Positions 1 through 58,535 of a stretch of 58,535 bases of DNA are shown here, piece by piece; position 1 is the first letter of the stretch; the number at the start of each line of letters is the position of its first letter. The DNA lies in contig NZ_CAIUXT010000229.1 of the NCBI RefSeq assembly GCF_903903185.1, positions 1 through 58,535 on the forward strand, in the 5' to 3' direction. The notes below the pieces were generated by a model. The model made no database searches, was not told the DNA's origin, and saw only the letters and a list, made by a program, of their open reading frames with translations. Origin of the DNA: an uncultured Rhodoblastus sp. Lineage in GTDB: Bacteria > Pseudomonadota > Alphaproteobacteria > Rhizobiales > Beijerinckiaceae. The position numbers and the translations under genes were made by a program.

Positions 1-237
1 GCGGGCGCGCCGGACTTGCTGCTGATCAGCCGCTTCGGCCGCGCCGAGGCGGAGAGCGGCGGCTTTTTGGCCGAAATCGGCGCGGCGGCCTGCGCCGAGA
101 CCCCGACCCTGATCGGCGTTCCGGCCAGGCGCGAGGCGGAATGGCGCAGCTTCGCCGGCGATTTCGCCGATGCGCTGCCCTTTTCGCTCGAAGCGCTGCT
201 GGCGTGGTGGGACGAGGTCGCGCCGGAAAGGCCGTAA
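1..237 (+). CDS. DUF2478-like protein, C-terminal fragment
   Basis: The reading frame is open from the first base of the window and ends at a TAA at 235-237, so only the last 78 residues are visible. The run LLLISRFGRAEAE, followed by a stretch ending in PTLIGVPARREAEW and FSLEALLAWWDE, resembles the C-terminal half of DUF2478 proteins (small P-loop-like proteins of unclear role, sometimes near metal-cofactor genes). This is family recall, not a search. The gene converges on phoB, with only four bases between the two stop codons. The upstream part lies outside the window. Confidence 0.55.
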   Translation, partial: AGAPDLLLISRFGRAEAESGGFLAEIGAAACAETPTLIGVPARREAEWRSFAGDFADALPFSLEALLAWWDEVAPERP

Positions 238-241
238 AGCC

Positions 242-985
242 TTATCCCCGCCCGAAAGTCTCGTCGAAAGCATAGCCGGAGCCGCGCACCGTGCGGATCG
301 GGTCTTCCTGCTCGTCCTGCGACAGCGCCTTGCGCAGGCGGCCGATATGGACATCGACGGTGCGTTCGTCGATCTCGGCGGAAAAGCCCCAGACGCTGTC
401 GAGCAATTGCGACCGCGCGAACACCCGGCCGGGCTTTTCCATCAGATATTCGAGCAGGCGGAATTCGGTCGGGCCGAGGTGGACGTCGCGGCCCGCGCGC
501 CGCACCCGGCGGGTTTCCCGGTCAAGCTCCAGATCGCCGGCGAGCAGCTTGACCGCCACGCGCTCCGGCCGCGCCCGGCGCAGCAGCGCCCGCACCCGGG
601 CCATCAGTTCGGGCACCGAAAAGGGCTTTACCACATAATCGTCGGCGCCGACCGACAGGCCGCGCACCCTTTCGCCTTCATCGCCGCGCGCCGTCAGCAT
701 GATCACCGGCAGGGTGCGGGTGATTTCGCGGGCGCGCAGGCGGCGGCAGATTTCGAGGCCCGACACGCCCGGCAGCATCCAGTCGAGAATGACCAGATCG
801 GGCGCCGCCTCTTCCAGCCGCAATTCGGCTTCGTCGCCGCGCTCGACCCGCTCGACGACATAGCCTTCGGCTTCAAGGTTGTAGGCGAGCATCAGCGACA
901 GCGCCGACTCGTCCTCGACAACCAGAATGCGGGGAGCGCCGCCCGGCGAGGCGGCGCCGACGACCGATGCGCGCGTTTCGTTCAT
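242..985 (-). CDS. phoB: Phosphate regulon response regulator PhoB
   Basis: OmpR/PhoB-type response regulator of 247 residues. The receiver domain (about residues 18-135) has the acidic pair VVEDE, the phospho-acceptor Asp68 in VILDWMLPG, the conserved Thr in MLTARGD and the Lys in VVKPFS. A winged-helix DNA-binding domain follows (about 145-240; LGPTEFRLLEYLM, then ERTVDVHIGRLRKAL and IRTVRGSGYAF). It activates Pho-box promoters under phosphate limitation after phosphorylation by PhoR. It is the last gene of the phoR-pstSCAB-phoU-phoB cluster, 52 bases after phoU. The N-terminal extension of about 17 residues is longer than in E. coli, so a slightly later start is possible. Confidence 0.95.
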   Translation of the reverse strand: MNETRASVVGAASPGGAPRILVVEDESALSLMLAYNLEAEGYVVERVERGDEAELRLEEAAPDLVILDWMLPGVSGLEICRRLRAREITRTLPVIMLTARGDEGERVRGLSVGADDYVVKPFSVPELMARVRALLRRARPERVAVKLLAGDLELDRETRRVRRAGRDVHLGPTEFRLLEYLMEKPGRVFARSQLLDSVWGFSAEIDERTVDVHIGRLRKALSQDEQEDPIRTVRGSGYAFDETFGRG

Positions 986-1037
986 GAATTCAGCAAGGCT
1001 CCCGATTTATTCCGGAACGACAGGCCGGCGACGGCTT

Positions 1038-1736
1038 TCACGGCGTGGAAGCGGAATCCAGCCCGCGCGGCCGCTCGACCGGCAGCGATTCCCCGGTGAC
1101 GATATAGACGACGGTCTCGGCGATATTGGTGGTGTGGTCGCCGACCCGTTCGAGGTTTTTCGAACAGAACAGCAGATGGGTGCAGAAGGTGATGTTGCGC
1201 GGATCTTCCATCATGAAGGTGAGCAGATCGCGAAACACCGAATCCTCCAGCGAGTCGAGTTCGGCGTCGCGTTTCCACACCGACTTGGCGCGTTCGGGAT
1301 CGCGCTGCGCATAGGCGTCGAGCACGTCGTTCAATTGCGTGGCGGCGACGTCGTGCATCGACCGCAGGCCGACCACGCTGCGGGGAATGCGCATTTCGCC
1401 GGCGATCAGGGCCGCCCGTTTGGCGATGTTCTTGGCGAGGTCGCCGACCCGCTCCAGATCGGCGGAAATGCGGATCGCGCCGACGATCTCGCGCAGGTCG
1501 ACCGCCAGAGGCTGCCGCTTGGCGATGGTGTGGACGGCGAATTCCTCGACCGTTCTTTGCAGCAGATCGAGGCGGGGATCGGAGGAAACGACCCGCTGCG
1601 CCAGCTCGACATTCATGCCGGCGAGCGCGTCCATGGCGTCGGCCAGCATTTTTTCCGCGATGCCGCCCATTTCCGCAATATAGCGGTCGAGCGTTTCCAG
1701 CTCGACATCGAAGGATTTGACCGTGTGTTCGACCAT
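1038..1736 (-). CDS. phoU: Phosphate transport system regulator PhoU
   Basis: Protein of 232 residues, the usual PhoU length, made of two repeats of a three-helix PhoU domain. Repeat 1 carries EMGGIAEKMLADAMDAL and repeat 2 carries the metal-binding pattern ERVGDLAKNIAK and later ERVGDHTTNIAE. PhoU mediates the signal between the Pst transporter and PhoR, keeping PhoB unphosphorylated when phosphate is plentiful. It lies 35 bases after pstB and 52 bases before phoB on the same strand. An AGGAA sequence precedes the ATG at a suitable distance. Confidence 0.96.
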   Translation of the reverse strand: MVEHTVKSFDVELETLDRYIAEMGGIAEKMLADAMDALAGMNVELAQRVVSSDPRLDLLQRTVEEFAVHTIAKRQPLAVDLREIVGAIRISADLERVGDLAKNIAKRAALIAGEMRIPRSVVGLRSMHDVAATQLNDVLDAYAQRDPERAKSVWKRDAELDSLEDSVFRDLLTFMMEDPRNITFCTHLLFCSKNLERVGDHTTNIAETVVYIVTGESLPVERPRGLDSASTP

Positions 1737-1771
1737 TTGAGCGATTCCTGTCTGGCCAGCGAATTCGGAGA

Positions 1772-2575
1772 TCAGCCGAAACGGCCCGTGATATAATCCT
1801 GGGTGCGGCGCTCGGTCGGCGCGGTGAACACCTTGTCGGTATCGCCGAATTCCACCAGTTCGCCCAGATACATGAAGGCGGTATATTGCGAGACGCGCAC
1901 CGCCTGCTGCATGTTGTGGGTGACGATGGCGATGGTATATTCGTTACGCAACTCGTCAATCAGTTCTTCCACCTTGGCGGTGGAGATCGGATCGAGCGCG
2001 GAACAGGGTTCGTCGAACAGAATGACTTCCGGCTGGATCGCCACGGTGCGGGCGATGCACAGGCGCTGCTGCTGGCCGCCGGAAAGGCTGAGCCCGCTGG
2101 CCTGCAGCTTGTCCTTGACTTCGCCCCAGATCGCCGCGCCGCGCAGGGCTTTTTCGACCCGCTCGTCCATTTCCGCCTTGCCCAGCTTCTCGTATAGGCG
2201 GACGCCGAAAGCGATGTTTTCGTAAATCGACATCGGGAAAGGCGTCGGCTTCTGGAACACCATGCCGACGCGGGCGCGCAGCCCGTTGACGTCGAGGCCG
2301 GGATCGAGAATGTTCTCGCCGTCGAGCAGAACTTCGCCCGCCGCGCGCTGGCCAGGATAAAGGTCGTACATGCGGTTGAAAACCCGCAACAGCGTCGACT
2401 TGCCGCAACCCGACGGGCCGATGAACGCCGTCGCCAGATTGGCGTAAAGCGGCACATTGACCGATTTGAGCGCCCGGTTGTCGCCATAGAAGAAATCGAG
2501 GTTCCGCACGGTCATTTTTTCGGGGAATTTTTCCAGCGACGCGGGCGCCTGTTGCGACGAAACTACATTGGTCAT
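1772..2575 (-). CDS. pstB: Phosphate ABC transporter ATP-binding protein PstB
   Basis: ATPase subunit of the high-affinity phosphate importer, 267 residues. Visible motifs are Walker [10 protein letters not shown], the Q-loop region [18 protein letters not shown], the ABC signature LSGGQQQR and Walker [14 protein letters not shown]. The frame stays open further upstream, but the start is placed at the ATG of MTNVVSSQQ because it overlaps the pstA stop codon by four bases (ATGA), the usual sign of translational coupling. The upstream part of the frame is antisense-free pstA sequence in another phase. It acts at the inner face of the membrane with PstC and PstA. Confidence 0.96.
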
Positions 2576-3444
2576 TGGCTGGTCCTTTGCGCGCCGAGAA
2601 TTCGCGCCGTGATCGACAGGGCGAGAACCGCCAGGGTGATGAGCAAGGCGCCGACCCAGGCGAGTTGCTGCCATTCCTTGTAGGGCGACATCGCGAACTG
2701 GAAGATCACCACCGGCAGGCTGGCCATCGGCTTGTTGAGGTCCGTACTCCAGAACTGGTTGTTGAGCGCGGTGAACAACAGCGGCGCGGTTTCGCCGCTG
2801 ACGCGGGCCACCGCCAGCAACAGGCCGGTAATCAGTCCCGCCCGCGCCGCCTTGTAGGCGACGAAGCGGATTACCAGCCAACGCGGCAGGCCGAGCGCAG
2901 AGGCCGCCTCGCGCAGCGGGCCGGGCACCAGATTGAGCATGTCCTCGGTAGTGCGCACCACCACCGGCACGACCAGCAGCGCCAGCGCCAGCGATCCGGC
3001 GAGGGCCGAAAAATGCCCCAGCGGCACGACGGCGATTTCATAGACAAACAGACCGATGACGATCGAGGGCGCCGACAAGAGAATATCGTTGATGAAGCGC
3101 ACCACCAGGGTCAGTTTCGAACCATGGCCATATTCGGCCATGTAGGTGCCGGCGAACAGGCCGAGCGGCGCGCCGAGCAGCACGCCGAAAGACGTCATCA
3201 CCAGCGAGCCGAAAATGGCGTTGAGCAGGCCGCCGCTCGACCCGGGCGGCGGCGTCATCTGGGTGAAAACCGCCGGCGACAGGCTGGAAAAGCCGCTCCA
3301 CAACAGGGCGCCGAGGATCAGCGCCAAAGCGATCAGGCCGAGGGCGGCGGCGACGATGCACAGAACCATGATAATGCCGCTGCGCGTCTTGCGCGTGGCT
3401 TGCAGCCGGGCTGCCAGCGGCCTTGAGGATTGCACGGCGGCCAT
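2572..3444 (-). CDS. pstA: Phosphate ABC transporter permease PstA
   Basis: Inner-membrane permease of 290 residues with about six hydrophobic segments. The first is [19 protein letters not shown] at about residues 24-42. The cytoplasmic EAA loop that docks on the ATPase is visible as [12 protein letters not shown]. Other PstA-typical stretches are [12 protein letters not shown] and [13 protein letters not shown]. It forms the membrane channel with PstC. The start lies one base after the pstC stop codon and the end overlaps pstB by four bases, so pstC-pstA-pstB are translationally linked. Confidence 0.95.
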
Positions 3445-3445
3445 A

Positions 3446-4441
3446 TCAGCGCGCTCCCTTTTGCTCGATGCGCATCAGCAGAAGCCGCGAAACCGACAAC
3501 ACGATGAAGGTGATGACGAACAGCACAAGACCGAGCGCAACCAGCGATGAGGTGTAGAGCTTGCCGTCGGCCTCGGTGAATTCATTGGCGATGGTCGCGG
3601 AAATGGTGGTGCCCGGACCCAGAATCGACGGCATGATCTTGTGGGCGTTGCCGATGACGAAAGTGACCGCCATGGTCTCGCCGAGCGCGCGGCCGAGCGC
3701 CAGCATGATGCCGCCGACCAATCCGACGCCGGTATAGGGCGCGACGATGCGGCGCACGACTTCCCAGCGCGTGCAGCCAATGCCGAAGGCCGCTTCCTTG
3801 AGCACCGGCGGCACGGTGTTGAAGACGTCGCGGGAAATCGAACTGATCAGCGGCAAGATCATGATCGCCAGGATCAGGCCCGCCGTCGCTATGCCTATGC
3901 CATAGGGCGGGCCGGAGAATATCTGGTTGAGATAGGGGACATTGGCGAAGGCGGCGATGATCGCCGGCTGGACGTGTTCCTGCAGGAACGGCGCGAGGAT
4001 GAACATGCCCCAGATGCCGTAGATGATCGAGGGAATGCCGGCGAGCAATTCGACGGCGATGCCGATCGGACGGCGCAGCGCATAGGGGCAGAGTTCGGTC
4101 AGAAACACGGCGATGCCGAGGCCGATCGGCACCGCGATCGCCAAGGCGATGAAAGACGTGACCAATGTGCCGTAGATGGCCGGGGCCGCGCCAAAATTCT
4201 CCGTTACCGGATTCCACGCCGAGGAAGTGAGAAAGCCGAAGCCGAACTGGCGCAAAGCCGGCGCCGCGCCTTCGACCAATGAGACAATCACGCCGCCGAG
4301 CAGCAGCAGGACGGTGACGGCGCAGGTCTGAGTGACGATACGGAATGACTTGTCGCCAAGGGCGAAACCGCGCAGCACCCTGTCGCGCAAATCGTCTCGC
4401 GGCGCTGGCTTGGCGTCCGTGCTCAAAAGCGCCTCCGTCAT
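3446..4441 (-). CDS. pstC: Phosphate ABC transporter permease PstC
   Basis: Second permease subunit, 331 residues, with a cytoplasmic N-terminus of about 35 residues and six or more membrane segments. PstC features include [32 protein letters not shown] and the EAA loop [18 protein letters not shown]. Pfam-type binding-protein-dependent permease fold. It is separated from pstS by 106 bases containing an imperfect hairpin, which may lower pstC expression relative to the abundant periplasmic PstS. It is immediately followed by pstA. Confidence 0.95.
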
Positions 4442-4498
4442 CGATCAGACCCCGAGGTTAGAACCGGAACGGGGAAAACGTCCCGTTCGTTAAGTCGA

Positions 4499-4529
4499 AA
4501 CCCCGATCCGATCAAGTCGGACCGGGGCT
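4499..4529 (-). terminator. Imperfect hairpin between pstS and pstC (possible attenuator)
   Basis: Arms CCCCGGTCCGA and TCGGATCGGGG (minus strand) pair over 11 bp with one G-T position and a five-base loop. Only three T residues follow, so it is a weak terminator. It could give partial termination after pstS or protect the pstS mRNA 3' end, as known for binding-protein genes that must be expressed in excess over their permeases. That role is inferred. Confidence 0.5.
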
Positions 4530-4547
4530 TTTGACGCGCAGGATCGA

Positions 4548-5594
4548 TCAATTGCCCAGATAGACGGCCTTGCCGTCGGCGGCCTTGATGTCGGCGGCCC
4601 AGGTCTTCTTGATCAGGCCGACAACCTTGTCGGGCATCGGGATATAGTCGAGCGCCTCGGCTTCCTTGTCGCCCTTGGCGAAGGCCCAGGAGAAGAACTT
4701 CAGCGCGTCGCCCGTCGCCGCCGCATCGACCGGCTGCTTCTGAACCAGAATGAACGTGGCGGCGGTGATCGGCCAGGAGGCGGCGCCCGGTTCATTGGTC
4801 AGGATCTGGTAATAACCGGGGGAATTGGCCCAGTCGGCGTTGGCGGCGGCCGCCTGGAAGGCCTCCTTGGTCGGCGCGACGGTCTTGCCCTCCTTGTTGA
4901 TCAGCTTGGTGTGGGTCATCTTGTTCTGCTTGGCATAGGCATATTCGACATAGCCGATCGAGCCCCTGGTGTTGGCGACCGTATTCGCGACGCCCTCATT
5001 GCCTTTGGCCGCGAGGCCGGTCGGCCATTCCACCGCCGCCGCCGATCCGACCTTGGTTTTCCAGTCTTCGGAAACCTTCGCGAGATAATCGGTGAAGTTG
5101 AAGGTCGTGCCGGAACCGTCCGAACGATGCACGACCAGAATGGCCGTTTCGGGCAACTTGACAGAGGGGTTGAGCTTTACGAGGGCCGGATCGTTCCAGG
5201 TCTTGACTTCGCCGAGGAAGATTCTGGCCAGCGTCGGGCCGTCGAGGACCAGATCGCCGGCGGCGACGCCGTCGAGATTGACGACCGGCACGATGCCTCC
5301 CATCACCTGCGGCCATTGCACCAGGCCGGATTTTTCAAGGTCGTCGGCCTTGAGCGGCGCGTCGGTGGCGCCGAAGGTCACGGTATTGGCCTTGATCTGC
5401 TTGATGCCGCCGCCCGAGCCGATCGACTGGTAGTTGAGGCCGAGGCCGGTTTCCTTCTTGTAGGAATCCGCCCATTTGGCATAGATCGGATAGGGGAAAG
5501 TGGCGCCGGCGCCAGAAATATCGGCGGCGATGGCGGCCGAGCCGACGCCGACGAGAGCCGCCACAAGGGCGGAGCGCAAAAGAATTTTCGACAT
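4548..5594 (-). CDS. pstS: Phosphate ABC transporter substrate-binding protein PstS
   Basis: Periplasmic phosphate-binding protein, 348 residues. A signal peptide ([19 protein letters not shown]) ends near residue 23, before ADISGAG. PstS ligand motifs are present: [35 protein letters not shown] and [15 protein letters not shown]. The frame is open upstream, but the start is set at the ATG of MSKILLRS, because it begins the signal peptide and has AGAAGAGG seven bases before it. A Pho box lies about 130 bases upstream, so this gene probably heads its own PhoB-activated transcript inside the cluster. Confidence 0.97.
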
Positions 5595-5724
5595 GCCGGA
5601 CCTCTTCTGAGGTTGAGAGGATCGCCCGTGCTCCGCCCGCAAGCGAAGACCGGCGAATGCGCTGGGGCGTCGCGCCGCAGCCTGGATGCGCTTTGAGCGC
5701 TGCCATCGTTTACGACGCACGGAT

Positions 5725-5742
5725 GACGGTTGCGTGACAGCC
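5725..5742 (-). promoter_or_regulatory. Pho box upstream of pstS
   Basis: The minus strand reads CTGTCAC GCAA CCGTCAT, two seven-base half sites spaced by four bases, matching the PhoB consensus CTGTCAT-N4-CTGTCAT at 12 of 14 positions. It lies in the 206-base gap between phoR and pstS and points toward pstS. PhoB binding here would activate pstSCAB-phoU-phoB under phosphate limitation. Confidence 0.8.
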
Positions 5743-5800
5743 GCCGTCCGCTTTTCGCATGCGGCCGCCGGCAGCCTTCTTTGAAAAGGCGCTGCCCGCT

Positions 5801-6850
5801 TCACGGTTCATAAAGCGGCGCCATGGCCGAAAAAGTCGCGCCGCGCCCCGGTTCCGAACTTATTTCGAGGCGGCCGCGATGACGGGCGAGAATATGCTTG
5901 ACGAGCGCCAGACCGAGGCCGGTGCCGCCCTTGGCGCGGCTCTGGCCGACATCGACGCGGTAGAAGCGCTCGGTCAGGCGCGGTATATTCTCCGGCGCTA
6001 TGCCCGGCCCTTCGTCGTGCACTTCGAGCACGCCAAAGGCGCCGCGCGGCGCCACGCGAATCCAGACCCGCCGCGCCTCCTCGCCGCGCTCCGGGGCGCT
6101 ATATTTGATGGCGTTCTCGATCAGGTTTTCCGCCACTCGCACCAATTCGTCGCGGTCGCCGCGCACCAGCGCCGGTTCGGTGTCGATCTCCAGCACGAGC
6201 CGATTATCCTGCGCGAGCGGCGCCAGCGCGTCGCGCACGTGGCGCGCCAGACCCGCGAGATCGACGGCGGCGCGCGGACGCAGGTGCAGGGTCTGCTCGA
6301 TCCGGGACAGCGACAGAAGATCGTCGACCAGCCGCGCCATGCGGCGGGCCTGTTCCAACATGATGCCGAGGAAGCGCTCCCGCGCCTCAAAATCGTTGCG
6401 CGCCGGCCCCTGCAAGGTTTCGATAAATCCGAGCAGCGAGGCCAGCGGCGTGCGCAATTCGTGGCTGGCGTTGGCGACGAAATCGACCCGCGTCTGTTCA
6501 AGGCGCCGCGATTCGGTGGCGTCATGCAGGGTCAGGGCGACAAAGCGCGCCTCTTGCGCATGAAAGGCGGCGACATGAATCTGGAACAGCCGTTCGACCG
6601 GCACGCGATCGAGCCAGGAAATATTTTCCGCCTGCCCGGTATGCAGCACCCGCGCAATGGCGTCGTGCAGATCGACCGCGCGCAGGCTGGTCGTCAGCGG
6701 CGCCTGCGGGCGCAGATGCGGAAACAAGGCCCAGGCCGGCGCGTTGGCCGCGACGAGCCTTACCGTGTCGCTGACCACCAGCACCGGTTCGGGCATGGCC
6801 TCGATCAGACCGGACAACAGCGCGCCGGCGACTTCGATGGCCTCGTTCAT
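5801..6850 (-). CDS. phoR: Phosphate regulon sensor histidine kinase PhoR
   Basis: Histidine kinase of 349 residues. Residues 1-115 form a PAS-like domain ([21 protein letters not shown]). The HisKA H-box [15 protein letters not shown] contains His130. The HATPase domain has the N-box [12 protein letters not shown]1 DEGPGI, F-box ERFYRV and G2 [13 protein letters not shown]. No hydrophobic segment long enough to span the membrane is visible, unlike E. coli PhoR, so it is predicted to be cytosolic or peripheral and may rely on PhoU/PstB contact. It starts 17 bases after the YbhN-like gene and precedes pstS on the same strand. Confidence 0.93.
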
Positions 6851-6867
6851 GCCAAGCCAATCCCTGT

Positions 6868-7950
6868 TCAGGCGTCCTTGTCCCGCTCCGCCTGCGCCCG
6901 GTTCATGGTTTCACGCAAGGCGTCCCAGCGGCGCCCGCCTTCGTTGGCGCCAAGCAGCGCAAGAGCCAATACGAAAGGGATGACATAATAAAGAATGCGA
7001 AACATCAAAAGGGAGGCGAGCAGCGCCTCCTGCGAAGGCGACGGAAGCACTTTCAGCATGGTCGCCTCGAAAACCCCGATCCCGCCCGGCGCATGGCTGA
7101 CGATGCCAAGCAGGCTGGCGAAGACATAGACGGAGGCGAAGGTGAAGAAATCTACCCCGGCATGGCTTGGCAGCAGCATATAAAGCGCGCCGGCGGCGCA
7201 GCAAAGGTCCATCACCCCGAGGCCCATCTGGCCGAGCGTCAAGCCGAGGCCCGGCAATTCCAGGTTCAGCCCCTGCCAGCGGGCGCGGCGCGGCCGCGCC
7301 GAAACCCAGGCCAGATAGACTAAAATCGCCGCCAGAACGCCAACGCCGATCAGCCGGTTCCAATTGACCGCGAGATGGTTGATCTCGGAAAGCGGCTCCG
7401 CCTCGATCAGCAGTCCCAGGCCGATCACCACCGCCATGCCGAGCCAGAAGGTCACGCCGGCGACCACCGTAAGGCTGGCGATCTTTCCCGGCCGCACGCC
7501 GGCGCGCGAATAGATCCAGTAGCGCACCGTGCCGCCGGTGAAGATCGGAAAGCCCAGGGTGAAGGACACCGCATAGGAGGCGAAGGAGCCGAGCGCCGTG
7601 GTGCGATAGGGCACGTGCAGCTTTAGCTGGTAAAGGGCAAGAGCGTCGTAACCCGTCAGGATCAGATAGGACATGGCGGTGAAAGCCAGGCCGAGCACGA
7701 TCTGGCGCGACGAGGTGGCGGCGAAGGCGGCGCGCAATTCGCCGATATCGAGGCTGGCGATGGTGCGGCTGAGCACGAAAATCGCCACGCCGACCACGAG
7801 CAGGCTGATCGCCGCACCGATTCGCGTCCAGAGTTTGCGCTTTTTCGCCGCCGCATCGCCAGCCTGCCGGCGGGGAGAACGGATGGATTGCGTCGGCGCC
7901 GGTTCCGGCGCCTCGACGGCATCCTCGCTATCACTCCCCATACGTTCCAT
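6868..7950 (-). CDS. YbhN/UPF0104-family membrane protein (lysylphosphatidylglycerol synthase TM-like)
   Basis: Integral membrane protein of 360 residues with about eight hydrophobic segments after a polar N-terminus of about 55 residues. The stretches TGYDALALYQLKLHVPY, ASYAVSFTLGFPIFTGGTVRYWIYSR and SHAPGGIGVFEATML are typical of the flippase-like N-terminal region of MprF and the UPF0104 family. There is no synthase domain, so it is not expected to make lysyl-lipids. Start chosen at ATG 7950 (MERMGSDSE); an upstream TTG at 8025 is also open but gives an unlikely basic leader. It lies 17 bases upstream of phoR and may be cotranscribed with it. Confidence 0.8.
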   Translation of the reverse strand: MERMGSDSEDAVEAPEPAPTQSIRSPRRQAGDAAAKKRKLWTRIGAAISLLVVGVAIFVLSRTIASLDIGELRAAFAATSSRQIVLGLAFTAMSYLILTGYDALALYQLKLHVPYRTTALGSFASYAVSFTLGFPIFTGGTVRYWIYSRAGVRPGKIASLTVVAGVTFWLGMAVVIGLGLLIEAEPLSEINHLAVNWNRLIGVGVLAAILVYLAWVSARPRRARWQGLNLELPGLGLTLGQMGLGVMDLCCAAGALYMLLPSHAGVDFFTFASVYVFASLLGIVSHAPGGIGVFEATMLKVLPSPSQEALLASLLMFRILYYVIPFVLALALLGANEGGRRWDALRETMNRAQAERDKDA

Positions 7951-8101
7951 CGCTGACGCTACCACCAGGCCGGCGAACAGCCGGACGCTCACGGCTCCTT
8001 TACGGCGCCGCCCCTTTTTGGGCAAGTCGTCGTTCTTTCGACAATTCGTCCTTCTGTCGGGAAATTAGGCCTTTTTATGGGAAAGCATCGCCTCGAAGGA
8101 C

Positions 8102-8135
8102 AAAAAAAGCGGGCGCGGGTTATCCCCGCGCCCGC
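8102..8135 (-). terminator. Intrinsic terminator after the ferredoxin-ferritin gene
   Basis: On the minus strand an 11-bp perfect stem, GCGGGCGCGGG with CCCGCGCCCGC and a five-base loop, is followed by seven T residues. It lies 24 bases after the stop codon and separates this gene from the YbhN-phoR-pst cluster. Confidence 0.88.
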
Positions 8136-8158
8136 CTCGCCCTCCCTTGTTCGTGAAA

Positions 8159-9055
8159 TCAGACGGCGTGCTTGGCCGACAGCCATTCCTCGCGCGCGAT
8201 CCAGGCTTCGAGGATTTTCACATGCTCGGCCTCTTCCTTGACGAATTCCTTGGCCATCTCCACGATCTCATCGTTTTTCGAGGTGCCGGCGACGCTGTAA
8301 TAGAATTCATAGCCGCGCTTCTCGCCGACCAGCGCCGCACGCAGCGCGTCGAGACGCGAAATATCGGCGTCGCTGGCGTAAAGCGAGGTGCGCTCCGGCG
8401 TGGCGTGTTCCGGCCAGACATAGTCCGGCGGGATCTGCGCGGTCAGGTCGAGGTCCTTGGCGCGCGTCTTGGCTTCCTTGAGGTGCAGGCGCGAATAGCC
8501 GGCGAGCTGGCGGAACAATTTGCCGACTTCGCCGTTGCCACAAGCCTCCATGCCGGCGGCGAGGCCGTCGAAATGGATCGCGGCGTCCTCTTCGACCTTG
8601 ATCGCATGGGCGAGGAAGTCATCGACCGATTTGAGCTCAAGCCCGCCCTTGAACACTTTGGCGGCGCTCGAGAGATGCGGCGGCTGCGCCGGCACGGTCT
8701 CGTCGCCGACGAACGACACCTGAATGTCCTCGTTACGCACGAAACACTGGCAGGCCAGCCGATAACGCGGCGGAATGTCGTTGACCTCGGCCTGGACGAT
8801 TTCCTCCTTTGTGATTTTGCCGAGCTGGCGCAGGGCTTCCTTTTCCTTTTCGGTCAGCGCGATGCCATAGGGGCGCTTGTCGCTGAGCGTCTTGACCTCA
8901 ACCAGGCAGGAGCCGCATTCGCCATCCTGGCAGTCGAACGGGATCGGAATCTTGTTGGCCTTGGCCACCGCGAGGATGGTGCCACGATCGCCGGCGACCG
9001 CATAAACCGTCACGTCGCGTGACAGGGAAGGCGAGGTAAACGTAATATTAGCCAT
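8159..9055 (-). CDS. 2Fe-2S ferredoxin / ferritin-like diiron fusion protein
   Basis: 298 residues in two domains. Residues 1-115 are a plant/adrenodoxin-type 2Fe-2S ferredoxin with cluster cysteines C42, C47 and C50 (FDCQDGECGSC) and C102 (LACQCFV). After a linker, residues about 142-290 are a rubrerythrin/ferritin-like four-helix bundle with likely diiron ligands in KVEEDAA, SRLHLKEA (His191), GEKRGYEFYY and KEEAEHVK (Glu274/His278). Start at ATG 9055 with GGGAG upstream. A sigma-54 promoter precedes it, suggesting control with nitrogen-fixation or other RpoN genes. Electron delivery from the ferredoxin to the diiron site is an inference. A solo homologue of the second domain lies at 50178-50654. 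Confidence 0.85.
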   Translation of the reverse strand: MANITFTSPSLSRDVTVYAVAGDRGTILAVAKANKIPIPFDCQDGECGSCLVEVKTLSDKRPYGIALTEKEKEALRQLGKITKEEIVQAEVNDIPPRYRLACQCFVRNEDIQVSFVGDETVPAQPPHLSSAAKVFKGGLELKSVDDFLAHAIKVEEDAAIHFDGLAAGMEACGNGEVGKLFRQLAGYSRLHLKEAKTRAKDLDLTAQIPPDYVWPEHATPERTSLYASDADISRLDALRAALVGEKRGYEFYYSVAGTSKNDEIVEMAKEFVKEEAEHVKILEAWIAREEWLSAKHAV

Positions 9056-9107
9056 TGGAATTGCTCCCGGAACAGGTTGAAGCCGCTTTTGCTCCCGGCG
9101 CTCCGGC

Positions 9108-9123
9108 AGCAAGAGCCGTGCCC
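9108..9123 (-). promoter_or_regulatory. Sigma-54 (-24/-12) promoter for the ferredoxin-ferritin gene
   Basis: The minus strand reads GGGCACG GCTC TTGCT, against the RpoN consensus TGGCACG-N4-TTGCW. The GG and GC dinucleotides are separated by exactly ten bases. Transcription would begin about 40 bases before the ATG. A degenerate TGT-N10-GCA at 9186-9201 (one mismatch from the NifA site TGT-N10-ACA) lies about 95 bases upstream of the predicted start point. Confidence 0.75.
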
Positions 9124-9199
9124 GAATAAAATTATTTAAAAACAAAGAATTAATGTGAGCGCCGGCTTGGCCGAACCAAACAATTTGTTGCGGCCGGCG

Positions 9200-9260
9200 C
9201 AAAAGCGAAAAGAAAGCGACAGGCTTTGTTTCGTCCGCGTCGCAAGGACGACAAGCCTGT
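9200..9260 (-). terminator. Probable terminator after the YfhO-like gene
   Basis: On the minus strand ACAGGCTTGT pairs with ACAAAGCCTGT (one bulge), enclosing a second helix CGTCC/GGACG. The outer stem is followed by a T-rich tail, CTTTCTTTTCGCTTTT. It lies just past the stop codon of the YfhO-like gene and upstream of the sigma-54 promoter of the next gene. Confidence 0.6.
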
Positions 9261-9272
9261 AGCGAGCGGTTC

Positions 9273-11618
9273 CTATCGTCCCGGCATGAATTGCAGCAGA
9301 CCCCTTGCCGGTTCGAAACGGAAGCGCACGCGATGGGCGCCGGGCGACAGGGCTACGGCGCGAAACATCAGGTTCGCGCGCAAAATCGGCGCCTCGACCC
9401 CATCGACGGAGGCGCTCTGCCAATCCTGCCAGATATCGTTGAGCACCAGAAAGCCGCCCCCGGACGGCGCCTCGGCCTCGATGTCGATCAGCGTATTGCC
9501 GTAGCGCAAAATCCTGGCCGCGCCCGACAGCGCCGGCGGCGCCGCCTCCTCCTTGCAGGAAAGCTCGGGCCGCGCGGCGCAGGTCGCGCGGTCGAGCAGC
9601 ACATAGAGGCGGTAGTCGATGTCGGGCGTCCCGCCCTCGGCGGCGATCTTGGCGAAATCCGCCGCCACGGCGCGCCCCGGCGCCAGCACGCGCGGCAGAG
9701 CGTACTTGTTCTCATATATATAGGCGTCGACGGTGCGCTGGACCAAAGGCAGGTCGCCGGGCTTGAGGCTCGTGTCTATCTCCTCGGCCGGGACGCCCGT
9801 GGCGATCCAGCGCAGTCCCAGCAAGTTGGCCATCGGCGATTTATAGGAAGGGAAAGCCGGCGAGAACACGCGCTGTTCGGGGATGGCGACATGGTCGTTG
9901 GCGTGGGTCACGTCAACAAACAACGTCAGGCGGATCGGATTATAGCCAAGGCTCATGTCGAAGCCATGGGTCAGCCCGGCATTGGGCCAGTGGAAGCCGA
10001 TCCCCGCCAGTTCGACGCGGTCGCGCCGGTCCGGTTCCCGGTTTTCGGCCAGCCTGTCCTTCAGAAAGACGATAGTGTCGTTCTTCGTCGCCTCGCGCAA
10101 AATATCGTATTTTTCCGGCGGCAGGCCGGTGGATTGGTTGGGCGCATTATTGAGCGACAGGTCCAGAGTCAGCAAAAGGCCGACGGCCAGCACGCCGAGC
10201 GCCGGTTTTTCGCGCCATTGGGCCAATTTTTCCAGCAGCCACAGCGATAGGCCGATGAAAAAGGCCGAAAACAGCAGCGCCGGCAGGGCGGCGGCCAAAT
10301 GGCCCTTGGCGAAGGCGACGACGAGACAAAGCAGATAAAGCGCGCCGACCACAGCCCCGCCGATTTTTTGCCTGGCCGCGTCCGGCGGCGCGTCGATGGC
10401 GCGGCTGACGCAATAGCCGCCGATGACGGCGGCGAAAACGCAAAGCGGAAAAGTGGCGTCGGCGGGCCGGCGAAACAGATTGGCCCCCGGCACGTCGAAC
10501 AAGGCGGCAAAAATCGGGGTATATTTCCCGAAAGCGTAAATCGCCATCACCAGCGCGGCGGCGCTGAAAAAACGCATCGGCCGCGCGAAAACCCAGCCGC
10601 GCGAAAAGCCGAAGGCGAGGAGCGCGATGGCGGGCAAGGCGCCGAAATAGATTTCGCCCATGTTGCGCGCGATATAAAGCCCGGTTTCACCCCAGTCGAG
10701 CGAGGGCGGCCCCCAGAATTGCGATTGCGCGCCATGAATATTGTAGAGATTGGCGACGACGGCCGTGAGCAGCGAAGCCGGATGCAAGGAGCCGCGCAGC
10801 GCGCCTTCGAGGGTGATTTCGGCGCGATTGGACTGCTGCGCCAAGGCTATGGTCCACAACAGCGGCGGACCGGCGACGATCAGGCCGACGATGGCGCCGC
10901 CGGCCAGCGGCGCGATCAGGCGTTTGAGCCGCGCGAAAAAAGCATTCTTGTCGCTTTGGGGCGGGGAAAACAGCCGCCAGATTGTGAAAAAGCTCAAGCT
11001 CAGCACGAACAGCCAGGCGATCTGGTCGCGGCCGAGCACCATCAAGGCGGCGAACAGCCCGGCCAGCGCGCCCCACCGGAAGGAGGCGCGGTCATAGGCC
11101 CGGTTAAGCGCCCAGAAGGCCAGCGGAAACCACGACAGGCTCAAAATCTGCCCGGTATGCTGGATGCGCCAGGCCGCCGAGCCCCCGTAAGCAAAAGCCA
11201 GCGCCGCGACCAGTCCGCCGGCGGCCCTCCAGCCGCGATCGCGGAAATAAAGCATCCAGCCTATGCCGCCAAGAGTCAGCATGGCGAAGGCGACGGCGTC
11301 GGCCTGTCGGAAGGTCGGCTCGGGAACCAGCGCCGCGAGCAGCAGGTAGGGCGGCGAGAAGATCAACGATTGCGGGTCGGCGATCTGCGGCATTCCCGCA
11401 AAGACGTTCGGCGTCCAGAACGGCGACTGCCCGCTGTGCAAGGCATGGGCGAGAAAGGATAGCTGCGGCTGGAAATGGGCCTTGGAATCCCACGGAATCG
11501 TCACCTGCCCCGATAGCCACGGCCAGGCCAGATAAAGGCTGGCGAGGACGAAGAAACCAAGGGCGAAACGAAAGATCTTAACGGATTCAGGCGCCGCCGG
11601 GCGGGGGAATGTCGACAT
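9273..11618 (-). CDS. YfhO-like polytopic membrane protein (GT-C-type fold)
   Basis: Large membrane protein of 781 residues with about a dozen hydrophobic segments in the first 540 residues, then a soluble C-terminal part. YfhO-like signs are the early loop WPWLSGQVTIPWDSKAHF, NVFAGMPQIADPQ, and a C-terminal beta domain (FLVLNDIWQDWQSASVDGVE, NLMFRAVALSPGAHRVRFRF). YfhO family proteins are linked to glycosylation of cell-wall polymers; the substrate here is unknown. The start at ATG 11618 overlaps the 3' end of ribA by 32 bases; no strong ribosome site is seen, so coupling to ribA translation is likely. Confidence 0.75.
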   Translation of the reverse strand: MSTFPRPAAPESVKIFRFALGFFVLASLYLAWPWLSGQVTIPWDSKAHFQPQLSFLAHALHSGQSPFWTPNVFAGMPQIADPQSLIFSPPYLLLAALVPEPTFRQADAVAFAMLTLGGIGWMLYFRDRGWRAAGGLVAALAFAYGGSAAWRIQHTGQILSLSWFPLAFWALNRAYDRASFRWGALAGLFAALMVLGRDQIAWLFVLSLSFFTIWRLFSPPQSDKNAFFARLKRLIAPLAGGAIVGLIVAGPPLLWTIALAQQSNRAEITLEGALRGSLHPASLLTAVVANLYNIHGAQSQFWGPPSLDWGETGLYIARNMGEIYFGALPAIALLAFGFSRGWVFARPMRFFSAAALVMAIYAFGKYTPIFAALFDVPGANLFRRPADATFPLCVFAAVIGGYCVSRAIDAPPDAARQKIGGAVVGALYLLCLVVAFAKGHLAAALPALLFSAFFIGLSLWLLEKLAQWREKPALGVLAVGLLLTLDLSLNNAPNQSTGLPPEKYDILREATKNDTIVFLKDRLAENREPDRRDRVELAGIGFHWPNAGLTHGFDMSLGYNPIRLTLFVDVTHANDHVAIPEQRVFSPAFPSYKSPMANLLGLRWIATGVPAEEIDTSLKPGDLPLVQRTVDAYIYENKYALPRVLAPGRAVAADFAKIAAEGGTPDIDYRLYVLLDRATCAARPELSCKEEAAPPALSGAARILRYGNTLIDIEAEAPSGGGFLVLNDIWQDWQSASVDGVEAPILRANLMFRAVALSPGAHRVRFRFEPARGLLQFMPGR

Positions 11619-12690
11619 CGAGGAAATGGCCTGCCCTGTCGCGTTTGGTGGCGAGATAATGAATGTTTTGCGGCGTCGGACGCCCCTGAATGCGCTGGTC
11701 GGCAACCTCGAGCCCGGCGGCGCGCAAAGCCTCGATCTTGGCCGGATTATTGGTCATCAGCCGCACCCGCGTCACCCCGAGCAGGTCGAGCATCCGCGCC
11801 GCATAGCCGAAGCGGCGCTGATCGAGGCCAAAGCCCAGAATTTCATCGGCGTCGTAGGTGTCGTGGCCCCGCGCCTGCAACGCATAGGCGCGGATCTTGT
11901 TGGCGAGGCCATTGCCGCGCCCTTCCTGGTCGAGATAGAGGATCACCCCGCCGCCGTTTTCCGCCATGAAACGGGCGGTATGGCGCAACTGGTCGCCGCA
12001 GTCGCATTTGAGCGAGCCGAACAGGTCGCCGGTCAGGCAGGCCGAATGCAGCCGCACATGGACCGGCCCGGCGAGATCGGGTTTGCCGACGATCACCGCC
12101 GCCTGATCGCGAAGACCCTCGCCGCCGCGAAACACCGCGATTTCCGAGTGCGGCGCGCCTTCGAGTGGCACGGGGGCCCGCCCGACCATATTCAGCGACA
12201 GGATTTTCTTGGCGCGAAATCCCCTTATGTCGTGGCCCGACACTTCCTGCAATTCCGGCGTCGGTCCCGTCAAGGGCGCCAGCACGGCGCCCGGCAGCAG
12301 ATGGGCGAGGCGCAACAGGTCGAGCGCCGCCTCTTCCGCCGGACCGGGATGCGCCACCGGCGCGTCGATGCGGGCGTCCTCCTCGGCAAGCAGGGCGGCG
12401 ATGCGTTCGAGGTCGATTTGCGGCAGGGCGATCAGGCCGGGACCGCCGCGCTCCACCCCGAGCCGCCGCAGCCTTTGCGCCGACACGATCAGATTGGCGC
12501 GCCCCGGCGCCAGTTGGTCGAGCGCCTGCGCCGAATTCACGTCGAGAAGCTCCGCCGGAAACACCAAGAGCCGAGTAGCGCGCTCGGTGACGACGATGGG
12601 CCGCCCGCCGCGCAATTCGGCTATGCCGCGCTCGACCGCGACCGCGCCGGAAACCGCAAGCGAAGGGAAAAGCCCGGAAAGTTCAGACAT
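11587..12690 (-). CDS. ribA: GTP cyclohydrolase II RibA with N-terminal extension
   Basis: Catalyses the first step of riboflavin synthesis, opening GTP to diaminohydroxypyrimidine ribosylphosphate. The C-terminal catalytic part (about residues 165-355) has the zinc ligands in HSACLTGDLFGSLKCDCGDQL (three cysteines), the GTP-binding YLDQEGRGNGL and the TNNPAKIEAL motif. The enzyme is usually about 200 residues; here 367, because the first 160 residues form an extra domain that looks like a degenerate DHBP synthase (RibB) without an obvious acidic active-site loop. Such long forms are known in Hyphomicrobiales. It is transcribed with the YfhO-like gene. Confidence 0.92.
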   Translation of the reverse strand: MSELSGLFPSLAVSGAVAVERGIAELRGGRPIVVTERATRLLVFPAELLDVNSAQALDQLAPGRANLIVSAQRLRRLGVERGGPGLIALPQIDLERIAALLAEEDARIDAPVAHPGPAEEAALDLLRLAHLLPGAVLAPLTGPTPELQEVSGHDIRGFRAKKILSLNMVGRAPVPLEGAPHSEIAVFRGGEGLRDQAAVIVGKPDLAGPVHVRLHSACLTGDLFGSLKCDCGDQLRHTARFMAENGGGVILYLDQEGRGNGLANKIRAYALQARGHDTYDADEILGFGLDQRRFGYAARMLDLLGVTRVRLMTNNPAKIEALRAAGLEVADQRIQGRPTPQNIHYLATKRDRAGHFLDVDIPPPGGA

Positions 12691-12843
12691 TTTACAGGAT
12701 AACCTTTTTTGCGCCGCAACGCACTCGTGCCTACATAAGGGTTCGGCGACCCAAGAACCAGCTTTAAGCGAAATTTGCGCGTTGCTTGCCTTCGAGGCGG
12801 CGGCGGCTTAAAGCCGCAGCGACGTTTTTGCCCGGATTATGCC

Positions 12844-13794
12844 ATGCGCCCGTTTCGCCTCGCCTGCCTCCTGCTTTGTCTCGCCGCGCCGGCGCTGGCC
12901 GCCGGCTCGCAAAACCTGGTCAACGAAATGGCGGTGCGGGTCCTTAACAAGTCGACGCCCGAGGTTTGCGCCGAGCGCGACAATGTCGAACTCGATTTCG
13001 TCTCGCCCGAACTGCGCCACATGGAGATCAAGGCGGCGCATCCCGCCTTTATCGGCATGATCGTCACCGACCGCTGGGCGCCCGATTTTTCCGCCTGCAA
13101 CATTCCGCATGGCGAAGGCTTTTTGCCACGCAAGACCTTTTACGAATCCCCGACACTCTGGCTCACCGGCCTGACCGATCCGGACTTCTGGCGCCCCGCC
13201 AATGTTCCGGTCCGCGTCGGCGACCATGTCGAGCCGGGGTTCAATTACATCCAGCTGTGGATGCTGTTTCGCGAGCGCGCCGAAGAGATTCTGGTGATGT
13301 ATCCCTCCGACGGCAATTGGCGCATCCGCCCCCTGCCCTTCGGCGACCTGCGCTGGACGGCCTATGGGTCCTCGTTCCAGATCGGACCGCTCGAAGTGCA
13401 GGACGGCCCCGGCGGCCCGCGTCCGATCGTCGCGATCAAGGACATCATGTTCGATCCGGCCAAAAAAGCCTTCACGCTGAATTTCATTCGCGGCGGATCC
13501 GCGACCGTGACGCTTAAACAGGTCGACCAGGACCATATCGCGCTCGATGTCGATTATTCAGGCGCCATGCCAGAAAATTTGCCCTTCGCCGCTCTGCGCT
13601 CGATGTATACGGCCGAAGGTAATTCCGACGTCGCCCGCATCGCCTGGCGCGAAAAGAACGGCAAGGGCTGGAAAGAATCGCCGGTGCTGGATTTCCCCGG
13701 CGCCTTCGTCACCGAAGTCTGGGCCGGGCGGCTGACGCCCTCGCGACATAATCTGTCTGCGCCGGACATGATCTTTTCGCACTTCCAGCCATGA
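12844..13794 (+). CDS. Secreted protein of unknown function
   Basis: 316 residues beginning with a clear signal peptide (RLACLLLCLAAPALA, cleavage near residue 20). The mature part has no family I recognise; it is rich in aromatic residues and beta-type sequence (FNYIQLWMLFRERAEEI, NWRIRPLPFGDLRWTAYG). Two cysteines, in PEVCAERD and FSACNIP, could form a disulfide in the periplasm. The start was placed at ATG 12844 because it opens the signal peptide. The stop overlaps the start of the following acyltransferase gene by four bases (ATGA), so the two proteins are probably made together and may act in one envelope process. Confidence 0.8.
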   Translation: MRPFRLACLLLCLAAPALAAGSQNLVNEMAVRVLNKSTPEVCAERDNVELDFVSPELRHMEIKAAHPAFIGMIVTDRWAPDFSACNIPHGEGFLPRKTFYESPTLWLTGLTDPDFWRPANVPVRVGDHVEPGFNYIQLWMLFRERAEEILVMYPSDGNWRIRPLPFGDLRWTAYGSSFQIGPLEVQDGPGGPRPIVAIKDIMFDPAKKAFTLNFIRGGSATVTLKQVDQDHIALDVDYSGAMPENLPFAALRSMYTAEGNSDVARIAWREKNGKGWKESPVLDFPGAFVTEVWAGRLTPSRHNLSAPDMIFSHFQP

Positions 13795-14771
13795 CCGCCG
13801 CCGAACGGGGGGGGCCGATCCGTTTGCCCCTCGTCGATCTTGCGCGCGGGTTGGCGTTGTGGGCGATGCTGGTCTTCCATCTGATCTGGGATCTCGCAGC
13901 CTTCGGCTGGATCGACGCCGACGCGCCGCATACGCCTTTCTTGCGATGGTTTGGCCACGCCATCGCCGTGAGCTTCCTGCTGCTGGTCGGCTACAGTCTC
14001 GTCCTCGCGCAAAACGCAACGGGGCTTGAGCAGGGGCCGCTCTGGCGCAGCGCGAAATTCTGGCGGCGCTGGGGCCAGATCGCGCTGGCCGCAGCCGCGA
14101 TCAGCGCGGTTTCCTTCTTTCTGTTCGCGGAGACGCCGATCTTTTTCGGCATGCTGCACTGCATCGCGCTGTCCAGCCTGATCGCCCTGCCCTTGCTCGC
14201 CGCGCCGGCGGCTCTCGCCTTTGTTCTGGGCGTCGCGGCGCTGGCCGCGCCGCATTTCCTGGCCTCGTCCCTGTTTGACGCCAAAATCTTCTGGTGGACG
14301 GGCCTCGGAACCTACCAGCCGCCAAGCAATGATTTCCGGCCGCTGCTGCCATGGCTGGCTTTCGTGCTGTTCGGCATGGCGCTGGCGAAGTGGGCAAAGC
14401 TCCCTCTCCCGGTCTCGACGAGGAGAGGGCGCGGGGAGAGGGGGTTAGGCCGCGCCCTGACCTTCTGCGGGCGTCATTCGCTCGCCTTTTATCTGATCCA
14501 CCAGCCGGTGCTGTTCGGCCTCTTCACCCTGCTCGGCTTTTTCGTCACGCCGACGCCCGACGCCGGCCCGTTTCAGCGGCAATGCGCCATGCAATGCGTC
14601 AACGCCGGCGCGGCGGCGGAGCTTTGCGAAAAATCCTGCGCATGTGTGATCGACCGCGCCAAAAGCGCGGGCCTTTGGAATGTGCTGGCGCGCGACCGGC
14701 TCACGGAAGCGCAGAAAAGTCTCGTCCACGACGCCGCGATGGCCTGCTATGCCGATTCCGCAACGAAATAA
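13791..14771 (+). CDS. DUF1624 / heparan-alpha-glucosaminide N-acetyltransferase-like membrane protein
   Basis: Membrane acyltransferase-like protein of 326 residues with about seven hydrophobic helices. RLPLVDLARGLALWAMLVFH and the later GRHSLAFYLIHQPVLFGL are hallmarks of the DUF1624/HGSNAT and related YeiB-type families. Two oddities: residues about 204-220 (PVSTRRGRGERGLGR) are encoded by a palindromic repeat inserted in frame in a loop, and the last 60 residues form a soluble tail with six cysteines (QRQCAMQCVNAG, ELCEKSCACVID, ACYAD). The acceptor substrate is unknown. Coupled to the upstream secreted-protein gene. Confidence 0.75.
   Translation: MTAAERGGPIRLPLVDLARGLALWAMLVFHLIWDLAAFGWIDADAPHTPFLRWFGHAIAVSFLLLVGYSLVLAQNATGLEQGPLWRSAKFWRRWGQIALAAAAISAVSFFLFAETPIFFGMLHCIALSSLIALPLLAAPAALAFVLGVAALAAPHFLASSLFDAKIFWWTGLGTYQPPSNDFRPLLPWLAFVLFGMALAKWAKLPLPVSTRRGRGERGLGRALTFCGRHSLAFYLIHQPVLFGLFTLLGFFVTPTPDAGPFQRQCAMQCVNAGAAAELCEKSCACVIDRAKSAGLWNVLARDRLTEAQKSLVHDAAMACYADSATK
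14402..14442. repeat. Intragenic palindromic (REP-like) element
   Basis: CCCTCTCCC at the left and GGGAGAGGG at the right form a 9-bp inverted repeat, with another GGAGAGGG inside, followed by GGTTAGG. This looks like the dispersed 'CCCTCTCCC...GGGAGAGGGTTAGGG' intergenic repeats common in Hyphomicrobiales. It sits in frame within the DUF1624 gene and encodes an Arg/Gly-rich loop. Confidence 0.65.
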
Positions 14772-14783
14772 CCGTTTGAACTA

Positions 14784-16181
14784 TCAGTCTTTCGGCGCCA
14801 GCATGTTTTGTGGTCGCACCAAAGCGTCGAATTCCGGCCCCGTGACGAAGCCGAGCCGCAAGGCCTCCTCGCGCAGGCTGCTATTATTGGCCTGTGCCGC
14901 CTTGGCGACCTGCGCCGCCTTGTCATAGCCGATTTTGGGCGTCAGCGCCGTCGCCAGCATCAGCGAGCGGCGCATGGTTTCGTCGAGCTTGTCCGCGTCG
15001 GCCTTGATGCCCTCGATGCAATGGAGGGCGAAGCTGCGCGTGGAATCGGCGAGCAGCCGCACGCTTTCGAGAAAGGCGAAGGCGATGACCGGCTTGTAGA
15101 CGTTTAGCTCGAACTGGCCCTGCGAAGCGGCGAAAGCGATGGTGGTCTGGTTGCCGAACACCCGGGCGCAGACCATGGTCAGCGCCTCGACCTGGGTCGG
15201 ATTGACCTTTCCCGGCATGATCGACGATCCCGGCTCGTTCGCCGGCAGGATCAGTTCGGCGAAACCCGCGCGCGGGCCGCTGCCGCCCAGCCGGATATCG
15301 CTGGCGATCTTGTAGAGTCCGGTCGCCGCCGATTCCAGCGCGCCATGGGCGAAAACCAGGGCGTCATGGCAAGCCAGCGCCTCGAAGAAATTATCGGCCG
15401 GCTTGAACGGCAGGCCGGTTTCAAGCGCCAGTTCATGGGCGAAACGCGCGCCGAAATCCTTGTGGGCGTTGAGCCCGGTGCCGACCGCCGTGCCGCCCTG
15501 CGCGAGAAAATAAAGACCGGGCAGGACCGCTTCGATCCGCTCCGCCGCAAGCGCCAGTTGCGCCGCATAGCCGGAAAATTCCTGGCCGAGCGTGATCGGC
15601 GTCGCGTCCTGCAGATGGGTTCGGCCGATCTTGATCAGCCCGGCGAATTCCCGCGCCTTGGCGTCGAGCGCGCCCTGGAGCCGGTGCAGCGCCGGCAGCA
15701 GATTTCGCTTGAGCGCCGAGGCCGCCGCCACATGCATGGCGGTGGGGAAGGAATCGTTCGAGGACTGGCCGAGATTGACATGGTCGTTGGGGTGGACCGG
15801 CTGCATCGCGCCACGCGGCGCGCCAAAGGATATCTCGTTGGCGCGATTGGCGATCACCTCGTTGACGTTCATGTGCGACTGCGTGCCCGATCCCGTCTGC
15901 CAGACAAGCAGCGGAAAATGATCGTCGAGGTTGCCGGAAATGATTTCGTCGGCGGCGGCGACGATCGCTTCGGCCATGGCCGGATCGAGCAGGCCGAGTT
16001 CCGCGTTGACCTTGGCCCCCGCCTTCTTGCCGAGCGCCAGCGCGTGAATGATTTCGCGCGGCGTCCGCTGCGCGCCAATGGCGAAATTCTGCAAGGAGCG
16101 CTGGGTCTGCGCGCCCCAGAGCCGATCCTCGGCCACTGCAACCGGGCCGAATGTATCCATTTCCGTGCGCGTCTGGGTCAC
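14784..16181 (-). CDS. fumC: Fumarate hydratase class II
   Basis: Iron-independent fumarase of the TCA cycle (fumarate plus water to malate), 465 residues, the normal length. Signature GSSIMPGKVNPTQ is present with the catalytic Ser loop. Other superfamily motifs are TGSGTQSHMNVNEV, HPNDHVNLGQSSND and GRTHLQDATPITLGQEFSGY. It begins with a GTG codon preceded by AGGGAG, and the N-terminal sequence TRTEMDTFGPVAV fits the family. A 10-bp hairpin in the 5' leader (16219-16246) may affect mRNA stability. It converges on the DUF1624 gene. Confidence 0.96.
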   Translation of the reverse strand: MTQTRTEMDTFGPVAVAEDRLWGAQTQRSLQNFAIGAQRTPREIIHALALGKKAGAKVNAELGLLDPAMAEAIVAAADEIISGNLDDHFPLLVWQTGSGTQSHMNVNEVIANRANEISFGAPRGAMQPVHPNDHVNLGQSSNDSFPTAMHVAAASALKRNLLPALHRLQGALDAKAREFAGLIKIGRTHLQDATPITLGQEFSGYAAQLALAAERIEAVLPGLYFLAQGGTAVGTGLNAHKDFGARFAHELALETGLPFKPADNFFEALACHDALVFAHGALESAATGLYKIASDIRLGGSGPRAGFAELILPANEPGSSIMPGKVNPTQVEALTMVCARVFGNQTTIAFAASQGQFELNVYKPVIAFAFLESVRLLADSTRSFALHCIEGIKADADKLDETMRRSLMLATALTPKIGYDKAAQVAKAAQANNSSLREEALRLGFVTGPEFDALVRPQNMLAPKD

Positions 16182-16338
16182 GGGTTTCTCCCTTGTCGGT
16201 TGACGCCGAGCTTAGAGCTTTCCCCGCTCCGCCTGAAGCGGGGAAAAAAATCTGGATTTCTTTGAAAACGCCTGTCCTTTTCGTAAAACCGGCGTCCACT
16301 TTTGCGGGATAGGCTCCAGCCCGGCGGGCGCCACACGC

Positions 16339-16356
16339 GATCACGAATTCGTGATC
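16339..16356. repeat. 18-bp perfect palindrome between fumC and KGG gene
   Basis: GATCACGAATTCGTGATC is a perfect palindrome in the divergent intergenic region (fumC minus, KGG protein plus), about 160 bases upstream of the fumC start and 100 bases upstream of the KGG start. It could be an operator for a dimeric regulator. A second perfect 12-bp palindrome GAAACGCGTTTC lies at 16382-16393. Confidence 0.45.
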
Positions 16357-16457
16357 ACAAAAAATTCATTTAAGCGCAGCCGAAACGCGTTTCGCGCGTT
16401 TCAACCTGACGCGTGCAGGCGGCGTAGTGTCGCCTGCAATCGCCAAGAGGAAAGTCG

Positions 16458-16730
16458 ATGATTGACCTAGCGAAAAAGCCGAAACGCGGTTTCGCCTCGA
16501 TGGATCCAGAAAAGCAGCGCGCCATTGCCCGCAAAGGGGGCGAAAGCGTGCCGCGCGAGAAGAGAAGTTTTTCGCAAAACGCCGAGTTGGCCGCCGAAGC
16601 CGGGCGCAAGGGCGGCAAAAGCGTCAGTCCGACCAACCGGAGTTTCGCGCGCGACAAGGATCTGGCTAAAACCGCTGGCCGCAAGGGTGGCCGCGCCGCC
16701 CATACGGCGGACGAAACCGGACGTCGGTAA
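16458..16730 (+). CDS. KGG-repeat stress-induced protein
   Basis: Small basic protein of 90 residues with three copies of the KGG motif: AIARKGGESV, AEAGRKGGKSV and TAGRKGGRAAH, the pattern of the GsiB/con-10 'stress-induced' family. These are hydrophilic, disordered, desiccation- or starvation-linked proteins. GAGGAAAG lies just before the ATG. A strong bidirectional hairpin terminator follows 70 bases after the stop. No general-stress (EcfG) promoter motif was found upstream, so its control is unclear. Confidence 0.88.
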   Translation: MIDLAKKPKRGFASMDPEKQRAIARKGGESVPREKRSFSQNAELAAEAGRKGGKSVSPTNRSFARDKDLAKTAGRKGGRAAHTADETGRR

Positions 16731-16794
16731 AGAGACCGGACCGGAGCGTGGCGATCGGCGCCTTCGAACTGGCGGCCATGGTAAGCAAAGAGTC

Positions 16795-16829
16795 CGAAAA
16801 AAGGCGGAGGTCACGACCTCCGCCTTTTC
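16795..16829. terminator. Bidirectional terminator between KGG gene and cytochrome c1
   Basis: AAGGCGGAGGTC and GACCTCCGCCTT form a 12-bp perfect stem with a two-base spacer, flanked by six A residues on the left and TTTT on the right. It can end transcripts of the KGG gene (plus) and of the bc1 operon (minus). Confidence 0.88.
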
Positions 16830-16849
16830 ATTTGCGTTCGCCGGCGGGA

Positions 16850-17695
16850 TCAATGCGCGACGTCGGACCAGACGCGCTTCTTGGCGAAGTAAACCAGACC
16901 GGCGAGCAGGAACAGGAACAGCATTACGCGCAGGCCGACGCGCTTGCGCACCTCCAGGGTCGGTTCCGCCGCCCAGGCCAGAAAGGCGGCCACGTCCTTG
17001 GAATATTGCGACAGGGTCGTCGGCGCGCCGTCGGTATAATCGACCTGGCCGTCGGCCAGCGGCTTGGCCATGGCTATCTTGTGGCCGGGGAAATAGAGGT
17101 TCCAGTTCGGATCGTCCTCCTTGGTGTAGCCGTGGAGAATGGCGTAGATCAGATCCGGACCCACTTCCTGATAGATGCCGAGGCCTGGAATCGGCAGCGC
17201 GTCGAACACGAAATTGGGGAAGCCGCGCTCGAACTTGATCGACTTGGCGATCAGCGACATTTCCGGCGGCACCGCGCCAAGCGCCGCCGCGGCCGCTTCC
17301 GGGTTGGGAAAGGGCGGCGGGAAATAATCGGAGGCGCGGCCGGGACGGTCGAACATGTCGCCGGCCAGATTGGGGCCGTCGTGGATGGTATAGGTCGCCG
17401 CCAGCGCCTTAACCTGATCTTCGCTGAACCCCGGTCCGCCCGGCTGGCCCAAGGTGCGGAACGGGATGCGCAGCTCGTGGCAATTGGAGCAGACTTCCTT
17501 GTAGACCTTGAAGCCGCGCTGCAACTGCGGCTTGTCGAACGTGCCGAAAAAGCCGGAAAAACTCCAGTTCTGGCGCTCAGGACTGGGTGCTTCGGCAAAT
17601 CCGGGCGGCTCTTCGGCGCGCAGGACGGGAGAGGCGATCGCAACGGCGGCGAAAACGGCGGCCGCGACAAATCCGATTTTCCTGGTGAAAGCCAT
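16850..17695 (-). CDS. petC: Cytochrome c1 of the bc1 complex
   Basis: Electron-transfer subunit of ubiquinol-cytochrome c reductase, 281 residues. A signal peptide (FVAAAVFAAVAIASPVLRA) is followed by the heme c motif CSNCH at about residues 69-73, the stretch PDLIYAILHGY, and a C-terminal membrane anchor VMLFLFLLAGLVYFAKKRVW. The ATG at 17695 was chosen because it begins the signal peptide and has GAGGGA upstream; the frame is open further back but overlaps cytochrome b. It is a separate gene, not fused to cytochrome b as in Bradyrhizobium fbcH. Third gene of the bc1 operon. Confidence 0.95.
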   Translation of the reverse strand: MAFTRKIGFVAAAVFAAVAIASPVLRAEEPPGFAEAPSPERQNWSFSGFFGTFDKPQLQRGFKVYKEVCSNCHELRIPFRTLGQPGGPGFSEDQVKALAATYTIHDGPNLAGDMFDRPGRASDYFPPPFPNPEAAAAALGAVPPEMSLIAKSIKFERGFPNFVFDALPIPGLGIYQEVGPDLIYAILHGYTKEDDPNWNLYFPGHKIAMAKPLADGQVDYTDGAPTTLSQYSKDVAAFLAWAAEPTLEVRKRVGLRVMLFLFLLAGLVYFAKKRVWSDVAH

Positions 17696-17723
17696 GGTCT
17701 TGTTGTCCCTCGAAATCGGCCGA

Positions 17724-19004
17724 TCAGCCCTTGGTCTGCGGAGCGGAGGCGGCGCTCGCCGCGACCGATGAAGCGGACCCAGTCCTTGCGAGCACGGCGT
17801 CGGCGATGGAGGCCGGCACCGGCGTGGTTTTTTCGAAAAGGCCGAGCAGGGGCAGGACGACCACGAAGAAGCCGAAATAAACCACTCCGAGAATGCGCGC
17901 CGCCAGCACATAGCCGCCTTCCGGAGGCATGGCCCCGAGATAGCCGAGTCCAATGCCGCTCGCCACGAAGATCCAGAAGAATATCCGGAAGATCGGACGA
18001 TATTTGCCCGAGCGCACTTTCGACGTGTCCAGCCAGGGCAGGAAGGCGAGGATGGCGATGGCCGCGAACATGGCGATGACGCCGGCGAGTTTGTTCGGGA
18101 TCGACCGCAAGATCGCATAATAGGGCAGGAAATACCATTCCGGCACGATGTGCGCGGGCGTCTTCATCGGATTGGCGGGAATGTAATTATCCGCGTCGCC
18201 GAGATAGTTCGGGATGTAGAAGATGAACCAGCAATAGAGGATCAGGAAAAATGCGATCCCGACGCTGTCCTTCATCGTCGCATGCGGCGTGAACGGCACG
18301 CAATCCTTGTGGATGTCCTGTACTTCGACGCCGTCCGGATTGTTCTGGCCACAGACATGCAGCGCCCAGACATGGAGGGCCACCACGGCGACGATCATGA
18401 AGGGCAGGAGATAATGCAGGGCGAAGAAGCGGTTCAGTGTCGGATTATCGACCGAAAAGCCGCCCCACAGCCAGACCGTGATGTCGTCGCCAACCAGCGG
18501 AATGGCCGAGAACAGGTTGGTGATGACGGTCGCGCCCCAGAACGACATCTGGCCCCAGGGCAAAACATAGCCCATGAACCCGGTGGCCATCATCAACAGG
18601 AAGATGATCACGCCGAGAATCCACAAAACTTCGCGCGGCGACTTGTAGGAGCCGTAGTAGATGCCGCGGAACATGTGGATATAGACGGCGAAGAAGAACA
18701 TCGACGCGCCATTCGAGTGGGCGTAGCGCAGCATCCAGCCCCAGTTCACGTCGCGCATGATTTTCTCGACCGAACCGAAGGCAAGGGTCGATTCCGGCGT
18801 GTAATGCATGGTCAGCACGACACCTGTGACAATCTGGGCGATCAGCATGAAGGACAGGATGCCGCCGAAGGTCCACCAGTAATTGAGGTTTTTCGGGGTG
18901 GGAAAGGCGACGAAAGAGCCGTGAGCGAAGCTGAGAATCGGCAACCGGGCTTCGAGCCACTTCACGAAGCCATTCTTGGGCTCAAAGGTTGAGAGTCCGT
19001 GCAT
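17724..19004 (-). CDS. petB: Cytochrome b of the bc1 complex
   Basis: Membrane subunit binding hemes bL and bH, 426 residues with eight helices. The four heme-ligand histidines lie in [16 protein letters not shown] and [20 protein letters not shown]. The quinol-site PEWY is present ([15 protein letters not shown]), as is the conserved [20 protein letters not shown]. The C-terminal tail is Ala/Ser-rich. The start at 19004 has GGAGAG before the ATG. It lies 66 bases after petA and 28 bases before petC. Confidence 0.97.
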
Positions 19005-19070
19005 GTGAGATCTCTCCAGATCAGCGTTCGGGACGGGCCGAGGCGCCCGGCTGCAAGCCGGGCCGCACCT

Positions 19071-19589
19071 TCAGCCGATTTTGACTTTGGCGTCGGTCAG
19101 GAAACTATAGGCCGGAACCTCGAGATTCCTCGGCGCCGGGCCAGAGCGGATGCGGCCCGAAGTATCGTAGACGGAACCGTGGCAGGGGCAGAACCAGCCG
19201 TCATATTCGCCCGCATGACCGATAGGGATGCAGCCGAGATGGGTGCAGACGCCGACGACGATCAGCCATTGCGGCTTTTGCACGCGGGCCGAATCGGCCT
19301 GCGGATCGGGCAGGGTCGCGATATTTACGGCCTCGGAGTCCGCAATTTCCTTGGCGGTGCGATGGCGGACGAACACCGGCTTGCCGCGCCACTTGATGGT
19401 GACGATCTGGCCTTCCGGAATGGCGGAGATGTCCAATTCGGTCGAAGCCAGCGCAAGAGTCGAAGCGTCGGGGCTCATCGAGTTAATCAAGGGCCAGACG
19501 GCGGCGGCGGCGCCGACGGCGGCGACCGCCCCGGTGGCGATATAAAGGAAATCTCTGCGGGTCGGTTCGACCGTCGTTGCGGTGGCCAA
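19071..19589 (-). CDS. petA: Ubiquinol-cytochrome c reductase Rieske iron-sulfur subunit
   Basis: 172-residue Rieske protein. A Tat-type leader/anchor (TRRDFLYIATGAVAAVGAAAAVWPL) precedes the periplasmic domain. The 2Fe-2S ligands are in CTHLGC and CPCHGS, with the conserved GPAPRNLEVPAY near the end. It starts at a TTG codon with GGGGAC upstream; no ATG or GTG lies nearby in frame before the Tat motif, so the TTG is likely real. First gene of the petABC operon. Confidence 0.96.
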   Translation of the reverse strand: MATATTVEPTRRDFLYIATGAVAAVGAAAAVWPLINSMSPDASTLALASTELDISAIPEGQIVTIKWRGKPVFVRHRTAKEIADSEAVNIATLPDPQADSARVQKPQWLIVVGVCTHLGCIPIGHAGEYDGWFCPCHGSVYDTSGRIRSGPAPRNLEVPAYSFLTDAKVKIG

Positions 19590-20019
19590 GTTTTCGTCCC
19601 CAAGGTTTTGAACCCGACCCCGCGCCCGAGGCGCCGGCGGCTCGCTTCGCCCAATCCGGCGAAGCTGTTGACATTACTTACGCGAGTCCGGCCGGGCCGG
19701 TCGACGCACGGCGAAAAAAATTTCCGCAACGAGCGCCTCCGCCTGCCGGCGAGCGGCGCGGTCGAGGGGAAACCATGGCGGAACCTGACTGAGCAAGCAT
19801 CGCTATTTGGCATCGTTCCGACGCCTTGTCCATAGTATATCCTGTACGTCAGGTTTTGCGCCAGACCGCTTTGGCGCCATGCCCGCCCCCGATTTGGCTC
19901 CGCTGGACCCGGCCGCCGCAAAAGGCGCCGAAGTTCCGGGCAAAGGTCGCCGCTGCAAACGGCGACGCGCCGGAAGGTGGAAAGCTTGGCGGCGCGGCGC
20001 GGCGATGCTATCGAGCGCC
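19590..20019. other. Divergent intergenic region petA / trmL
   Basis: 430 bases without a supported gene. It must hold the petABC promoter (minus) and the trmL-hemF promoter (plus). A TATACT hexamer on the minus strand (19834-19839) is a fair -10 element but lacks a convincing -35. No clear operator was seen. Confidence 0.4.
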
Positions 20020-20529
20020 ATGGTTTCGCAAGTCCCTTTCTGTCTCGCCCTTTACCAGCCGGACATTCCGCAGAACGCCGGCGCGATGCTGCGTCTGTGC
20101 GCCTGTCTTGGCATCGACGCCGCGTTGATCGAACCGGCCGGCTTTCCAATGTCCGACCGCCATTTCCGTCGCGCCGGCATGGATTATCTCGACCATGTGC
20201 GCATCGACCGGCACATATCCTGGCGGGCGTTCGAGCAATGGCGTGCGGCAAAGGGTCGCAGACTGGCGCTGTTGTCGACGCGCGGCGAAACATCTTACGC
20301 GGATTTTGCCTTCGCGCCCGGCGACGTCATCATGGTCGGACGCGAATCGGCCGGGGCGCCGGAAGAGGTTCACGCCAGCGCGCAGGCGCGGCTGCGGATT
20401 CCGTTGCGCGCCGGTCTGCGTTCGCTCAATGTCGCGATGGCGGCGGCGATGGTTCTGGGCGAGGCGCTGCGCCAGACCGGTAGCTTTCCGCCGGGGAATT
20501 TTGTGCATCCGCAGGGAGATTTTTGGTGA
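20020..20529 (+). CDS. trmL: tRNA (cytidine(34)/uridine(34)-2'-O)-methyltransferase TrmL-like
   Basis: SPOUT-fold methyltransferase of 169 residues. The N-terminus [23 protein letters not shown], the central [20 protein letters not shown] and the C-terminal [26 protein letters not shown] are the three knot motifs of the TrmL/TrmH family. It methylates the wobble ribose of certain leucine tRNAs. The frame is open further upstream, but the family begins directly before the LYQPDIPQN motif, so ATG 20020 was chosen (ATG 20005 is also possible). The stop overlaps the hemF start by four bases. Confidence 0.88.
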
Positions 20530-21422
20530 GCCTTTCCGAACTGGAAGCCCGCAAGACGGCGGCGTCAGAATGGTTTCTGGCGCTGCAATCGCGCATCGTC
20601 GCCTCATTCGAGGCGCTGGAGACGCGCGGGGACGCCATCCTCGCCGAACCGGACGCCGCCCCGGGAAAATTCACGCTTTCGCCTTGGCAGCGCACGAATC
20701 ATGACGGCGCGCCGGGCGGCGGCGGCCGCATGGGCCTGCTCAAGGGGCGGATTTTCGAAAAGGCCGGCGTGCATTGCTCCGTCGTTCATGGGACTTTCGC
20801 GCCGGAATTCGCCGGGCAGATTCCCGGCTCCGACGCCGACCCGCGGTTCTGGGCGGCGGGCATCTCGCTGATCGCCCATCCATGGAACCCCAATGTGCCG
20901 ACCGTGCACCTGAACACGCGTCTGGTGGTGACGAGCAAACACTGGTTTGGCGGCGGCTCCGACCTCACGCCGGTGCTCGGCGCCCGGCGCACGCAGGACG
21001 ACCCCGATACGCTGGCCTTCCACGCCGCCATGCAGCAAGCCTGCGCAGGCCACGCCATCGCCGACTACGCGCGTTACAAGGCGTGGTGCGACGAGTATTT
21101 CTTCCTCAAACACCGCAACGAGCCGCGCGGCATTGGCGGCATTTTCTACGATTATCTCGAAGCCGGCGGCGAGGCCTTCGATCCCGCCTTCGCCTTCACC
21201 CGCGCCGTCGGCGAGGCTTTCGATGGCATTTATCCGAAAATCGTCGAAGCCAATATGGGCAAGAGCTGGACGCCGGCGCAGCGCGAGGAGCAGCTGGTGC
21301 GGCGCGGACGCTATGTCGAGTTCAACCTGCTTTACGATCGCGGCACGATTTTCGGCCTCAAGACCGGCGGCAATGTCGACTCCATTCTGTCATCCATGCC
21401 GCCTATCGTGAAATGGCCGTAA
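20526..21422 (+). CDS. hemF: Oxygen-dependent coproporphyrinogen III oxidase
   Basis: Aerobic heme/chlorophyll pathway enzyme that decarboxylates coproporphyrinogen III, 298 residues. Motifs include [15 protein letters not shown], the active-site [38 protein letters not shown] and [22 protein letters not shown]. It starts at GTG 20526, which overlaps the trmL stop (GTGA). The pairing with trmL suggests cotranscription rather than a shared function. Confidence 0.96.
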
Positions 21423-21482
21423 GACTTCCGGGCGGCGCCATCCGCCGGACGCAGACAAAGACCCCAAACAGCGAGCAAGGCG

Positions 21483-21680
21483 ATGGAATTCAAACCCGGC
21501 GAAATCGTGCAGTTGAAATCCGGCGGCCGCAGCCTGACCGTGGTCCGGCAGGTCAAGGAAAACGTCGAAGTGATCTGGTACGCGGACGCCGACGACGTCG
21601 TGCGAACGGCGACCGTCCCCGCCGTCTGTCTGGCGCTGATCGAATTCGCCGACGACGAGGACGAACTCGACGACGAGTGA
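21483..21680 (+). CDS. DUF2158 (YodC-like) small protein
   Basis: 65-residue protein. The start EFKPGEIVQLKSGGRSLTVV and the central EVIWYADADDVVR match the DUF2158/YodC family of small beta-strand proteins of unknown function. The C-terminal tail is very acidic (FADDEDELDDE). It follows hemF by 60 bases on the same strand, with AAGGCG before the ATG. The family usually has a CxW-type core; here the cysteine is outside it. Confidence 0.75.
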   Translation: MEFKPGEIVQLKSGGRSLTVVRQVKENVEVIWYADADDVVRTATVPAVCLALIEFADDEDELDDE

Positions 21681-21807
21681 GTGTGCCGGGCCGCCCGACT
21701 TTTCGGGCGCGGTTCAAGGATCGGGCGAAGGGGTTGTGCGCGCGACTTGGCGTTTCACGCCGCTTCTCGTCTTGCGGGGACGGATAAACCGCGCTTGTGC
21801 GTTCAAT

Positions 21808-21843
21808 ACCCGAACCCGGAAGTCTTGATTTCCGGGTTCGGGT
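21808..21843. repeat. 14-bp inverted repeat
   Basis: ACCCGAACCCGGAA and TTCCGGGTTCGGGT form a perfect 14-bp stem with an eight-base loop (GTCTTGAT). No T-run follows on either strand, so it is more like a REP-type element than a terminator. Confidence 0.65.
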
Positions 21844-21880
21844 CAGGAGCGAACGTGACGCCGAGCTTAAGCGAGGGATT

Positions 21881-21908
21881 CCAAAATCGCGACGGGTCGC
21901 GATTTTGG
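21881..21908. repeat. 13-bp inverted repeat
   Basis: CCAAAATCGCGAC and GTCGCGATTTTGG pair perfectly around two G residues. It lies 37 bases after the preceding inverted repeat, so the two form a pair. Confidence 0.65.
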
Positions 21909-22104
21909 AGGCTTGGTATCGGACACCGCAATATGTAGAGGGGGCCGCGCGCTCGTTGCAACGGCAAGGATCGGCGGAAAGCCGTCGTCCGGGAATGCGG
22001 GCGGCAAAGGCGAGGATGCGCCATCAACGCAAGTCGCCATGCGCGAAACGAAGAAGGATAGCCGCCCGAAGGCAGTTCGCAATTGCAATCCTGATTATGA
22101 TCGA

Positions 22105-22830
22105 TCAGGCCGCCAGCAATGCCGGCTTGGATTTCCGGCGATAGGCCATGAAGGCGACGCCCGCAAAGCCGAGCAGCATCGTAGCCCAGGTCGCTGGCTC
22201 CGGCGCAGATGGCGCCGACGGCGTGTAGTCGTAGGTTACCGTCTCCCGATAAAAAAAGGTCGAGGTTGCATTGCCGATATAGGACGTATTTCCCGGTAAA
22301 AGGTAGACATAGGCCAATACGGGCACATAAATTGTATTGACGAAGAATGGTCCAAACGTTGTTGACAAGTTGTTTGTGTAGGAGCTTGGCCCGCTGCTGC
22401 TGGTTTGGACGCCAGTGTCGAAAAAGCTCGGATTCCCGCTACTCGAAAATGTAAAAGGCAAACCGGCGCCCATGCCGCCATACGGCGTTCCTCCGCTGAT
22501 ATACAATACTGCATTTAATATATTCGTCGGAGCGCCGTAGATATTATAAGCTTGCTTGAATTCGAGCGAACCGCTGACAAGCGTCGTCAACGTCACCGAG
22601 TTGAGCGCGCCAAGCGCCGCATTGAACCCGCTTAACGTAATCAACGCATCGTATCCGCCCAGGTTTCCTGGCGGGCTATAGCCGGTAGCTGGACTATAAT
22701 CCGTTGCGGGATCATAGATTAGCGCGTTTCCGGTAACGCTGCCGGTGAAGGAGACCGTGGCGGCAAAACAGGGACTGGATACCAGCAACAGGGCGCCGAT
22801 CATAAAGGCTCTGAACGAAGAGGTGTCCAT
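22105..22830 (-). CDS. PEP-CTERM sorting-signal protein
   Basis: 241-residue secreted protein. A signal peptide (FMIGALLLVSSPCFAA) is followed by a Ser/Thr/Gly/Tyr-rich body with repeated short beta-type segments. The C-terminus has the PEP-CTERM signal: PEPATWATMLLGFAG, a hydrophobic helix and the basic end AYRRKSK. Such proteins are processed by an exosortase/EpsH enzyme in bacteria making exopolysaccharide; none lies in this window. The start at 22830 has GGAG eight bases upstream. The gene is clearly more AT-rich than its neighbours, which suggests transfer or relaxed selection. Its binding partner or role is unknown. Confidence 0.85.
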   Translation of the reverse strand: MDTSSFRAFMIGALLLVSSPCFAATVSFTGSVTGNALIYDPATDYSPATGYSPPGNLGGYDALITLSGFNAALGALNSVTLTTLVSGSLEFKQAYNIYGAPTNILNAVLYISGGTPYGGMGAGLPFTFSSSGNPSFFDTGVQTSSSGPSSYTNNLSTTFGPFFVNTIYVPVLAYVYLLPGNTSYIGNATSTFFYRETVTYDYTPSAPSAPEPATWATMLLGFAGVAFMAYRRKSKPALLAA

Positions 22831-23199
22831 CCGCAAGCTCCGCCGCATTTTACGAACCGCACTGCAAAATTGCTGTAGCCGATATAAAACCATACAATGG
22901 CGAAAAAGAATAGTTTGGTCGCTGAAAACGCTTTAACCCTTGTGCGATTTTGCATCGTTGGAAATCGAGCGCAATAGCGAAAGTTGCTGGATTTTGCGGC
23001 ATCTCAAGGACGGCTCCTCACTGCCGCCGCAGATATCCGCGTTGATCGACCGCGCGGAGGGCTGCTGTTCGATGAAAATCCGTTTAGGGTCGGATTGGGA
23101 CAATCTGGCTCTCCGCCATTTCTAAAAGGAGCGCCTGTGCGCGTCCGCCTCAACGGGACAGGCGCGCAATCGATAGGCCTCCCGCCGCCGCGCCCAATA
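22831..23199. other. Intergenic region, AT-richer
   Basis: 369 bases without a supported gene. The left half is AT-richer and probably carries the promoter of the PEP-CTERM gene (minus). The right end has a probable terminator for the extensin-like gene. Confidence 0.45.
23123..23165 (-). terminator. Probable terminator after the extensin-like gene
   Basis: Minus-strand arms GCGCCTGT and ACAGGCGC pair over 8 bp around a 19-base loop and are followed by TCCTTTTAG. The long loop makes this moderate evidence. Confidence 0.5.
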
Positions 23200-24312
23200 T
23201 CAACGCTGGAATCGCGAGGTCGGCAGGTCGAAATCGGCCGGCCGGCCTTCGGGGACGAAGACGCCGTCGTCCCTCATCCGGCCGCGCGCGGGCGGCGGCG
23301 GCGGAGTTTCGAGGACAGCGGGCGCATGAAGCGCCAGCGGCCCGGCAGCCAAGGCTCCGGAAGCCGCCTGCCCTGAAGCCGCCGTCCGGCGGGGCGGCAG
23401 GGGCGGCGCCTGCGGCGCGGAAGGGTCAATGCGCGGCGCTGGCGGCGGGTAGGGGTCGATGCGCCGCGCCGGCGCGGCTTCGATGGTCGCGGCGGCGAGG
23501 GCCAGATCGGGACCCGAACGGCTGACGTAGGCGGGGCCATTGGGGACGCCGACCTGCGCGATGTCGAGATCGTCGTCGATATCCGGCGCGTCGGGCAGAC
23601 TGTCCTTGCGCGACGGCGGCTCGGTCATTTGCGGCGCCGGCTTGCAGATGCGGCGCGGTCCGGTCGAGGTCATGCCGTGCTGCGCCAGATCGACGTGAAT
23701 GTGGTTATAATGAAAAAGGTTGGAGCCTGGGCTCAGCACGGTGGCGAAATGGCCGCAGGCGCCATTATGCACGTCGTGCAGGAAAGCCCGGGTCTGCAAA
23801 TCGCCACGGGTCCAGTCGCGGGCCAAAATGATTCTGCGCCCGTCGGCGAGTTCGAACCCTCCGATGTCGATAGCGTTGCCGAAGGAATGTTCCGACAGCC
23901 GCGCGCCCATCTGGTTGTTCATGCCCCGGCAATTATAGGCGCCCATCGAATCGAGCTGCGCCACCGGCGCGCCGAAACGCGCAACCGCCGCCGGCTGCAC
24001 CACCTCGTAAAGCCAGGCGTCGAGTTCGGCGACCATCGGGCAATCGAGCGTCTGGGTCGCGTTGAACAAGACCGTGCCGCCCAAAAGCGCCGTCACTTTC
24101 AGAGGACGTGTCAGGCCGCAGATCGAGGGGCCGTCGATTTCATGCGAGGCCGGCTGGATGTAGTTCGACAGCGTGACGCGCCTTTGCGCGAAACAGGCCG
24201 CCTCCGCCCGCGTGCGCCAGGCCGGGCGCTCGGCGCGTTGAAACTTCGAGCACCCGGCAAGGGCGCCGAGCGCAAGCAAGAAGACAAGGGCTATTTCGCC
24301 ATGGCGCGCCAT
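23200..24312 (-). CDS. Extensin-like C-terminal domain lipoprotein (LAS-type peptidase fold)
   Basis: 370 residues. A lipobox (LGALAGCSKF, Cys about residue 21) predicts a lipid-anchored envelope protein. Residues about 45-225 are the bacterial 'extensin-like' domain, which resembles LAS metallopeptidases: SEHSFGNAIDIGGF carries the His and Asp ligands and HYNHIHVDL the second His pair. These could bind zinc and cut peptidoglycan cross-bridges. The last 140 residues are Pro/Ala-rich and probably disordered. The family is common in Hyphomicrobiales. A peptidase activity is inferred from the motifs only. Confidence 0.83.
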   Translation of the reverse strand: MARHGEIALVFLLALGALAGCSKFQRAERPAWRTRAEAACFAQRRVTLSNYIQPASHEIDGPSICGLTRPLKVTALLGGTVLFNATQTLDCPMVAELDAWLYEVVQPAAVARFGAPVAQLDSMGAYNCRGMNNQMGARLSEHSFGNAIDIGGFELADGRRIILARDWTRGDLQTRAFLHDVHNGACGHFATVLSPGSNLFHYNHIHVDLAQHGMTSTGPRRICKPAPQMTEPPSRKDSLPDAPDIDDDLDIAQVGVPNGPAYVSRSGPDLALAAATIEAAPARRIDPYPPPAPRIDPSAPQAPPLPPRRTAASGQAASGALAAGPLALHAPAVLETPPPPPARGRMRDDGVFVPEGRPADFDLPTSRFQR

Positions 24313-24451
24313 GATGCATTTTCTGCAACCGGCGTGTTAATCGGCGCTGAAGCAAAATAGTTAATGTTGAAATTTAACCGACTGCGGCATGCGACTCCAC
24401 CGCGCAAAGCATTTTTCGTTCGGGCGTTCCGACCGTCGACACGGCGGACAG

Positions 24452-24481
24452 ATAAAAAACGGCGGCCCTGAAGCCGCCGTT
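24452..24481 (-). terminator. Intrinsic terminator after the DUF2852 gene
   Basis: Minus-strand AACGGCGGC and GCCGCCGTT pair over 9 bp with a six-base loop and are followed by TTTTTATC. It lies 15 bases after the DUF2852 stop codon. Confidence 0.88.
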
Positions 24482-24495
24482 CATCAGGCAAAAGT

Positions 24496-24969
24496 TCAGC
24501 TTTGCGGCGCGACCGGGCCCTGGCTGGCGCGGCTGGCCATGAAGATTTCGAATTCCTCGCGGTCCTTGGCGCGGCGCAGACCTTCGAGGTAATCGTCGAA
24601 CGCCTTTTCAGCCTCGAAAATCTTGCGCCTCTCCTCTTCGAGACGCTTCAGTTCGGCCTTGCGCCAATCGTCGAAAGCGGAATTGCCGCTCGACGGCCAT
24701 TCGCCGGAAAACTGGCGCGCCATGTCGGCCAGTCCGCTGCGCTTTTCGAATCCGCCCCATTGTTCCTGGGCGAATTGGCCGAAGTCGCCGGCATAGGCGG
24801 TTTTCGACTGGTAGATTTTCCATCCCAGTATGGCGAGGCCGGCGGGGAAGAAAAAGATGAAGCCGAGAATCATCGCCATAAGTTCGATCGGCTTCCAGCG
24901 CATGCGTCCGCGAGGCGAGGCATGCGTCCGGGAATAAGCCGAGGCATAGGCTCGGTTAGAACAGCTCAT
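24496..24969 (-). CDS. DUF2852 membrane protein
   Basis: 157-residue protein with one membrane segment or hairpin (LMAMILGFIFFFPAGLAILGW, about residues 30-50) preceded by RMRWKPIE, and a long charged C-terminal helix (ELKRLEEERRKIFEAEKAFD) likely to form a coiled coil in the cytoplasm. This layout matches DUF2852, an alphaproteobacterial family of unknown function. The start at 24969 was chosen for the upstream GGAG; the frame is open further back. Single-gene transcript with its own terminator. Confidence 0.83.
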   Translation of the reverse strand: MSCSNRAYASAYSRTHASPRGRMRWKPIELMAMILGFIFFFPAGLAILGWKIYQSKTAYAGDFGQFAQEQWGGFEKRSGLADMARQFSGEWPSSGNSAFDDWRKAELKRLEEERRKIFEAEKAFDDYLEGLRRAKDREEFEIFMASRASQGPVAPQS

Positions 24970-25071
24970 GTTACAGCTCCGTTCATCGCCGGCCCCCAAC
25001 GGCTGCGATGTGAATGTAATATACATTTACATCGTAGCCCTTTCCAGAGGCGCGGCGAAAAAATTTTGCGA

Positions 25072-25782
25072 TCACTTTTTTGGAGAAATATCTTCCCTCG
25101 GAAACACCGGCTTTACGCCAAGCGACTGACGGATTTCGCCTTCGACCAGAGCGGCGACGGCGGTTTCGAGCACGGCGCCAGCCTGCGCCGCCTCACCGCA
25201 AAAATGGCCGGCGAGCAGGAGTTCGACGACGCCATGGGTCATCGCCCAGATCTGCACCGCGAGGCCGCGGGCGTTGTTTTCCGGAGCGCAGAAATGACGC
25301 AACACGGCGACGGTGGTGCGCACCAGTTCGTCGAAGGCCTTTTGCGCCGCGATTTTGGCGTCGGGCGGGGCGGTGGGCCCGGCCAGAAAGCCGGCGTCGC
25401 CGAACATCGCCTTGTAAAGGCCCGGTTCGGCCTTGGCGAAAGCCAGGTAGGCGTTGCCGCGCCGGCGGAGCGCCGTGACGGGATCGGGACGCCCGCTGTC
25501 CCAGGCGCTGCCGAGCTTTTCGTTGAAATGCTCGAACCCCTCCTGCGCCAGCGCCGCCACCAGGGCGTTGCGGTCGGCGAAATGGCGATAGGGCGCGGCG
25601 CCGGTGACGCCGACGCGCTTGGCCGCCTCGGCCAAAGTGAAACCGGCCGGGCCGCGTTCGGAAATCAGCCCCCGCGCGGCCGCAAGCAGCGCCTCGCGCA
25701 GCCGGCCATGGTGGTAGCCGCGTCCCTTCTTGCCGAAGCCGCCCCCGGCCGACCAGCCGCATCCGTCCGTTTCGGCGCTCAT
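25072..25782 (-). CDS. TetR/AcrR-family transcriptional regulator
   Basis: 236-residue repressor-type protein. The N-terminal helix-turn-helix (about residues 28-75) reads LREALLAAARGLISERG, FTLAEAAKRVGVTGAAPYRHFADRNALVAAL, a good TetR pattern. The C-terminal ligand domain contains AMFGDAGF and IWAMTHGVVELLL, the WHG-like signature of the TetR_C_33 group. A Gly/Lys-rich leader of about 22 residues precedes the domain. The target is unknown; adjacent genes are the DUF2852 gene downstream and the RpfF-like gene beyond the intergenic region. AGGA precedes the ATG. Confidence 0.9.
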   Translation of the reverse strand: MSAETDGCGWSAGGGFGKKGRGYHHGRLREALLAAARGLISERGPAGFTLAEAAKRVGVTGAAPYRHFADRNALVAALAQEGFEHFNEKLGSAWDSGRPDPVTALRRRGNAYLAFAKAEPGLYKAMFGDAGFLAGPTAPPDAKIAAQKAFDELVRTTVAVLRHFCAPENNARGLAVQIWAMTHGVVELLLAGHFCGEAAQAGAVLETAVAALVEGEIRQSLGVKPVFPREDISPKK

Positions 25783-26287
25783 CGAACATCCTGTCCGCCG
25801 TCGCGAAGAGGCCCAGTGCCCCCGCGGCTCGATTGAAACCTGTAAAATGCGCGATTCGCGAGCGAAACATCGATCGCAACAGCGATATCAGCCGCCGGAG
25901 AATCGAGATTCTCCGAATTCGCGATGTTTGCGCAACAAGCCGGCAAGCCGTTTTTGCACAGCGATCCCCTTGTCGCCACGATATATTTTTCTCCTGCCCA
26001 ATTTTCGCCGGCTAATCCCTCTATCGATCAATGGCGCGTTTCGTCCCGGCGCCACGGTAGCGGTCGATTCGCCTTATTTTTGTGCAGCTTTTGCCGATTT
26101 GCGCAATATTCCCGCCGGTTTGCCCTTCATTTGGCATGGTGGAATGTTTTAATCATTATTACATTATTAAGACGTAAACTCTCGGTTATGTCGGAACGGT
26201 CAAGTGGCCCTGGAATCAAGGCTGTTTCGTCGAAAATGTCCATCCGGTCAAAAGACGCGCGTTCGGCCGAAGCCTTTGGAGAACCCG
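25783..26287. other. AT-richer intergenic region
   Basis: 505 bases with no supported gene. It is distinctly AT-richer than the coding sequence, especially 26130-26190 (TTTTAATCATTATTACATTA). It probably holds the TetR gene promoter (minus) and the promoter of the small membrane peptide transcript (plus). No good -35/-10 pair was identified. Confidence 0.45.
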
Positions 26288-26374
26288 ATGATGTCGACCA
26301 TGGTAAAAATAGAAATCCTGTCGATCTGCGCCGCTTTCGCGTTCATCACCAGCGTGCTTGTCGCGGTCTGGTAA
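26288..26374 (+). CDS. Small membrane peptide (28 residues)
   Basis: Short frame that starts ATGATG and ends TAA. The product begins MMSTMVKIE and continues into one hydrophobic helix (ILSICAAFAFITSVLVAVW), which is almost the whole protein. GGAG lies six bases before the first ATG, a good ribosome site. A strong intrinsic terminator follows about 100 bases after the stop, so the transcript is short and self-contained. Size and layout resemble known single-helix regulatory peptides, but I recognise no family. It could alternatively be chance coding in a small RNA. Confidence 0.6.
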   Translation: MMSTMVKIEILSICAAFAFITSVLVAVW

Positions 26375-26473
26375 AAAGCGGTCGCGCGGCCAGTCCGACC
26401 GGTCGCACGAAAAACCGACGGCGCACGAAATGGCGCGCTTGCTCCTGGCGCGCAACACGTCGCCGTCCACCAA

Positions 26474-26510
26474 GGGCGTCTGGAAAAGTTCCAGACGCCC
26501 TGTTTTTTTT
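26474..26510 (+). terminator. Strong intrinsic terminator downstream of the small membrane peptide
   Basis: GGGCGTCTGGAA and TTCCAGACGCCC pair over 12 bp around AAG, followed by TGTTTTTTTT. It ends the plus-strand transcript carrying the small peptide or small RNA, just before the convergent rpfF-like gene. Confidence 0.93.
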
Positions 26511-26562
26511 AAAGGCCTTTTTTTTGCGGGTTGCCGTCGCGGAACAGTCTTTGGCCCGGCCC

Positions 26563-27543
26563 TCAGGACTGCCTGAAGCGCTGGCTGGCCGCCTGCTGGA
26601 ACAGCCGATCCTGCGACATGGCGAGCATTTCCATCTTTCGAAGGTTGATCGGAGCGAGATTCATCACCGATTCAACCCAGATGTCGGTGATGTCGCGCAG
26701 TTCCTCGCGAGTCAGCGGCGCGATCCGCCGCCGCACCTTGCCGATGGCCCCCAGCAGCGCGTGGCGCTTGCCGTTGTCGGCGATGAACCTTTGGGCGCGC
26801 GCCTGACCCTCGCCTTTTTCGGCGAGGATGTCGATCAGGCCCATCTCATGCAATTCCTCGGCCTTGCACATGCGCCCGGACAGGATCAGCTTTTCCGCGC
26901 GCGCCGGATCGAGTCGGCGCGACACGAGGCTATAAGCGCCCATGCCGGGGAAAGTCTGAAACAGGGCTTCGGGAAAACCGAGATTGACTCCCCGTTCGGC
27001 AATGACGAACTGGCAACTCAGCGCCGCCTCGAAACCGCCGCCCAGCGCGTCTCCTTCCAGCAAGGCCATGGTGACGACCGGCGAATCGAAGCCATGGTAA
27101 TTCTCATAGATCGCCTCGACGCAGGCATAGGCGTATGAGCGCAGGCCCTCCGTGTCGCGCGCGCGCACGCGGTCGACAAAGAAAGGCAGGTCGCCGCCCA
27201 TGCTGAACACGTCGGGCCGCAGCGAACCACCGATGAAGAATTTGATCGGCGGTTCGACGAAATCATTCTGCTCATACAGGGCGCGGATGTCGGCGTTCAG
27301 CGCGTTGAGTTCCTGCAGCAAAGGCAGAGTCCAGCTCACGGTGTTTTCGTGGCGCATGGCGCACCAAACGGTTCTGGAGACCGGATCGAACCGTACATCC
27401 AGCATGTGTCGCGGTTTGGCCAGAAAATCGAGACATTGCGGCAGCGCCTCGTCGCGGGTTCCGCCCGGCGTTGGCGGATCGCCCAGTGGGCTGGGAACGG
27501 GCGAAGCGGTACGCACAGACAAAAACTCTAAAGACTGGATCAT
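26563..27543 (-). CDS. rpfF: RpfF-like DSF synthase (crotonase superfamily)
   Basis: 326-residue enoyl-CoA hydratase/isomerase superfamily protein. It matches the RpfF subgroup, which makes diffusible signal factor (cis-2-unsaturated fatty acids) from acyl-ACP: DVFSMGGDLPFFV, LEGDALGGGFEAALSCQFVI, FPEALFQTFPGMGAYS and ITDIWVESVMNL. The two catalytic glutamates, Glu172 (GGGFE) and Glu192 (FPEAL), are kept 20 residues apart as in known synthases. An N-terminal extension of about 35 residues is present. Start at ATG 27543; a TTG at 27558 is an alternative. No RpfC/RpfG or RpfR receptor lies in the window. Confidence 0.85.
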   Translation of the reverse strand: MIQSLEFLSVRTASPVPSPLGDPPTPGGTRDEALPQCLDFLAKPRHMLDVRFDPVSRTVWCAMRHENTVSWTLPLLQELNALNADIRALYEQNDFVEPPIKFFIGGSLRPDVFSMGGDLPFFVDRVRARDTEGLRSYAYACVEAIYENYHGFDSPVVTMALLEGDALGGGFEAALSCQFVIAERGVNLGFPEALFQTFPGMGAYSLVSRRLDPARAEKLILSGRMCKAEELHEMGLIDILAEKGEGQARAQRFIADNGKRHALLGAIGKVRRRIAPLTREELRDITDIWVESVMNLAPINLRKMEMLAMSQDRLFQQAASQRFRQS

Positions 27544-27698
27544 GACTCGAACATTCAAGCGAGATCAGGGGCACGATAGAAAAGCTTAACAAACCTTTAA
27601 AGCCCCAAATGTTATTTTGGGACGCCAAAGCCAAAAACAGCCAAAAATTTATATCAGAAATTATTGTTTTTAATCAGTAGTTTAAAATGCATATACTG

Positions 27699-29330
27699 CT
27701 AAAGGCGCGACGCCTCGCCCCCCCGCGCGGCCTCGATCAGCGGCGCGCCGAAGCGCGCGAGCTGGCCGCTTTCGTCGCCGCAGCGGGAGACCAGTTCCGC
27801 CAGATCGACCGGAGGCGCGTCGATGAGGCTCGCCAGCGCCGCCTCATCGATAAGCCGCGCCGGAGCGACGCCGGCTTTCCGCGCAATCGTCAATCGCGCC
27901 TCGCGCAAGGCGCGAAGACGGCGCGTCTGTTCAACATTGCGCGCCGGTTCGGGCGGGGAGGGAACAAAGGGCGCCGCGAGTCCCGCCGCCTCGGGCTCGT
28001 CCGGCGACGGCGCGCGCGACAACCGCGCCATTCCCGACGTGATGGCGCAGCGGGCCAAAGCCCGCGCCTCGCTCGGCGCCTCGCGCGCCAGCCGCGCCAA
28101 ACGCCGCGACAAGTCGAAACGCCCAAGAAAACCGGACCGCCGCCGGCAATTGTCGCATTGGCCGCAGGCCGGGCTCTGCTCCCCCAGCGCCGCGAGCAGG
28201 CGTTGCTCCCGGCAATCGCCGGCGGTGAAATATTCGGCCAGGATTTTCATGCGCCGCGCCGAGACCGGATCGAGACGCGCCAACTCGAATCGCGCCGCGC
28301 GCAATTGCGACAGAGTTTTCGGCGCATAAAGCGCGATGGCCTCGGCTGGGCGCCCATCGCGCCCGGCTCGGCCTGTCTCCTGATAGAGCGTTTCGAGATG
28401 ATCCGGGATGTCGCCATGGATGACATAGCGCACATCCGGCTTGTCAATGCCGAGGCCGAAGGCGACCGTCGCCACCATCACCGCATCGGAGCGCGCCAGA
28501 AATTCGTCCTGCCGCTGCGCGCGCAAGCGCTCTTGCAGGCCGGCGTGATAGGAGGCCGCCCGGCAGCCGGCCTCGACCAGCGCCTGCGCCACGCGATCGG
28601 CCTTGCTGCGCGAGCCGCAATAAATAATTCCGCTGACATCGCGCCGCGCCACGACCAGATCGACAATCTGGCCGATAGGATCGCGTCCCTGCGGCAGGGC
28701 GGAAAGCGCGATGGCCTTGCGGCGGAACGAGCCGATCAATTCGCGCGGCGGGCGGGCGAACAGGTTTTCGACGATTTGCGCGCGCGTCGCCGGCGCCGCC
28801 GTCGCGGTCGTCGCCGCCATTTGCGGAAAGCCCAGAGTCCTGGAGGCCTCGCCGATCCGGGCATACTCGGGGCGAAAATCATGACCCCATTGCGCGACGC
28901 AATGGGCCTCGTCCACCGCCAGCAGGCGCACATCCGCCGCCCGCAGAAATTCGACCGTTTCCGGATCGGCGAGCCGTTCCGGCGAGAGATAGAGCAGGCT
29001 CAAAGCGCGGCGCTCGACATCCGCGCGGATCCTGGCATAGGCGCCCGTCGCCATATCGGCATGAAGCGCCGCCGCCGCAATTTCTTGCCTTTGCAGCTTC
29101 TGCGCCTGGTCGCGCATCAGCGCGATCAGGGGCGAGACCACCAGGGTCAGGCCGGGACGCAGGATCGCGGGCAATTGGTAGATCAGCGATTTGCCGCCGC
29201 CAGTCGGCCAGACGACGAAAACATCCTCGCCGTCGAGCACGGCTTCGATCGCCTCGCGCTGGCCGGGCAGGAAATCGTCGAAACCGAATTTTTCGCGCAA
29301 GATTGTCCGCGCCGCAGCCAAATCAGCCAT
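27699..29330 (-). CDS. recQ: ATP-dependent DNA helicase RecQ
   Basis: 543-residue superfamily 2 helicase for DNA repair and recombination. Motif 0 FGFDDFLPGQREAIEAVL, Walker A WPTGGGKSLIYQLPA, Walker B VDEAHCVAQWGHDFRPEY, motif III TATAA, motif V ATVAFGLGIDKPDVR and motif VI QETGRAGRDG are all visible. A zinc-binding segment CREQRLLAALGEQ...CGQCDNC follows, then a C-terminal HRDC-like domain (LRALREARLTIARKAGV). The region between the zinc domain and HRDC is shortened, so the winged-helix part looks reduced. ATG 29330 (MADLAAARTIL) was chosen as the start; the frame is open 60 bases further. Confidence 0.95.
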   Translation of the reverse strand: MADLAAARTILREKFGFDDFLPGQREAIEAVLDGEDVFVVWPTGGGKSLIYQLPAILRPGLTLVVSPLIALMRDQAQKLQRQEIAAAALHADMATGAYARIRADVERRALSLLYLSPERLADPETVEFLRAADVRLLAVDEAHCVAQWGHDFRPEYARIGEASRTLGFPQMAATTATAAPATRAQIVENLFARPPRELIGSFRRKAIALSALPQGRDPIGQIVDLVVARRDVSGIIYCGSRSKADRVAQALVEAGCRAASYHAGLQERLRAQRQDEFLARSDAVMVATVAFGLGIDKPDVRYVIHGDIPDHLETLYQETGRAGRDGRPAEAIALYAPKTLSQLRAARFELARLDPVSARRMKILAEYFTAGDCREQRLLAALGEQSPACGQCDNCRRRSGFLGRFDLSRRLARLAREAPSEARALARCAITSGMARLSRAPSPDEPEAAGLAAPFVPSPPEPARNVEQTRRLRALREARLTIARKAGVAPARLIDEAALASLIDAPPVDLAELVSRCGDESGQLARFGAPLIEAARGGEASRL

Positions 29331-29450
29331 CGCCGTCAGCCACGGAACGAATCGCCATTTTACGGCTTTCTTCAGCCCCCCCGCCCGCAAAAATCGGCGC
29401 CCCCGACGAAAAGGGCGCCAAAGTCGAAAGCAACATTGCCGCGCGCCCGA

Positions 29451-29479
29451 TTGTCATGAACCGATCCAAAGCCTAGATT
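29451..29479 (+). promoter_or_regulatory. Promoter of the first cytochrome c gene
   Basis: TTGTCA and TAGATT are spaced by exactly 17 bases, a sigma-70 type pair about 90 bases before the ATG. The same hexamers and spacing recur before the second cytochrome gene, while the spacer itself differs in part, which supports function. Confidence 0.65.
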
Positions 29480-29569
29480 GTCGCCGCGCCGCGCGATGGC
29501 CGGTCGCAGGCTGCACTATTTTGCACCGATTCGGGCGCCTAGTCCCGACCGCAAGGAAGGAAAACAAGC

Positions 29570-29962
29570 ATGAAACTGATCCAGGCTCTGTCGGCCGCCG
29601 CCATATTTGCGACGATGTCCTCGACCGCCTTCGCCGCGGCCGGCGACCCCGAAGCGGGCGCCAAGGTTTTCAACAAATGCGCCGCCTGCCACAAGGTCGG
29701 CCCCGGCGCCAAGAACGGCGTCGGTCCTGTTTTGAACGGTCTCCAGGGACGCAAGAGCGGAACCGCCGAAGGCTATACCTATTCCGACGCCAACAAGAAT
29801 TCAGGACTGACCTGGGACGAGGCGACGTTCAAGGAATATATCGCCGGGCCGCAGAAGAAGATTCCCGGCACGAAAATGACCTACCCCGGCCTGCCGGTAG
29901 AGGCCGACCGCGACAACATCTGGGCCTATCTCATCCAGTTCAAGGCCGACGGCTCCAAATAG
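29570..29962 (+). CDS. Class I c-type cytochrome (cytochrome c2 / c-550 type), copy 1
   Basis: 130-residue soluble periplasmic electron carrier. Signal peptide IQALSAAAIFATMSSTAFAAA, then GDPEAGAKVFNKCAACHKVGPGAKNG-type sequence with heme motif CAACH, and the Met ligand region GTKMTYPGL. The C-terminal helix is RDNIWAYLIQFKADGSK. Size and motifs fit cytochrome c2, accepting electrons from the bc1 complex encoded 10 kb away. GGAAGG precedes the ATG. It is one of two tandem copies (the other starts 757 bases on). Confidence 0.93.
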   Translation: MKLIQALSAAAIFATMSSTAFAAAGDPEAGAKVFNKCAACHKVGPGAKNGVGPVLNGLQGRKSGTAEGYTYSDANKNSGLTWDEATFKEYIAGPQKKIPGTKMTYPGLPVEADRDNIWAYLIQFKADGSK

Positions 29963-30030
29963 GGTTTATCTGAAGTAACGTCGTTCGGACGAGATGGCGA
30001 GGGTTCTTCCCTCAAATCGATGTTCTGAAC

Positions 30031-30105
30031 CATTGGAGCGGGCCGTTGCCCGCTCCAGGCATTTTTGGAAACATTGGAGCGGGCTCTTGCCCGCTCCAGG
30101 CATTT
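30031..30105. repeat. Two tandem hairpin repeats after cytochrome c copy 1
   Basis: Two 34-base units (30031-30064 and 30072-30105) contain CATTGGAGCGGGC, a four-base loop and GCCCGCTCCAGGCATTT. Each forms a perfect 10-bp stem TGGAGCGGGC/GCCCGCTCCA. The units differ only in the loop (CGTT, TCTT). They may act as terminator or mRNA-stabilising elements. Confidence 0.75.
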
Positions 30106-30206
30106 CTGCGGGATGACCGCCGGCTCGACCCGGCGTGCAGGCGACTCAAGAGCAACGGACCGGCCGGCGCCCGCTGCAACAGACGAAAGCGGCATGTCGC
30201 GCCCGA

Positions 30207-30235
30207 TTGTCATGCGCTCTGCCAAAGCCTAGATT
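30207..30235 (+). promoter_or_regulatory. Promoter of the second cytochrome c gene
   Basis: TTGTCA, a 17-base spacer and TAGATT, as upstream of copy 1. The downstream leader blocks TTGCACCGA and TCGGGCGCC are also shared by both copies. Confidence 0.65.
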
Positions 30236-30326
30236 GCGGTTGCGCCGCGCGACGCCCTGTCGACGGGCGGCGCCAATTTGCACCGAATCGGGCGCCAAGT
30301 CCCGATAGCAAGGGAGGAAGCAAAGC

Positions 30327-30716
30327 ATGAAACGGATACATGCCCTTTCGGCCGCCGCCATCCTGGCGATGGCCTCCTCGACCGCCTTGGCCGCCGGCGA
30401 CCCCGTTGCCGGCGGCAAGGTTTTCAACAAATGCGCTTCTTGCCACAAGATCGGCCCCGGCGCCAAAAACGGCGTCGGCCCGCAATTGAACGGCCTCGTC
30501 GGCGGCAAGGCCGGCGGCTACGAAGGCTTTGCCTATTCCGACGTCAACAAGAATTCCGGCCTGACCTGGGACGAGGCGACTTTCAAGGACTATATCGCCG
30601 CGCCGCAGAAGAAGATTCCCGGGACCAAAATGTCTTTCCCCGGCCTGCCGGCTGAGGCCGACCGCGACAATCTCTGGGCCTTTATCTCCCAGTTCAAGGC
30701 CGATGGCTCCAAATAG
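30327..30716 (+). CDS. Class I c-type cytochrome (cytochrome c2 / c-550 type), copy 2
   Basis: 129 residues, about three quarters identical to copy 1. Signal peptide HALSAAAILAMASSTALA, heme motif CASCH (copy 1 has CAACH), and Met ligand in GTKMSFPGL. Differences cluster at the heme-adjacent loop and in the middle (LVGGKAGGYEGFAYSDV versus a TAEGYTYSDA stretch with one more residue). GGGAGGAAG lies before the ATG. Promoter and leader were duplicated along with the gene, and a terminator follows. The copies could serve different oxidases or reaction centres. Confidence 0.93.
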   Translation: MKRIHALSAAAILAMASSTALAAGDPVAGGKVFNKCASCHKIGPGAKNGVGPQLNGLVGGKAGGYEGFAYSDVNKNSGLTWDEATFKDYIAAPQKKIPGTKMSFPGLPAEADRDNLWAFISQFKADGSK

Positions 30717-30746
30717 GCCGTTTCGGGCCTTGCCCTGTATTCGACT

Positions 30747-30775
30747 CCGGTCGCGCCTGTCGCGGTCGGCTTTTT
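30747..30775 (+). terminator. Terminator after cytochrome c copy 2
   Basis: CCGGTCGCG and CGCGGTCGG pair over 9 bp, including two G-U wobbles, with a five-base loop, followed by CTTTTTG. It lies 30 bases after the stop codon. Confidence 0.7.
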
Positions 30776-30842
30776 GTTGCTGGCGCGGCGATTCCGCAAA
30801 TTGGCGCTTTCCCTTTGCCGGCCGAAGTCTTAAACGGCGCGG

Positions 30843-31343
30843 ATGACCGATCTGTCGCTCGATTATGCGCTGCAAACCGCCGCCGATCTGCCCGCCATCC
30901 GCAAGCTGGAGGCGCGCGCCTTCGGCCCCGGCCGTTTCGCCAAGACCGCCTACCGCCTGCGCGAGGGCGTGGCGCCGGACTGGACCCTGTCCTATCTGGC
31001 GCGAATCGGCGGGATGCTGGTCGGCGCCAATACCCTGACCCGCATCGCCATCGGCGGCGCGCCGGCTTTGCTGCTCGGCCCGCTCACGGTCGAGGAGGCG
31101 TTTCGCACCCGCGGCCTCGGCGAGGCTCTGGCGCAAAAATCGCTCGACACCGCCAGGGCCGCCGGCCACAAACTGGTCATTCTCGTCGGCGACCCGCCGT
31201 TTTACGAACGCCTCGGCTTTTCGCGCACGCCTTTTGGCCGTTTCCAGTTCCCCGGCCCGGTCGATCCGGCGCGGCTGCTGCATTGCGAATTGCAACCCGG
31301 GGCACTGGAAGATTATCGCGGTGCGGTGACCCTGTTTATTTAG
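30843..31343 (+). CDS. GNAT-family N-acetyltransferase (YhbS-like)
   Basis: 166-residue acetyltransferase. The GNAT fold is seen as DLPAIRKLEARAFG (motif C/D), LLLGPLTVEEAFRTRGLGEALAQKSLDTARAAG (motif A, acetyl-CoA binding with RTRGLG) and VILVGDPPFYERLGFSR (motif B). The pattern GDPPFYERLGF is typical of the YhbS subgroup (COG3153). The acceptor is unknown. The start ATG lacks a strong ribosome site. A single gene after the cytochrome terminator. Confidence 0.88.
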   Translation: MTDLSLDYALQTAADLPAIRKLEARAFGPGRFAKTAYRLREGVAPDWTLSYLARIGGMLVGANTLTRIAIGGAPALLLGPLTVEEAFRTRGLGEALAQKSLDTARAAGHKLVILVGDPPFYERLGFSRTPFGRFQFPGPVDPARLLHCELQPGALEDYRGAVTLFI

Positions 31344-31741
31344 AACCGTCGTCCATTCGGCGCGACGGACACTGCGGCGTCGCCAAAAAAATCGCTATAA
31401 AACAAGGATCTACGAGCAGGCTTTGGGTGTCGCGCCAGGCAAGGCCGGCGCGGACGCGAAGCCCTCGCCGCGCGCCGATGACAAAATCTCCCCCGGACGC
31501 CAAAAAACCGTTCCTCGCCTGTTGGAAGAATGGCGCTATTTCGCAAGACGCATCTGTGATGTAAACTCAAGCGCAAGCTTTCCCGGAGGCGCCGACAAAA
31601 CAACAGAAGGCGGCGAAATGGCCCCCGCGAACGCCTGCAAAACCTGAAAAAAATCAAAAGCTGCGAAAAAAGTCAAAAAATCAAAAAGTCAAAAAATCAA
31701 AACGCGCAAAAATCGGAATATGCACTCAGGGAGGAAATGAC
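31344..31741. other. Intergenic region with A-rich leader
   Basis: 398 bases without a supported gene. The last 100 bases are extremely A-rich on the plus strand and include a tandem repeat (31672-31703). They form the leader of the following cache-like gene, which has a strong GGAGGAAATG ribosome site. Confidence 0.5.
31672..31703 (+). repeat. 16-bp A-rich tandem repeat
   Basis: GTCAAAAAATCAAAAA is followed directly by GTCAAAAAATCAAAAC. Further AAAATCAAAA units lie just upstream. The A-tracts recur at roughly helical spacing, so the DNA may be curved. Confidence 0.7.
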
Positions 31742-32224
31742 ATGGTACGCAAATTCATTATTGCCGCGGCGTCCGGCGCCGTCCTCGCGCTTTCGCCGAC
31801 TTGTTTCGCTCAAGCCGCCGAACACTACTCGGATCGATACATTGCCACGGCCATGCTGTTGAATGTGGTGGCCGAGGTGAAAGTCAACCGGGAGCAGGCC
31901 TTCGACACGTTCAACCAGGGCGGAGGCCGGTTCCTGAACGGCGATATTTATGTGTTCTGCACCAATGCCGATACCGGGAAATTCGTCGCCACAGGCAACC
32001 CCAATGCGAAGGATTTGATCGGACAGGATATCCGGTCCCTGAAGGACGAGACCGGCAAGAACTTCGGTCAGGATCTTTTCGTCGCGGGACAGAAGCCGGA
32101 AGGCCAGATCACCGAGATCAACTACCTGTTCGCCAAGCCGACGGACCCGAGACCGGCCCCCAAGACGACCTTCGTGACGCGGGTGGACGAGGATTACGCC
32201 TGCGGAGTCGGCTATTACAAATAG
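31742..32224 (+). CDS. Periplasmic cache-domain-like protein
   Basis: 160 residues. Signal peptide FIIAAASGAVLALSPTCFAQA, then one small domain with AFDTFNQGGGRFLNGDIYVFC, FVATGNPNAKDLIGQDIRSLKDETGKNFG and TFVTRVDEDYACGVGYYK. This is the pattern of single-cache proteins ('cache domain-containing'), which bind small ligands and are normally part of chemoreceptors; here it is free in the periplasm with no membrane or signalling domain. Two cysteines may pair. Ribosome site GGAGGAAATGAC. Ligand unknown. Confidence 0.75.
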   Translation: MVRKFIIAAASGAVLALSPTCFAQAAEHYSDRYIATAMLLNVVAEVKVNREQAFDTFNQGGGRFLNGDIYVFCTNADTGKFVATGNPNAKDLIGQDIRSLKDETGKNFGQDLFVAGQKPEGQITEINYLFAKPTDPRPAPKTTFVTRVDEDYACGVGYYK

Positions 32225-32268
32225 CCCGCCCGCATCGAGCGGCGTCACGACAAGTTGTCGCGCCTCGC

Positions 32269-32375
32269 GCATGTTCCCGAAAAGTTGCAGACTTTTCGGA
32301 AAAGGACATGCGCTTGAATAAGACGCATGTTCCCGAAAAGTTGCAGACTTTTCGGAAAAGGACATGCGCTTGAAT
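32269..32375. repeat. Paired 51-bp hairpin repeats (family also at 50083-50178)
   Basis: Two identical 51-bp units (32269-32319 and 32325-32375) are separated by five bases. Each has an inner 9-bp stem CCGAAAAGT/ACTTTTCGG around TGCAG and an outer arm GCATGT/ACATGC. They lie between the cache-like gene and the end of the MoxR operon. Confidence 0.85.
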
Positions 32376-32456
32376 TAAAAAATTTCCCCGGAATTTAGGG
32401 ACTTTTCGGAACGAAACAGGCGGTTGAACAAAGAGTTGGCGGGCTGAACAAGTCGT

Positions 32457-34586
32457 TCAGCCCGCCCTCCCCCGCCGCCCCTCCCAAGCCCAGGCGCCGA
32501 CCAGCGCGCCGAGCAGCGCCAAAAGACCGAACAGGCCGACCGCGAGCGGCGCCAGTCTGATGCCACGCGCCACGCTAGCGCCGGTGCGGCGGACGCCGAT
32601 ATAGTCCTGGCCCGCATAGACTGGGCTGTCGCGCATTGCGACGATTCGCGGCAGGCGAATGGCGCTTCCGGACGCCTCGCCGATCCGCCGCGCCGAACCG
32701 CCGCCGGCTTCCGCCAGAGGCCGCAGTTTTTCCGTCGTCGAGACCACTTCGCGATATTCGAGCGGATTTTCCGGCCCGACATTGACCAGAGCCGTCAACT
32801 CCACAGCCGCAGAATCCCTTTGGCTCAACCGATAAAGACCTAGTTCTTCCGCGCTCAGCTTGCCGCGAAACAGCCCCGGCGCCGCCTGAGTCAGGGCGAC
32901 ATCGAAGTGCTTGCCGGACGGCGCCGCGACGTGGACGGTCGCGACCGTCTCGGCCAGCGTCTGGCGCTCGACCGAAACCTCCCGGCCCCTCGCGGTCGCG
33001 TGCAAGAATTCCTCTTCGAGCTCCGGCTCCTTCATCAGCCAATGCGACATGCGCCGCATCAGATCGTCATAGGGGCCGCCGCCGCGATAGCCGCGCGACC
33101 ACAGCCAGCTCTGGTCGGTCAGCAGCAGCGCCACCCTGCCCTTGCCCTCGCGCGACAGCACCAGCAGCGGCGCGCCGCCGTCCCCTTCGAGCACCGGAGC
33201 GCCGCGCATGAAAACGGCCTGTTCCTGACGGAACCAGGGGCTCCAGACGGCAGGCCTGGCGCCGGCGCCCGGGAGGTCGCGGGTCACCGGATGGCGGGCG
33301 CCAAGTTGCGACAGCGCCGGTTGAAACGGCGTCTCGATCGCTTCGCCGGTCGGGCGGGCCGGGATGACCTTGCCGATGGGAGTGTAATAGAGTCCGTCCG
33401 GCTGGGCAAAATTCGGCCCGGCGACGATGGCGAGCGCGCCGCCGTCACGGACATAGCGGACGATATTGTCGAAATAGGCCGGCGGCAGCAGGCCCATGTT
33501 GGAATAGCGGTCGAACAGGATCAGATCGAAATCGCCGATTCTCGCGCCGAATAATTCGGCGGTCGGAAAGGCGATCAGCGCCAGTTCGCGGATCGGCGTC
33601 CCGTCCTGCTTTTCCGGCGGCCGCAGAATGGTGAAATGCACCAGTTCGACATTGGCGTCGGCCTTGAGCAGGTTGCGCCAGGCGCGCTCGCCCGGGTTGG
33701 GCTCGCCCGACACCAGCAAGACCTTGAGATGGTCGCGCACGCCCTCGACCGTCGCCACCGCCTTGTTGTTGACGAGCGTCAGTTCGTCCGCCATCGGTTC
33801 GGCATCGAATTCCAGCACATTCTGGCCGCCATGGTCGAGCCGCACCGGAATTTTTACCGGCTCGCCGGGCCGCGCCAGCACGCGGGTCGTCACGGCGCCG
33901 TCGCGCTTGACCGTGACCGCGACCGGATCGCCCGGCCCGTTGGTCTCCTCGACTTTGAGCGTGAACGCCACCTCCTTGCCGATCAGGCCGAAGCGCGGCG
34001 CCTCGACCAGCACGATATGGCGGTCCCGTTCGCCTTCATGGCCGGTGACCAGCACGTGCAGCGGCGCCCTGAGATTGGCGCCGGCAAGCGAAGAGGGAAT
34101 ATCGTGGACGACGCCGTCCGTCACCATGATCACCGCGCCGAGCCGTTCGGACGCGACGTCGGCGAGGCCGGCGTTGAGCGCCGCGAACAGCCGCGTGCCG
34201 TCGCCCTGCCCGGCGTCCGCAAGTTCGGCGCTCAAAGGCGCCGCGCCGGCCTCGATCAAGCGGATATCGACATCGCCGAGCGCCTTGAGCTGCCGGTCGA
34301 GCGCATCGCGGGCGGCGTCGGTCTGGGCGCGGCGGTCGCCGAAATCCTGCGAGGCGCTGCGGTCGAGCACCACCGCTACCACATCGTGCAGATTTTCGCG
34401 CTGTTCCTCGACCAGCGACGGGCCGCTCAAGGCGCCGAGCAACAGGGTGAAGACCAGCGCGCGCAATAGCGCGCCGCGCCGGCGCAGGATCAGCGCGGCG
34501 GCGACCGCGGCCAGCGCCAAAGCCGCGAAGACCCCAAGCAGCCAAAGCGGCGCCAGTGGCGCGAAGGCGAGACTGAACTGCGTCAA
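32457..34586 (-). CDS. Membrane protein with VWA-like and glutamine amidotransferase-like regions (MoxR operon)
   Basis: 709 residues. Two N-terminal membrane helices (LWLLGVFAALALAAVAAAL; ALVFTLLLGALSG), then a von Willebrand A-like segment (VAVVLDRSASQDF), a beta-rich middle, a GATase1-like region (FDLILFDRYSNMG, GGALAIVAGPNF) and a C-terminal helix (LAVGLFGLLALLGALVGAWAW). This layout is usual for the last gene of MoxR-DUF58-DUF4159 operons in Hyphomicrobiales. It would expose most of its mass to the periplasm. Function unknown. It starts 16 bases after the DUF4159 gene. Confidence 0.8.
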   Translation of the reverse strand: MTQFSLAFAPLAPLWLLGVFAALALAAVAAALILRRRGALLRALVFTLLLGALSGPSLVEEQRENLHDVVAVVLDRSASQDFGDRRAQTDAARDALDRQLKALGDVDIRLIEAGAAPLSAELADAGQGDGTRLFAALNAGLADVASERLGAVIMVTDGVVHDIPSSLAGANLRAPLHVLVTGHEGERDRHIVLVEAPRFGLIGKEVAFTLKVEETNGPGDPVAVTVKRDGAVTTRVLARPGEPVKIPVRLDHGGQNVLEFDAEPMADELTLVNNKAVATVEGVRDHLKVLLVSGEPNPGERAWRNLLKADANVELVHFTILRPPEKQDGTPIRELALIAFPTAELFGARIGDFDLILFDRYSNMGLLPPAYFDNIVRYVRDGGALAIVAGPNFAQPDGLYYTPIGKVIPARPTGEAIETPFQPALSQLGARHPVTRDLPGAGARPAVWSPWFRQEQAVFMRGAPVLEGDGGAPLLVLSREGKGRVALLLTDQSWLWSRGYRGGGPYDDLMRRMSHWLMKEPELEEEFLHATARGREVSVERQTLAETVATVHVAAPSGKHFDVALTQAAPGLFRGKLSAEELGLYRLSQRDSAAVELTALVNVGPENPLEYREVVSTTEKLRPLAEAGGGSARRIGEASGSAIRLPRIVAMRDSPVYAGQDYIGVRRTGASVARGIRLAPLAVGLFGLLALLGALVGAWAWEGRRGRAG

Positions 34587-34602
34587 GGACCAGAGCCTTC
34601 GT

Positions 34603-37389
34603 TCAATGGCCTAACCTTTCGAGCAACTCATGGACGTGGACCTGATCGGCCTTGTAATTGCCGGTCAGCGTGTACATCACGATATTGACGCCGGCGCGCA
34701 ACGCCATTTCGCGCTGGCGCGGCCCACCCGGATCGAGCGGATAAAGCGCCTCGCCATAAGCATTGCCGGCCCAGGCCGCCGCCAGATCGTTGGAGGCGAC
34801 GATGATGGGCGAGACCCCGTCGCCGGCGCGCACCGGACGATTGGCGGCGTCGGTCTCGGGCGGCAATGCCTCGATATAGGTCGGGCCGCCGGTGGTGCGG
34901 CCGACAAAACCATCGAGAATATAGAAGGTGCGGTTGACGACATGGTCGCGCGGCGCCGGCTCCAGCGGCGGCAGGTCGATATCTGCGAGAAAACGCCGCA
35001 GCCAGTTCTGCGCCGGCGTTCGCGGGCCGCCCTCGACCTGCATCCCGGCGTCGCGGGTGTCGAACAGCACCAGTCCGCCCTGTTTCATATAGGCGCCGAT
35101 GCGTTTGGCCACTGCCGCTCCCGGCTGCGGCCGTTCGGGCGCGATGGGCCAGTAGATCAGCGGATAGAAGGACAAGTCGTCGCGCGCCGGATCGACGCCG
35201 CGCGGCGCCCCGGGAACCAGCGCGGTGCGATTGGAAAGAACCTCCGACAAGGAGGTCAGTCCCTCGCGGCTGATCCGGTCGGCCCGCGCGTCGCCGGTGA
35301 CGATATAGGCGAGTTTGGTGGTCAGCGCCGCGTCGATATCGGCTTGCGGAATCTTTTCGACCGTTTCGGCTCTGGACGGCGGCGTCTCCGCTGTCGCTGG
35401 CGGCGGTCCCGCGCCGAACAACACGGCGAGCGCCAAACCGGCCAGCGCCGGTCCGGCCCGCCGCCGCCAGCGACCGCCAAGCAACAGGGTCGCCAAAGCG
35501 TCGGCGAGCGCCAGCACGAAGGCAGCGATCAGCAAGGGCGGGCGCAGATCGAGGGGGCGCGGACCCGCCAGTTCGGTCCGCTTGAGCCCGGTTGCGGCAA
35601 AATCGAGCGGCGCGAGCGGCGTCTCCTTCGAGGCGGCGTTGAGCGCGCGCGGCGCGTCCGGCGCCCCATACAGGCCCGCCGGGTGATCGCCGTCGGGGAC
35701 GACGACGCCCGCGCCGGGCAAGGGCTTGACGGTCGCGGCGGGCGCGACCAGCGCCCCAAAACCGTCGAGCATCCGCAGCGGCGGCAAATAGGCCGCCGAT
35801 TGGGCCGCCGCCTCGCCGGACGCGCCGAGTTTGCCTACGATGCCGGCGCGATCGACGATTTTGCGCAGCATATCGACGAACAGCCCCGACAGGGGCAGGT
35901 TAGACCAATTGGCGTCGGCGGAGACATGGAAAAGGATCAGGCTGCCCGACCCGCGCTTTTCGGCCGTGACCAGCGGCGTGCCGTCGGCCAGCCGCGCCCA
36001 GGTCTTCGCCGGCAGGCCTTCTTCCGGCTCGGCCAGAATCTGGCGCGACACCGTCGCCTCCGCAGGCGGCGTCAGGCCGAAGAACGGGCTGGTCTCGTCG
36101 AACGGCGCGAGCGGCTTGGGACGGTCCCAGGACAGCGCGCCGCCCAGCGTGCGGCCGCCGCCGCGCAGCCGAACCGGCAGGAAATCGTCGCCGCCGGCGG
36201 CAAGGCGCGGCCCGGCGAAACGCAGGATCGCGCCGCCGGACCGCAGATAAGCGTCGAGTTTTTCGCGCGTCTCCGGCCCGCCGACTTGCGCGTCGGCAAG
36301 GATCAGCACATCCACGCCCTCGTCGATCAGATGGGCGATGGCGTCGGGATCGCCGGCCTTTGGTTCGCGCAGGTCGGCGAAAGGCTTGAGCGCGTCGCGC
36401 AGGTAATGCAACGGCGAGAGAAACGGCTGTTCCACCGCGCCGCCCGAAACCAGCCCGACGCGCCGTCGCCGCGCGCCCGCGTCGAGCAGGAAGGTTGCGC
36501 CGGCGGAATTTTCGAAGGCGATGTCGAGACGGGCGATTTCATTGCGTAACGGCGTCGGCAGATCGAAATGCGCGGCGGCTTCCAGCCCGGCAAAGGTGAA
36601 CCCGACCTCGCCGAGGCTTGCGCCCCTGGCGTCGAAAGCCCGGATCTTGCCCTCGGCGGGGCCCGTCGCAGCGGATCGCCGCAGCAAAACCTCCATCGTC
36701 GCCGCGCGATTATCCGCGCCGGCGAGCGCCCGCACGGCGCGCAAATCGTTCAGAACTTCCGCCTCCGGAGCCAAAACGGCGAGTTCGCGCGCGAAAACCT
36801 CTCCGTCGCACCCCGTCAGCCCGTCGCTGAGCCAGACCACATGGGCGGTCGGATGGGCGTTGAGGAACTGCGCAATCTTCGGCAAAGCCGGAGCCCGCGC
36901 GGGGAGGAAGGCTTTGGGCGCAACCGCCCGCGCCTGCGCCAGCGCGGCGGAAACTTCCTGCAACCGCGGCGCCGCCGTTTCCGACAGGGCGAGCACGGCG
37001 GCGGGCTGTCCAAGCCGCCCCGCCTCCTCCAGCCGCGCCTCAACGGCGCCCACGCGAGAACTCCAATCCGGGGCGGCGGTCCAGAAATCGTCGATCAGCA
37101 GCAAGAGCGGGCCCTTGCCGGCGCTTGGCGCCCCGGCGGGCGCAAACACCGGCCCGGCCATGGCGAAGACCACCAGAACCGCCAGAACCAGGCGCAACAG
37201 CAATAGCCAGAGCGGCGTGCGCGCCGGGGTGGCGTCGGGCTTTTTCTGGTCGAGAATGAGCTTTAGCGGCGGAAAGGCGACACGTTGCGGCGGCGGCGGC
37301 GTCACCCGCAGCAACAGATAGAGCAAAGGCGCGCCGGCCAGCGCCAGCAGCACCCAGGGAGCGGTAAAGGCCAGCGGGAAAAAACTCAT
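34603..37389 (-). CDS. DUF4159 protein with N-terminal BatA-like domain
   Basis: 928 residues. N-terminal BatA-type pair of helices (FTAPWVLLALAGAPLLYLLLR; LLLLRLVLAVLVVFAMAGPVF), a VWA-like region (LLLLIDDFWTAAPDW), a central GATase-like part (VDVLILADAQVGG), further helices near residues 645-690, and a C-terminal DUF4159 domain of about 215 residues (KLAYIVTGDARADRISREG, GLVLFDTRD, RTFYILDGF). The frame is open upstream, but the start is set at ATG 37389 because it overlaps the DUF58 stop (ATGA) and begins the BatA helix. Role unknown; operon partner of the MoxR ATPase. Confidence 0.85.
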   Translation of the reverse strand: MSFFPLAFTAPWVLLALAGAPLLYLLLRVTPPPPQRVAFPPLKLILDQKKPDATPARTPLWLLLLRLVLAVLVVFAMAGPVFAPAGAPSAGKGPLLLLIDDFWTAAPDWSSRVGAVEARLEEAGRLGQPAAVLALSETAAPRLQEVSAALAQARAVAPKAFLPARAPALPKIAQFLNAHPTAHVVWLSDGLTGCDGEVFARELAVLAPEAEVLNDLRAVRALAGADNRAATMEVLLRRSAATGPAEGKIRAFDARGASLGEVGFTFAGLEAAAHFDLPTPLRNEIARLDIAFENSAGATFLLDAGARRRRVGLVSGGAVEQPFLSPLHYLRDALKPFADLREPKAGDPDAIAHLIDEGVDVLILADAQVGGPETREKLDAYLRSGGAILRFAGPRLAAGGDDFLPVRLRGGGRTLGGALSWDRPKPLAPFDETSPFFGLTPPAEATVSRQILAEPEEGLPAKTWARLADGTPLVTAEKRGSGSLILFHVSADANWSNLPLSGLFVDMLRKIVDRAGIVGKLGASGEAAAQSAAYLPPLRMLDGFGALVAPAATVKPLPGAGVVVPDGDHPAGLYGAPDAPRALNAASKETPLAPLDFAATGLKRTELAGPRPLDLRPPLLIAAFVLALADALATLLLGGRWRRRAGPALAGLALAVLFGAGPPPATAETPPSRAETVEKIPQADIDAALTTKLAYIVTGDARADRISREGLTSLSEVLSNRTALVPGAPRGVDPARDDLSFYPLIYWPIAPERPQPGAAVAKRIGAYMKQGGLVLFDTRDAGMQVEGGPRTPAQNWLRRFLADIDLPPLEPAPRDHVVNRTFYILDGFVGRTTGGPTYIEALPPETDAANRPVRAGDGVSPIIVASNDLAAAWAGNAYGEALYPLDPGGPRQREMALRAGVNIVMYTLTGNYKADQVHVHELLERLGH

Positions 37390-38305
37390 CGCGCGCCGTC
37401 CGCCGTCAGCGCCAGCCGCAGATGGAGCAGGGCCTCGGCGGCGGGGCGGTCGGTGCCGTGGAGGCTCAGCGTCCACCCCTGCGCCCGCGCCGCCTGCGTC
37501 AGCGAGTCGCGATGGGCTTCGAGCCGCCCGGAAAACACGGCGGCAAAATCCTCCGCCCGGCCCGCGCGCAGCAGCGCGCCCGTCTCGTCGAAAAACTCGG
37601 TCTGGCCGGCGAAGGGAAAAGCCTGTTCCACGGGATCGAAAACCATCAGCGCATGGCCCCGCGCGCCCTGGGCCGCCAGCCTTTGCACCAGATCGGCGAA
37701 TGCTGAGGGCTCGACCAGAAAATCGCCGATCAGCACCGCCTTTTCGCGCGGACGCAGCGGCAGGGCCGGCGGCAGGTCTTCGAAACGCTCGCCATTGCGG
37801 CGGGCCTCGGCGATCAGCGCCACGGCGATCCGATCGACAATGTCGCGCGCCGAAATCAGCCGCGTCACGCCGAGCCAGCCGGTGCGTTCGCCGGCGCGGG
37901 CGCAGGAATCGGCCAGAGCCAGCGCCAAAATCAAGGCGCGGTCCAGCTTGCTCGGCAAAGCGGCGTTCGAGCGGAAATTCATCGAAGCAGACAGATCGGC
38001 CCAGACCCACAGGACCTGCGCCGCCTCCCATTCCCGTTCGCGCACATAGAGCCGGTCGTCGCGCGCCGAACGCCGCCAATCGACATTGGCCGCCGCCTCG
38101 CCGGCGATGAAGGGGCGGAATTGCCAGAAATTCTCGCCCATCCCGGCGCGCCTTCGGCCATGCAGCCCGCTTTGCAGCGAGGCCGCCGCCTGCCGCGCGG
38201 CCAGCGCCAGAGCCGGCAGCCGCCGCGCCAGATCGAGCGCGTCATGCCGCTTGCCTGGATCGGGACGGGCGGCTTGCTGAGGCAAAAAGGCGGGTTCTGG
38301 CGCCA

Positions 38306-38306
<1 letters not shown>
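37386..38306 (-). CDS. DUF58 domain protein
   Basis: 306-residue soluble protein. The DUF58 signature FRPFIAGEAAANVDWRRSAR, followed by LYVREREWEAAQVLWVWADLSASMNF, is clear; the last part is the start of a VWA fold with a MIDAS-like DLSAS. DUF58 proteins are regular partners of MoxR ATPases. The start overlaps the moxR stop by one base (TGATG) and the end overlaps the DUF4159 gene by four, so all are translationally coupled. Confidence 0.93.
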
Positions 38307-39325
<1,019 letters not shown>

Positions 39326-39517
39326 CCCAGATTTCTCCATGGGCGGCGGCGCGCCAAGACTTGTTTGGCGAAGCTTTGAGTAAGATTCGATACGCAATTT
39401 GTCGGGCTTCGGCCTACCATATAGGTTGGCGCGGCTTTGCATAGAACCCGATCGCTGCGGTCGTGTTCTCCATTGGCGTTATAAAATGCCGCGAAATCAT
39501 GGCGGCGGAGTTTTGCG

Positions 39518-40102
39518 ATGAGCGAGGGAAACTTGAGGTCTGAGCCTTTGCGGGGCCTGGAGGACCTGCACAAAACGCGCGGGCCGGCGCCGGTTCATTT
39601 GTGGAACCCGCCCTATTGCGGCGAGATCGATATGCGGATCGCCCGCGACGGGACCTGGTTCTATAAAGGGACGCCGATCGGTCGCCCGGCGCTGGTGCGG
39701 CTGTTCGCAGGGGTGTTGCGCAAGGACCCCGAGCGCTTTGTGCTGGTCACGCCGGTCGAGCGTGTCGGCATCATCGTCGAGGACGCGCCCTTTCTCGGCG
39801 TGGAATTGCTGCGCGAGAGCGAGGGTCCGGCGCAGGTCTTGCGCCTGCGCACCAATGTCGAGGACTGGGTGGAGATTTCGCCGAAAAATCCGCTCAAATT
39901 CCTGCCCGGCGACAGCGGCGGCCTGAAACCCTATGTGCTGGTGCGCGGCGAGCTGTGGGCCTTGGTCAAACGCGCGCTGTTTTACGATCTCGTCGCCTGG
40001 GGCGAGTCTTGCATAGTTGGGGCCGAGGAATTTTATGGCGTCTATTCGGGCGGCGGCTTTTTCCCGATGGCGACGATGCGCGAACTGGCCAATTTGACAT
40101 GA
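39518..40102 (+). CDS. DUF1285 protein
   Basis: 194-residue cytosolic protein. GEIDMRIARDGTWFYKGTPIGRPALVRLFAGVLRKD and YVLVTPVERVGI-type sequence (here FVLVTPVERVGI) match DUF1285, a conserved alphaproteobacterial family of unknown function with a beta-barrel-like fold. GGAG lies before the ATG. The stop overlaps the start of the NUDIX gene (ATGA). This DUF1285-NUDIX-cca order is common in Hyphomicrobiales. Confidence 0.9.
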   Translation: MSEGNLRSEPLRGLEDLHKTRGPAPVHLWNPPYCGEIDMRIARDGTWFYKGTPIGRPALVRLFAGVLRKDPERFVLVTPVERVGIIVEDAPFLGVELLRESEGPAQVLRLRTNVEDWVEISPKNPLKFLPGDSGGLKPYVLVRGELWALVKRALFYDLVAWGESCIVGAEEFYGVYSGGGFFPMATMRELANLT

Positions 40103-40758
40103 ATTTTACTGAGCCGATTTTCAGCGCCGAGGATTTTTGCGACCGCGCGCGCAACAACCTCGCGCAATCCTGGCCGGAACATGCTTTCGATCCTTCGACG
40201 CGCCCCCCTCATGGCGACCATCGCCTAAACGAGCCCTTGCCCGACGAGGCGGCGCTGGTTCCGGAGCCCGCCCGCCCCGCCGCCGTGCTGGCGCCCATTG
40301 TCGCGCACGAGGGCGCCGCCACCATGCTTTTGACGCGGCGCGCCGCCGCCTTGCGCGACCATTCCGGCCAGATCGCCTTTCCCGGCGGCAAGATCGAGCC
40401 GGGCGAATCGCCGCTCGACGCCGCGTTGCGCGAAGCCCAGGAGGAGATCGGGCTGATGCGCGAAAATATCGAAATTCTCGGCTGTCTCGACCCCTACCAG
40501 ACTTCGACCGGCTTTCGCGTCTTTCCGCTGGTGGCGCTGCTGCGCCCGCCGCTGAATCTGTCGCTGAACCGCGCCGAAGTGGACGACGCCTTCGAGACGC
40601 CTTTGTCTTTCTTGATGAATCCGGCCAATCATCAGCGGCTCAAGCGCCAATGGCAGGGGCAGGAGCGGCAATTTTACGCCATGCCCTGGCAAAACCGCTA
40701 TATCTGGGGCGCGACGGCCGGCATGATCCGCAATCTTTACGAGAGGCTATATCGCTGA
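40099..40758 (+). CDS. NUDIX hydrolase, CoA pyrophosphatase type
   Basis: 219-residue NUDIX enzyme. The Nudix box reads GGKIEPGESPLDAALREAQEEIG, complete with the REAQEEIG metal ligands. The preceding TRRAAALRDHSGQIAFPGG and the following GCLDPYQTSTGFRVFPLVAL are the UPF0035/NudL signature of coenzyme A pyrophosphatases, which cut CoA to phosphopantetheine and 3',5'-ADP. It overlaps the DUF1285 stop and is followed by a secreted-protein gene. Confidence 0.92.
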   Translation: MNFTEPIFSAEDFCDRARNNLAQSWPEHAFDPSTRPPHGDHRLNEPLPDEAALVPEPARPAAVLAPIVAHEGAATMLLTRRAAALRDHSGQIAFPGGKIEPGESPLDAALREAQEEIGLMRENIEILGCLDPYQTSTGFRVFPLVALLRPPLNLSLNRAEVDDAFETPLSFLMNPANHQRLKRQWQGQERQFYAMPWQNRYIWGATAGMIRNLYERLYR

Positions 40759-40799
40759 GACCGAGCCCTGCCGAGGCTTTCAGATCGAAGGAGGAAAGC

Positions 40800-41297
40800 T
40801 TGGCCCGTTGGAATATCGCGGCGATCGCAGCCGTTGCGGTCGCATTGTCCGGATGGAGCGCCGGGGCCGATCCATGGCGTTCCTGCCATAATTCGCGTTT
40901 TGGCGCGACCGCCGATTATCCGTCGGGATGGGAAATGCAGACGGCCCCGGAAAACAAGGACGGGCGCGTGTTCGTCTCGCCCGACGGCCGGGCGCGCGTC
41001 ACCATTTCCGGAATTTTCGCGCTGGAATCCCGCGCCAGGGAATTTGCCGAAAAAGCCGAGCCTCTCGATGGTGCGACAGTGACCTTCAGTGCTCGTAAAG
41101 GCGACGGGATCGTCATGTCGGGCTTGCGCGGCGCGACTGTTTTCTACCGAAAGGCGCTGCTTTCGTGCAGCGGCGCCGTCTGGAGCAATGTTCAGATCGA
41201 ATATCCGCTCGAAGACAAGGCGAAATACGATTCCCTTGTCGCCCAAATCGCCGCTTCGCTCAAGTCCGGAAGCGGCTACGATGCGCAATGCAAATGA
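40800..41297 (+). CDS. Secreted protein of unknown function (TTG start)
   Basis: 165 residues if begun at TTG 40800, which has a textbook ribosome site GGAGGAAAGC directly before it. This start also opens a signal peptide (IAAIAAVAVALSGWSAGA). A much longer open frame exists upstream but overlaps the NUDIX gene out of phase and makes no sense as protein. The mature part (YPSGWEMQTAPENKDGRVFVSPDGRARVTISG) recalls small PsbP-like/DUF-type periplasmic proteins with a central beta sheet. Cysteines are in WRSCHNS, LLSCSG and AQCK. Family uncertain. Confidence 0.75.
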   Translation: MARWNIAAIAAVAVALSGWSAGADPWRSCHNSRFGATADYPSGWEMQTAPENKDGRVFVSPDGRARVTISGIFALESRAREFAEKAEPLDGATVTFSARKGDGIVMSGLRGATVFYRKALLSCSGAVWSNVQIEYPLEDKAKYDSLVAQIAASLKSGSGYDAQCK

Positions 41298-41375
41298 ACG
41301 GGGCGGCATTTGCCGCGCGGCGTCCGCTCGGTCGGGTCAGGTCGAACCGGACGCAAATCTGGAGTAAGTTTGGCA

Positions 41376-41639
41376 ATGGCGCGCTCGCTTCTGGAAACCC
41401 TCGGCCTGTTCGCCTTGCCTTTTTTGCTTTATGCGCTTTTTCTGGGGTTTCGGGCGCGTCATCCGCTGGTGGTCGAGCACTGGTCGCGCGGCGCCGTGTC
41501 CTGGCTGGCGCTGGCCGGGCTGTTGCTGGCGATAGCCGGCTTTCTCGTCGCCGGCTTTTTCGACGGCCGCAGCCGGGGCGCCTATATTCCCGCTCATATG
41601 GATGAGAATGGCCGTCTCGCGCCGGGACACTTCCAGTGA
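41376..41639 (+). CDS. DUF6111 membrane protein
   Basis: 87-residue protein with two membrane helices (LFALPFLLYALFLGFRA; WLALAGLLLAIAGFLVAGFF) joined by a short loop, and a tail RGAYIPAHMDENGRLAPGHFQ. It matches DUF6111, often found just before cca in Hyphomicrobiales. GGAG lies before the ATG. Its last four codons and stop are made by the first unit of a 23-bp tandem repeat that runs into cca. Confidence 0.83.
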   Translation: MARSLLETLGLFALPFLLYALFLGFRARHPLVVEHWSRGAVSWLALAGLLLAIAGFLVAGFFDGRSRGAYIPAHMDENGRLAPGHFQ

Positions 41640-41718
41640 AGTTGGGGAGACACTTCCAGTGAAATTGGAGAGACACTTCCAGTGAAGTTGGAGAGGCGCT
41701 TCCAGTGACTTCGGAAAA
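41627..41718 (+). repeat. Four tandem 23-bp repeats linking DUF6111 and cca
   Basis: Units at 41627, 41650, 41673 and 41696 follow the pattern ACACTTCCAGTGAAGTTGG plus RGAG (the fourth is diverged: GCGCTTCCAGTGACTTCGG plus AAAA). Each has a GTGA and an SD-like GGAG. Unit 1 contains the DUF6111 stop, unit 4 the GTG start of cca. Between them, three GTG-started frames of eight codons each end at the TGA that overlaps the next GTG. Confidence 0.9.
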
Positions 41719-42952
41719 TGCGCAGAAAGCCATTGAACGACTGCTCGCCCACGCCCCGCTGCAAAAATTGTTCAGGGCGCTTTCGGGCGAGGAAATCCGC
41801 GTCGTCGGCGGCGCGGTGCGCAACGCCCTGATCGGAGCGGAAATCGCCGATATCGACATCGCCGCTGCGGCCCTGCCGCAGGTGATCGCCGAAAAGGCCG
41901 GCAAGGCCGGGCTGCGCGTCGTCCCGACCGGCGTCGAACATGGCACCCTGACGCTGGTGTTCGACGGAACCCATTTCGAAGTGACTTCTTTGCGCGAGGA
42001 TGTGGAGACGGACGGGAGGCGGGCGAAAGTGCGGTTCGGCCGCGATTTCGCCGCCGACGCCTTGCGCCGCGATTTCACCGTCAACGCGCTTTCGATCGAC
42101 GCCGACGGCAGGCTCTACGATTACACCGGCGGGCTCGAAGATCTGGCGGCGCGGCGCATCCGCTTCATCGGCGCGCCGGAAAAGCGCATCGCCGAGGATT
42201 TCCTGCGCATCCTGCGCTTTTTCCGATTTTCCGCGTCCTTTGGCGAAGGGCCGCTCGACGCCGCCGGGTTGGAAGCCTGCATCGCGCTGCGCGCCGGCCT
42301 CGCCCATCTGTCGCGCGAAAGGCTCGGCGCGGAGACGTTGAAAATCTTCGCGGCGAAGCGCGCCGCTTTCGTCATCCAGGCCATGTCCGGGGCCGGATTG
42401 CTGAGCTATCTGCATGTCGCGCCCTGGCCGGTTCGGCTGTGGCGCCTCGCGGCGATTCTGGCGGCGCGCAAGACCGCCGACCCGCTGCTGGCGCTGGCTT
42501 CGCTCGCCCTGCACAGCGAAGCCGATGCGGAAATTCTGGGCGAAGGCCTGCGGCTGTCCAAGCTCCAGAAGCGACGGCTCGCCGACATGGCGAGGGTCTA
42601 CGCCGTCTGGCATGGTTTGGCGGCTCCGCCAGAACCCGGCTTGTTGCGCGAGGCTTTGTTCCTGCATGGCGCCCCAGCGGCGCGCGACGCTCTGGCGCTG
42701 GTCGAGGCCGAAAGCAGCGTTGCGCCCGACGACCCCGGCTTTGCGCGCGCCGACGCATTTTTGCGCGACACGCCAAGACCCAAAGCCCCTTTCGCCGCCT
42801 CGGACCTGTTGGCGCGCGGGCTGGCGCCGGGCGCGGAACTGGGCGAAGCGCTGAAGCGCCTGCAAGCCTTGTGGATTCGCGCCGGTTTCCCGCAGGAGCC
42901 GCAAATCGTGGCGAACCTGATCGACGAAGCGAGAGCAAGCATTGGCGGATAG
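41705..42952 (+). CDS. cca: CCA tRNA nucleotidyltransferase
   Basis: 415-residue class II nucleotidyltransferase that adds or repairs the 3' CCA of tRNA. Head domain with VVGGAVRNALIGAEIADIDIA (GG and DxD metal site), VEHGTLTLVFDGTHFEVTSLR and DALRRDFTVNALSID; neck domain with ASARRIRFIGAPEKRIAEDFLRILRFFRF-type sequence. It starts at GTG 41705 within the last unit of a 23-bp repeat; the repeat's GGAGAG is the probable ribosome site. Translation is likely coupled to DUF6111 through the repeat ladder. Confidence 0.94.
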   Translation: MTSENAQKAIERLLAHAPLQKLFRALSGEEIRVVGGAVRNALIGAEIADIDIAAAALPQVIAEKAGKAGLRVVPTGVEHGTLTLVFDGTHFEVTSLREDVETDGRRAKVRFGRDFAADALRRDFTVNALSIDADGRLYDYTGGLEDLAARRIRFIGAPEKRIAEDFLRILRFFRFSASFGEGPLDAAGLEACIALRAGLAHLSRERLGAETLKIFAAKRAAFVIQAMSGAGLLSYLHVAPWPVRLWRLAAILAARKTADPLLALASLALHSEADAEILGEGLRLSKLQKRRLADMARVYAVWHGLAAPPEPGLLREALFLHGAPAARDALALVEAESSVAPDDPGFARADAFLRDTPRPKAPFAASDLLARGLAPGAELGEALKRLQALWIRAGFPQEPQIVANLIDEARASIGG

Positions 42953-43006
42953 AATCGCACTGGACGCGCCGGCGCCAATAATGGTTTAATTTTCTGCGGA
43001 GAAATT

Positions 43007-43267
43007 ATGGCCGTCGATAACAAACATCCTGGCGATCTCGCCGCACGCCTGGCGCAAAATCTGTCGCGGCTTTCCAGAGAGCGGCGGACGGGCGATGGCT
43101 TTCGTCGCGAGTCCTTCACTTTGCCGCGCGAAAAAGCCCGGGAAAAAGCCCGCGAATGGTTCAGCCGCTTTCCCAAGGCCGCCTATATGACGGAAATCGA
43201 ATCCTGGCGCGAACTCGATGACGGCGCCATCGAATTCACCATGCGCCGCCTGCCCAGCGCCGACTGA
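43007..43267 (+). CDS. Small conserved hypothetical protein
   Basis: 86-residue basic, helical protein (AREKAREKAREWFSRFPKAAYMTEIESWRELDDGAIEFTMRRLP). I do not recognise a named family. It has a good ribosome site, GGAGAAATT, and follows cca by 54 bases on the same strand, so it is probably in that transcript. The duplicated REKA/REKA stretch is encoded by near-repeat DNA. Confidence 0.7.
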   Translation: MAVDNKHPGDLAARLAQNLSRLSRERRTGDGFRRESFTLPREKAREKAREWFSRFPKAAYMTEIESWRELDDGAIEFTMRRLPSAD

Positions 43268-43564
43268 AGGCGTGGAAAATCGCGTCTATTCGCAACGTGA
43301 AACACGTAAATAAATTATTAACCACAATATTCATGTCTATTGATGTAATTTTGATCGACATTTTTCCGCAATTCCTTCCAATCCAAGCCCGATACTTGGG
43401 TTATTTTTATTTGATATAAAGCCCTTTGTTTATGCCTTTGTTTGCCATTAGCGCACCTCAATTCCTAATATAAATAAACCATTTATTTTTACCCGGCAAT
43501 TACCATTAAAGTTCTAAATCGCTTGAGACGGGCCGCGCTCTGGTCCGAATCCGGAGTTTGTCTG
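43268..43564. other. AT-rich upstream region of the porin gene
   Basis: 297 bases, strikingly AT-rich against the rest of the window (for example AATATAAATAAACCATTTA). No gene is supported. It probably holds a strong or regulated promoter for the outer-membrane protein, perhaps bound by a nucleoid-associated protein. Confidence 0.5.
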
Positions 43565-44239
43565 ATGAAAAAGGTTCTGATCGCCATGGTCGGGGGCGCG
43601 GCGCTCGGCGCCGCCTCGCTCGCGCAGGCCGGCGATCTCCCCGGCCGCCCGTATGGGCAAAGCTATGATGCTCCGCCAAGCTTCACCTGGACCGGCTTTT
43701 ATGCCGGGGCCCAGCTCGGCGTCGGCTTCGGCGGCTTCAACGGACCGGGCGCCGCTTATTTCGGCTCGTCCCCTTCCGGCGGCCTGATCGGCCTGACCGC
43801 CGGCTATAATTTCCAGTCCGGCAATCTAATGGTCGGCGCCGAAGGCGACTATGCCTGGAGCCATATCGCCGATCAGGCGACCTTTATGCCCGGCGTCAGT
43901 TCGACCGGCGTGGTGCAGAATATCGACACCATCCGCGCCCGCTTCGGCTATGCCGCCGAGCGTCTGCTGGCCTATGGCACGGGCGGCTACGCCGGCGCCA
44001 ATATCCGCGGCGTGCTTAACAACGCCCCCGCCTCCGCCGTCGCCGACCAGACGTTCTACGCCAATGGCTTCACGCTGGGCGTCGGCGTCGAATATGCGAT
44101 CACCCCGCATATCACCGCCAAGGCGGAATATCTCTATGTCTCGCTGGGGACCAATTCCTATTTCAACAGCACCCCAAACTACACCAGCGTCGGGACCAAT
44201 CTGAATCTGCTGCGCGCCGGCGTGAACTATAAATTCTGA
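43565..44239 (+). CDS. Omp25/RopB-type outer-membrane beta-barrel protein
   Basis: 224 residues. Signal peptide VLIAMVGGAALGAASLAQA, then the family start FTWTGFYAGAQLGVGFGG and alternating beta strands (GLIGLTAGYNFQSGNLMVGAEGDYAWSHI), closing with ITAKAEYLYVSLG and LNLLRAGVNYKF ending in the Phe typical of outer-membrane barrels. It matches the Omp25/31 and RopB family, abundant eight-strand barrels of Hyphomicrobiales. GGAG precedes the ATG at 43565. A strong terminator follows. Confidence 0.93.
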   Translation: MKKVLIAMVGGAALGAASLAQAGDLPGRPYGQSYDAPPSFTWTGFYAGAQLGVGFGGFNGPGAAYFGSSPSGGLIGLTAGYNFQSGNLMVGAEGDYAWSHIADQATFMPGVSSTGVVQNIDTIRARFGYAAERLLAYGTGGYAGANIRGVLNNAPASAVADQTFYANGFTLGVGVEYAITPHITAKAEYLYVSLGTNSYFNSTPNYTSVGTNLNLLRAGVNYKF

Positions 44240-44298
44240 CTCAGTTCCAGCCTCCCGAGGGCGGCCGGACAACAAGCAAAACCCTCCCGCAAATTCCC

Positions 44299-44325
44299 GC
44301 CCCGGCGAAAGCCGGGGCTTTTTTT
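44299..44325 (+). terminator. Intrinsic terminator after the porin gene
   Basis: GCCCCGGC, a GAAA tetraloop and GCCGGGGC, followed by seven T residues. A near-ideal terminator 60 bases past the stop codon. It also separates the convergent GST gene. Confidence 0.95.
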
Positions 44326-44373
44326 GTCAAGAGATTTCGCCGCGACAGGCGCGACTGCGCTTTGACCCCGGCG

Positions 44374-44985
44374 TCAGGCGGCGGTGGCGGCGAAAGCCGG
44401 GACGGCTTTGGAAAAAGCGTCGAGCCAGCCGACGAGTTTGGGATGATCGGCGCGCCAGGCGCCTTCGAAACGCAAATCGAGATAGCCGAGCGCGCAGGCG
44501 ACGGCGATGGCCCCGACGTCGGCGACGCCGCCGCCGGCAAAATCCTGCGTCGGCGGTTCTGCTTCTAGATGCGCCAGGGCGCGGGACACCTTGTCCTGCT
44601 GATGCGCAACCCAACGCGCGCTGCGCTCGTTTTCCGTCCGCATGCGGGTTTCGTAGACTTGCAGGATACCGGCGTCGTTCACGCCGTCGGCCAGCGCCTC
44701 CAGCGTCAAGGCGGAATGGCGCTTTCCCGCGTCGCGCGGAATCACGCGGCCCCCGCCCGCCAGATCGTCGAGGTAACCGACGATCACCGCGCTGTCGTAT
44801 ATGCTGGCGCCTTCGTCGGTTTCGAGCACCGGAATTTTTCCGAGCGGGTTTTTGCGGCGGATCGCGTCGTCGGGGTCGAGCGTGTCGGCGACGACAAGCT
44901 CGAGACGCGGCCCGAAACCCAGCAAAGCGGCGACAATCCGCGCCTTGCGCGAAAACGGCGAGGGCGGCGAATAATATAATTTCAT
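44374..44985 (-). CDS. Glutathione S-transferase family protein
   Basis: 203-residue GST. The N-terminal thioredoxin-like domain has YYSPPSPFSRKARIVAALLG (active-site Ser in SPFSRK), the cis-Pro IPVLETDEGASIYDSAVIVGYLD, with the ESxAI-type glutathione contact written as DSAVI. The C-terminal helical domain has DFAGGGVADVGAIAVACALGYLDLR (N-capping box). This is the bacterial YibF-like subgroup. GGAG lies before the ATG. Substrate unknown. Confidence 0.9.
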   Translation of the reverse strand: MKLYYSPPSPFSRKARIVAALLGFGPRLELVVADTLDPDDAIRRKNPLGKIPVLETDEGASIYDSAVIVGYLDDLAGGGRVIPRDAGKRHSALTLEALADGVNDAGILQVYETRMRTENERSARWVAHQQDKVSRALAHLEAEPPTQDFAGGGVADVGAIAVACALGYLDLRFEGAWRADHPKLVGWLDAFSKAVPAFAATAA

Positions 44986-45094
44986 GGCGAGAACTCCGGG
45001 CGCGCCTTAATCGGGTTAAGCGAAGCCAACCCGGTTCCCGGCGGGGACACAAGACTTTCGCGCGATCGAACGCCGGCCCGAAATTTTCGACGGA

Positions 45095-45307
45095 TCAATC
45101 CAGGTGCAGATTGACCGCCTTGGGGCCTTTGCCCTTCTTGTCCGGCTCGACCTCGAAGGAGATTTTCTGTCCCTCGTTGAGCGAGGCGAGGCCGGCCTGT
45201 TCGACGGCGGTGATATGGACGAAAATGTCCCTGCCCCCGTCGCTCGGCTTGATGAAGCCATATCCCTTGTCGGCGTTGAAGAATTTGATGGTGCCCTGTT
45301 GCGGCAT
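45095..45307 (-). CDS. Cold shock protein, CspA family
   Basis: 70-residue single-strand nucleic-acid-binding protein. RNP1 is KGYGFIKP and RNP2 is DIFVHITA, in an OB fold (GTIKFFNADKG, then ISFEVEPDKKGKGPKAVNL). ATG 45307 (MPQQGTIKFF) was chosen because the family begins here and GAGGGG lies upstream; the longer open frame adds nine unlikely residues. Acts as an RNA chaperone. Confidence 0.93.
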   Translation of the reverse strand: MPQQGTIKFFNADKGYGFIKPSDGGRDIFVHITAVEQAGLASLNEGQKISFEVEPDKKGKGPKAVNLHLD

Positions 45308-45579
45308 GACTTTTTCCCCTCCGGTCAGGGCCAAATCGCGGGGGAGGGAGCGCCGTGGTCAACGACGCAAGGATTGCAGTTCCACAAAATGCAGCCCACC
45401 CGGCCCAGTCGCGATCGGCCGGTTGGCGGTTGTCCTGCTTCGATCGACGCCGACCGGCAAAACAACGCTGCGGATTTTTCCGTCAGCGGCCGCGCTTGCG
45501 CGCGGCGCCCCCAACTGTCAATAAACTGCGACAAGTTGTCGCTGTTGGCAAGTCTTGACGGATTCGTCTTAAGTCGCCT

Positions 45580-46419
45580 TCAGGCTGGAGCGCCCAGAAG
45601 CTCAATCGAAAATTCCGCCCCCGGCCCGCGCGCCATCAGCCGCGCGAGAACCGGCAGGATGATTTGCGCCTGGTCTTCCAGCACCCAGGGCGGGTTGACG
45701 ATGACAAGGCCGGCGCGCGCCAGCGGCCTGCCGCTCGCGGGCGTCTCGACCTGCAAATCGACGCGCAGGCTGGCCGGCGCCAAGGCCGCGATGGCGCGGC
45801 AAAAGGCGTCGACCACGTCCTTCTCCTTGACCGGCAGCCAGATCACGAAAATCCCGCCGGACCATTTGCCGAGCGCCGCGCAAAATGTATCGAAAACCCG
45901 CTCATATTCGTCGCGCCGCTCATAGGGCGGATCGATCAGCACGAGACCGCGCCGCTCCGGCGGCGGCACAAAGGCTTTCAAACCCCGGTAGCCGTCGGTC
46001 TCGACGAGTTTGGTCCGAATATCCTTGTTGAGCGCGCGGCGCAGGCTTTTGGAGGCCTCAGGCAGCATTTCGCAGAAAATCGCCCTGTCGCCGGCGCGCA
46101 GGAATTTTTGCGCGATCAGCGGCGAGCCGGGATAGAAGCGCGGCGCGCCAACAGCCTGGACCGCCGCCAGCCACGGTTCAAGCAAAGGCGCCGCCGCGCC
46201 AAGATCGGGGGCCGCCAAAAGCCGGCCGACGCCGTCGCGCGCCTCGCTCATCCGCGCCGCCTCCGGCGAGGTCAGATCGTAGAGTCCCGCCCCGGCGTGG
46301 GTGTCGATGTAGCGGAACGGTTTTTCCTTGCCGTGCAGATAGAGCAGGATGCGGGTCAGAAAGACGTGCTTGAGCACATCGGCGAAATTGCCCGCGTGAA
46401 ATTCATGGCGATAGTTGAT
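45580..46419 (-). CDS. rlmJ: 23S rRNA (adenine(2030)-N6)-methyltransferase RlmJ, apparent AUC start
   Basis: Rossmann-fold methyltransferase for A2030 of 23S rRNA. DTHAGAGLYDL (SAM motif I) and the catalytic VLIDPPYE are clear. The family begins M-x-YRHxFHAGNFADVLKH; here the frame reads INYRHEFHAGNFADVLKH with ATC (46417-46419) in place of ATG. GGGAG lies seven bases before that ATC. The nearest standard start is GTG 46377 (FAD-VLKH), which would remove the conserved N-terminus. 279 residues from the ATC. I infer AUC initiation; a base error is the alternative. Confidence 0.85.
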   Translation of the reverse strand: MNYRHEFHAGNFADVLKHVFLTRILLYLHGKEKPFRYIDTHAGAGLYDLTSPEAARMSEARDGVGRLLAAPDLGAAAPLLEPWLAAVQAVGAPRFYPGSPLIAQKFLRAGDRAIFCEMLPEASKSLRRALNKDIRTKLVETDGYRGLKAFVPPPERRGLVLIDPPYERRDEYERVFDTFCAALGKWSGGIFVIWLPVKEKDVVDAFCRAIAALAPASLRVDLQVETPASGRPLARAGLVIVNPPWVLEDQAQIILPVLARLMARGPGAEFSIELLGAPA

Positions 46420-46500
46420 GGACGATCTCCCTGATTTTTTCCCCTCTTCGAACCGGAACCGGCCAGGGGACGCTTGCTTGCCTGCCTGCCGCCGCCCCGA

Positions 46501-46980
46501 TCAATCGAGCAACTTGTTCGGCCGCAGGGTGAAAGCGGCCATGCGGGCGATCGACCAACGCCCGTCCGGCTGGCGGCGAAAAACATCGATGCCGCCCTCG
46601 GGAGTCCTGTCCTGCGCGCCGCCCTTCCGGACGGTGAGCGTCCAAAGGACGCGAACGACGGCGATATCGCCCGCGACGATGATCTCGCGAATATCCGGAT
46701 CGTCGTAATGAAGCCGCAGATCCGGCCTTGCGAGCAGCCGGTCGATATTGCCGCAGATCGCCGCACGGCCGGTCTCCAGCCGCGGAGGCGCGGTCGCGAT
46801 CAGGTCGGGCGCAAATATGTCGCAAGATCGAGCTTCATCGCGCGCGTTGAAGGCGTCCGCGAAACCGCGCAGCCGCGCGGCGACCGCCGCCTTGTCCGCC
46901 GCCTCGTCGGCGCGCGCCGCCGCCTGGCTCAAACCGAAAGCCAGGAGGCACAGGCAAGCCAATAAACGTGAACGAAACAT
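46501..46980 (-). CDS. Secreted SnoaL/NTF2-like (DUF4440-type) protein
   Basis: 159 residues. A signal peptide (LLACLCLLAFGLSQAAARA) is followed by a small cone-fold domain: VAARLRGFADAFNARDEARSCDIFAPDLIATAPP and DIAVVRVLWTLTVRKGG, with DVFRRQPDGRWSIARMAAF at the end, which is typical of SnoaL-like/DUF4440 proteins. These often bind small ligands or are isomerase-like; the function here is unknown. ATG 46980 has GGAGGGG upstream. 81 bases separate it from rlmJ. Confidence 0.78.
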   Translation of the reverse strand: MFRSRLLACLCLLAFGLSQAAARADEAADKAAVAARLRGFADAFNARDEARSCDIFAPDLIATAPPRLETGRAAICGNIDRLLARPDLRLHYDDPDIREIIVAGDIAVVRVLWTLTVRKGGAQDRTPEGGIDVFRRQPDGRWSIARMAAFTLRPNKLLD

Positions 46981-47020
46981 AAGGACCCCTCCGCGCCCTG
47001 GGCCGCCATGTCGAGCGCGC

Positions 47021-47782
47021 TCATCCCCCCGCCGGCACGACGAGGCTCTGGCTGCGGCAGGAGGCCCGCGCGACCTGCGGACAGGCGACAAAATCGCGCA
47101 GATCGCGCGAAAGGCACAGCCGCGCCTCCTGCAAGACGCCGCGCCGGCAGGTCACCGCCATCATGCCCGGCCGCAGGCGCCGATTGGCCTCGATAAAGGC
47201 GCGCTGCACGGCGAGCGGCGAAAATTCGCGATCCTGTTCCAGCGCCTTGAAAGCCGAGGGAATCGCCACCGCGTCGCGCGCCGCGCGCACATCGGCGAAA
47301 TAGCCGGCCGGGGTCTTGCCCGAACAGACGCCATGCTGGCGCCATTCATGCCGCGCCAGACCCTGGTCGGGATAGAGCCCATCCAGACCGGCGAGAACCG
47401 AAAACGGCAGAAAGCCGTCACCCCGGCATTGCGAGGGATAGCCGGAAAAATATTGCGGCCACAGGCCGTGGACGACAAAGCCGGGATTGGCGCCGGGCGC
47501 GCATTGGCCGCGCGACCTTTGCGCGCCGCCCTCGGCGCAGAAACTCGGCGACCAGGACAAAGCCAGCACGTAAAAATCGAAATCTCCGGCCGGCGCCGCC
47601 CCGCCCCGGCGCGAATTGAACTTTTCGTCGCGCGGCGGCGACGGCCTTCCAAACCCCTGCGAGTCCGTTTCCGGCGTTGTTCGCTGGTCGGCGCAGCGAT
47701 CGAGCAGGCAGTCGCGGGCGTCGAGACCGAAGGCGGGCGTTGCGGCCAGAACCAGCAAGGCCATCGCAAACAGGCTTTTCAT
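47021..47782 (-). CDS. Ribonuclease T2 family protein
   Basis: 253-residue secreted RNase. Signal peptide (FAMALLVLAATPAFG), then the T2 catalytic blocks CAS1 FVVHGLWPQ and CAS2 HEWRQHGVCS with the three active-site histidines/Glu, preceded by FDFYVLALSWSPSFC. Eight or more cysteines are likely disulfides. Cuts RNA to cyclic phosphates in the periplasm (phosphate or nucleotide salvage is a plausible role). CGGAAATT precedes the ATG. It begins a short run of secreted-protein genes on this strand. Confidence 0.93.
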   Translation of the reverse strand: MKSLFAMALLVLAATPAFGLDARDCLLDRCADQRTTPETDSQGFGRPSPPRDEKFNSRRGGAAPAGDFDFYVLALSWSPSFCAEGGAQRSRGQCAPGANPGFVVHGLWPQYFSGYPSQCRGDGFLPFSVLAGLDGLYPDQGLARHEWRQHGVCSGKTPAGYFADVRAARDAVAIPSAFKALEQDREFSPLAVQRAFIEANRRLRPGMMAVTCRRGVLQEARLCLSRDLRDFVACPQVARASCRSQSLVVPAGG

Positions 47783-47809
47783 TGCAAATTTCCGCGAAAA
47801 AACCGACGC

Positions 47810-48259
47810 TCAGGGGCCGGCGGCGCGGCAGGCGGGCGAATAGACATGGAACGGGTCTTCGCCGACCACGCACCATTCGACGCCATTGCCCAGGCCGACG
47901 AATCCGCCGCGCTCGATCACATTATATTTGACCTCGCGCTCGCGGCCGTCGCTGAACCAGGCGCGGGCGACGCAATAGCGCCGCGGAATGAATTCGCGGC
48001 CATTGGTGCGGAAGCCGACCTCCCTGACCGTTTCGAAATGGTCGAGTGCGAGCCGCTCATGCGAATACCAATATCGGGAATAATTGAAGGCCCGGGCGAT
48101 CTCTTGCAGCGTCCAGCTATCCTCGCAGGGCGGCAGGTCGCCGGAATAGGGAATGGTCCGGCTTTCGGCCGGGAAAGCCCAGGCTGCGCTCGATGACATG
48201 ACGCCCGCGCCAAGCGACAACAACACGGCCCCAAGGGCGGCGCAACGTGAAATCAGCAT
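47810..48259 (-). CDS. Secreted protein of unknown function
   Basis: 149 residues with a signal peptide (LGAVLLSLGAGVMSSSAAWA). The mature part contains CEDSWTLQEIARAFNYSRYWYSHERLALDHF and YCVARAWFSDGREREVKYNVIERGGFVG, then VEWCVVGEDPFHVYSPAC. Four cysteines could make two disulfides. It is a conserved-looking alphaproteobacterial protein, but I know of no named family or function. GGGGGATATC before the ATG. It lies 27 bases upstream of the RNase T2 gene and is probably cotranscribed with it. Confidence 0.75.
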   Translation of the reverse strand: MLISRCAALGAVLLSLGAGVMSSSAAWAFPAESRTIPYSGDLPPCEDSWTLQEIARAFNYSRYWYSHERLALDHFETVREVGFRTNGREFIPRRYCVARAWFSDGREREVKYNVIERGGFVGLGNGVEWCVVGEDPFHVYSPACRAAGP

Positions 48260-48365
48260 GATATCCCCCTAACGGCGATCATCCGGGACGATGCGCGAAT
48301 TGCGCAAGCCCCGTCAAGGCGGTTTTTTTCGCGCGCCCCCAGCCAAGTGAAAAAGCCCGGCCCCC

Positions 48366-49961
48366 TCAGCTTTTGCCGACCTGATAATCCTTGATGTCGG
48401 CGAAACGGATCGCGGGCCAGCGCTCCTGGTCGTAGCGGAGCGAAAACGCGGATTGCGCCAGAAACACCGGCGCGCCGTCGAGATCGTTGGCCATGGACGA
48501 GGGATAGGCGTTCTTGAAACGGTCCAGTTCGGCGGACTCGTCGGCGTCGATCCAGCGGCAGATTTCGAAACGGCTGTTCTCGAAACTCACCGGCAGGCCA
48601 TATTCGGCCTGCAACCTTTCGGCGAGCACGTCGAGTTGCAGCGCGCCAACGACGCCGACCATCGCCGGGGCGCCGTCATGCGGCAAAAACAGCTGCACCA
48701 CGCCCTCTTCCGCCATCTGCTGCAAAGCTTCGCGCAACTTCTTGGCCTTCATCGCGTCGCCGAGTTTGACCCGGCGCAGGATTTCCGGCGCGAAACTGGG
48801 CACCCCGCGAAACACCAGATTTTCGCCCTCGGTCAAAGTGTCGCCGATGCGCAGGGCGCCGTGGTTAGGAATGCCGACGACATCGCCGGCGAAGGCCTCT
48901 TCCGCCAGTTGGCGGTCCTGGGCGAAAAAGAATTGCGGCGCGTTGAGCGCAATATTTTTCCCCGTGCGCGACAGCCGCGCCTTCATTCCGCGTTGCAAGC
49001 GTCCCGAGGTGACCCGCAGAAAGGCGATGCGGTCGCGGTGGTTGGGGTCCATGTTCGCCTGAATCTTGAAGACGAAGCCGGTCATTTTCGGCTCGCGCGG
49101 ATCGACCGTGCGGGTGGAGGCGGCGACCGGCTGCGGCGGCGGCGCGAATTCCGCCAGCGCGTCGATCAGATCCTGCACGCCGAATTTTTTGAGCGCCGAG
49201 CCGAAGAACACCGGCGTCAGATGGCCTTCGAGAAAGGCCGCGACATCGAACGGCTTTTGCGCCTCGCGCGCCAGGGAAATTTCCTCAGCCGCGATTTCGG
49301 CGTCGGCGGGGTTGGAAAGCGCGGCGATTTGCGGATCGTCGGGGCCGGAAACCTGGATCGGCTCGGCGTCCTCCTCGAGCCGGCGCACGACATTGGCGCG
49401 CAGGTCATAGGTGCCGGCAAAGGTCCGGCCGCGTCCGATCGGCCAGGTCAGCGCCACCGTGTCGAGCGCCAGCGTCTTCTCGATCTCGTCGAGCAGATCG
49501 AAGGGATCGCGGGTTTCGCGGTCCATCTTGTTGATGAAGGTGATGATCGGAATGTCGCGCAACCGGCAGACTTCGAACAGTTTGCGCGTGCGCGCCTCGA
49601 TGCCCTTGGCCGCGTCGATCACCATGATGGCGCTGTCGACAGCGGTGAGGGTTCGATAGGTGTCTTCGGAAAAGTCCTCGTGGCCCGGCGTGTCGAGCAG
49701 ATTATAGACGCAATCGCCATATTCGAAGGTCATCACCGAGGTGACGACCGAGATGCCGCGCTCGCGCTCGATGCCCATCCAGTCGGAACGGGTCTGGCGG
49801 CGGTTGGCCTTGGCGCGCACTTCGCCGGCAAGCTGGATGGCGCCGCCGAACAGCAGCAGTTTTTCTGTCAGCGTGGTTTTGCCGGCGTCGGGATGCGAGA
49901 TGATGGCAAAAGTGCGCCGCCGCGCGACGGGATCGCGACTTTGGGGATCGGGATTTTGCAT
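48366..49961 (-). CDS. prfC: Peptide chain release factor 3
   Basis: 531-residue translational GTPase that recycles RF1/RF2 after peptide release. G1 SHPDAGKTTLTEKLLLFGGAI-type P-loop (HPDAGKTT), G2 region with SDWMGIERERGISVVTS, G3 DTPGHEDFSEDT and G4 NKMDRE are present, followed by domain II (TGFVFKIQANMDPNHRDRIAF) and the RF3 C-terminal domain (RFEICRWIDADE). Normal length. The frame starts at ATG 49961. Downstream genes are on the same strand but well separated. Confidence 0.96.
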   Translation of the reverse strand: MQNPDPQSRDPVARRRTFAIISHPDAGKTTLTEKLLLFGGAIQLAGEVRAKANRRQTRSDWMGIERERGISVVTSVMTFEYGDCVYNLLDTPGHEDFSEDTYRTLTAVDSAIMVIDAAKGIEARTRKLFEVCRLRDIPIITFINKMDRETRDPFDLLDEIEKTLALDTVALTWPIGRGRTFAGTYDLRANVVRRLEEDAEPIQVSGPDDPQIAALSNPADAEIAAEEISLAREAQKPFDVAAFLEGHLTPVFFGSALKKFGVQDLIDALAEFAPPPQPVAASTRTVDPREPKMTGFVFKIQANMDPNHRDRIAFLRVTSGRLQRGMKARLSRTGKNIALNAPQFFFAQDRQLAEEAFAGDVVGIPNHGALRIGDTLTEGENLVFRGVPSFAPEILRRVKLGDAMKAKKLREALQQMAEEGVVQLFLPHDGAPAMVGVVGALQLDVLAERLQAEYGLPVSFENSRFEICRWIDADESAELDRFKNAYPSSMANDLDGAPVFLAQSAFSLRYDQERWPAIRFADIKDYQVGKS

Positions 49962-50082
49962 ATTCAGCCGGGTTTGGGGTGTCTGTCCGGCTGATTAACG
50001 CGATTGACGCTTGCAAGGCAAATCGCCGAACGCGCCCAAGGGCTTCCACACCGCCGATCAGCGAACCGCGACGATATCGACC

Positions 50083-50178
50083 GCCTGTTCTTGCCCAAAA
50101 AGTCTGCAACTTTTTGGGAACAGGCGCTCTTTACCGCCTGTTCTTGTCCAAAAAGTCTGCAACTTTTTGGGAACAGGC
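50083..50178. repeat. Paired 43-bp hairpin repeats (same family as 32269-32375, inverted)
   Basis: Two units (50083-50125 and 50136-50178) separated by ten bases. On the minus strand each reads GCCTGTTCCCAAAAAGT, TGCAG, ACTTTTTGG and ends GAACAGGC. The inner 9-bp stem and outer 8-bp stem are both perfect. The units differ by one base (CTTGCCC versus CTTGTCC). The second unit ends at the last base of the ferritin-like gene's stop codon. Confidence 0.85.
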
Positions 50179-50654
50179 TAGTCCGCCGGGGCCGTCATTC
50201 CGGCTTCGCAGGCGACGATCCACTTGTTCAGTTCGGCGACATGGCCCGCCTCTTCTGCGACAAATTCCGCAGCCAGAACCTTGACTTCCGGATCGTCGGT
50301 CGTATCCAGCACCGATTTATAATAATTATAGCCGGCGGTTTCGGCAGCGAGCGCGATCTGCAAGGCCTCGGCGCGACCGATCATCGGGTCTGCGCCCCAG
50401 ATCGCCGCTGCTTCCGGGCTCTCCAGATCGGGCCAGACGAATTCCTCGGGGCCGATTTCCGGAATTTCGCGGAAACCCGCGCGCGCCTTCGCGTCGCCGA
50501 GATGCAATTTGGAATAATCGGACAGGCGCCGGAACAATTGCGCCACTTCCTTGTTGCCGCCCGACGTCATTGCATCCGCCAGCTCGCCAAAACGCGACGC
50601 CGCTTCCTGCTCAAGATGAATCGAATAGGCCAGAAATTCTTCGACCGTCTGCAT
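50178..50654 (-). CDS. Ferritin-like diiron protein (solo homologue of the 8159-9055 C-terminal domain)
   Basis: 158-residue rubrerythrin-like four-helix protein. It aligns along its length with residues about 142-290 of the ferredoxin-ferritin fusion: VEEFLAYSIHLEQEAASRFGELADAM, VAQLFRRLSDYSKLHLGDAK, EFVWPD, and LAAEFVAEEAGHVAELNKWI. Likely diiron ligands Glu15/17, His51, Glu105, Glu135 and His138. The frame is open upstream, but ATG 50654 was chosen for the GGGAGG before it. No ferredoxin is adjacent. A 20-bp palindrome lies 115 bases upstream. Confidence 0.85.
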   Translation of the reverse strand: MQTVEEFLAYSIHLEQEAASRFGELADAMTSGGNKEVAQLFRRLSDYSKLHLGDAKARAGFREIPEIGPEEFVWPDLESPEAAAIWGADPMIGRAEALQIALAAETAGYNYYKSVLDTTDDPEVKVLAAEFVAEEAGHVAELNKWIVACEAGMTAPAD

Positions 50655-51066
50655 AAATCGCCTCCCGTACCGCTTGGCGAATTTCAACTGCGAATAATTT
50701 TCATACACCGGCGCGGCGATAGGACAAGTCGCTTTTTTAGGCAAGTAGCAAAAATGGGCAGCTTTGACATTAAACTTTAGTTTAATGCTTTCACCCGATC
50801 TGCCGCCGGACCCGCGTTTTCGCATTGAAATCGATGCCTGTCGGTGGAAACTTGGTTATGGCGCCACAAGTTCCGGCGCAGAACAGCCGGGCGGGAAAAA
50901 CGCCGAAAATTCCGGCCTTGCTTGCGTCCCGGACCAGTGCGGCGCAGGCTCAAGGTTCTATCGCGCCGATTCAATGGCGCAATAGATAAGGGCGCGACCG
51001 CAAGATTTTAGTAATATTCCCTGCAAACCGACGTAACGCCATCAGACCCTCGCCGGAGCCAAGCCC
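50655..51066. other. Divergent intergenic region with palindrome
   Basis: 412 bases between the ferritin-like gene (minus) and the TRAP-DUF900 fusion gene (plus). It contains the palindrome at 50768-50787. No gene is supported. Confidence 0.5.
50768..50787. promoter_or_regulatory. AT-rich inverted repeat, candidate operator
   Basis: CATTAAACT, two bases, AGTTTAATG: perfect 9-bp arms. An isolated AT-rich palindrome in GC-rich DNA upstream of the ferritin-like gene; it could bind a dimeric regulator such as a Fur/Rrf2/FNR-type protein, though it does not match their standard boxes. Confidence 0.45.
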
Positions 51067-53004
51067 ATGCCGCGCCGCCTTCTCTTAACACTCGCCTGCC
51101 TGTCGTTCGGCGTCGCGGCGCCCTTTCGCGCGCTGGCCGTCGAAGCGCGGCTCGCCTTTCCCTCCGCCTATTCCGGGGATGTCTTCGTCAAATCGCTGTT
51201 GTCGAGCAAAATTCTCGCGCAAGCGGGCGTGACCTTGATCGCGAAACAGCAGGCGGGCGAGAGCGCGGCGATGGGGGCGGTCAAGACCGGCGCGGCGGAT
51301 ATCGGCGTCTTCACCTTGGCGGACGAGGACTTGCGCAAGCTGCAAACGGCGGGTTCCGAAGCCTCGCTGCTGACACGGCCTTTCGTTTTCCAGTCGGCGA
51401 AGGAGGTTTTTCTGATGCAGAACAGCTTTCTCGGCGACGCCACCGCCACCGGCGCCGGCCGCTCGGGCCTGTTTCCGCTGCAATTATGGAATCACGCCAT
51501 CACCTATTTCCTCACCCGGGAGCCGATCCGCTCGACGGCGGATTTCGCCAAGCTGACGGTGGCGGCGGACAAGGGCGCGCCGGATGTCAAAATTCTCAAC
51601 TCCCTCGGCGCGAAGATTTCGCAGTCCAGGATGAGCATGAAGGAGGGCGCGACCAATGCGCTGGAGACGCAACTCGGCGCGGCGACCAGGGATTTCGCCA
51701 AAAAATTTGGCGGCAAGCTCTATCTGACCGTTGGCTGGCCGGAAACCGGGCTGCTGGCGGCGGCGCCCGATTTCTGGCTCAAGCTCAGCGAAGCGCAGAA
51801 AAACGCGCTGAAAATCGCGGCGAAACAGGCGCGGGAGGCCGCCGACGCCGAACTCATGGCGCGCGAGGAGGCGATCGTGACCATTCCCAATGTCGAGTTG
51901 ACCCATCTCGACCAGCGCATGGACATGACGACGAACGTCGCCGGGAAACCGGCGATGCGCAAGGAAGGCGACAGTCCCGCCGCCATGGGCAAGGAAATGG
52001 AGCTTTGGCGCAAGGCGGAAGTCGAGGTCCATTCGCCGCCGGCGCCGGCGCTGCAAAACGCGGCCCCGCCCGCCCCCGAGCAGGCCCGCAAAATGGCGGC
52101 GCGCTCGCCGGTGTTTTTCGTCACCGACCGCAACGACGAGGCGACGCTGGACTACAAGACGCGTTTCGGCGCCCGCCGGCTCGATCCGTTCGAATATACC
52201 TGCGGCTATCTCGGCGCGCCGGCGCGCAACTCCGGCGAGCCGCAGATTCCGCCTGCGCCCAAAACCCTGATCAAGGGCGTCGAGGAATGCGCGAAGCTGA
52301 TCGTCGCCAAGACCCGCGAAGCCGGCGGCTCGAAGGTGATGTTCGTGATCCACGGCTTCAACATTTCCTTCGACAGCTTGCTCTGGCGGGCGCTGCAACT
52401 CGGATCGGAAGCCGAGTATGACGGCGCCATCGTCGGCTGGAGCTGGCCCTCGGAAGGCTCGGCCTTCGGCTATGCCTATGACGAGGACTCCAGCGCCTGG
52501 AGCGAGCCGCATCTCGTTGAACTGGTGAATGAAATCGCGACGGCCGGGCCGGAATTGCAGCTCGATTTCGTCGCCCACAGCATGGGGAACCGCATGTTGT
52601 TGCAGATGTTGCGCGAATTCGCGCTGGCGAAGTCGGGCCTGCGGATCGGCGCGGCGATTTTCGCCGCGCCCGACGTGGCGCAGGATGTGTTCCGCGACCA
52701 GATCCGCATGGTGCGCAAGATCGGCGCGATCCGCACGCTTTACGCCTCGCAATATGACCGCGCCATATTGATTTCGGAAAGCTATCACCGGGCGCCGCGC
52801 GCCGGCAGCGGCGGCGACAATATTTTAGTCACCGGCGGCGTCGAATCCGTCGATGCGCGGCTTGGCGGCCATTCCTATGTGTTCGACGAACCCAAGGCGA
52901 TTCAGGATTTCAAGCAGATTCTGAACCAGGCGACGATGGCGGGCGCGCGCGGTCTCGAAGCCAAGGAAAAGGCGGGAGCGGCCTATTGGGTGATCCAGCC
53001 GTGA
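51067..53004 (+). CDS. TRAP-type solute-binding domain fused to DUF900 alpha/beta hydrolase
   Basis: 645 residues. A signal peptide (about 1-24) is followed by a DctP-like domain to about residue 310: LFPLQLWNHAITYFLTREPIRSTADFAKL, LGAKISQSRMSMKEGATNALETQLGA, FWLKLSEAQKNALKIAAKQAREAAD. The usual carboxylate-binding Arg is not seen in LTVAADK. After a Pro/Ala linker, residues 345-645 are a DUF900 hydrolase: VFFVTDRN, VMFVIHGFN, VGWSWPSEG, nucleophile Ser505 in AHSMGN, Asp536 in APDV and His602 in GGHSYV. Ligand and substrate unknown; no TRAP permease adjoins. GGAG precedes the ATG. Confidence 0.85.
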   Translation: MPRRLLLTLACLSFGVAAPFRALAVEARLAFPSAYSGDVFVKSLLSSKILAQAGVTLIAKQQAGESAAMGAVKTGAADIGVFTLADEDLRKLQTAGSEASLLTRPFVFQSAKEVFLMQNSFLGDATATGAGRSGLFPLQLWNHAITYFLTREPIRSTADFAKLTVAADKGAPDVKILNSLGAKISQSRMSMKEGATNALETQLGAATRDFAKKFGGKLYLTVGWPETGLLAAAPDFWLKLSEAQKNALKIAAKQAREAADAELMAREEAIVTIPNVELTHLDQRMDMTTNVAGKPAMRKEGDSPAAMGKEMELWRKAEVEVHSPPAPALQNAAPPAPEQARKMAARSPVFFVTDRNDEATLDYKTRFGARRLDPFEYTCGYLGAPARNSGEPQIPPAPKTLIKGVEECAKLIVAKTREAGGSKVMFVIHGFNISFDSLLWRALQLGSEAEYDGAIVGWSWPSEGSAFGYAYDEDSSAWSEPHLVELVNEIATAGPELQLDFVAHSMGNRMLLQMLREFALAKSGLRIGAAIFAAPDVAQDVFRDQIRMVRKIGAIRTLYASQYDRAILISESYHRAPRAGSGGDNILVTGGVESVDARLGGHSYVFDEPKAIQDFKQILNQATMAGARGLEAKEKAGAAYWVIQP

Positions 53005-53055
53005 GCGCTCTTGCTGGCGCTTGTCGCCCAGCAGGAAAAGCGAGGCGCGCCTGCC

Positions 53056-56000
53056 TCACCCGACCGCCGCATCGGCTTCGGCGTGCGCCGGGGCGAGCGC
53101 CGGCGCCGGCCCCTGCGGGCGCGCGGTTTTCTTCGGAACGGCAGCTGCTTTCGCCCCTTCGTCGCGGTGATCGCGCGCCAGCAGCGAATAGACCGCCGGA
53201 GTGACGAACAGCGTAAACAACGTGCCGACGCTCATGCCCGACGCGATGACCATGCCGATCGCGGCGCGCGAGCGCGCGCCGGCGCCCGCCGCGACGATCA
53301 GAGGCAACATGCCGACCACCATCGCCGCCGTGGTCATCAGGATCGGCCGCAACCGCACGCCCGCCGCGTGTTCGATCGCCTCGCGCGGCGAAAGCTGTTC
53401 GTTGCGCTGCATCTGGTTGGCGAAATCGACCATCAGGATGCCGTGTTTGGAAATCAGCCCGATCAGCGTCATCAGCCCGATCTGGGTATAGATGTTGATC
53501 GAGGCCGCGCCGAACACGCCCATGACGTTCAAGGGCAAGAGCGCGCCGAACATCGACGTCGGCAGGGCGATCAGGATGATGAACGGATCGCGGAAGCTTT
53601 CAAACTGCGCCGCCAGCACCAGATAGATGACGATCAGCGAAAACACGAAGGCCAGCGCCAGCGTATTGCCCTCCTGCTTGAACTGCCGGCTCTCGCCCTG
53701 AAAATCGTATGAAAAGCCCGCCGGAAAAATTTCCGCCGACTTGTCCTGCAGGAAGCCCAAAGCCTCGCCGAGCGTATGACCGGGGAAGGGCACGCCGGTA
53801 AGCGTCGCCGAATTCAATTGCTGGAACGAGGTCAGCGCGTTGGGCTGCACTTTGGCGGTTACGCTCGCCACTGTCGAGAGCGGCGCCAAAGCACCGCTCG
53901 CAGTGCGCACCTGATAGCGGGTCAGCCAGTCCTCGCTGAGGCGGAAATCGCGCGGGGCCTGCGGAATGACCTGATAGGAGCGGCCATCGAGATTGAAGCG
54001 GTTGACATAATTGCCGCCGAGAAAGGTCGCCAGCGTCGCGCCGATGTCCTGCATCGAGACGCCGAGATTATTGGCCTTGGCGGCGTCGATTTTGATTTCG
54101 AACTGCGGCGTGTCGAACTTGAGATCGCCGTCTGTGAACAGGAACAGGCCGCTCTTGTTCGCGGCGGCCTGAAGCTGTTCGAGGACGCCCGAGAGCGTGC
54201 GGTAATCGCCCGCCGTGCGGATGACGAATTGCACCGGCGGGCCGCCGGTCGAGCCCGGCAGCGCCGGCAGCGAAAAGGCGAAGATCTGGCCGCCGGTCTC
54301 GTCGGCGAGCGAAGGTTGCAGGCCGCGCAGGATCTGGCTCTGGGTGCGCTTGCGGTCGCCCCAGTTCTTGAGCAGCAGGCCCGCCATGCCCTGGTTGACG
54401 CCGCCCGAACCGTTGATCATGAACACATGACTCTTCTCTTCGACCTTATCGAAGACATTGGTCTTGAGCCGCGACGTAACCTGTTCGAGATAATCGAGAT
54501 TGGCCGTTTGCGGGGTCTTGACCACAGTCAAGAGGATGCCCTGGTCCTCCTCCGGGGCCAGTTCGCGCGGCGTCGAGACATACATGATCGCGGTCATCGC
54601 CAGAACGCCGACGAGAACCATCACCGTCACGGCGCGGTAATTCATCGTTTTGCCGAGCAGGCGCTCATAGCGGCGGCGCAGCGCCTCGAAGGTCTCGTCG
54701 AGAAAGGTCGCAAAACCCCGGCGGCCATTCGCCGCCGCGCTTTGTCCCGGTCCCGTCTGGCCTTTGGGGCGGTTGTGGGGGCGCAGCAGTTTCGAACACA
54801 TCATCGGCGACAGGGTCAGGGCGATGAAGCCCGACACCGCCACCGCACCGGCGAGCGTGAAGGCGAATTCCTTGAACAGGGCGCCGGTGAGACCGGAGAC
54901 GAAGCCGATCGGCGCATAGACCGCCGCGAGCGTAACGGTCATGCCGATCACCGGCAGGGCGATTTCGCGCGCGCCCTTGAGCGCCGCCTCTTTCGGCGCC
55001 AATCCGTGCTCGATGTGGCGGTAGATATTCTCGACCACCACGATGGCGTCGTCCACCACCAGGCCGATGGCGAGGACGAAGGCGAGCAGCGTCAGGATGT
55101 TCATCGAATAGCCCATCCACATAAGGAAAGGCATGACGCCGATCAGCGACAAAGGGATGGTGACGATGGGAACCAGCGTCGCGCGCAGATCGCCGAGAAA
55201 CAGAAAGATCACGACGATGACGATGGCCGCCGCCTCGATCAGGGTCTTGGCCACCTCGTCGATCGAAGCGCGAATGAATTCGGTGGCGTCATAGGCCACC
55301 GCCCCGGTGACGCCGGCGGGCAGCGCCGCCTCGATCCCGGGAAAGGCCTTGCGCACGTCCGAAATCACCGTCAGCGGATTGGCCGTCGGCGTGGCGTAAA
55401 TGCCGATGAACACGGCCTTCAGTCCATCGAACACCGCCGAGGAATCGACGCTTTCCGGCCCCAGTTCGACGCGCGAAACGTCGCCGAGCCGCACCAGGGC
55501 GTCGCCTCGGCTCGAAATCACCAGATGCGAAAAGGCCTGGGCGTTGTCGAGCGAGGTCAGGGCGTTGATGCTGGTCTGGGTGAAGTCGTCCTTGACCTGG
55601 CCGGCGGCGGAAGTGAAATTATTGGCGAGCAGCGCGTTGCGGACGTCGGCGGCGGTGACGTTGCGCGCCGCCATGCGGTCGGGATCGAGCCAGACGCGCA
55701 TGGCGAAATTCTGCCCGCCGATGATCTGGGCGCTGGCGACCCCCTCGATGGTCTGGAGGCGCGGCTGCACCACGCGGGTGATGTAATCGGTGATCTGCGA
55801 CGGCGACAACACATCGGAATTGAACGACATGTAGAGCAGCGCCGTGCCCTGGCCCGCCTCCTTGACCACCACCGGGTCCATGGCGTCGCGCGGCAGTTGA
55901 TACTTGACCTGGTTGACCTTGGCGAGAACGTCGGTCATCGCCCGGTCGGCATTGGCGTTGAGGCGCAGGTTGAGCGTGACGGTCGAGACGTTCTGCTGCG

Positions 56001-56253
56001 AATTCGACACCAGCGTATCGACGCCCTCGGCGCTGGCCACCGCCTGTTCGATCGGCGTGGTGATGAAGCCCTTGATCAGGTCGGCGTTGGCGCCGGGATA
56101 ATGGGTGGTGACGGTGATGGTCGCCTGGGACAGAGCCGGATATTGGCGGATCTGCATATTGAACCCGGCCTGCGCGCCCACCAGCAGGATCAGCAGGCTG
56201 ACCACGATCGCCAACACCGGACGGCGAATGAAAAGATCGGTAAAGGCGCCCAT
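53056..56253 (-). CDS. RND (HAE1-type) efflux pump inner-membrane transporter
   Basis: 1065-residue pump of the AcrB/MexF type. The start TDLFIRRPVLAIVVSLLILLVGAQAGF, the proton-relay helix FVLAIGLVVDDAIVVVENIYRHIE (Asp pair), the porter-domain stretch SNSQQNVSTVTLNLRLN and the closing helices (LIGLISKHGILMVDFANQMQ) are standard. It exports drugs, solvents or fatty-acid-like compounds with the adaptor encoded upstream; no outer-membrane factor is in the window. ATG 56253 begins the first helix; the open frame extends further but without a domain. Confidence 0.95.
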   Translation of the reverse strand: MGAFTDLFIRRPVLAIVVSLLILLVGAQAGFNMQIRQYPALSQATITVTTHYPGANADLIKGFITTPIEQAVASAEGVDTLVSNSQQNVSTVTLNLRLNANADRAMTDVLAKVNQVKYQLPRDAMDPVVVKEAGQGTALLYMSFNSDVLSPSQITDYITRVVQPRLQTIEGVASAQIIGGQNFAMRVWLDPDRMAARNVTAADVRNALLANNFTSAAGQVKDDFTQTSINALTSLDNAQAFSHLVISSRGDALVRLGDVSRVELGPESVDSSAVFDGLKAVFIGIYATPTANPLTVISDVRKAFPGIEAALPAGVTGAVAYDATEFIRASIDEVAKTLIEAAAIVIVVIFLFLGDLRATLVPIVTIPLSLIGVMPFLMWMGYSMNILTLLAFVLAIGLVVDDAIVVVENIYRHIEHGLAPKEAALKGAREIALPVIGMTVTLAAVYAPIGFVSGLTGALFKEFAFTLAGAVAVSGFIALTLSPMMCSKLLRPHNRPKGQTGPGQSAAANGRRGFATFLDETFEALRRRYERLLGKTMNYRAVTVMVLVGVLAMTAIMYVSTPRELAPEEDQGILLTVVKTPQTANLDYLEQVTSRLKTNVFDKVEEKSHVFMINGSGGVNQGMAGLLLKNWGDRKRTQSQILRGLQPSLADETGGQIFAFSLPALPGSTGGPPVQFVIRTAGDYRTLSGVLEQLQAAANKSGLFLFTDGDLKFDTPQFEIKIDAAKANNLGVSMQDIGATLATFLGGNYVNRFNLDGRSYQVIPQAPRDFRLSEDWLTRYQVRTASGALAPLSTVASVTAKVQPNALTSFQQLNSATLTGVPFPGHTLGEALGFLQDKSAEIFPAGFSYDFQGESRQFKQEGNTLALAFVFSLIVIYLVLAAQFESFRDPFIILIALPTSMFGALLPLNVMGVFGAASINIYTQIGLMTLIGLISKHGILMVDFANQMQRNEQLSPREAIEHAAGVRLRPILMTTAAMVVGMLPLIVAAGAGARSRAAIGMVIASGMSVGTLFTLFVTPAVYSLLARDHRDEGAKAAAVPKKTARPQGPAPALAPAHAEADAAVG

Positions 56254-56376
56254 TTGTCTTTCTTTTCCCAATCGATCGCGACCGGCCGCAGTCCGTCCCT
56301 CGCTCAAACTCCGAAGGGCGGCGCCGACCGCGCCTCCAGCTAAGCGGAACGGTTCCCGTTCTGTTGCAGCGGCCCG

Positions 56377-57519
56377 CTATTGCAGTGGCCGGACCGCCTG
56401 CGGCCGCAGCGCCAGACCGGTCTCGATCCGCACGGCGGCGTTGGGCTGGAGCTTGATCTGCCCCTGCGAAACGATCTTGTCGCCCGCCGCGACGCCCTGC
56501 TTGAGGACGACGCGATCCTCGCGCGACTCGCCGATGCTGACATTGCGGCGCTCGACATGGAGCGGACCGTCAAAGCCTTTTTCGGCGTCGTCCGGCCGCA
56601 CGACGAAAACCGAATCGCCGTAAAGCGAAAAGGCGACGGCGGTGCGGGGCGCGGTGACCATTTTCTGCGGCGCCCCGGCGTCGAGGGTGACGTTGGCGAA
56701 CATGCCCGGCATGATCTTCTTGTCGGGATTGGCGATTTCCGCCCGCACCAGAATGGTGCGCGTGTCGCGATCGACGCGCGCATCGAAATTGCCGATCTTG
56801 CCGGCAAATTCGCCGCCGCCGAGGGCATCGACCCGGGCCGAGACCTTTCCGCCCAGCGCCAGCGCCGCGAAATTCTGTTCCGGAACCTGGAAATCGAGGA
56901 AGATCGGGTCGAGTTGCTGCAGCGAAACCAGCGGCGCGCCGGCGGCGACATATTGGCCGACGTCGACCTTGCGAATGCCGAGCCGCCCGGCGAAGGGCGC
57001 GACAATGGTTTTCTGCGCGATCAGCGCGCGGGTGCGGTCGAGCGCGCCGGCGGCCTGGTCGCGCACCGCATTGGCCAGATCGAAATTGGATTTGGCGGCG
57101 ACGCCGTGGTCGGTGAGCATCTGCTGGCGCTGGAAGGCCAGTTCGGCGTTTTTCAGCATGGCGGCGTTGGAGCGCAACTCCGCCTGTTCGGTCGAATCGT
57201 CGATGCGCGCCAAGAGCGCGCCCTTGGCGACGTCCTGCCCATTGGCGAAGGCGATCTCCGCGACCATGCCCGCGACCTGCCCGGAGACGTCTATGCCCGG
57301 AACCGCCTTGAACGTGCCGATAACGCTGACGCGCGGCGTCCAGATTTCCTCGCGCGCCTCCTCCACCGCCACGCCGGAGACCGGCTTGGGAATGGAGGAC
57401 ATGATGCCGCGCATCATTTCCGGCTTGGCCTTGAACTGAAACCAGGCCATGCCGCCGACCAGGACGGACAGGCCAAAGAAAACCGCCAGAAAAACCCATT
57501 TGCGCATGAGATCAACCAT
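56377..57519 (-). CDS. RND efflux periplasmic adaptor (membrane fusion protein)
   Basis: 380-residue HlyD/AcrA-type adaptor. N-terminal membrane anchor WVFLAVFFGLSVLVGGMAWF, lipoyl halves (GMVAEIAFANGQDVAKGALLARID; TIVAPFAGRLGIRKVDVGQYVAAG), a coiled hairpin between them (AELRSNAAMLKNAELAFQRQ), then beta-barrel and membrane-proximal domains. It links the RND pump to an outer-membrane channel. ATG 57519 (MVDLMRKW) was chosen; ATG 57507 is possible. 123 bases before the pump gene. Confidence 0.92.
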   Translation of the reverse strand: MVDLMRKWVFLAVFFGLSVLVGGMAWFQFKAKPEMMRGIMSSIPKPVSGVAVEEAREEIWTPRVSVIGTFKAVPGIDVSGQVAGMVAEIAFANGQDVAKGALLARIDDSTEQAELRSNAAMLKNAELAFQRQQMLTDHGVAAKSNFDLANAVRDQAAGALDRTRALIAQKTIVAPFAGRLGIRKVDVGQYVAAGAPLVSLQQLDPIFLDFQVPEQNFAALALGGKVSARVDALGGGEFAGKIGNFDARVDRDTRTILVRAEIANPDKKIMPGMFANVTLDAGAPQKMVTAPRTAVAFSLYGDSVFVVRPDDAEKGFDGPLHVERRNVSIGESREDRVVLKQGVAAGDKIVSQGQIKLQPNAAVRIETGLALRPQAVRPLQ

Positions 57520-58011
57520 TTTGGACGGGCGCCGATGGCCTGAGCCAACAAAAGCGCCGCCGGCATTTTTACATTTACAGAAACGCGCCAGCACTTTTAA
57601 GAGACGCGCCATCTGCGTGCTCGAGATAGGCGCCGCCAGCATGGCGTTAAAGAGGCGCCGCCGCTGTTTGGCGACCGCACCGCCGCGTTTTTAGACCGTC
57701 GGGGCCGCATAGGCAAATGCCGCCGCCCGCCTGTGCGCCGAAACTGGCCTTGCAAAATATCCGGCGCGCGCAGCATGGGATTTATTGTCGCGCCTAAAAA
57801 ATAGGCAGAGACGGCGAGTCTGATCGGATTCAGGCACGAATCTCCGGCGCAGCTTAAAGTTTAGGCTGTCAAATCGGGCGAGGCGGCATTTAAGTTAGGT
57901 CAAGGCGGCGACGCTGAAGGCGGCTCATGATGAGTTGGAATCGAACCGCTCGCCGGTCGAGGTTCAAAGCGCAAAGGCGGATCAAGTGGACGAAAAAAGG
58001 CGATCGAGCCG
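57520..58011. other. Intergenic region before the ATP-grasp gene
   Basis: 492 bases holding no supported gene. It must contain the RND operon promoter (minus) and that of the ATP-grasp gene (plus). No operator or terminator was recognised. Confidence 0.45.
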
Positions 58012-58535
58012 ATGACCTTGCCCTGTTTCGATGAAATGACCAGCGACGGCGGAGAACCGCGCGCGCTTTATAACCGGATCGCCGACTGGCTGGAGAAATC
58101 GCCCCCCGGCCTGCTCGATTCCCGCCGCCAGCAGGCGGAAATGCTGTTTCGACGCATCGGCATCACCTTCGCGGTCTATGGCGAAAAGGACGCGTCGGAG
58201 CGGCTGATCCCCTTCGACATCATCCCGCGCCTGCTGGGGCGCGACGAATGGCGGCGGCTCGAAGCCGGCCTGATCCAGCGCGTCAAGGCGCTGAACCTGT
58301 TCCTCACCGATATTTACGGCGCGCAGGAAATTTTGCGCGCCGGGATCATCCCGGAGGACCTGGTGTTCCGCAATCCGTGCTACCGCCCGGAAATGCAGGG
58401 AAGGCCGGCGCCGCACAACATCTGGACGCATATTTCGGGCATCGACATCGTGCGCGTCGACGACCACGATTTCTATGTGCTCGAAGACAATGTCCGCACC
58501 CCCTCCGGCGTCTCCTACATGCTGGAAAACCGCGA
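58012..58535 (+). CDS. Circularly permuted ATP-grasp protein (DUF404/DUF407), N-terminal fragment
   Basis: The frame is open from ATG 58012 to the end of the window, about 174 residues. FDEMTSDGGEPRALYNRIADWL, QAEMLFRRIGITFAVYGE, RLIPFDIIPR, LNLFLTDIYGAQEILRAG, IDIVRVDDHDFYVLEDNVRTPSGVSYMLENR match the conserved start of type 2 circularly permuted ATP-grasp proteins. In Proteobacteria these usually lie before a DUF403 'alpha-E' gene and a transglutaminase-like gene and may make a small peptide. The 3' part is outside the window. Confidence 0.93.
   Translation, partial: MTLPCFDEMTSDGGEPRALYNRIADWLEKSPPGLLDSRRQQAEMLFRRIGITFAVYGEKDASERLIPFDIIPRLLGRDEWRRLEAGLIQRVKALNLFLTDIYGAQEILRAGIIPEDLVFRNPCYRPEMQGRPAPHNIWTHISGIDIVRVDDHDFYVLEDNVRTPSGVSYMLENR

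What the first reader, a model, noticed from the sequence alone, without database searches (positions are those of the whole stretch)
41627..41718. Tandem 23-bp repeat makes a relay of overlapping GTGA stop-starts between DUF6111 and cca
Four 23-bp units join two genes. The DUF6111 stop in unit 1 overlaps a GTG. From it a frame of eight codons (V-K-L-G-R-H-F-Q) runs to a TGA overlapping the next GTG; this repeats twice more (VKLERHFQ, VKLERRFQ), and the fourth GTG is the cca start. Each unit has its own GGAG about nine bases before the next GTG. Expansion of a single GTGA junction by tandem duplication would give this. Ribosomes could re-initiate three times before cca, so repeat number could tune cca expression. 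The arrangement is seen directly; the regulatory role is inferred.
Basis: partly seen in the sequence, partly recalled or inferred. Interest (0 to 1): 0.72.

Follow-up and report, generated by a model that had tools for sequence, protein, structure and literature searches.

The report
Repeated stop-start gene junction before cca
In a Rhodoblastus bacterium the four-base overlap joining two genes has been copied in tandem into a chain of tiny reading frames, most likely a tolerated duplication that can keep the second gene's translation linked to the first rather than a proven expression dial.

Summary
GTGA occurs at 41636, 41659, 41682 and 41705 with a 23-bp period; DUF6111 stops in the first, three eight-codon frames (VKLGRHFQ, VKLERHFQ, VKLERRFQ) run GTGA to GTGA, and cca starts in the fourth. 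It is far above chance (TRF score 138; maximum 78 in 100 random windows). Of 140 distinct DUF6111-cca junctions read, 116 have one NTGA in frame with cca, so this is an old -4 overlap expanded by three units. Rhodoblastus sphagnicola has an independent 14-bp, two-link relay and G140 a 14-bp, one-link relay; two more genera have 17-nt links with weak or no repeat. Two 15-bp duplications instead lengthen cca in frame. Because 23 = 3x8-1, each copy rebuilds the overlap automatically.

The regulatory claim is unsupported. One-link relays also occur elsewhere in relatives and are not enriched over a phase control (8 vs 5); unit divergence does not reject neutrality; no second genome of the species was seen. 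Best reading: a tolerated tandem duplication that leaves termination-reinitiation coupling possible. New variant of a known kind.

The parts
41376..41639 (+). DUF6111 gene, stop TGA at 41637-41639 inside the first GTGA
   Evidence: PF19606 E 1.7e-14; 11 of 11 genomes of the genus have a match
41626..41708 (+). 23-bp tandem array, 3.6 copies
   Evidence: TRF score 138; maximum 78 in 100 Markov windows
41636..41662 (+). minicistron 1 GTG-VKLGRHFQ-TGA
   Evidence: read; chain checked
41659..41685 (+). minicistron 2 GTG-VKLERHFQ-TGA
   Evidence: read; chain checked
41682..41708 (+). minicistron 3 GTG-VKLERRFQ-TGA
   Evidence: read; chain checked
41646..41649 (+). GGAG, 9 nt before the GTG at 41659
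   Evidence: position; anti-SD duplex -7.2 kcal/mol, 2 of 116 single junctions as strong
41667..41670 (+). GGAG, 11 nt before the GTG at 41682
   Evidence: position; anti-SD duplex -6.4, 8 of 116 single junctions as strong
41690..41693 (+). GGAG, 11 nt before the cca GTG at 41705
   Evidence: position; anti-SD duplex -6.4, 8 of 116 single junctions as strong
41705..42952 (+). cca (CCA tRNA nucleotidyltransferase / poly(A) polymerase family), GTG start in the fourth GTGA
   Evidence: PF01743 E 6.2e-26; best NCBIfam match CCA tRNA nucleotidyltransferase, 158.5 bits, below its cut-off of 290; the N-terminal model made from relatives matches from three codons after this GTG

Best explanation
The junction is an ancestral 4-nt stop-start overlap (NTGA) between DUF6111 and cca that was tandemly duplicated to four copies of a 23-bp segment whose larger part matches the DUF6111 3' end. 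Because 23 = 3x8-1, each copy puts a stop in the frame opened by the previous GTG and overlaps it with the next GTG. Ribosomes that end DUF6111 can therefore, in principle, terminate and reinitiate in succession through three eight-codon frames and then enter cca, so that coupling can survive the insertion. The array is best seen as a tolerated, near-neutral duplication. Each added unit also carries a GGAG that may help reinitiation or allow fresh initiation at cca. Shown: sequence, phase, ancestral state, parallel cases. Inferred: ribosome use, coupling, near-neutrality.
For: NTGA in frame with cca in 116 of 140 distinct junctions; the three genomes with the most similar DUF6111 (76-77% identity) have one GTGA. 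The junction is 72 nt longer than theirs, i.e. three units plus one codon (170 vs 98 nt to GGAVR). Independent duplications in relay phase: R. sphagnicola, 14 bp, 13 of 14 identical in the first pair, two links; G140, 14 bp, 12 of 14, one link. Further one-link relays: L028/L031 and L115 (17 nt) and L268 (14 nt). Two other duplications (15 bp in L023; 15 bp three times in L169) keep cca in frame. In the two genera with two relay species each, the peptide changes while the overlap stays: MRPGRP/VRLGPP and MRDFE/VSALA. Passages of PMC10666635: native E. coli pairs lost 40-80% of reinitiation at +14 nt and most or all at +38 nt, so the 65-nt gap here would be expected to uncouple cca without the relay.
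Against: No ribosome or expression data. L066, L070 and L075 (one genus) have an out-of-phase cca start about 45 nt downstream, and L027 and L041 start at a TTG 4 nt downstream, so an overlap is not obligatory. L028/L031 and L268 show no recognisable repeat (7, 5 of 17 and 6 of 14 identical), so those links need not come from duplication. Five duplications of five in relay phase or in frame is weak on its own ((2/3)^5, about 0.13, by hand). A 19-bp (3n+1) duplication spanning GTGA lies at the end of a LysR-like gene in G004, though the frames after it were not shown to be genes. Other studies summarised in the review PMC12548453 (passages) found coupling over longer gaps, so the relay may not be needed.
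Confidence: 0.6

Rival explanations
1. Repeat number is a tunable dial: slippage changes the number of links and each termination-reinitiation step multiplies cca output by an efficiency, so cells vary in cca level.
For: Link number differs between species of the genus: 3 here, 2 in R. sphagnicola, 0 in the other nine. The GGAG-bearing units pair with anti-SD better than most single junctions.
Against: No within-species variation could be tested. Units differ by 2, 3 and 3 of 23 bases, not the near-identity expected of a rapidly changing array. One-link relays are not enriched in 1.6 Mb of relatives (8 vs 5). cca is a housekeeping gene with no known reason to vary (recalled).
Confidence: 0.12
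2. The relay is incidental: cca is initiated afresh at its own GGAG-GTG, on the operon mRNA or on a separate transcript, and the eight-codon frames are by-products of a repeat.
For: The GGAG before the cca GTG pairs better with anti-SD than in most single junctions (8 of 116 as strong). A promoter-like site lies just upstream of the array. Any 3n-1 repeat carrying GTGA without other stops would show these frames.
Against: Three of nine single-junction sisters already reach -6.0 kcal/mol, so the SD gain is small, and the start is GTG. Where the DUF6111-stop NTG is out of frame with cca, the displaced cca start sits on the stop of the minicistron in 5 of 10 of the directly read junctions; adding two found by patterns that select for a second NTGA makes 7 of 12. 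The background rate makes this modest evidence.
Confidence: 0.22
3. The duplication impaired coupling and lowers cca expression; the array is mildly harmful and on its way to loss.
For: Each extra termination-reinitiation step should cost ribosomes (inference).
Against: Unit divergence of roughly 10% suggests the array is not brand new, and the relay is intact.
Confidence: 0.06

Closest known systems
Translational coupling by termination-reinitiation at NTGA (-4 nt) overlaps (PMC6728339, PMC10666635, review PMC12548453; passages seen)
   Same: Same NTGA geometry, adjacent co-directed genes, often an SD-like site in the upstream frame.
   Different: In the passages seen the unit is one overlap between two genes; here three extra overlaps and eight-codon frames are interposed by a tandem repeat. 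The word starts relay, repeat and minicistron do not occur in PMC12548453, nor tandem in PMC10666635 and PMC6728339.
Minigenes upstream of a co-operonic gene, e.g. mg1/mg2 in axe-txe (PMC8708949, passages)
   Same: Very short frames just upstream of a gene act in cis; stop-start distance matters; an altered frame with a stop overlapping the start also supported expression.
   Different: A two-codon minigene ending 15 nt before the gene, not a repeated GTGA chain.
Synthetic short nonsense ORFs that boost a downstream gene (PMC13255528, passages)
   Same: A short coupled frame with an internal RBS beside its stop; [quoted passage not shown]
   Different: Synthetic, a single ORF, strong RBS.
Repeat-number control of translation by repeats in the SD-start spacer (recalled; one search listed related papers, none read)
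   Same: Repeat number could set translation rate.
   Different: There the repeat changes SD spacing; here every unit carries its own stop and start.

Membership tests
Termination-reinitiation coupled gene pair (NTGA) | Downstream start overlaps the stop of an upstream frame by 4 nt | tested here: met
   GTGA at 41705 overlaps the stop of minicistron 3; chain back to the DUF6111 stop. It is met through minicistrons; cca no longer overlaps DUF6111 itself (65-nt gap).
Termination-reinitiation coupled gene pair (NTGA) | The pair and its overlap are conserved in relatives | tested here: met
   116 of 140 distinct junctions
Termination-reinitiation coupled gene pair (NTGA) | Translation of the downstream gene depends on the upstream frame | not testable with these tools
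   needs reporters or ribosome profiling
Contingency / VNTR expression dial | Repeat number varies among close strains | not testable with these tools
   one genome per species held; link number differs between species
Contingency / VNTR expression dial | Repeat number changes expression | not testable with these tools
   no expression data
Contingency / VNTR expression dial | Near-identical units, as in an actively changing array | tested here: inconclusive
   units differ by 2, 3 and 3 of 23 bases

The most novel reading that the evidence does not exclude
Stop-start overlaps are self-propagating under duplication: a 3n-1 tandem copy rebuilds the overlap, so operon junctions can grow chains of translated minicistrons that act as mutable attenuators of the downstream gene, with DUF6111-cca in this family a recurrent site (five lineages with one to three links).
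Probability: 0.12. Interest if true: 0.65.

Novelty: new variant of a known kind. Interest (0 to 1): 0.38.

Why it matters
An insertion between coupled genes should uncouple them. Here is a clean natural case where the phase of a duplication (3n-1) rebuilds the overlap in each copy, with independent in-phase cases in relatives. If ribosomes use it, it gives natural constructs with one to three links for measuring how often a bacterial ribosome can terminate and reinitiate in succession on very short frames.

Tried and rejected
A regulatory RNA: the Rfam search of 41000-42300 gave one sub-threshold hit, inside cca, and the fold of the array is ordinary (z -0.68, 46 of 200 shuffles fold as well). 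A cca promoter inside the array: none in a consensus scan, though one promoter-like site lies just upstream. A dispersed repeat: one match in the genome. Special enrichment of relays: a relaxed scan of 1.6 Mb of three relatives plus the window gave 29 relay candidates (two in the window, four of the 29 two-link chains without a repeat) against 146 direct junctions; that scan missed the DUF6111-cca array itself because DUF6111 fails its codon-position G+C rule, so it is not complete. A stricter scan of the 1.6 Mb gave 8 relay-phase against 5 control-phase starts (ATG/GTG starts, NTGA on both sides); the three other settings gave 5 vs 4, 3 vs 2 and 4 vs 3. With any fourth base after the downstream start the relay phase exceeded the control (25 vs 10, p 0.008, same call), which is not specific to relays. 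No row for the 1.6 Mb was an in-phase repeat of three or more copies. L066, L070 and L075 first looked like relays, but cca is in another frame there. L167 has two close ATGA but no repeat. Selection on the array: no significant signal.

Limits: cca starts are inferred, not mapped. Of the 24 junctions not counted among the 116, L056 and L063 gave no cca N-terminal hit and L146 only a weak one about 300 nt downstream. L023, an in-frame duplication, is counted among the 116. The pattern searches need a PG-[HRQ]-type DUF6111 tail, and I did not check how many genomes of the third group have such a tail. Paper searches: (listings capped in 30, 33 and 52); none of the papers listed described tandem-duplicated stop-start overlaps in its title or the start of its abstract; DUF6111 gave 0 papers.

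Full report
What is there. The window is a whole contig (C229) of a 4.96 Mb draft genome. DUF6111 (41376-41639) is followed by cca (41705-42952). Between them lie four GTGA at 41636, 41659, 41682 and 41705 in a 23-bp tandem array. The DUF6111 stop is in the first GTGA; each GTG opens an eight-codon frame that stops in the next GTGA; the fourth GTG is the only ATG/GTG/TTG start in the cca frame between an upstream stop and a TTG 63 nt into the gene. A model of cca N-termini made from relatives matches from three codons after it. The array is well above chance (score 138 against a maximum of 78 in 100 first-order Markov windows) and matches once in the genome.

Origin. All 11 genomes of the genus (the own one included) have a DUF6111 match, and 111 of 119 sampled family genomes do. 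I read 154 loci that collapse to 140 distinct junctions (counted). The base before the stop gives ATGA in 73, GTGA in 51, TTGA in 5, CTGA in 9 and a TAA or TAG stop in 2. In 116 of 140 the NTG is in frame with cca and open. In nine of the ten other genomes of the genus the GGAVR motif begins 98-101 nt after the DUF6111 stop; in R. sphagnicola 126 nt, here 170 nt, that is 69 bp (three units) plus one codon more than in the closest sisters. Fourteen bases of the unit, GACACTTCCAGTGA, match the end of DUF6111; the source of the other nine is unclear.

Parallel cases. R. sphagnicola has ATGA three times at 14-nt steps, giving MSHCQ* and MSPSR* before cca (sequence; the second frame read by eye). 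G140, another genus, has a 14-bp duplication (12 of 14 identical) giving MRDFE* before cca; its congener G155 has a 14-nt link VSALA* without a visible repeat. L028 and L031, of one genus, have 17-nt links MRPGRP* and VRLGPP* without a visible repeat; L115 has MRSRFR* with 12 of 17 bases repeated. All these steps are 3n-1. Two further duplications, 15 bp in G090 and 15 bp three times in G440 of another family of the order, keep the starts in frame and lengthen the cca N-terminus. I found no clear 3n+1 tandem duplication at this junction, but five of five is weak evidence; a displaced out-of-phase start exists in one genus (L066, L070, L075), and L027 and L041 start at a TTG 4 nt downstream.

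How the pattern searches were made. A DUF6111-tail pattern followed by a second NARTGA matched in 9 of 397 family genomes, 4 of them at this junction. It matched in 7 of 397 order genomes (20 of these had been searched before), 3 of them at DUF6111-cca, the window included. It matched in 6 of 248 genomes of a third group, a family of the same order that overlaps the second sample in part; none of the six loci has a DUF6111 match. A looser second half matched in 29 of 397 family genomes; 21 are DUF6111-cca junctions, of which 7 are relays, 11 are direct in-frame junctions and 3 are out of frame without a relay. The patterns miss other DUF6111 tails.

Background. In 1.6 Mb of three relatives, short minicistrons between genes with NTGA on both sides are not rare: 29 candidates, four of them two-link, against 146 direct junctions by a relaxed rule that included the window (the rule missed the array itself), and 8 in relay phase against 5 in the control phase by a stricter rule. 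With any fourth base after the start the relay phase exceeded the control (25 vs 10), a bias not specific to relays. So a one-link relay is not by itself a sign of function. What is unusual is a tandem chain of three links: no row of the repeat scan of the 1.6 Mb is an in-phase array of three or more copies. A trpE/trpG-like junction in G019 carries a 12-bp in-frame duplication, and a LysR-like gene end in G004 a 19-bp (3n+1) one, so duplication across NTGA also happens elsewhere and in other phases.

Mechanism. In passages of PMC10666635, native E. coli pairs lost 40-80% of reinitiation at +14 nt and most or all at +38 nt, and the last 15 nt of the upstream gene sufficed for coupling; the review PMC12548453 (passages) notes other studies with longer tolerated gaps. 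The 65-nt gap between the DUF6111 stop and cca would therefore be expected to uncouple cca unless the chain of overlaps carries ribosomes across. In R. sphagnicola and G140 the sites are weak (-1.9 to -2.9), so a strong SD is not a general feature of the relays. PMC13255528 (passages) found synthetic short frames boosting a downstream gene when not shorter than 8-10 codons; PMC8708949 (passages) found natural minigenes acting in cis. These make the relay plausible; neither, in the passages seen, tests a chain.

Regulation. Nothing here shows tuning. Units differ by 2, 3 and 3 of 23 bases, and random substitution of 5 or 6 bases leaves the relay intact in 27% or 21% of trials, so intactness is not significant evidence of selection. 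The fold is ordinary. No second genome of the species was available.

Verdict. Observation confirmed; the duplication origin is supported and extended to independent cases; the relay is plausible; the regulatory dial is unproven and less likely than a tolerated duplication.

Noticed in passing
G019:C1 about 81804 (L220): trpE/trpG-like ATGA junction (names by eye from the translations) with a 12-bp tandem duplication that adds four codons in frame to the downstream start.
   Followed up: partly
G009:C1 about 270047 (L209): 17-bp tandem duplication that makes a six-codon frame overlapping by ATGA the start of a Rieske-like ORF (by eye); the 43-codon upstream frame may not be a gene.
   Followed up: partly
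G004:C1, second 400-kb stretch, position 361823 minus strand (within L236-L255): 19-bp duplication (3n+1) spanning GTGA at the end of a LysR-like gene (by eye); what follows was not shown to be a gene.
   Followed up: partly
window 41560-41588: Promoter-like site inside DUF6111, just upstream of the array (9 of 12 matches; 0.2 expected).
   Followed up: no
window 32268-32375: Perfect 56-bp tandem duplication (1.9 copies) containing a hairpin-like CCGAAAAGT...ACTTTTCGG sequence.
   Followed up: no
window 30027-30105: 41-bp tandem duplication (1.9 copies, 92% matches) with a palindromic GAGCGGGC...GCCCGCTC core.
   Followed up: no
L066, L070, L075: One genus in which cca starts about 45 nt after the DUF6111 stop and out of phase, after a five-codon frame ending in NTGA; how cca is started there is unclear.
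   Followed up: partly
L169 (G440): A 15-bp repeat, three times, gives cca an in-frame repeated N-terminus MNPAGVNPAGMSP with a start codon in each unit.
   Followed up: partly
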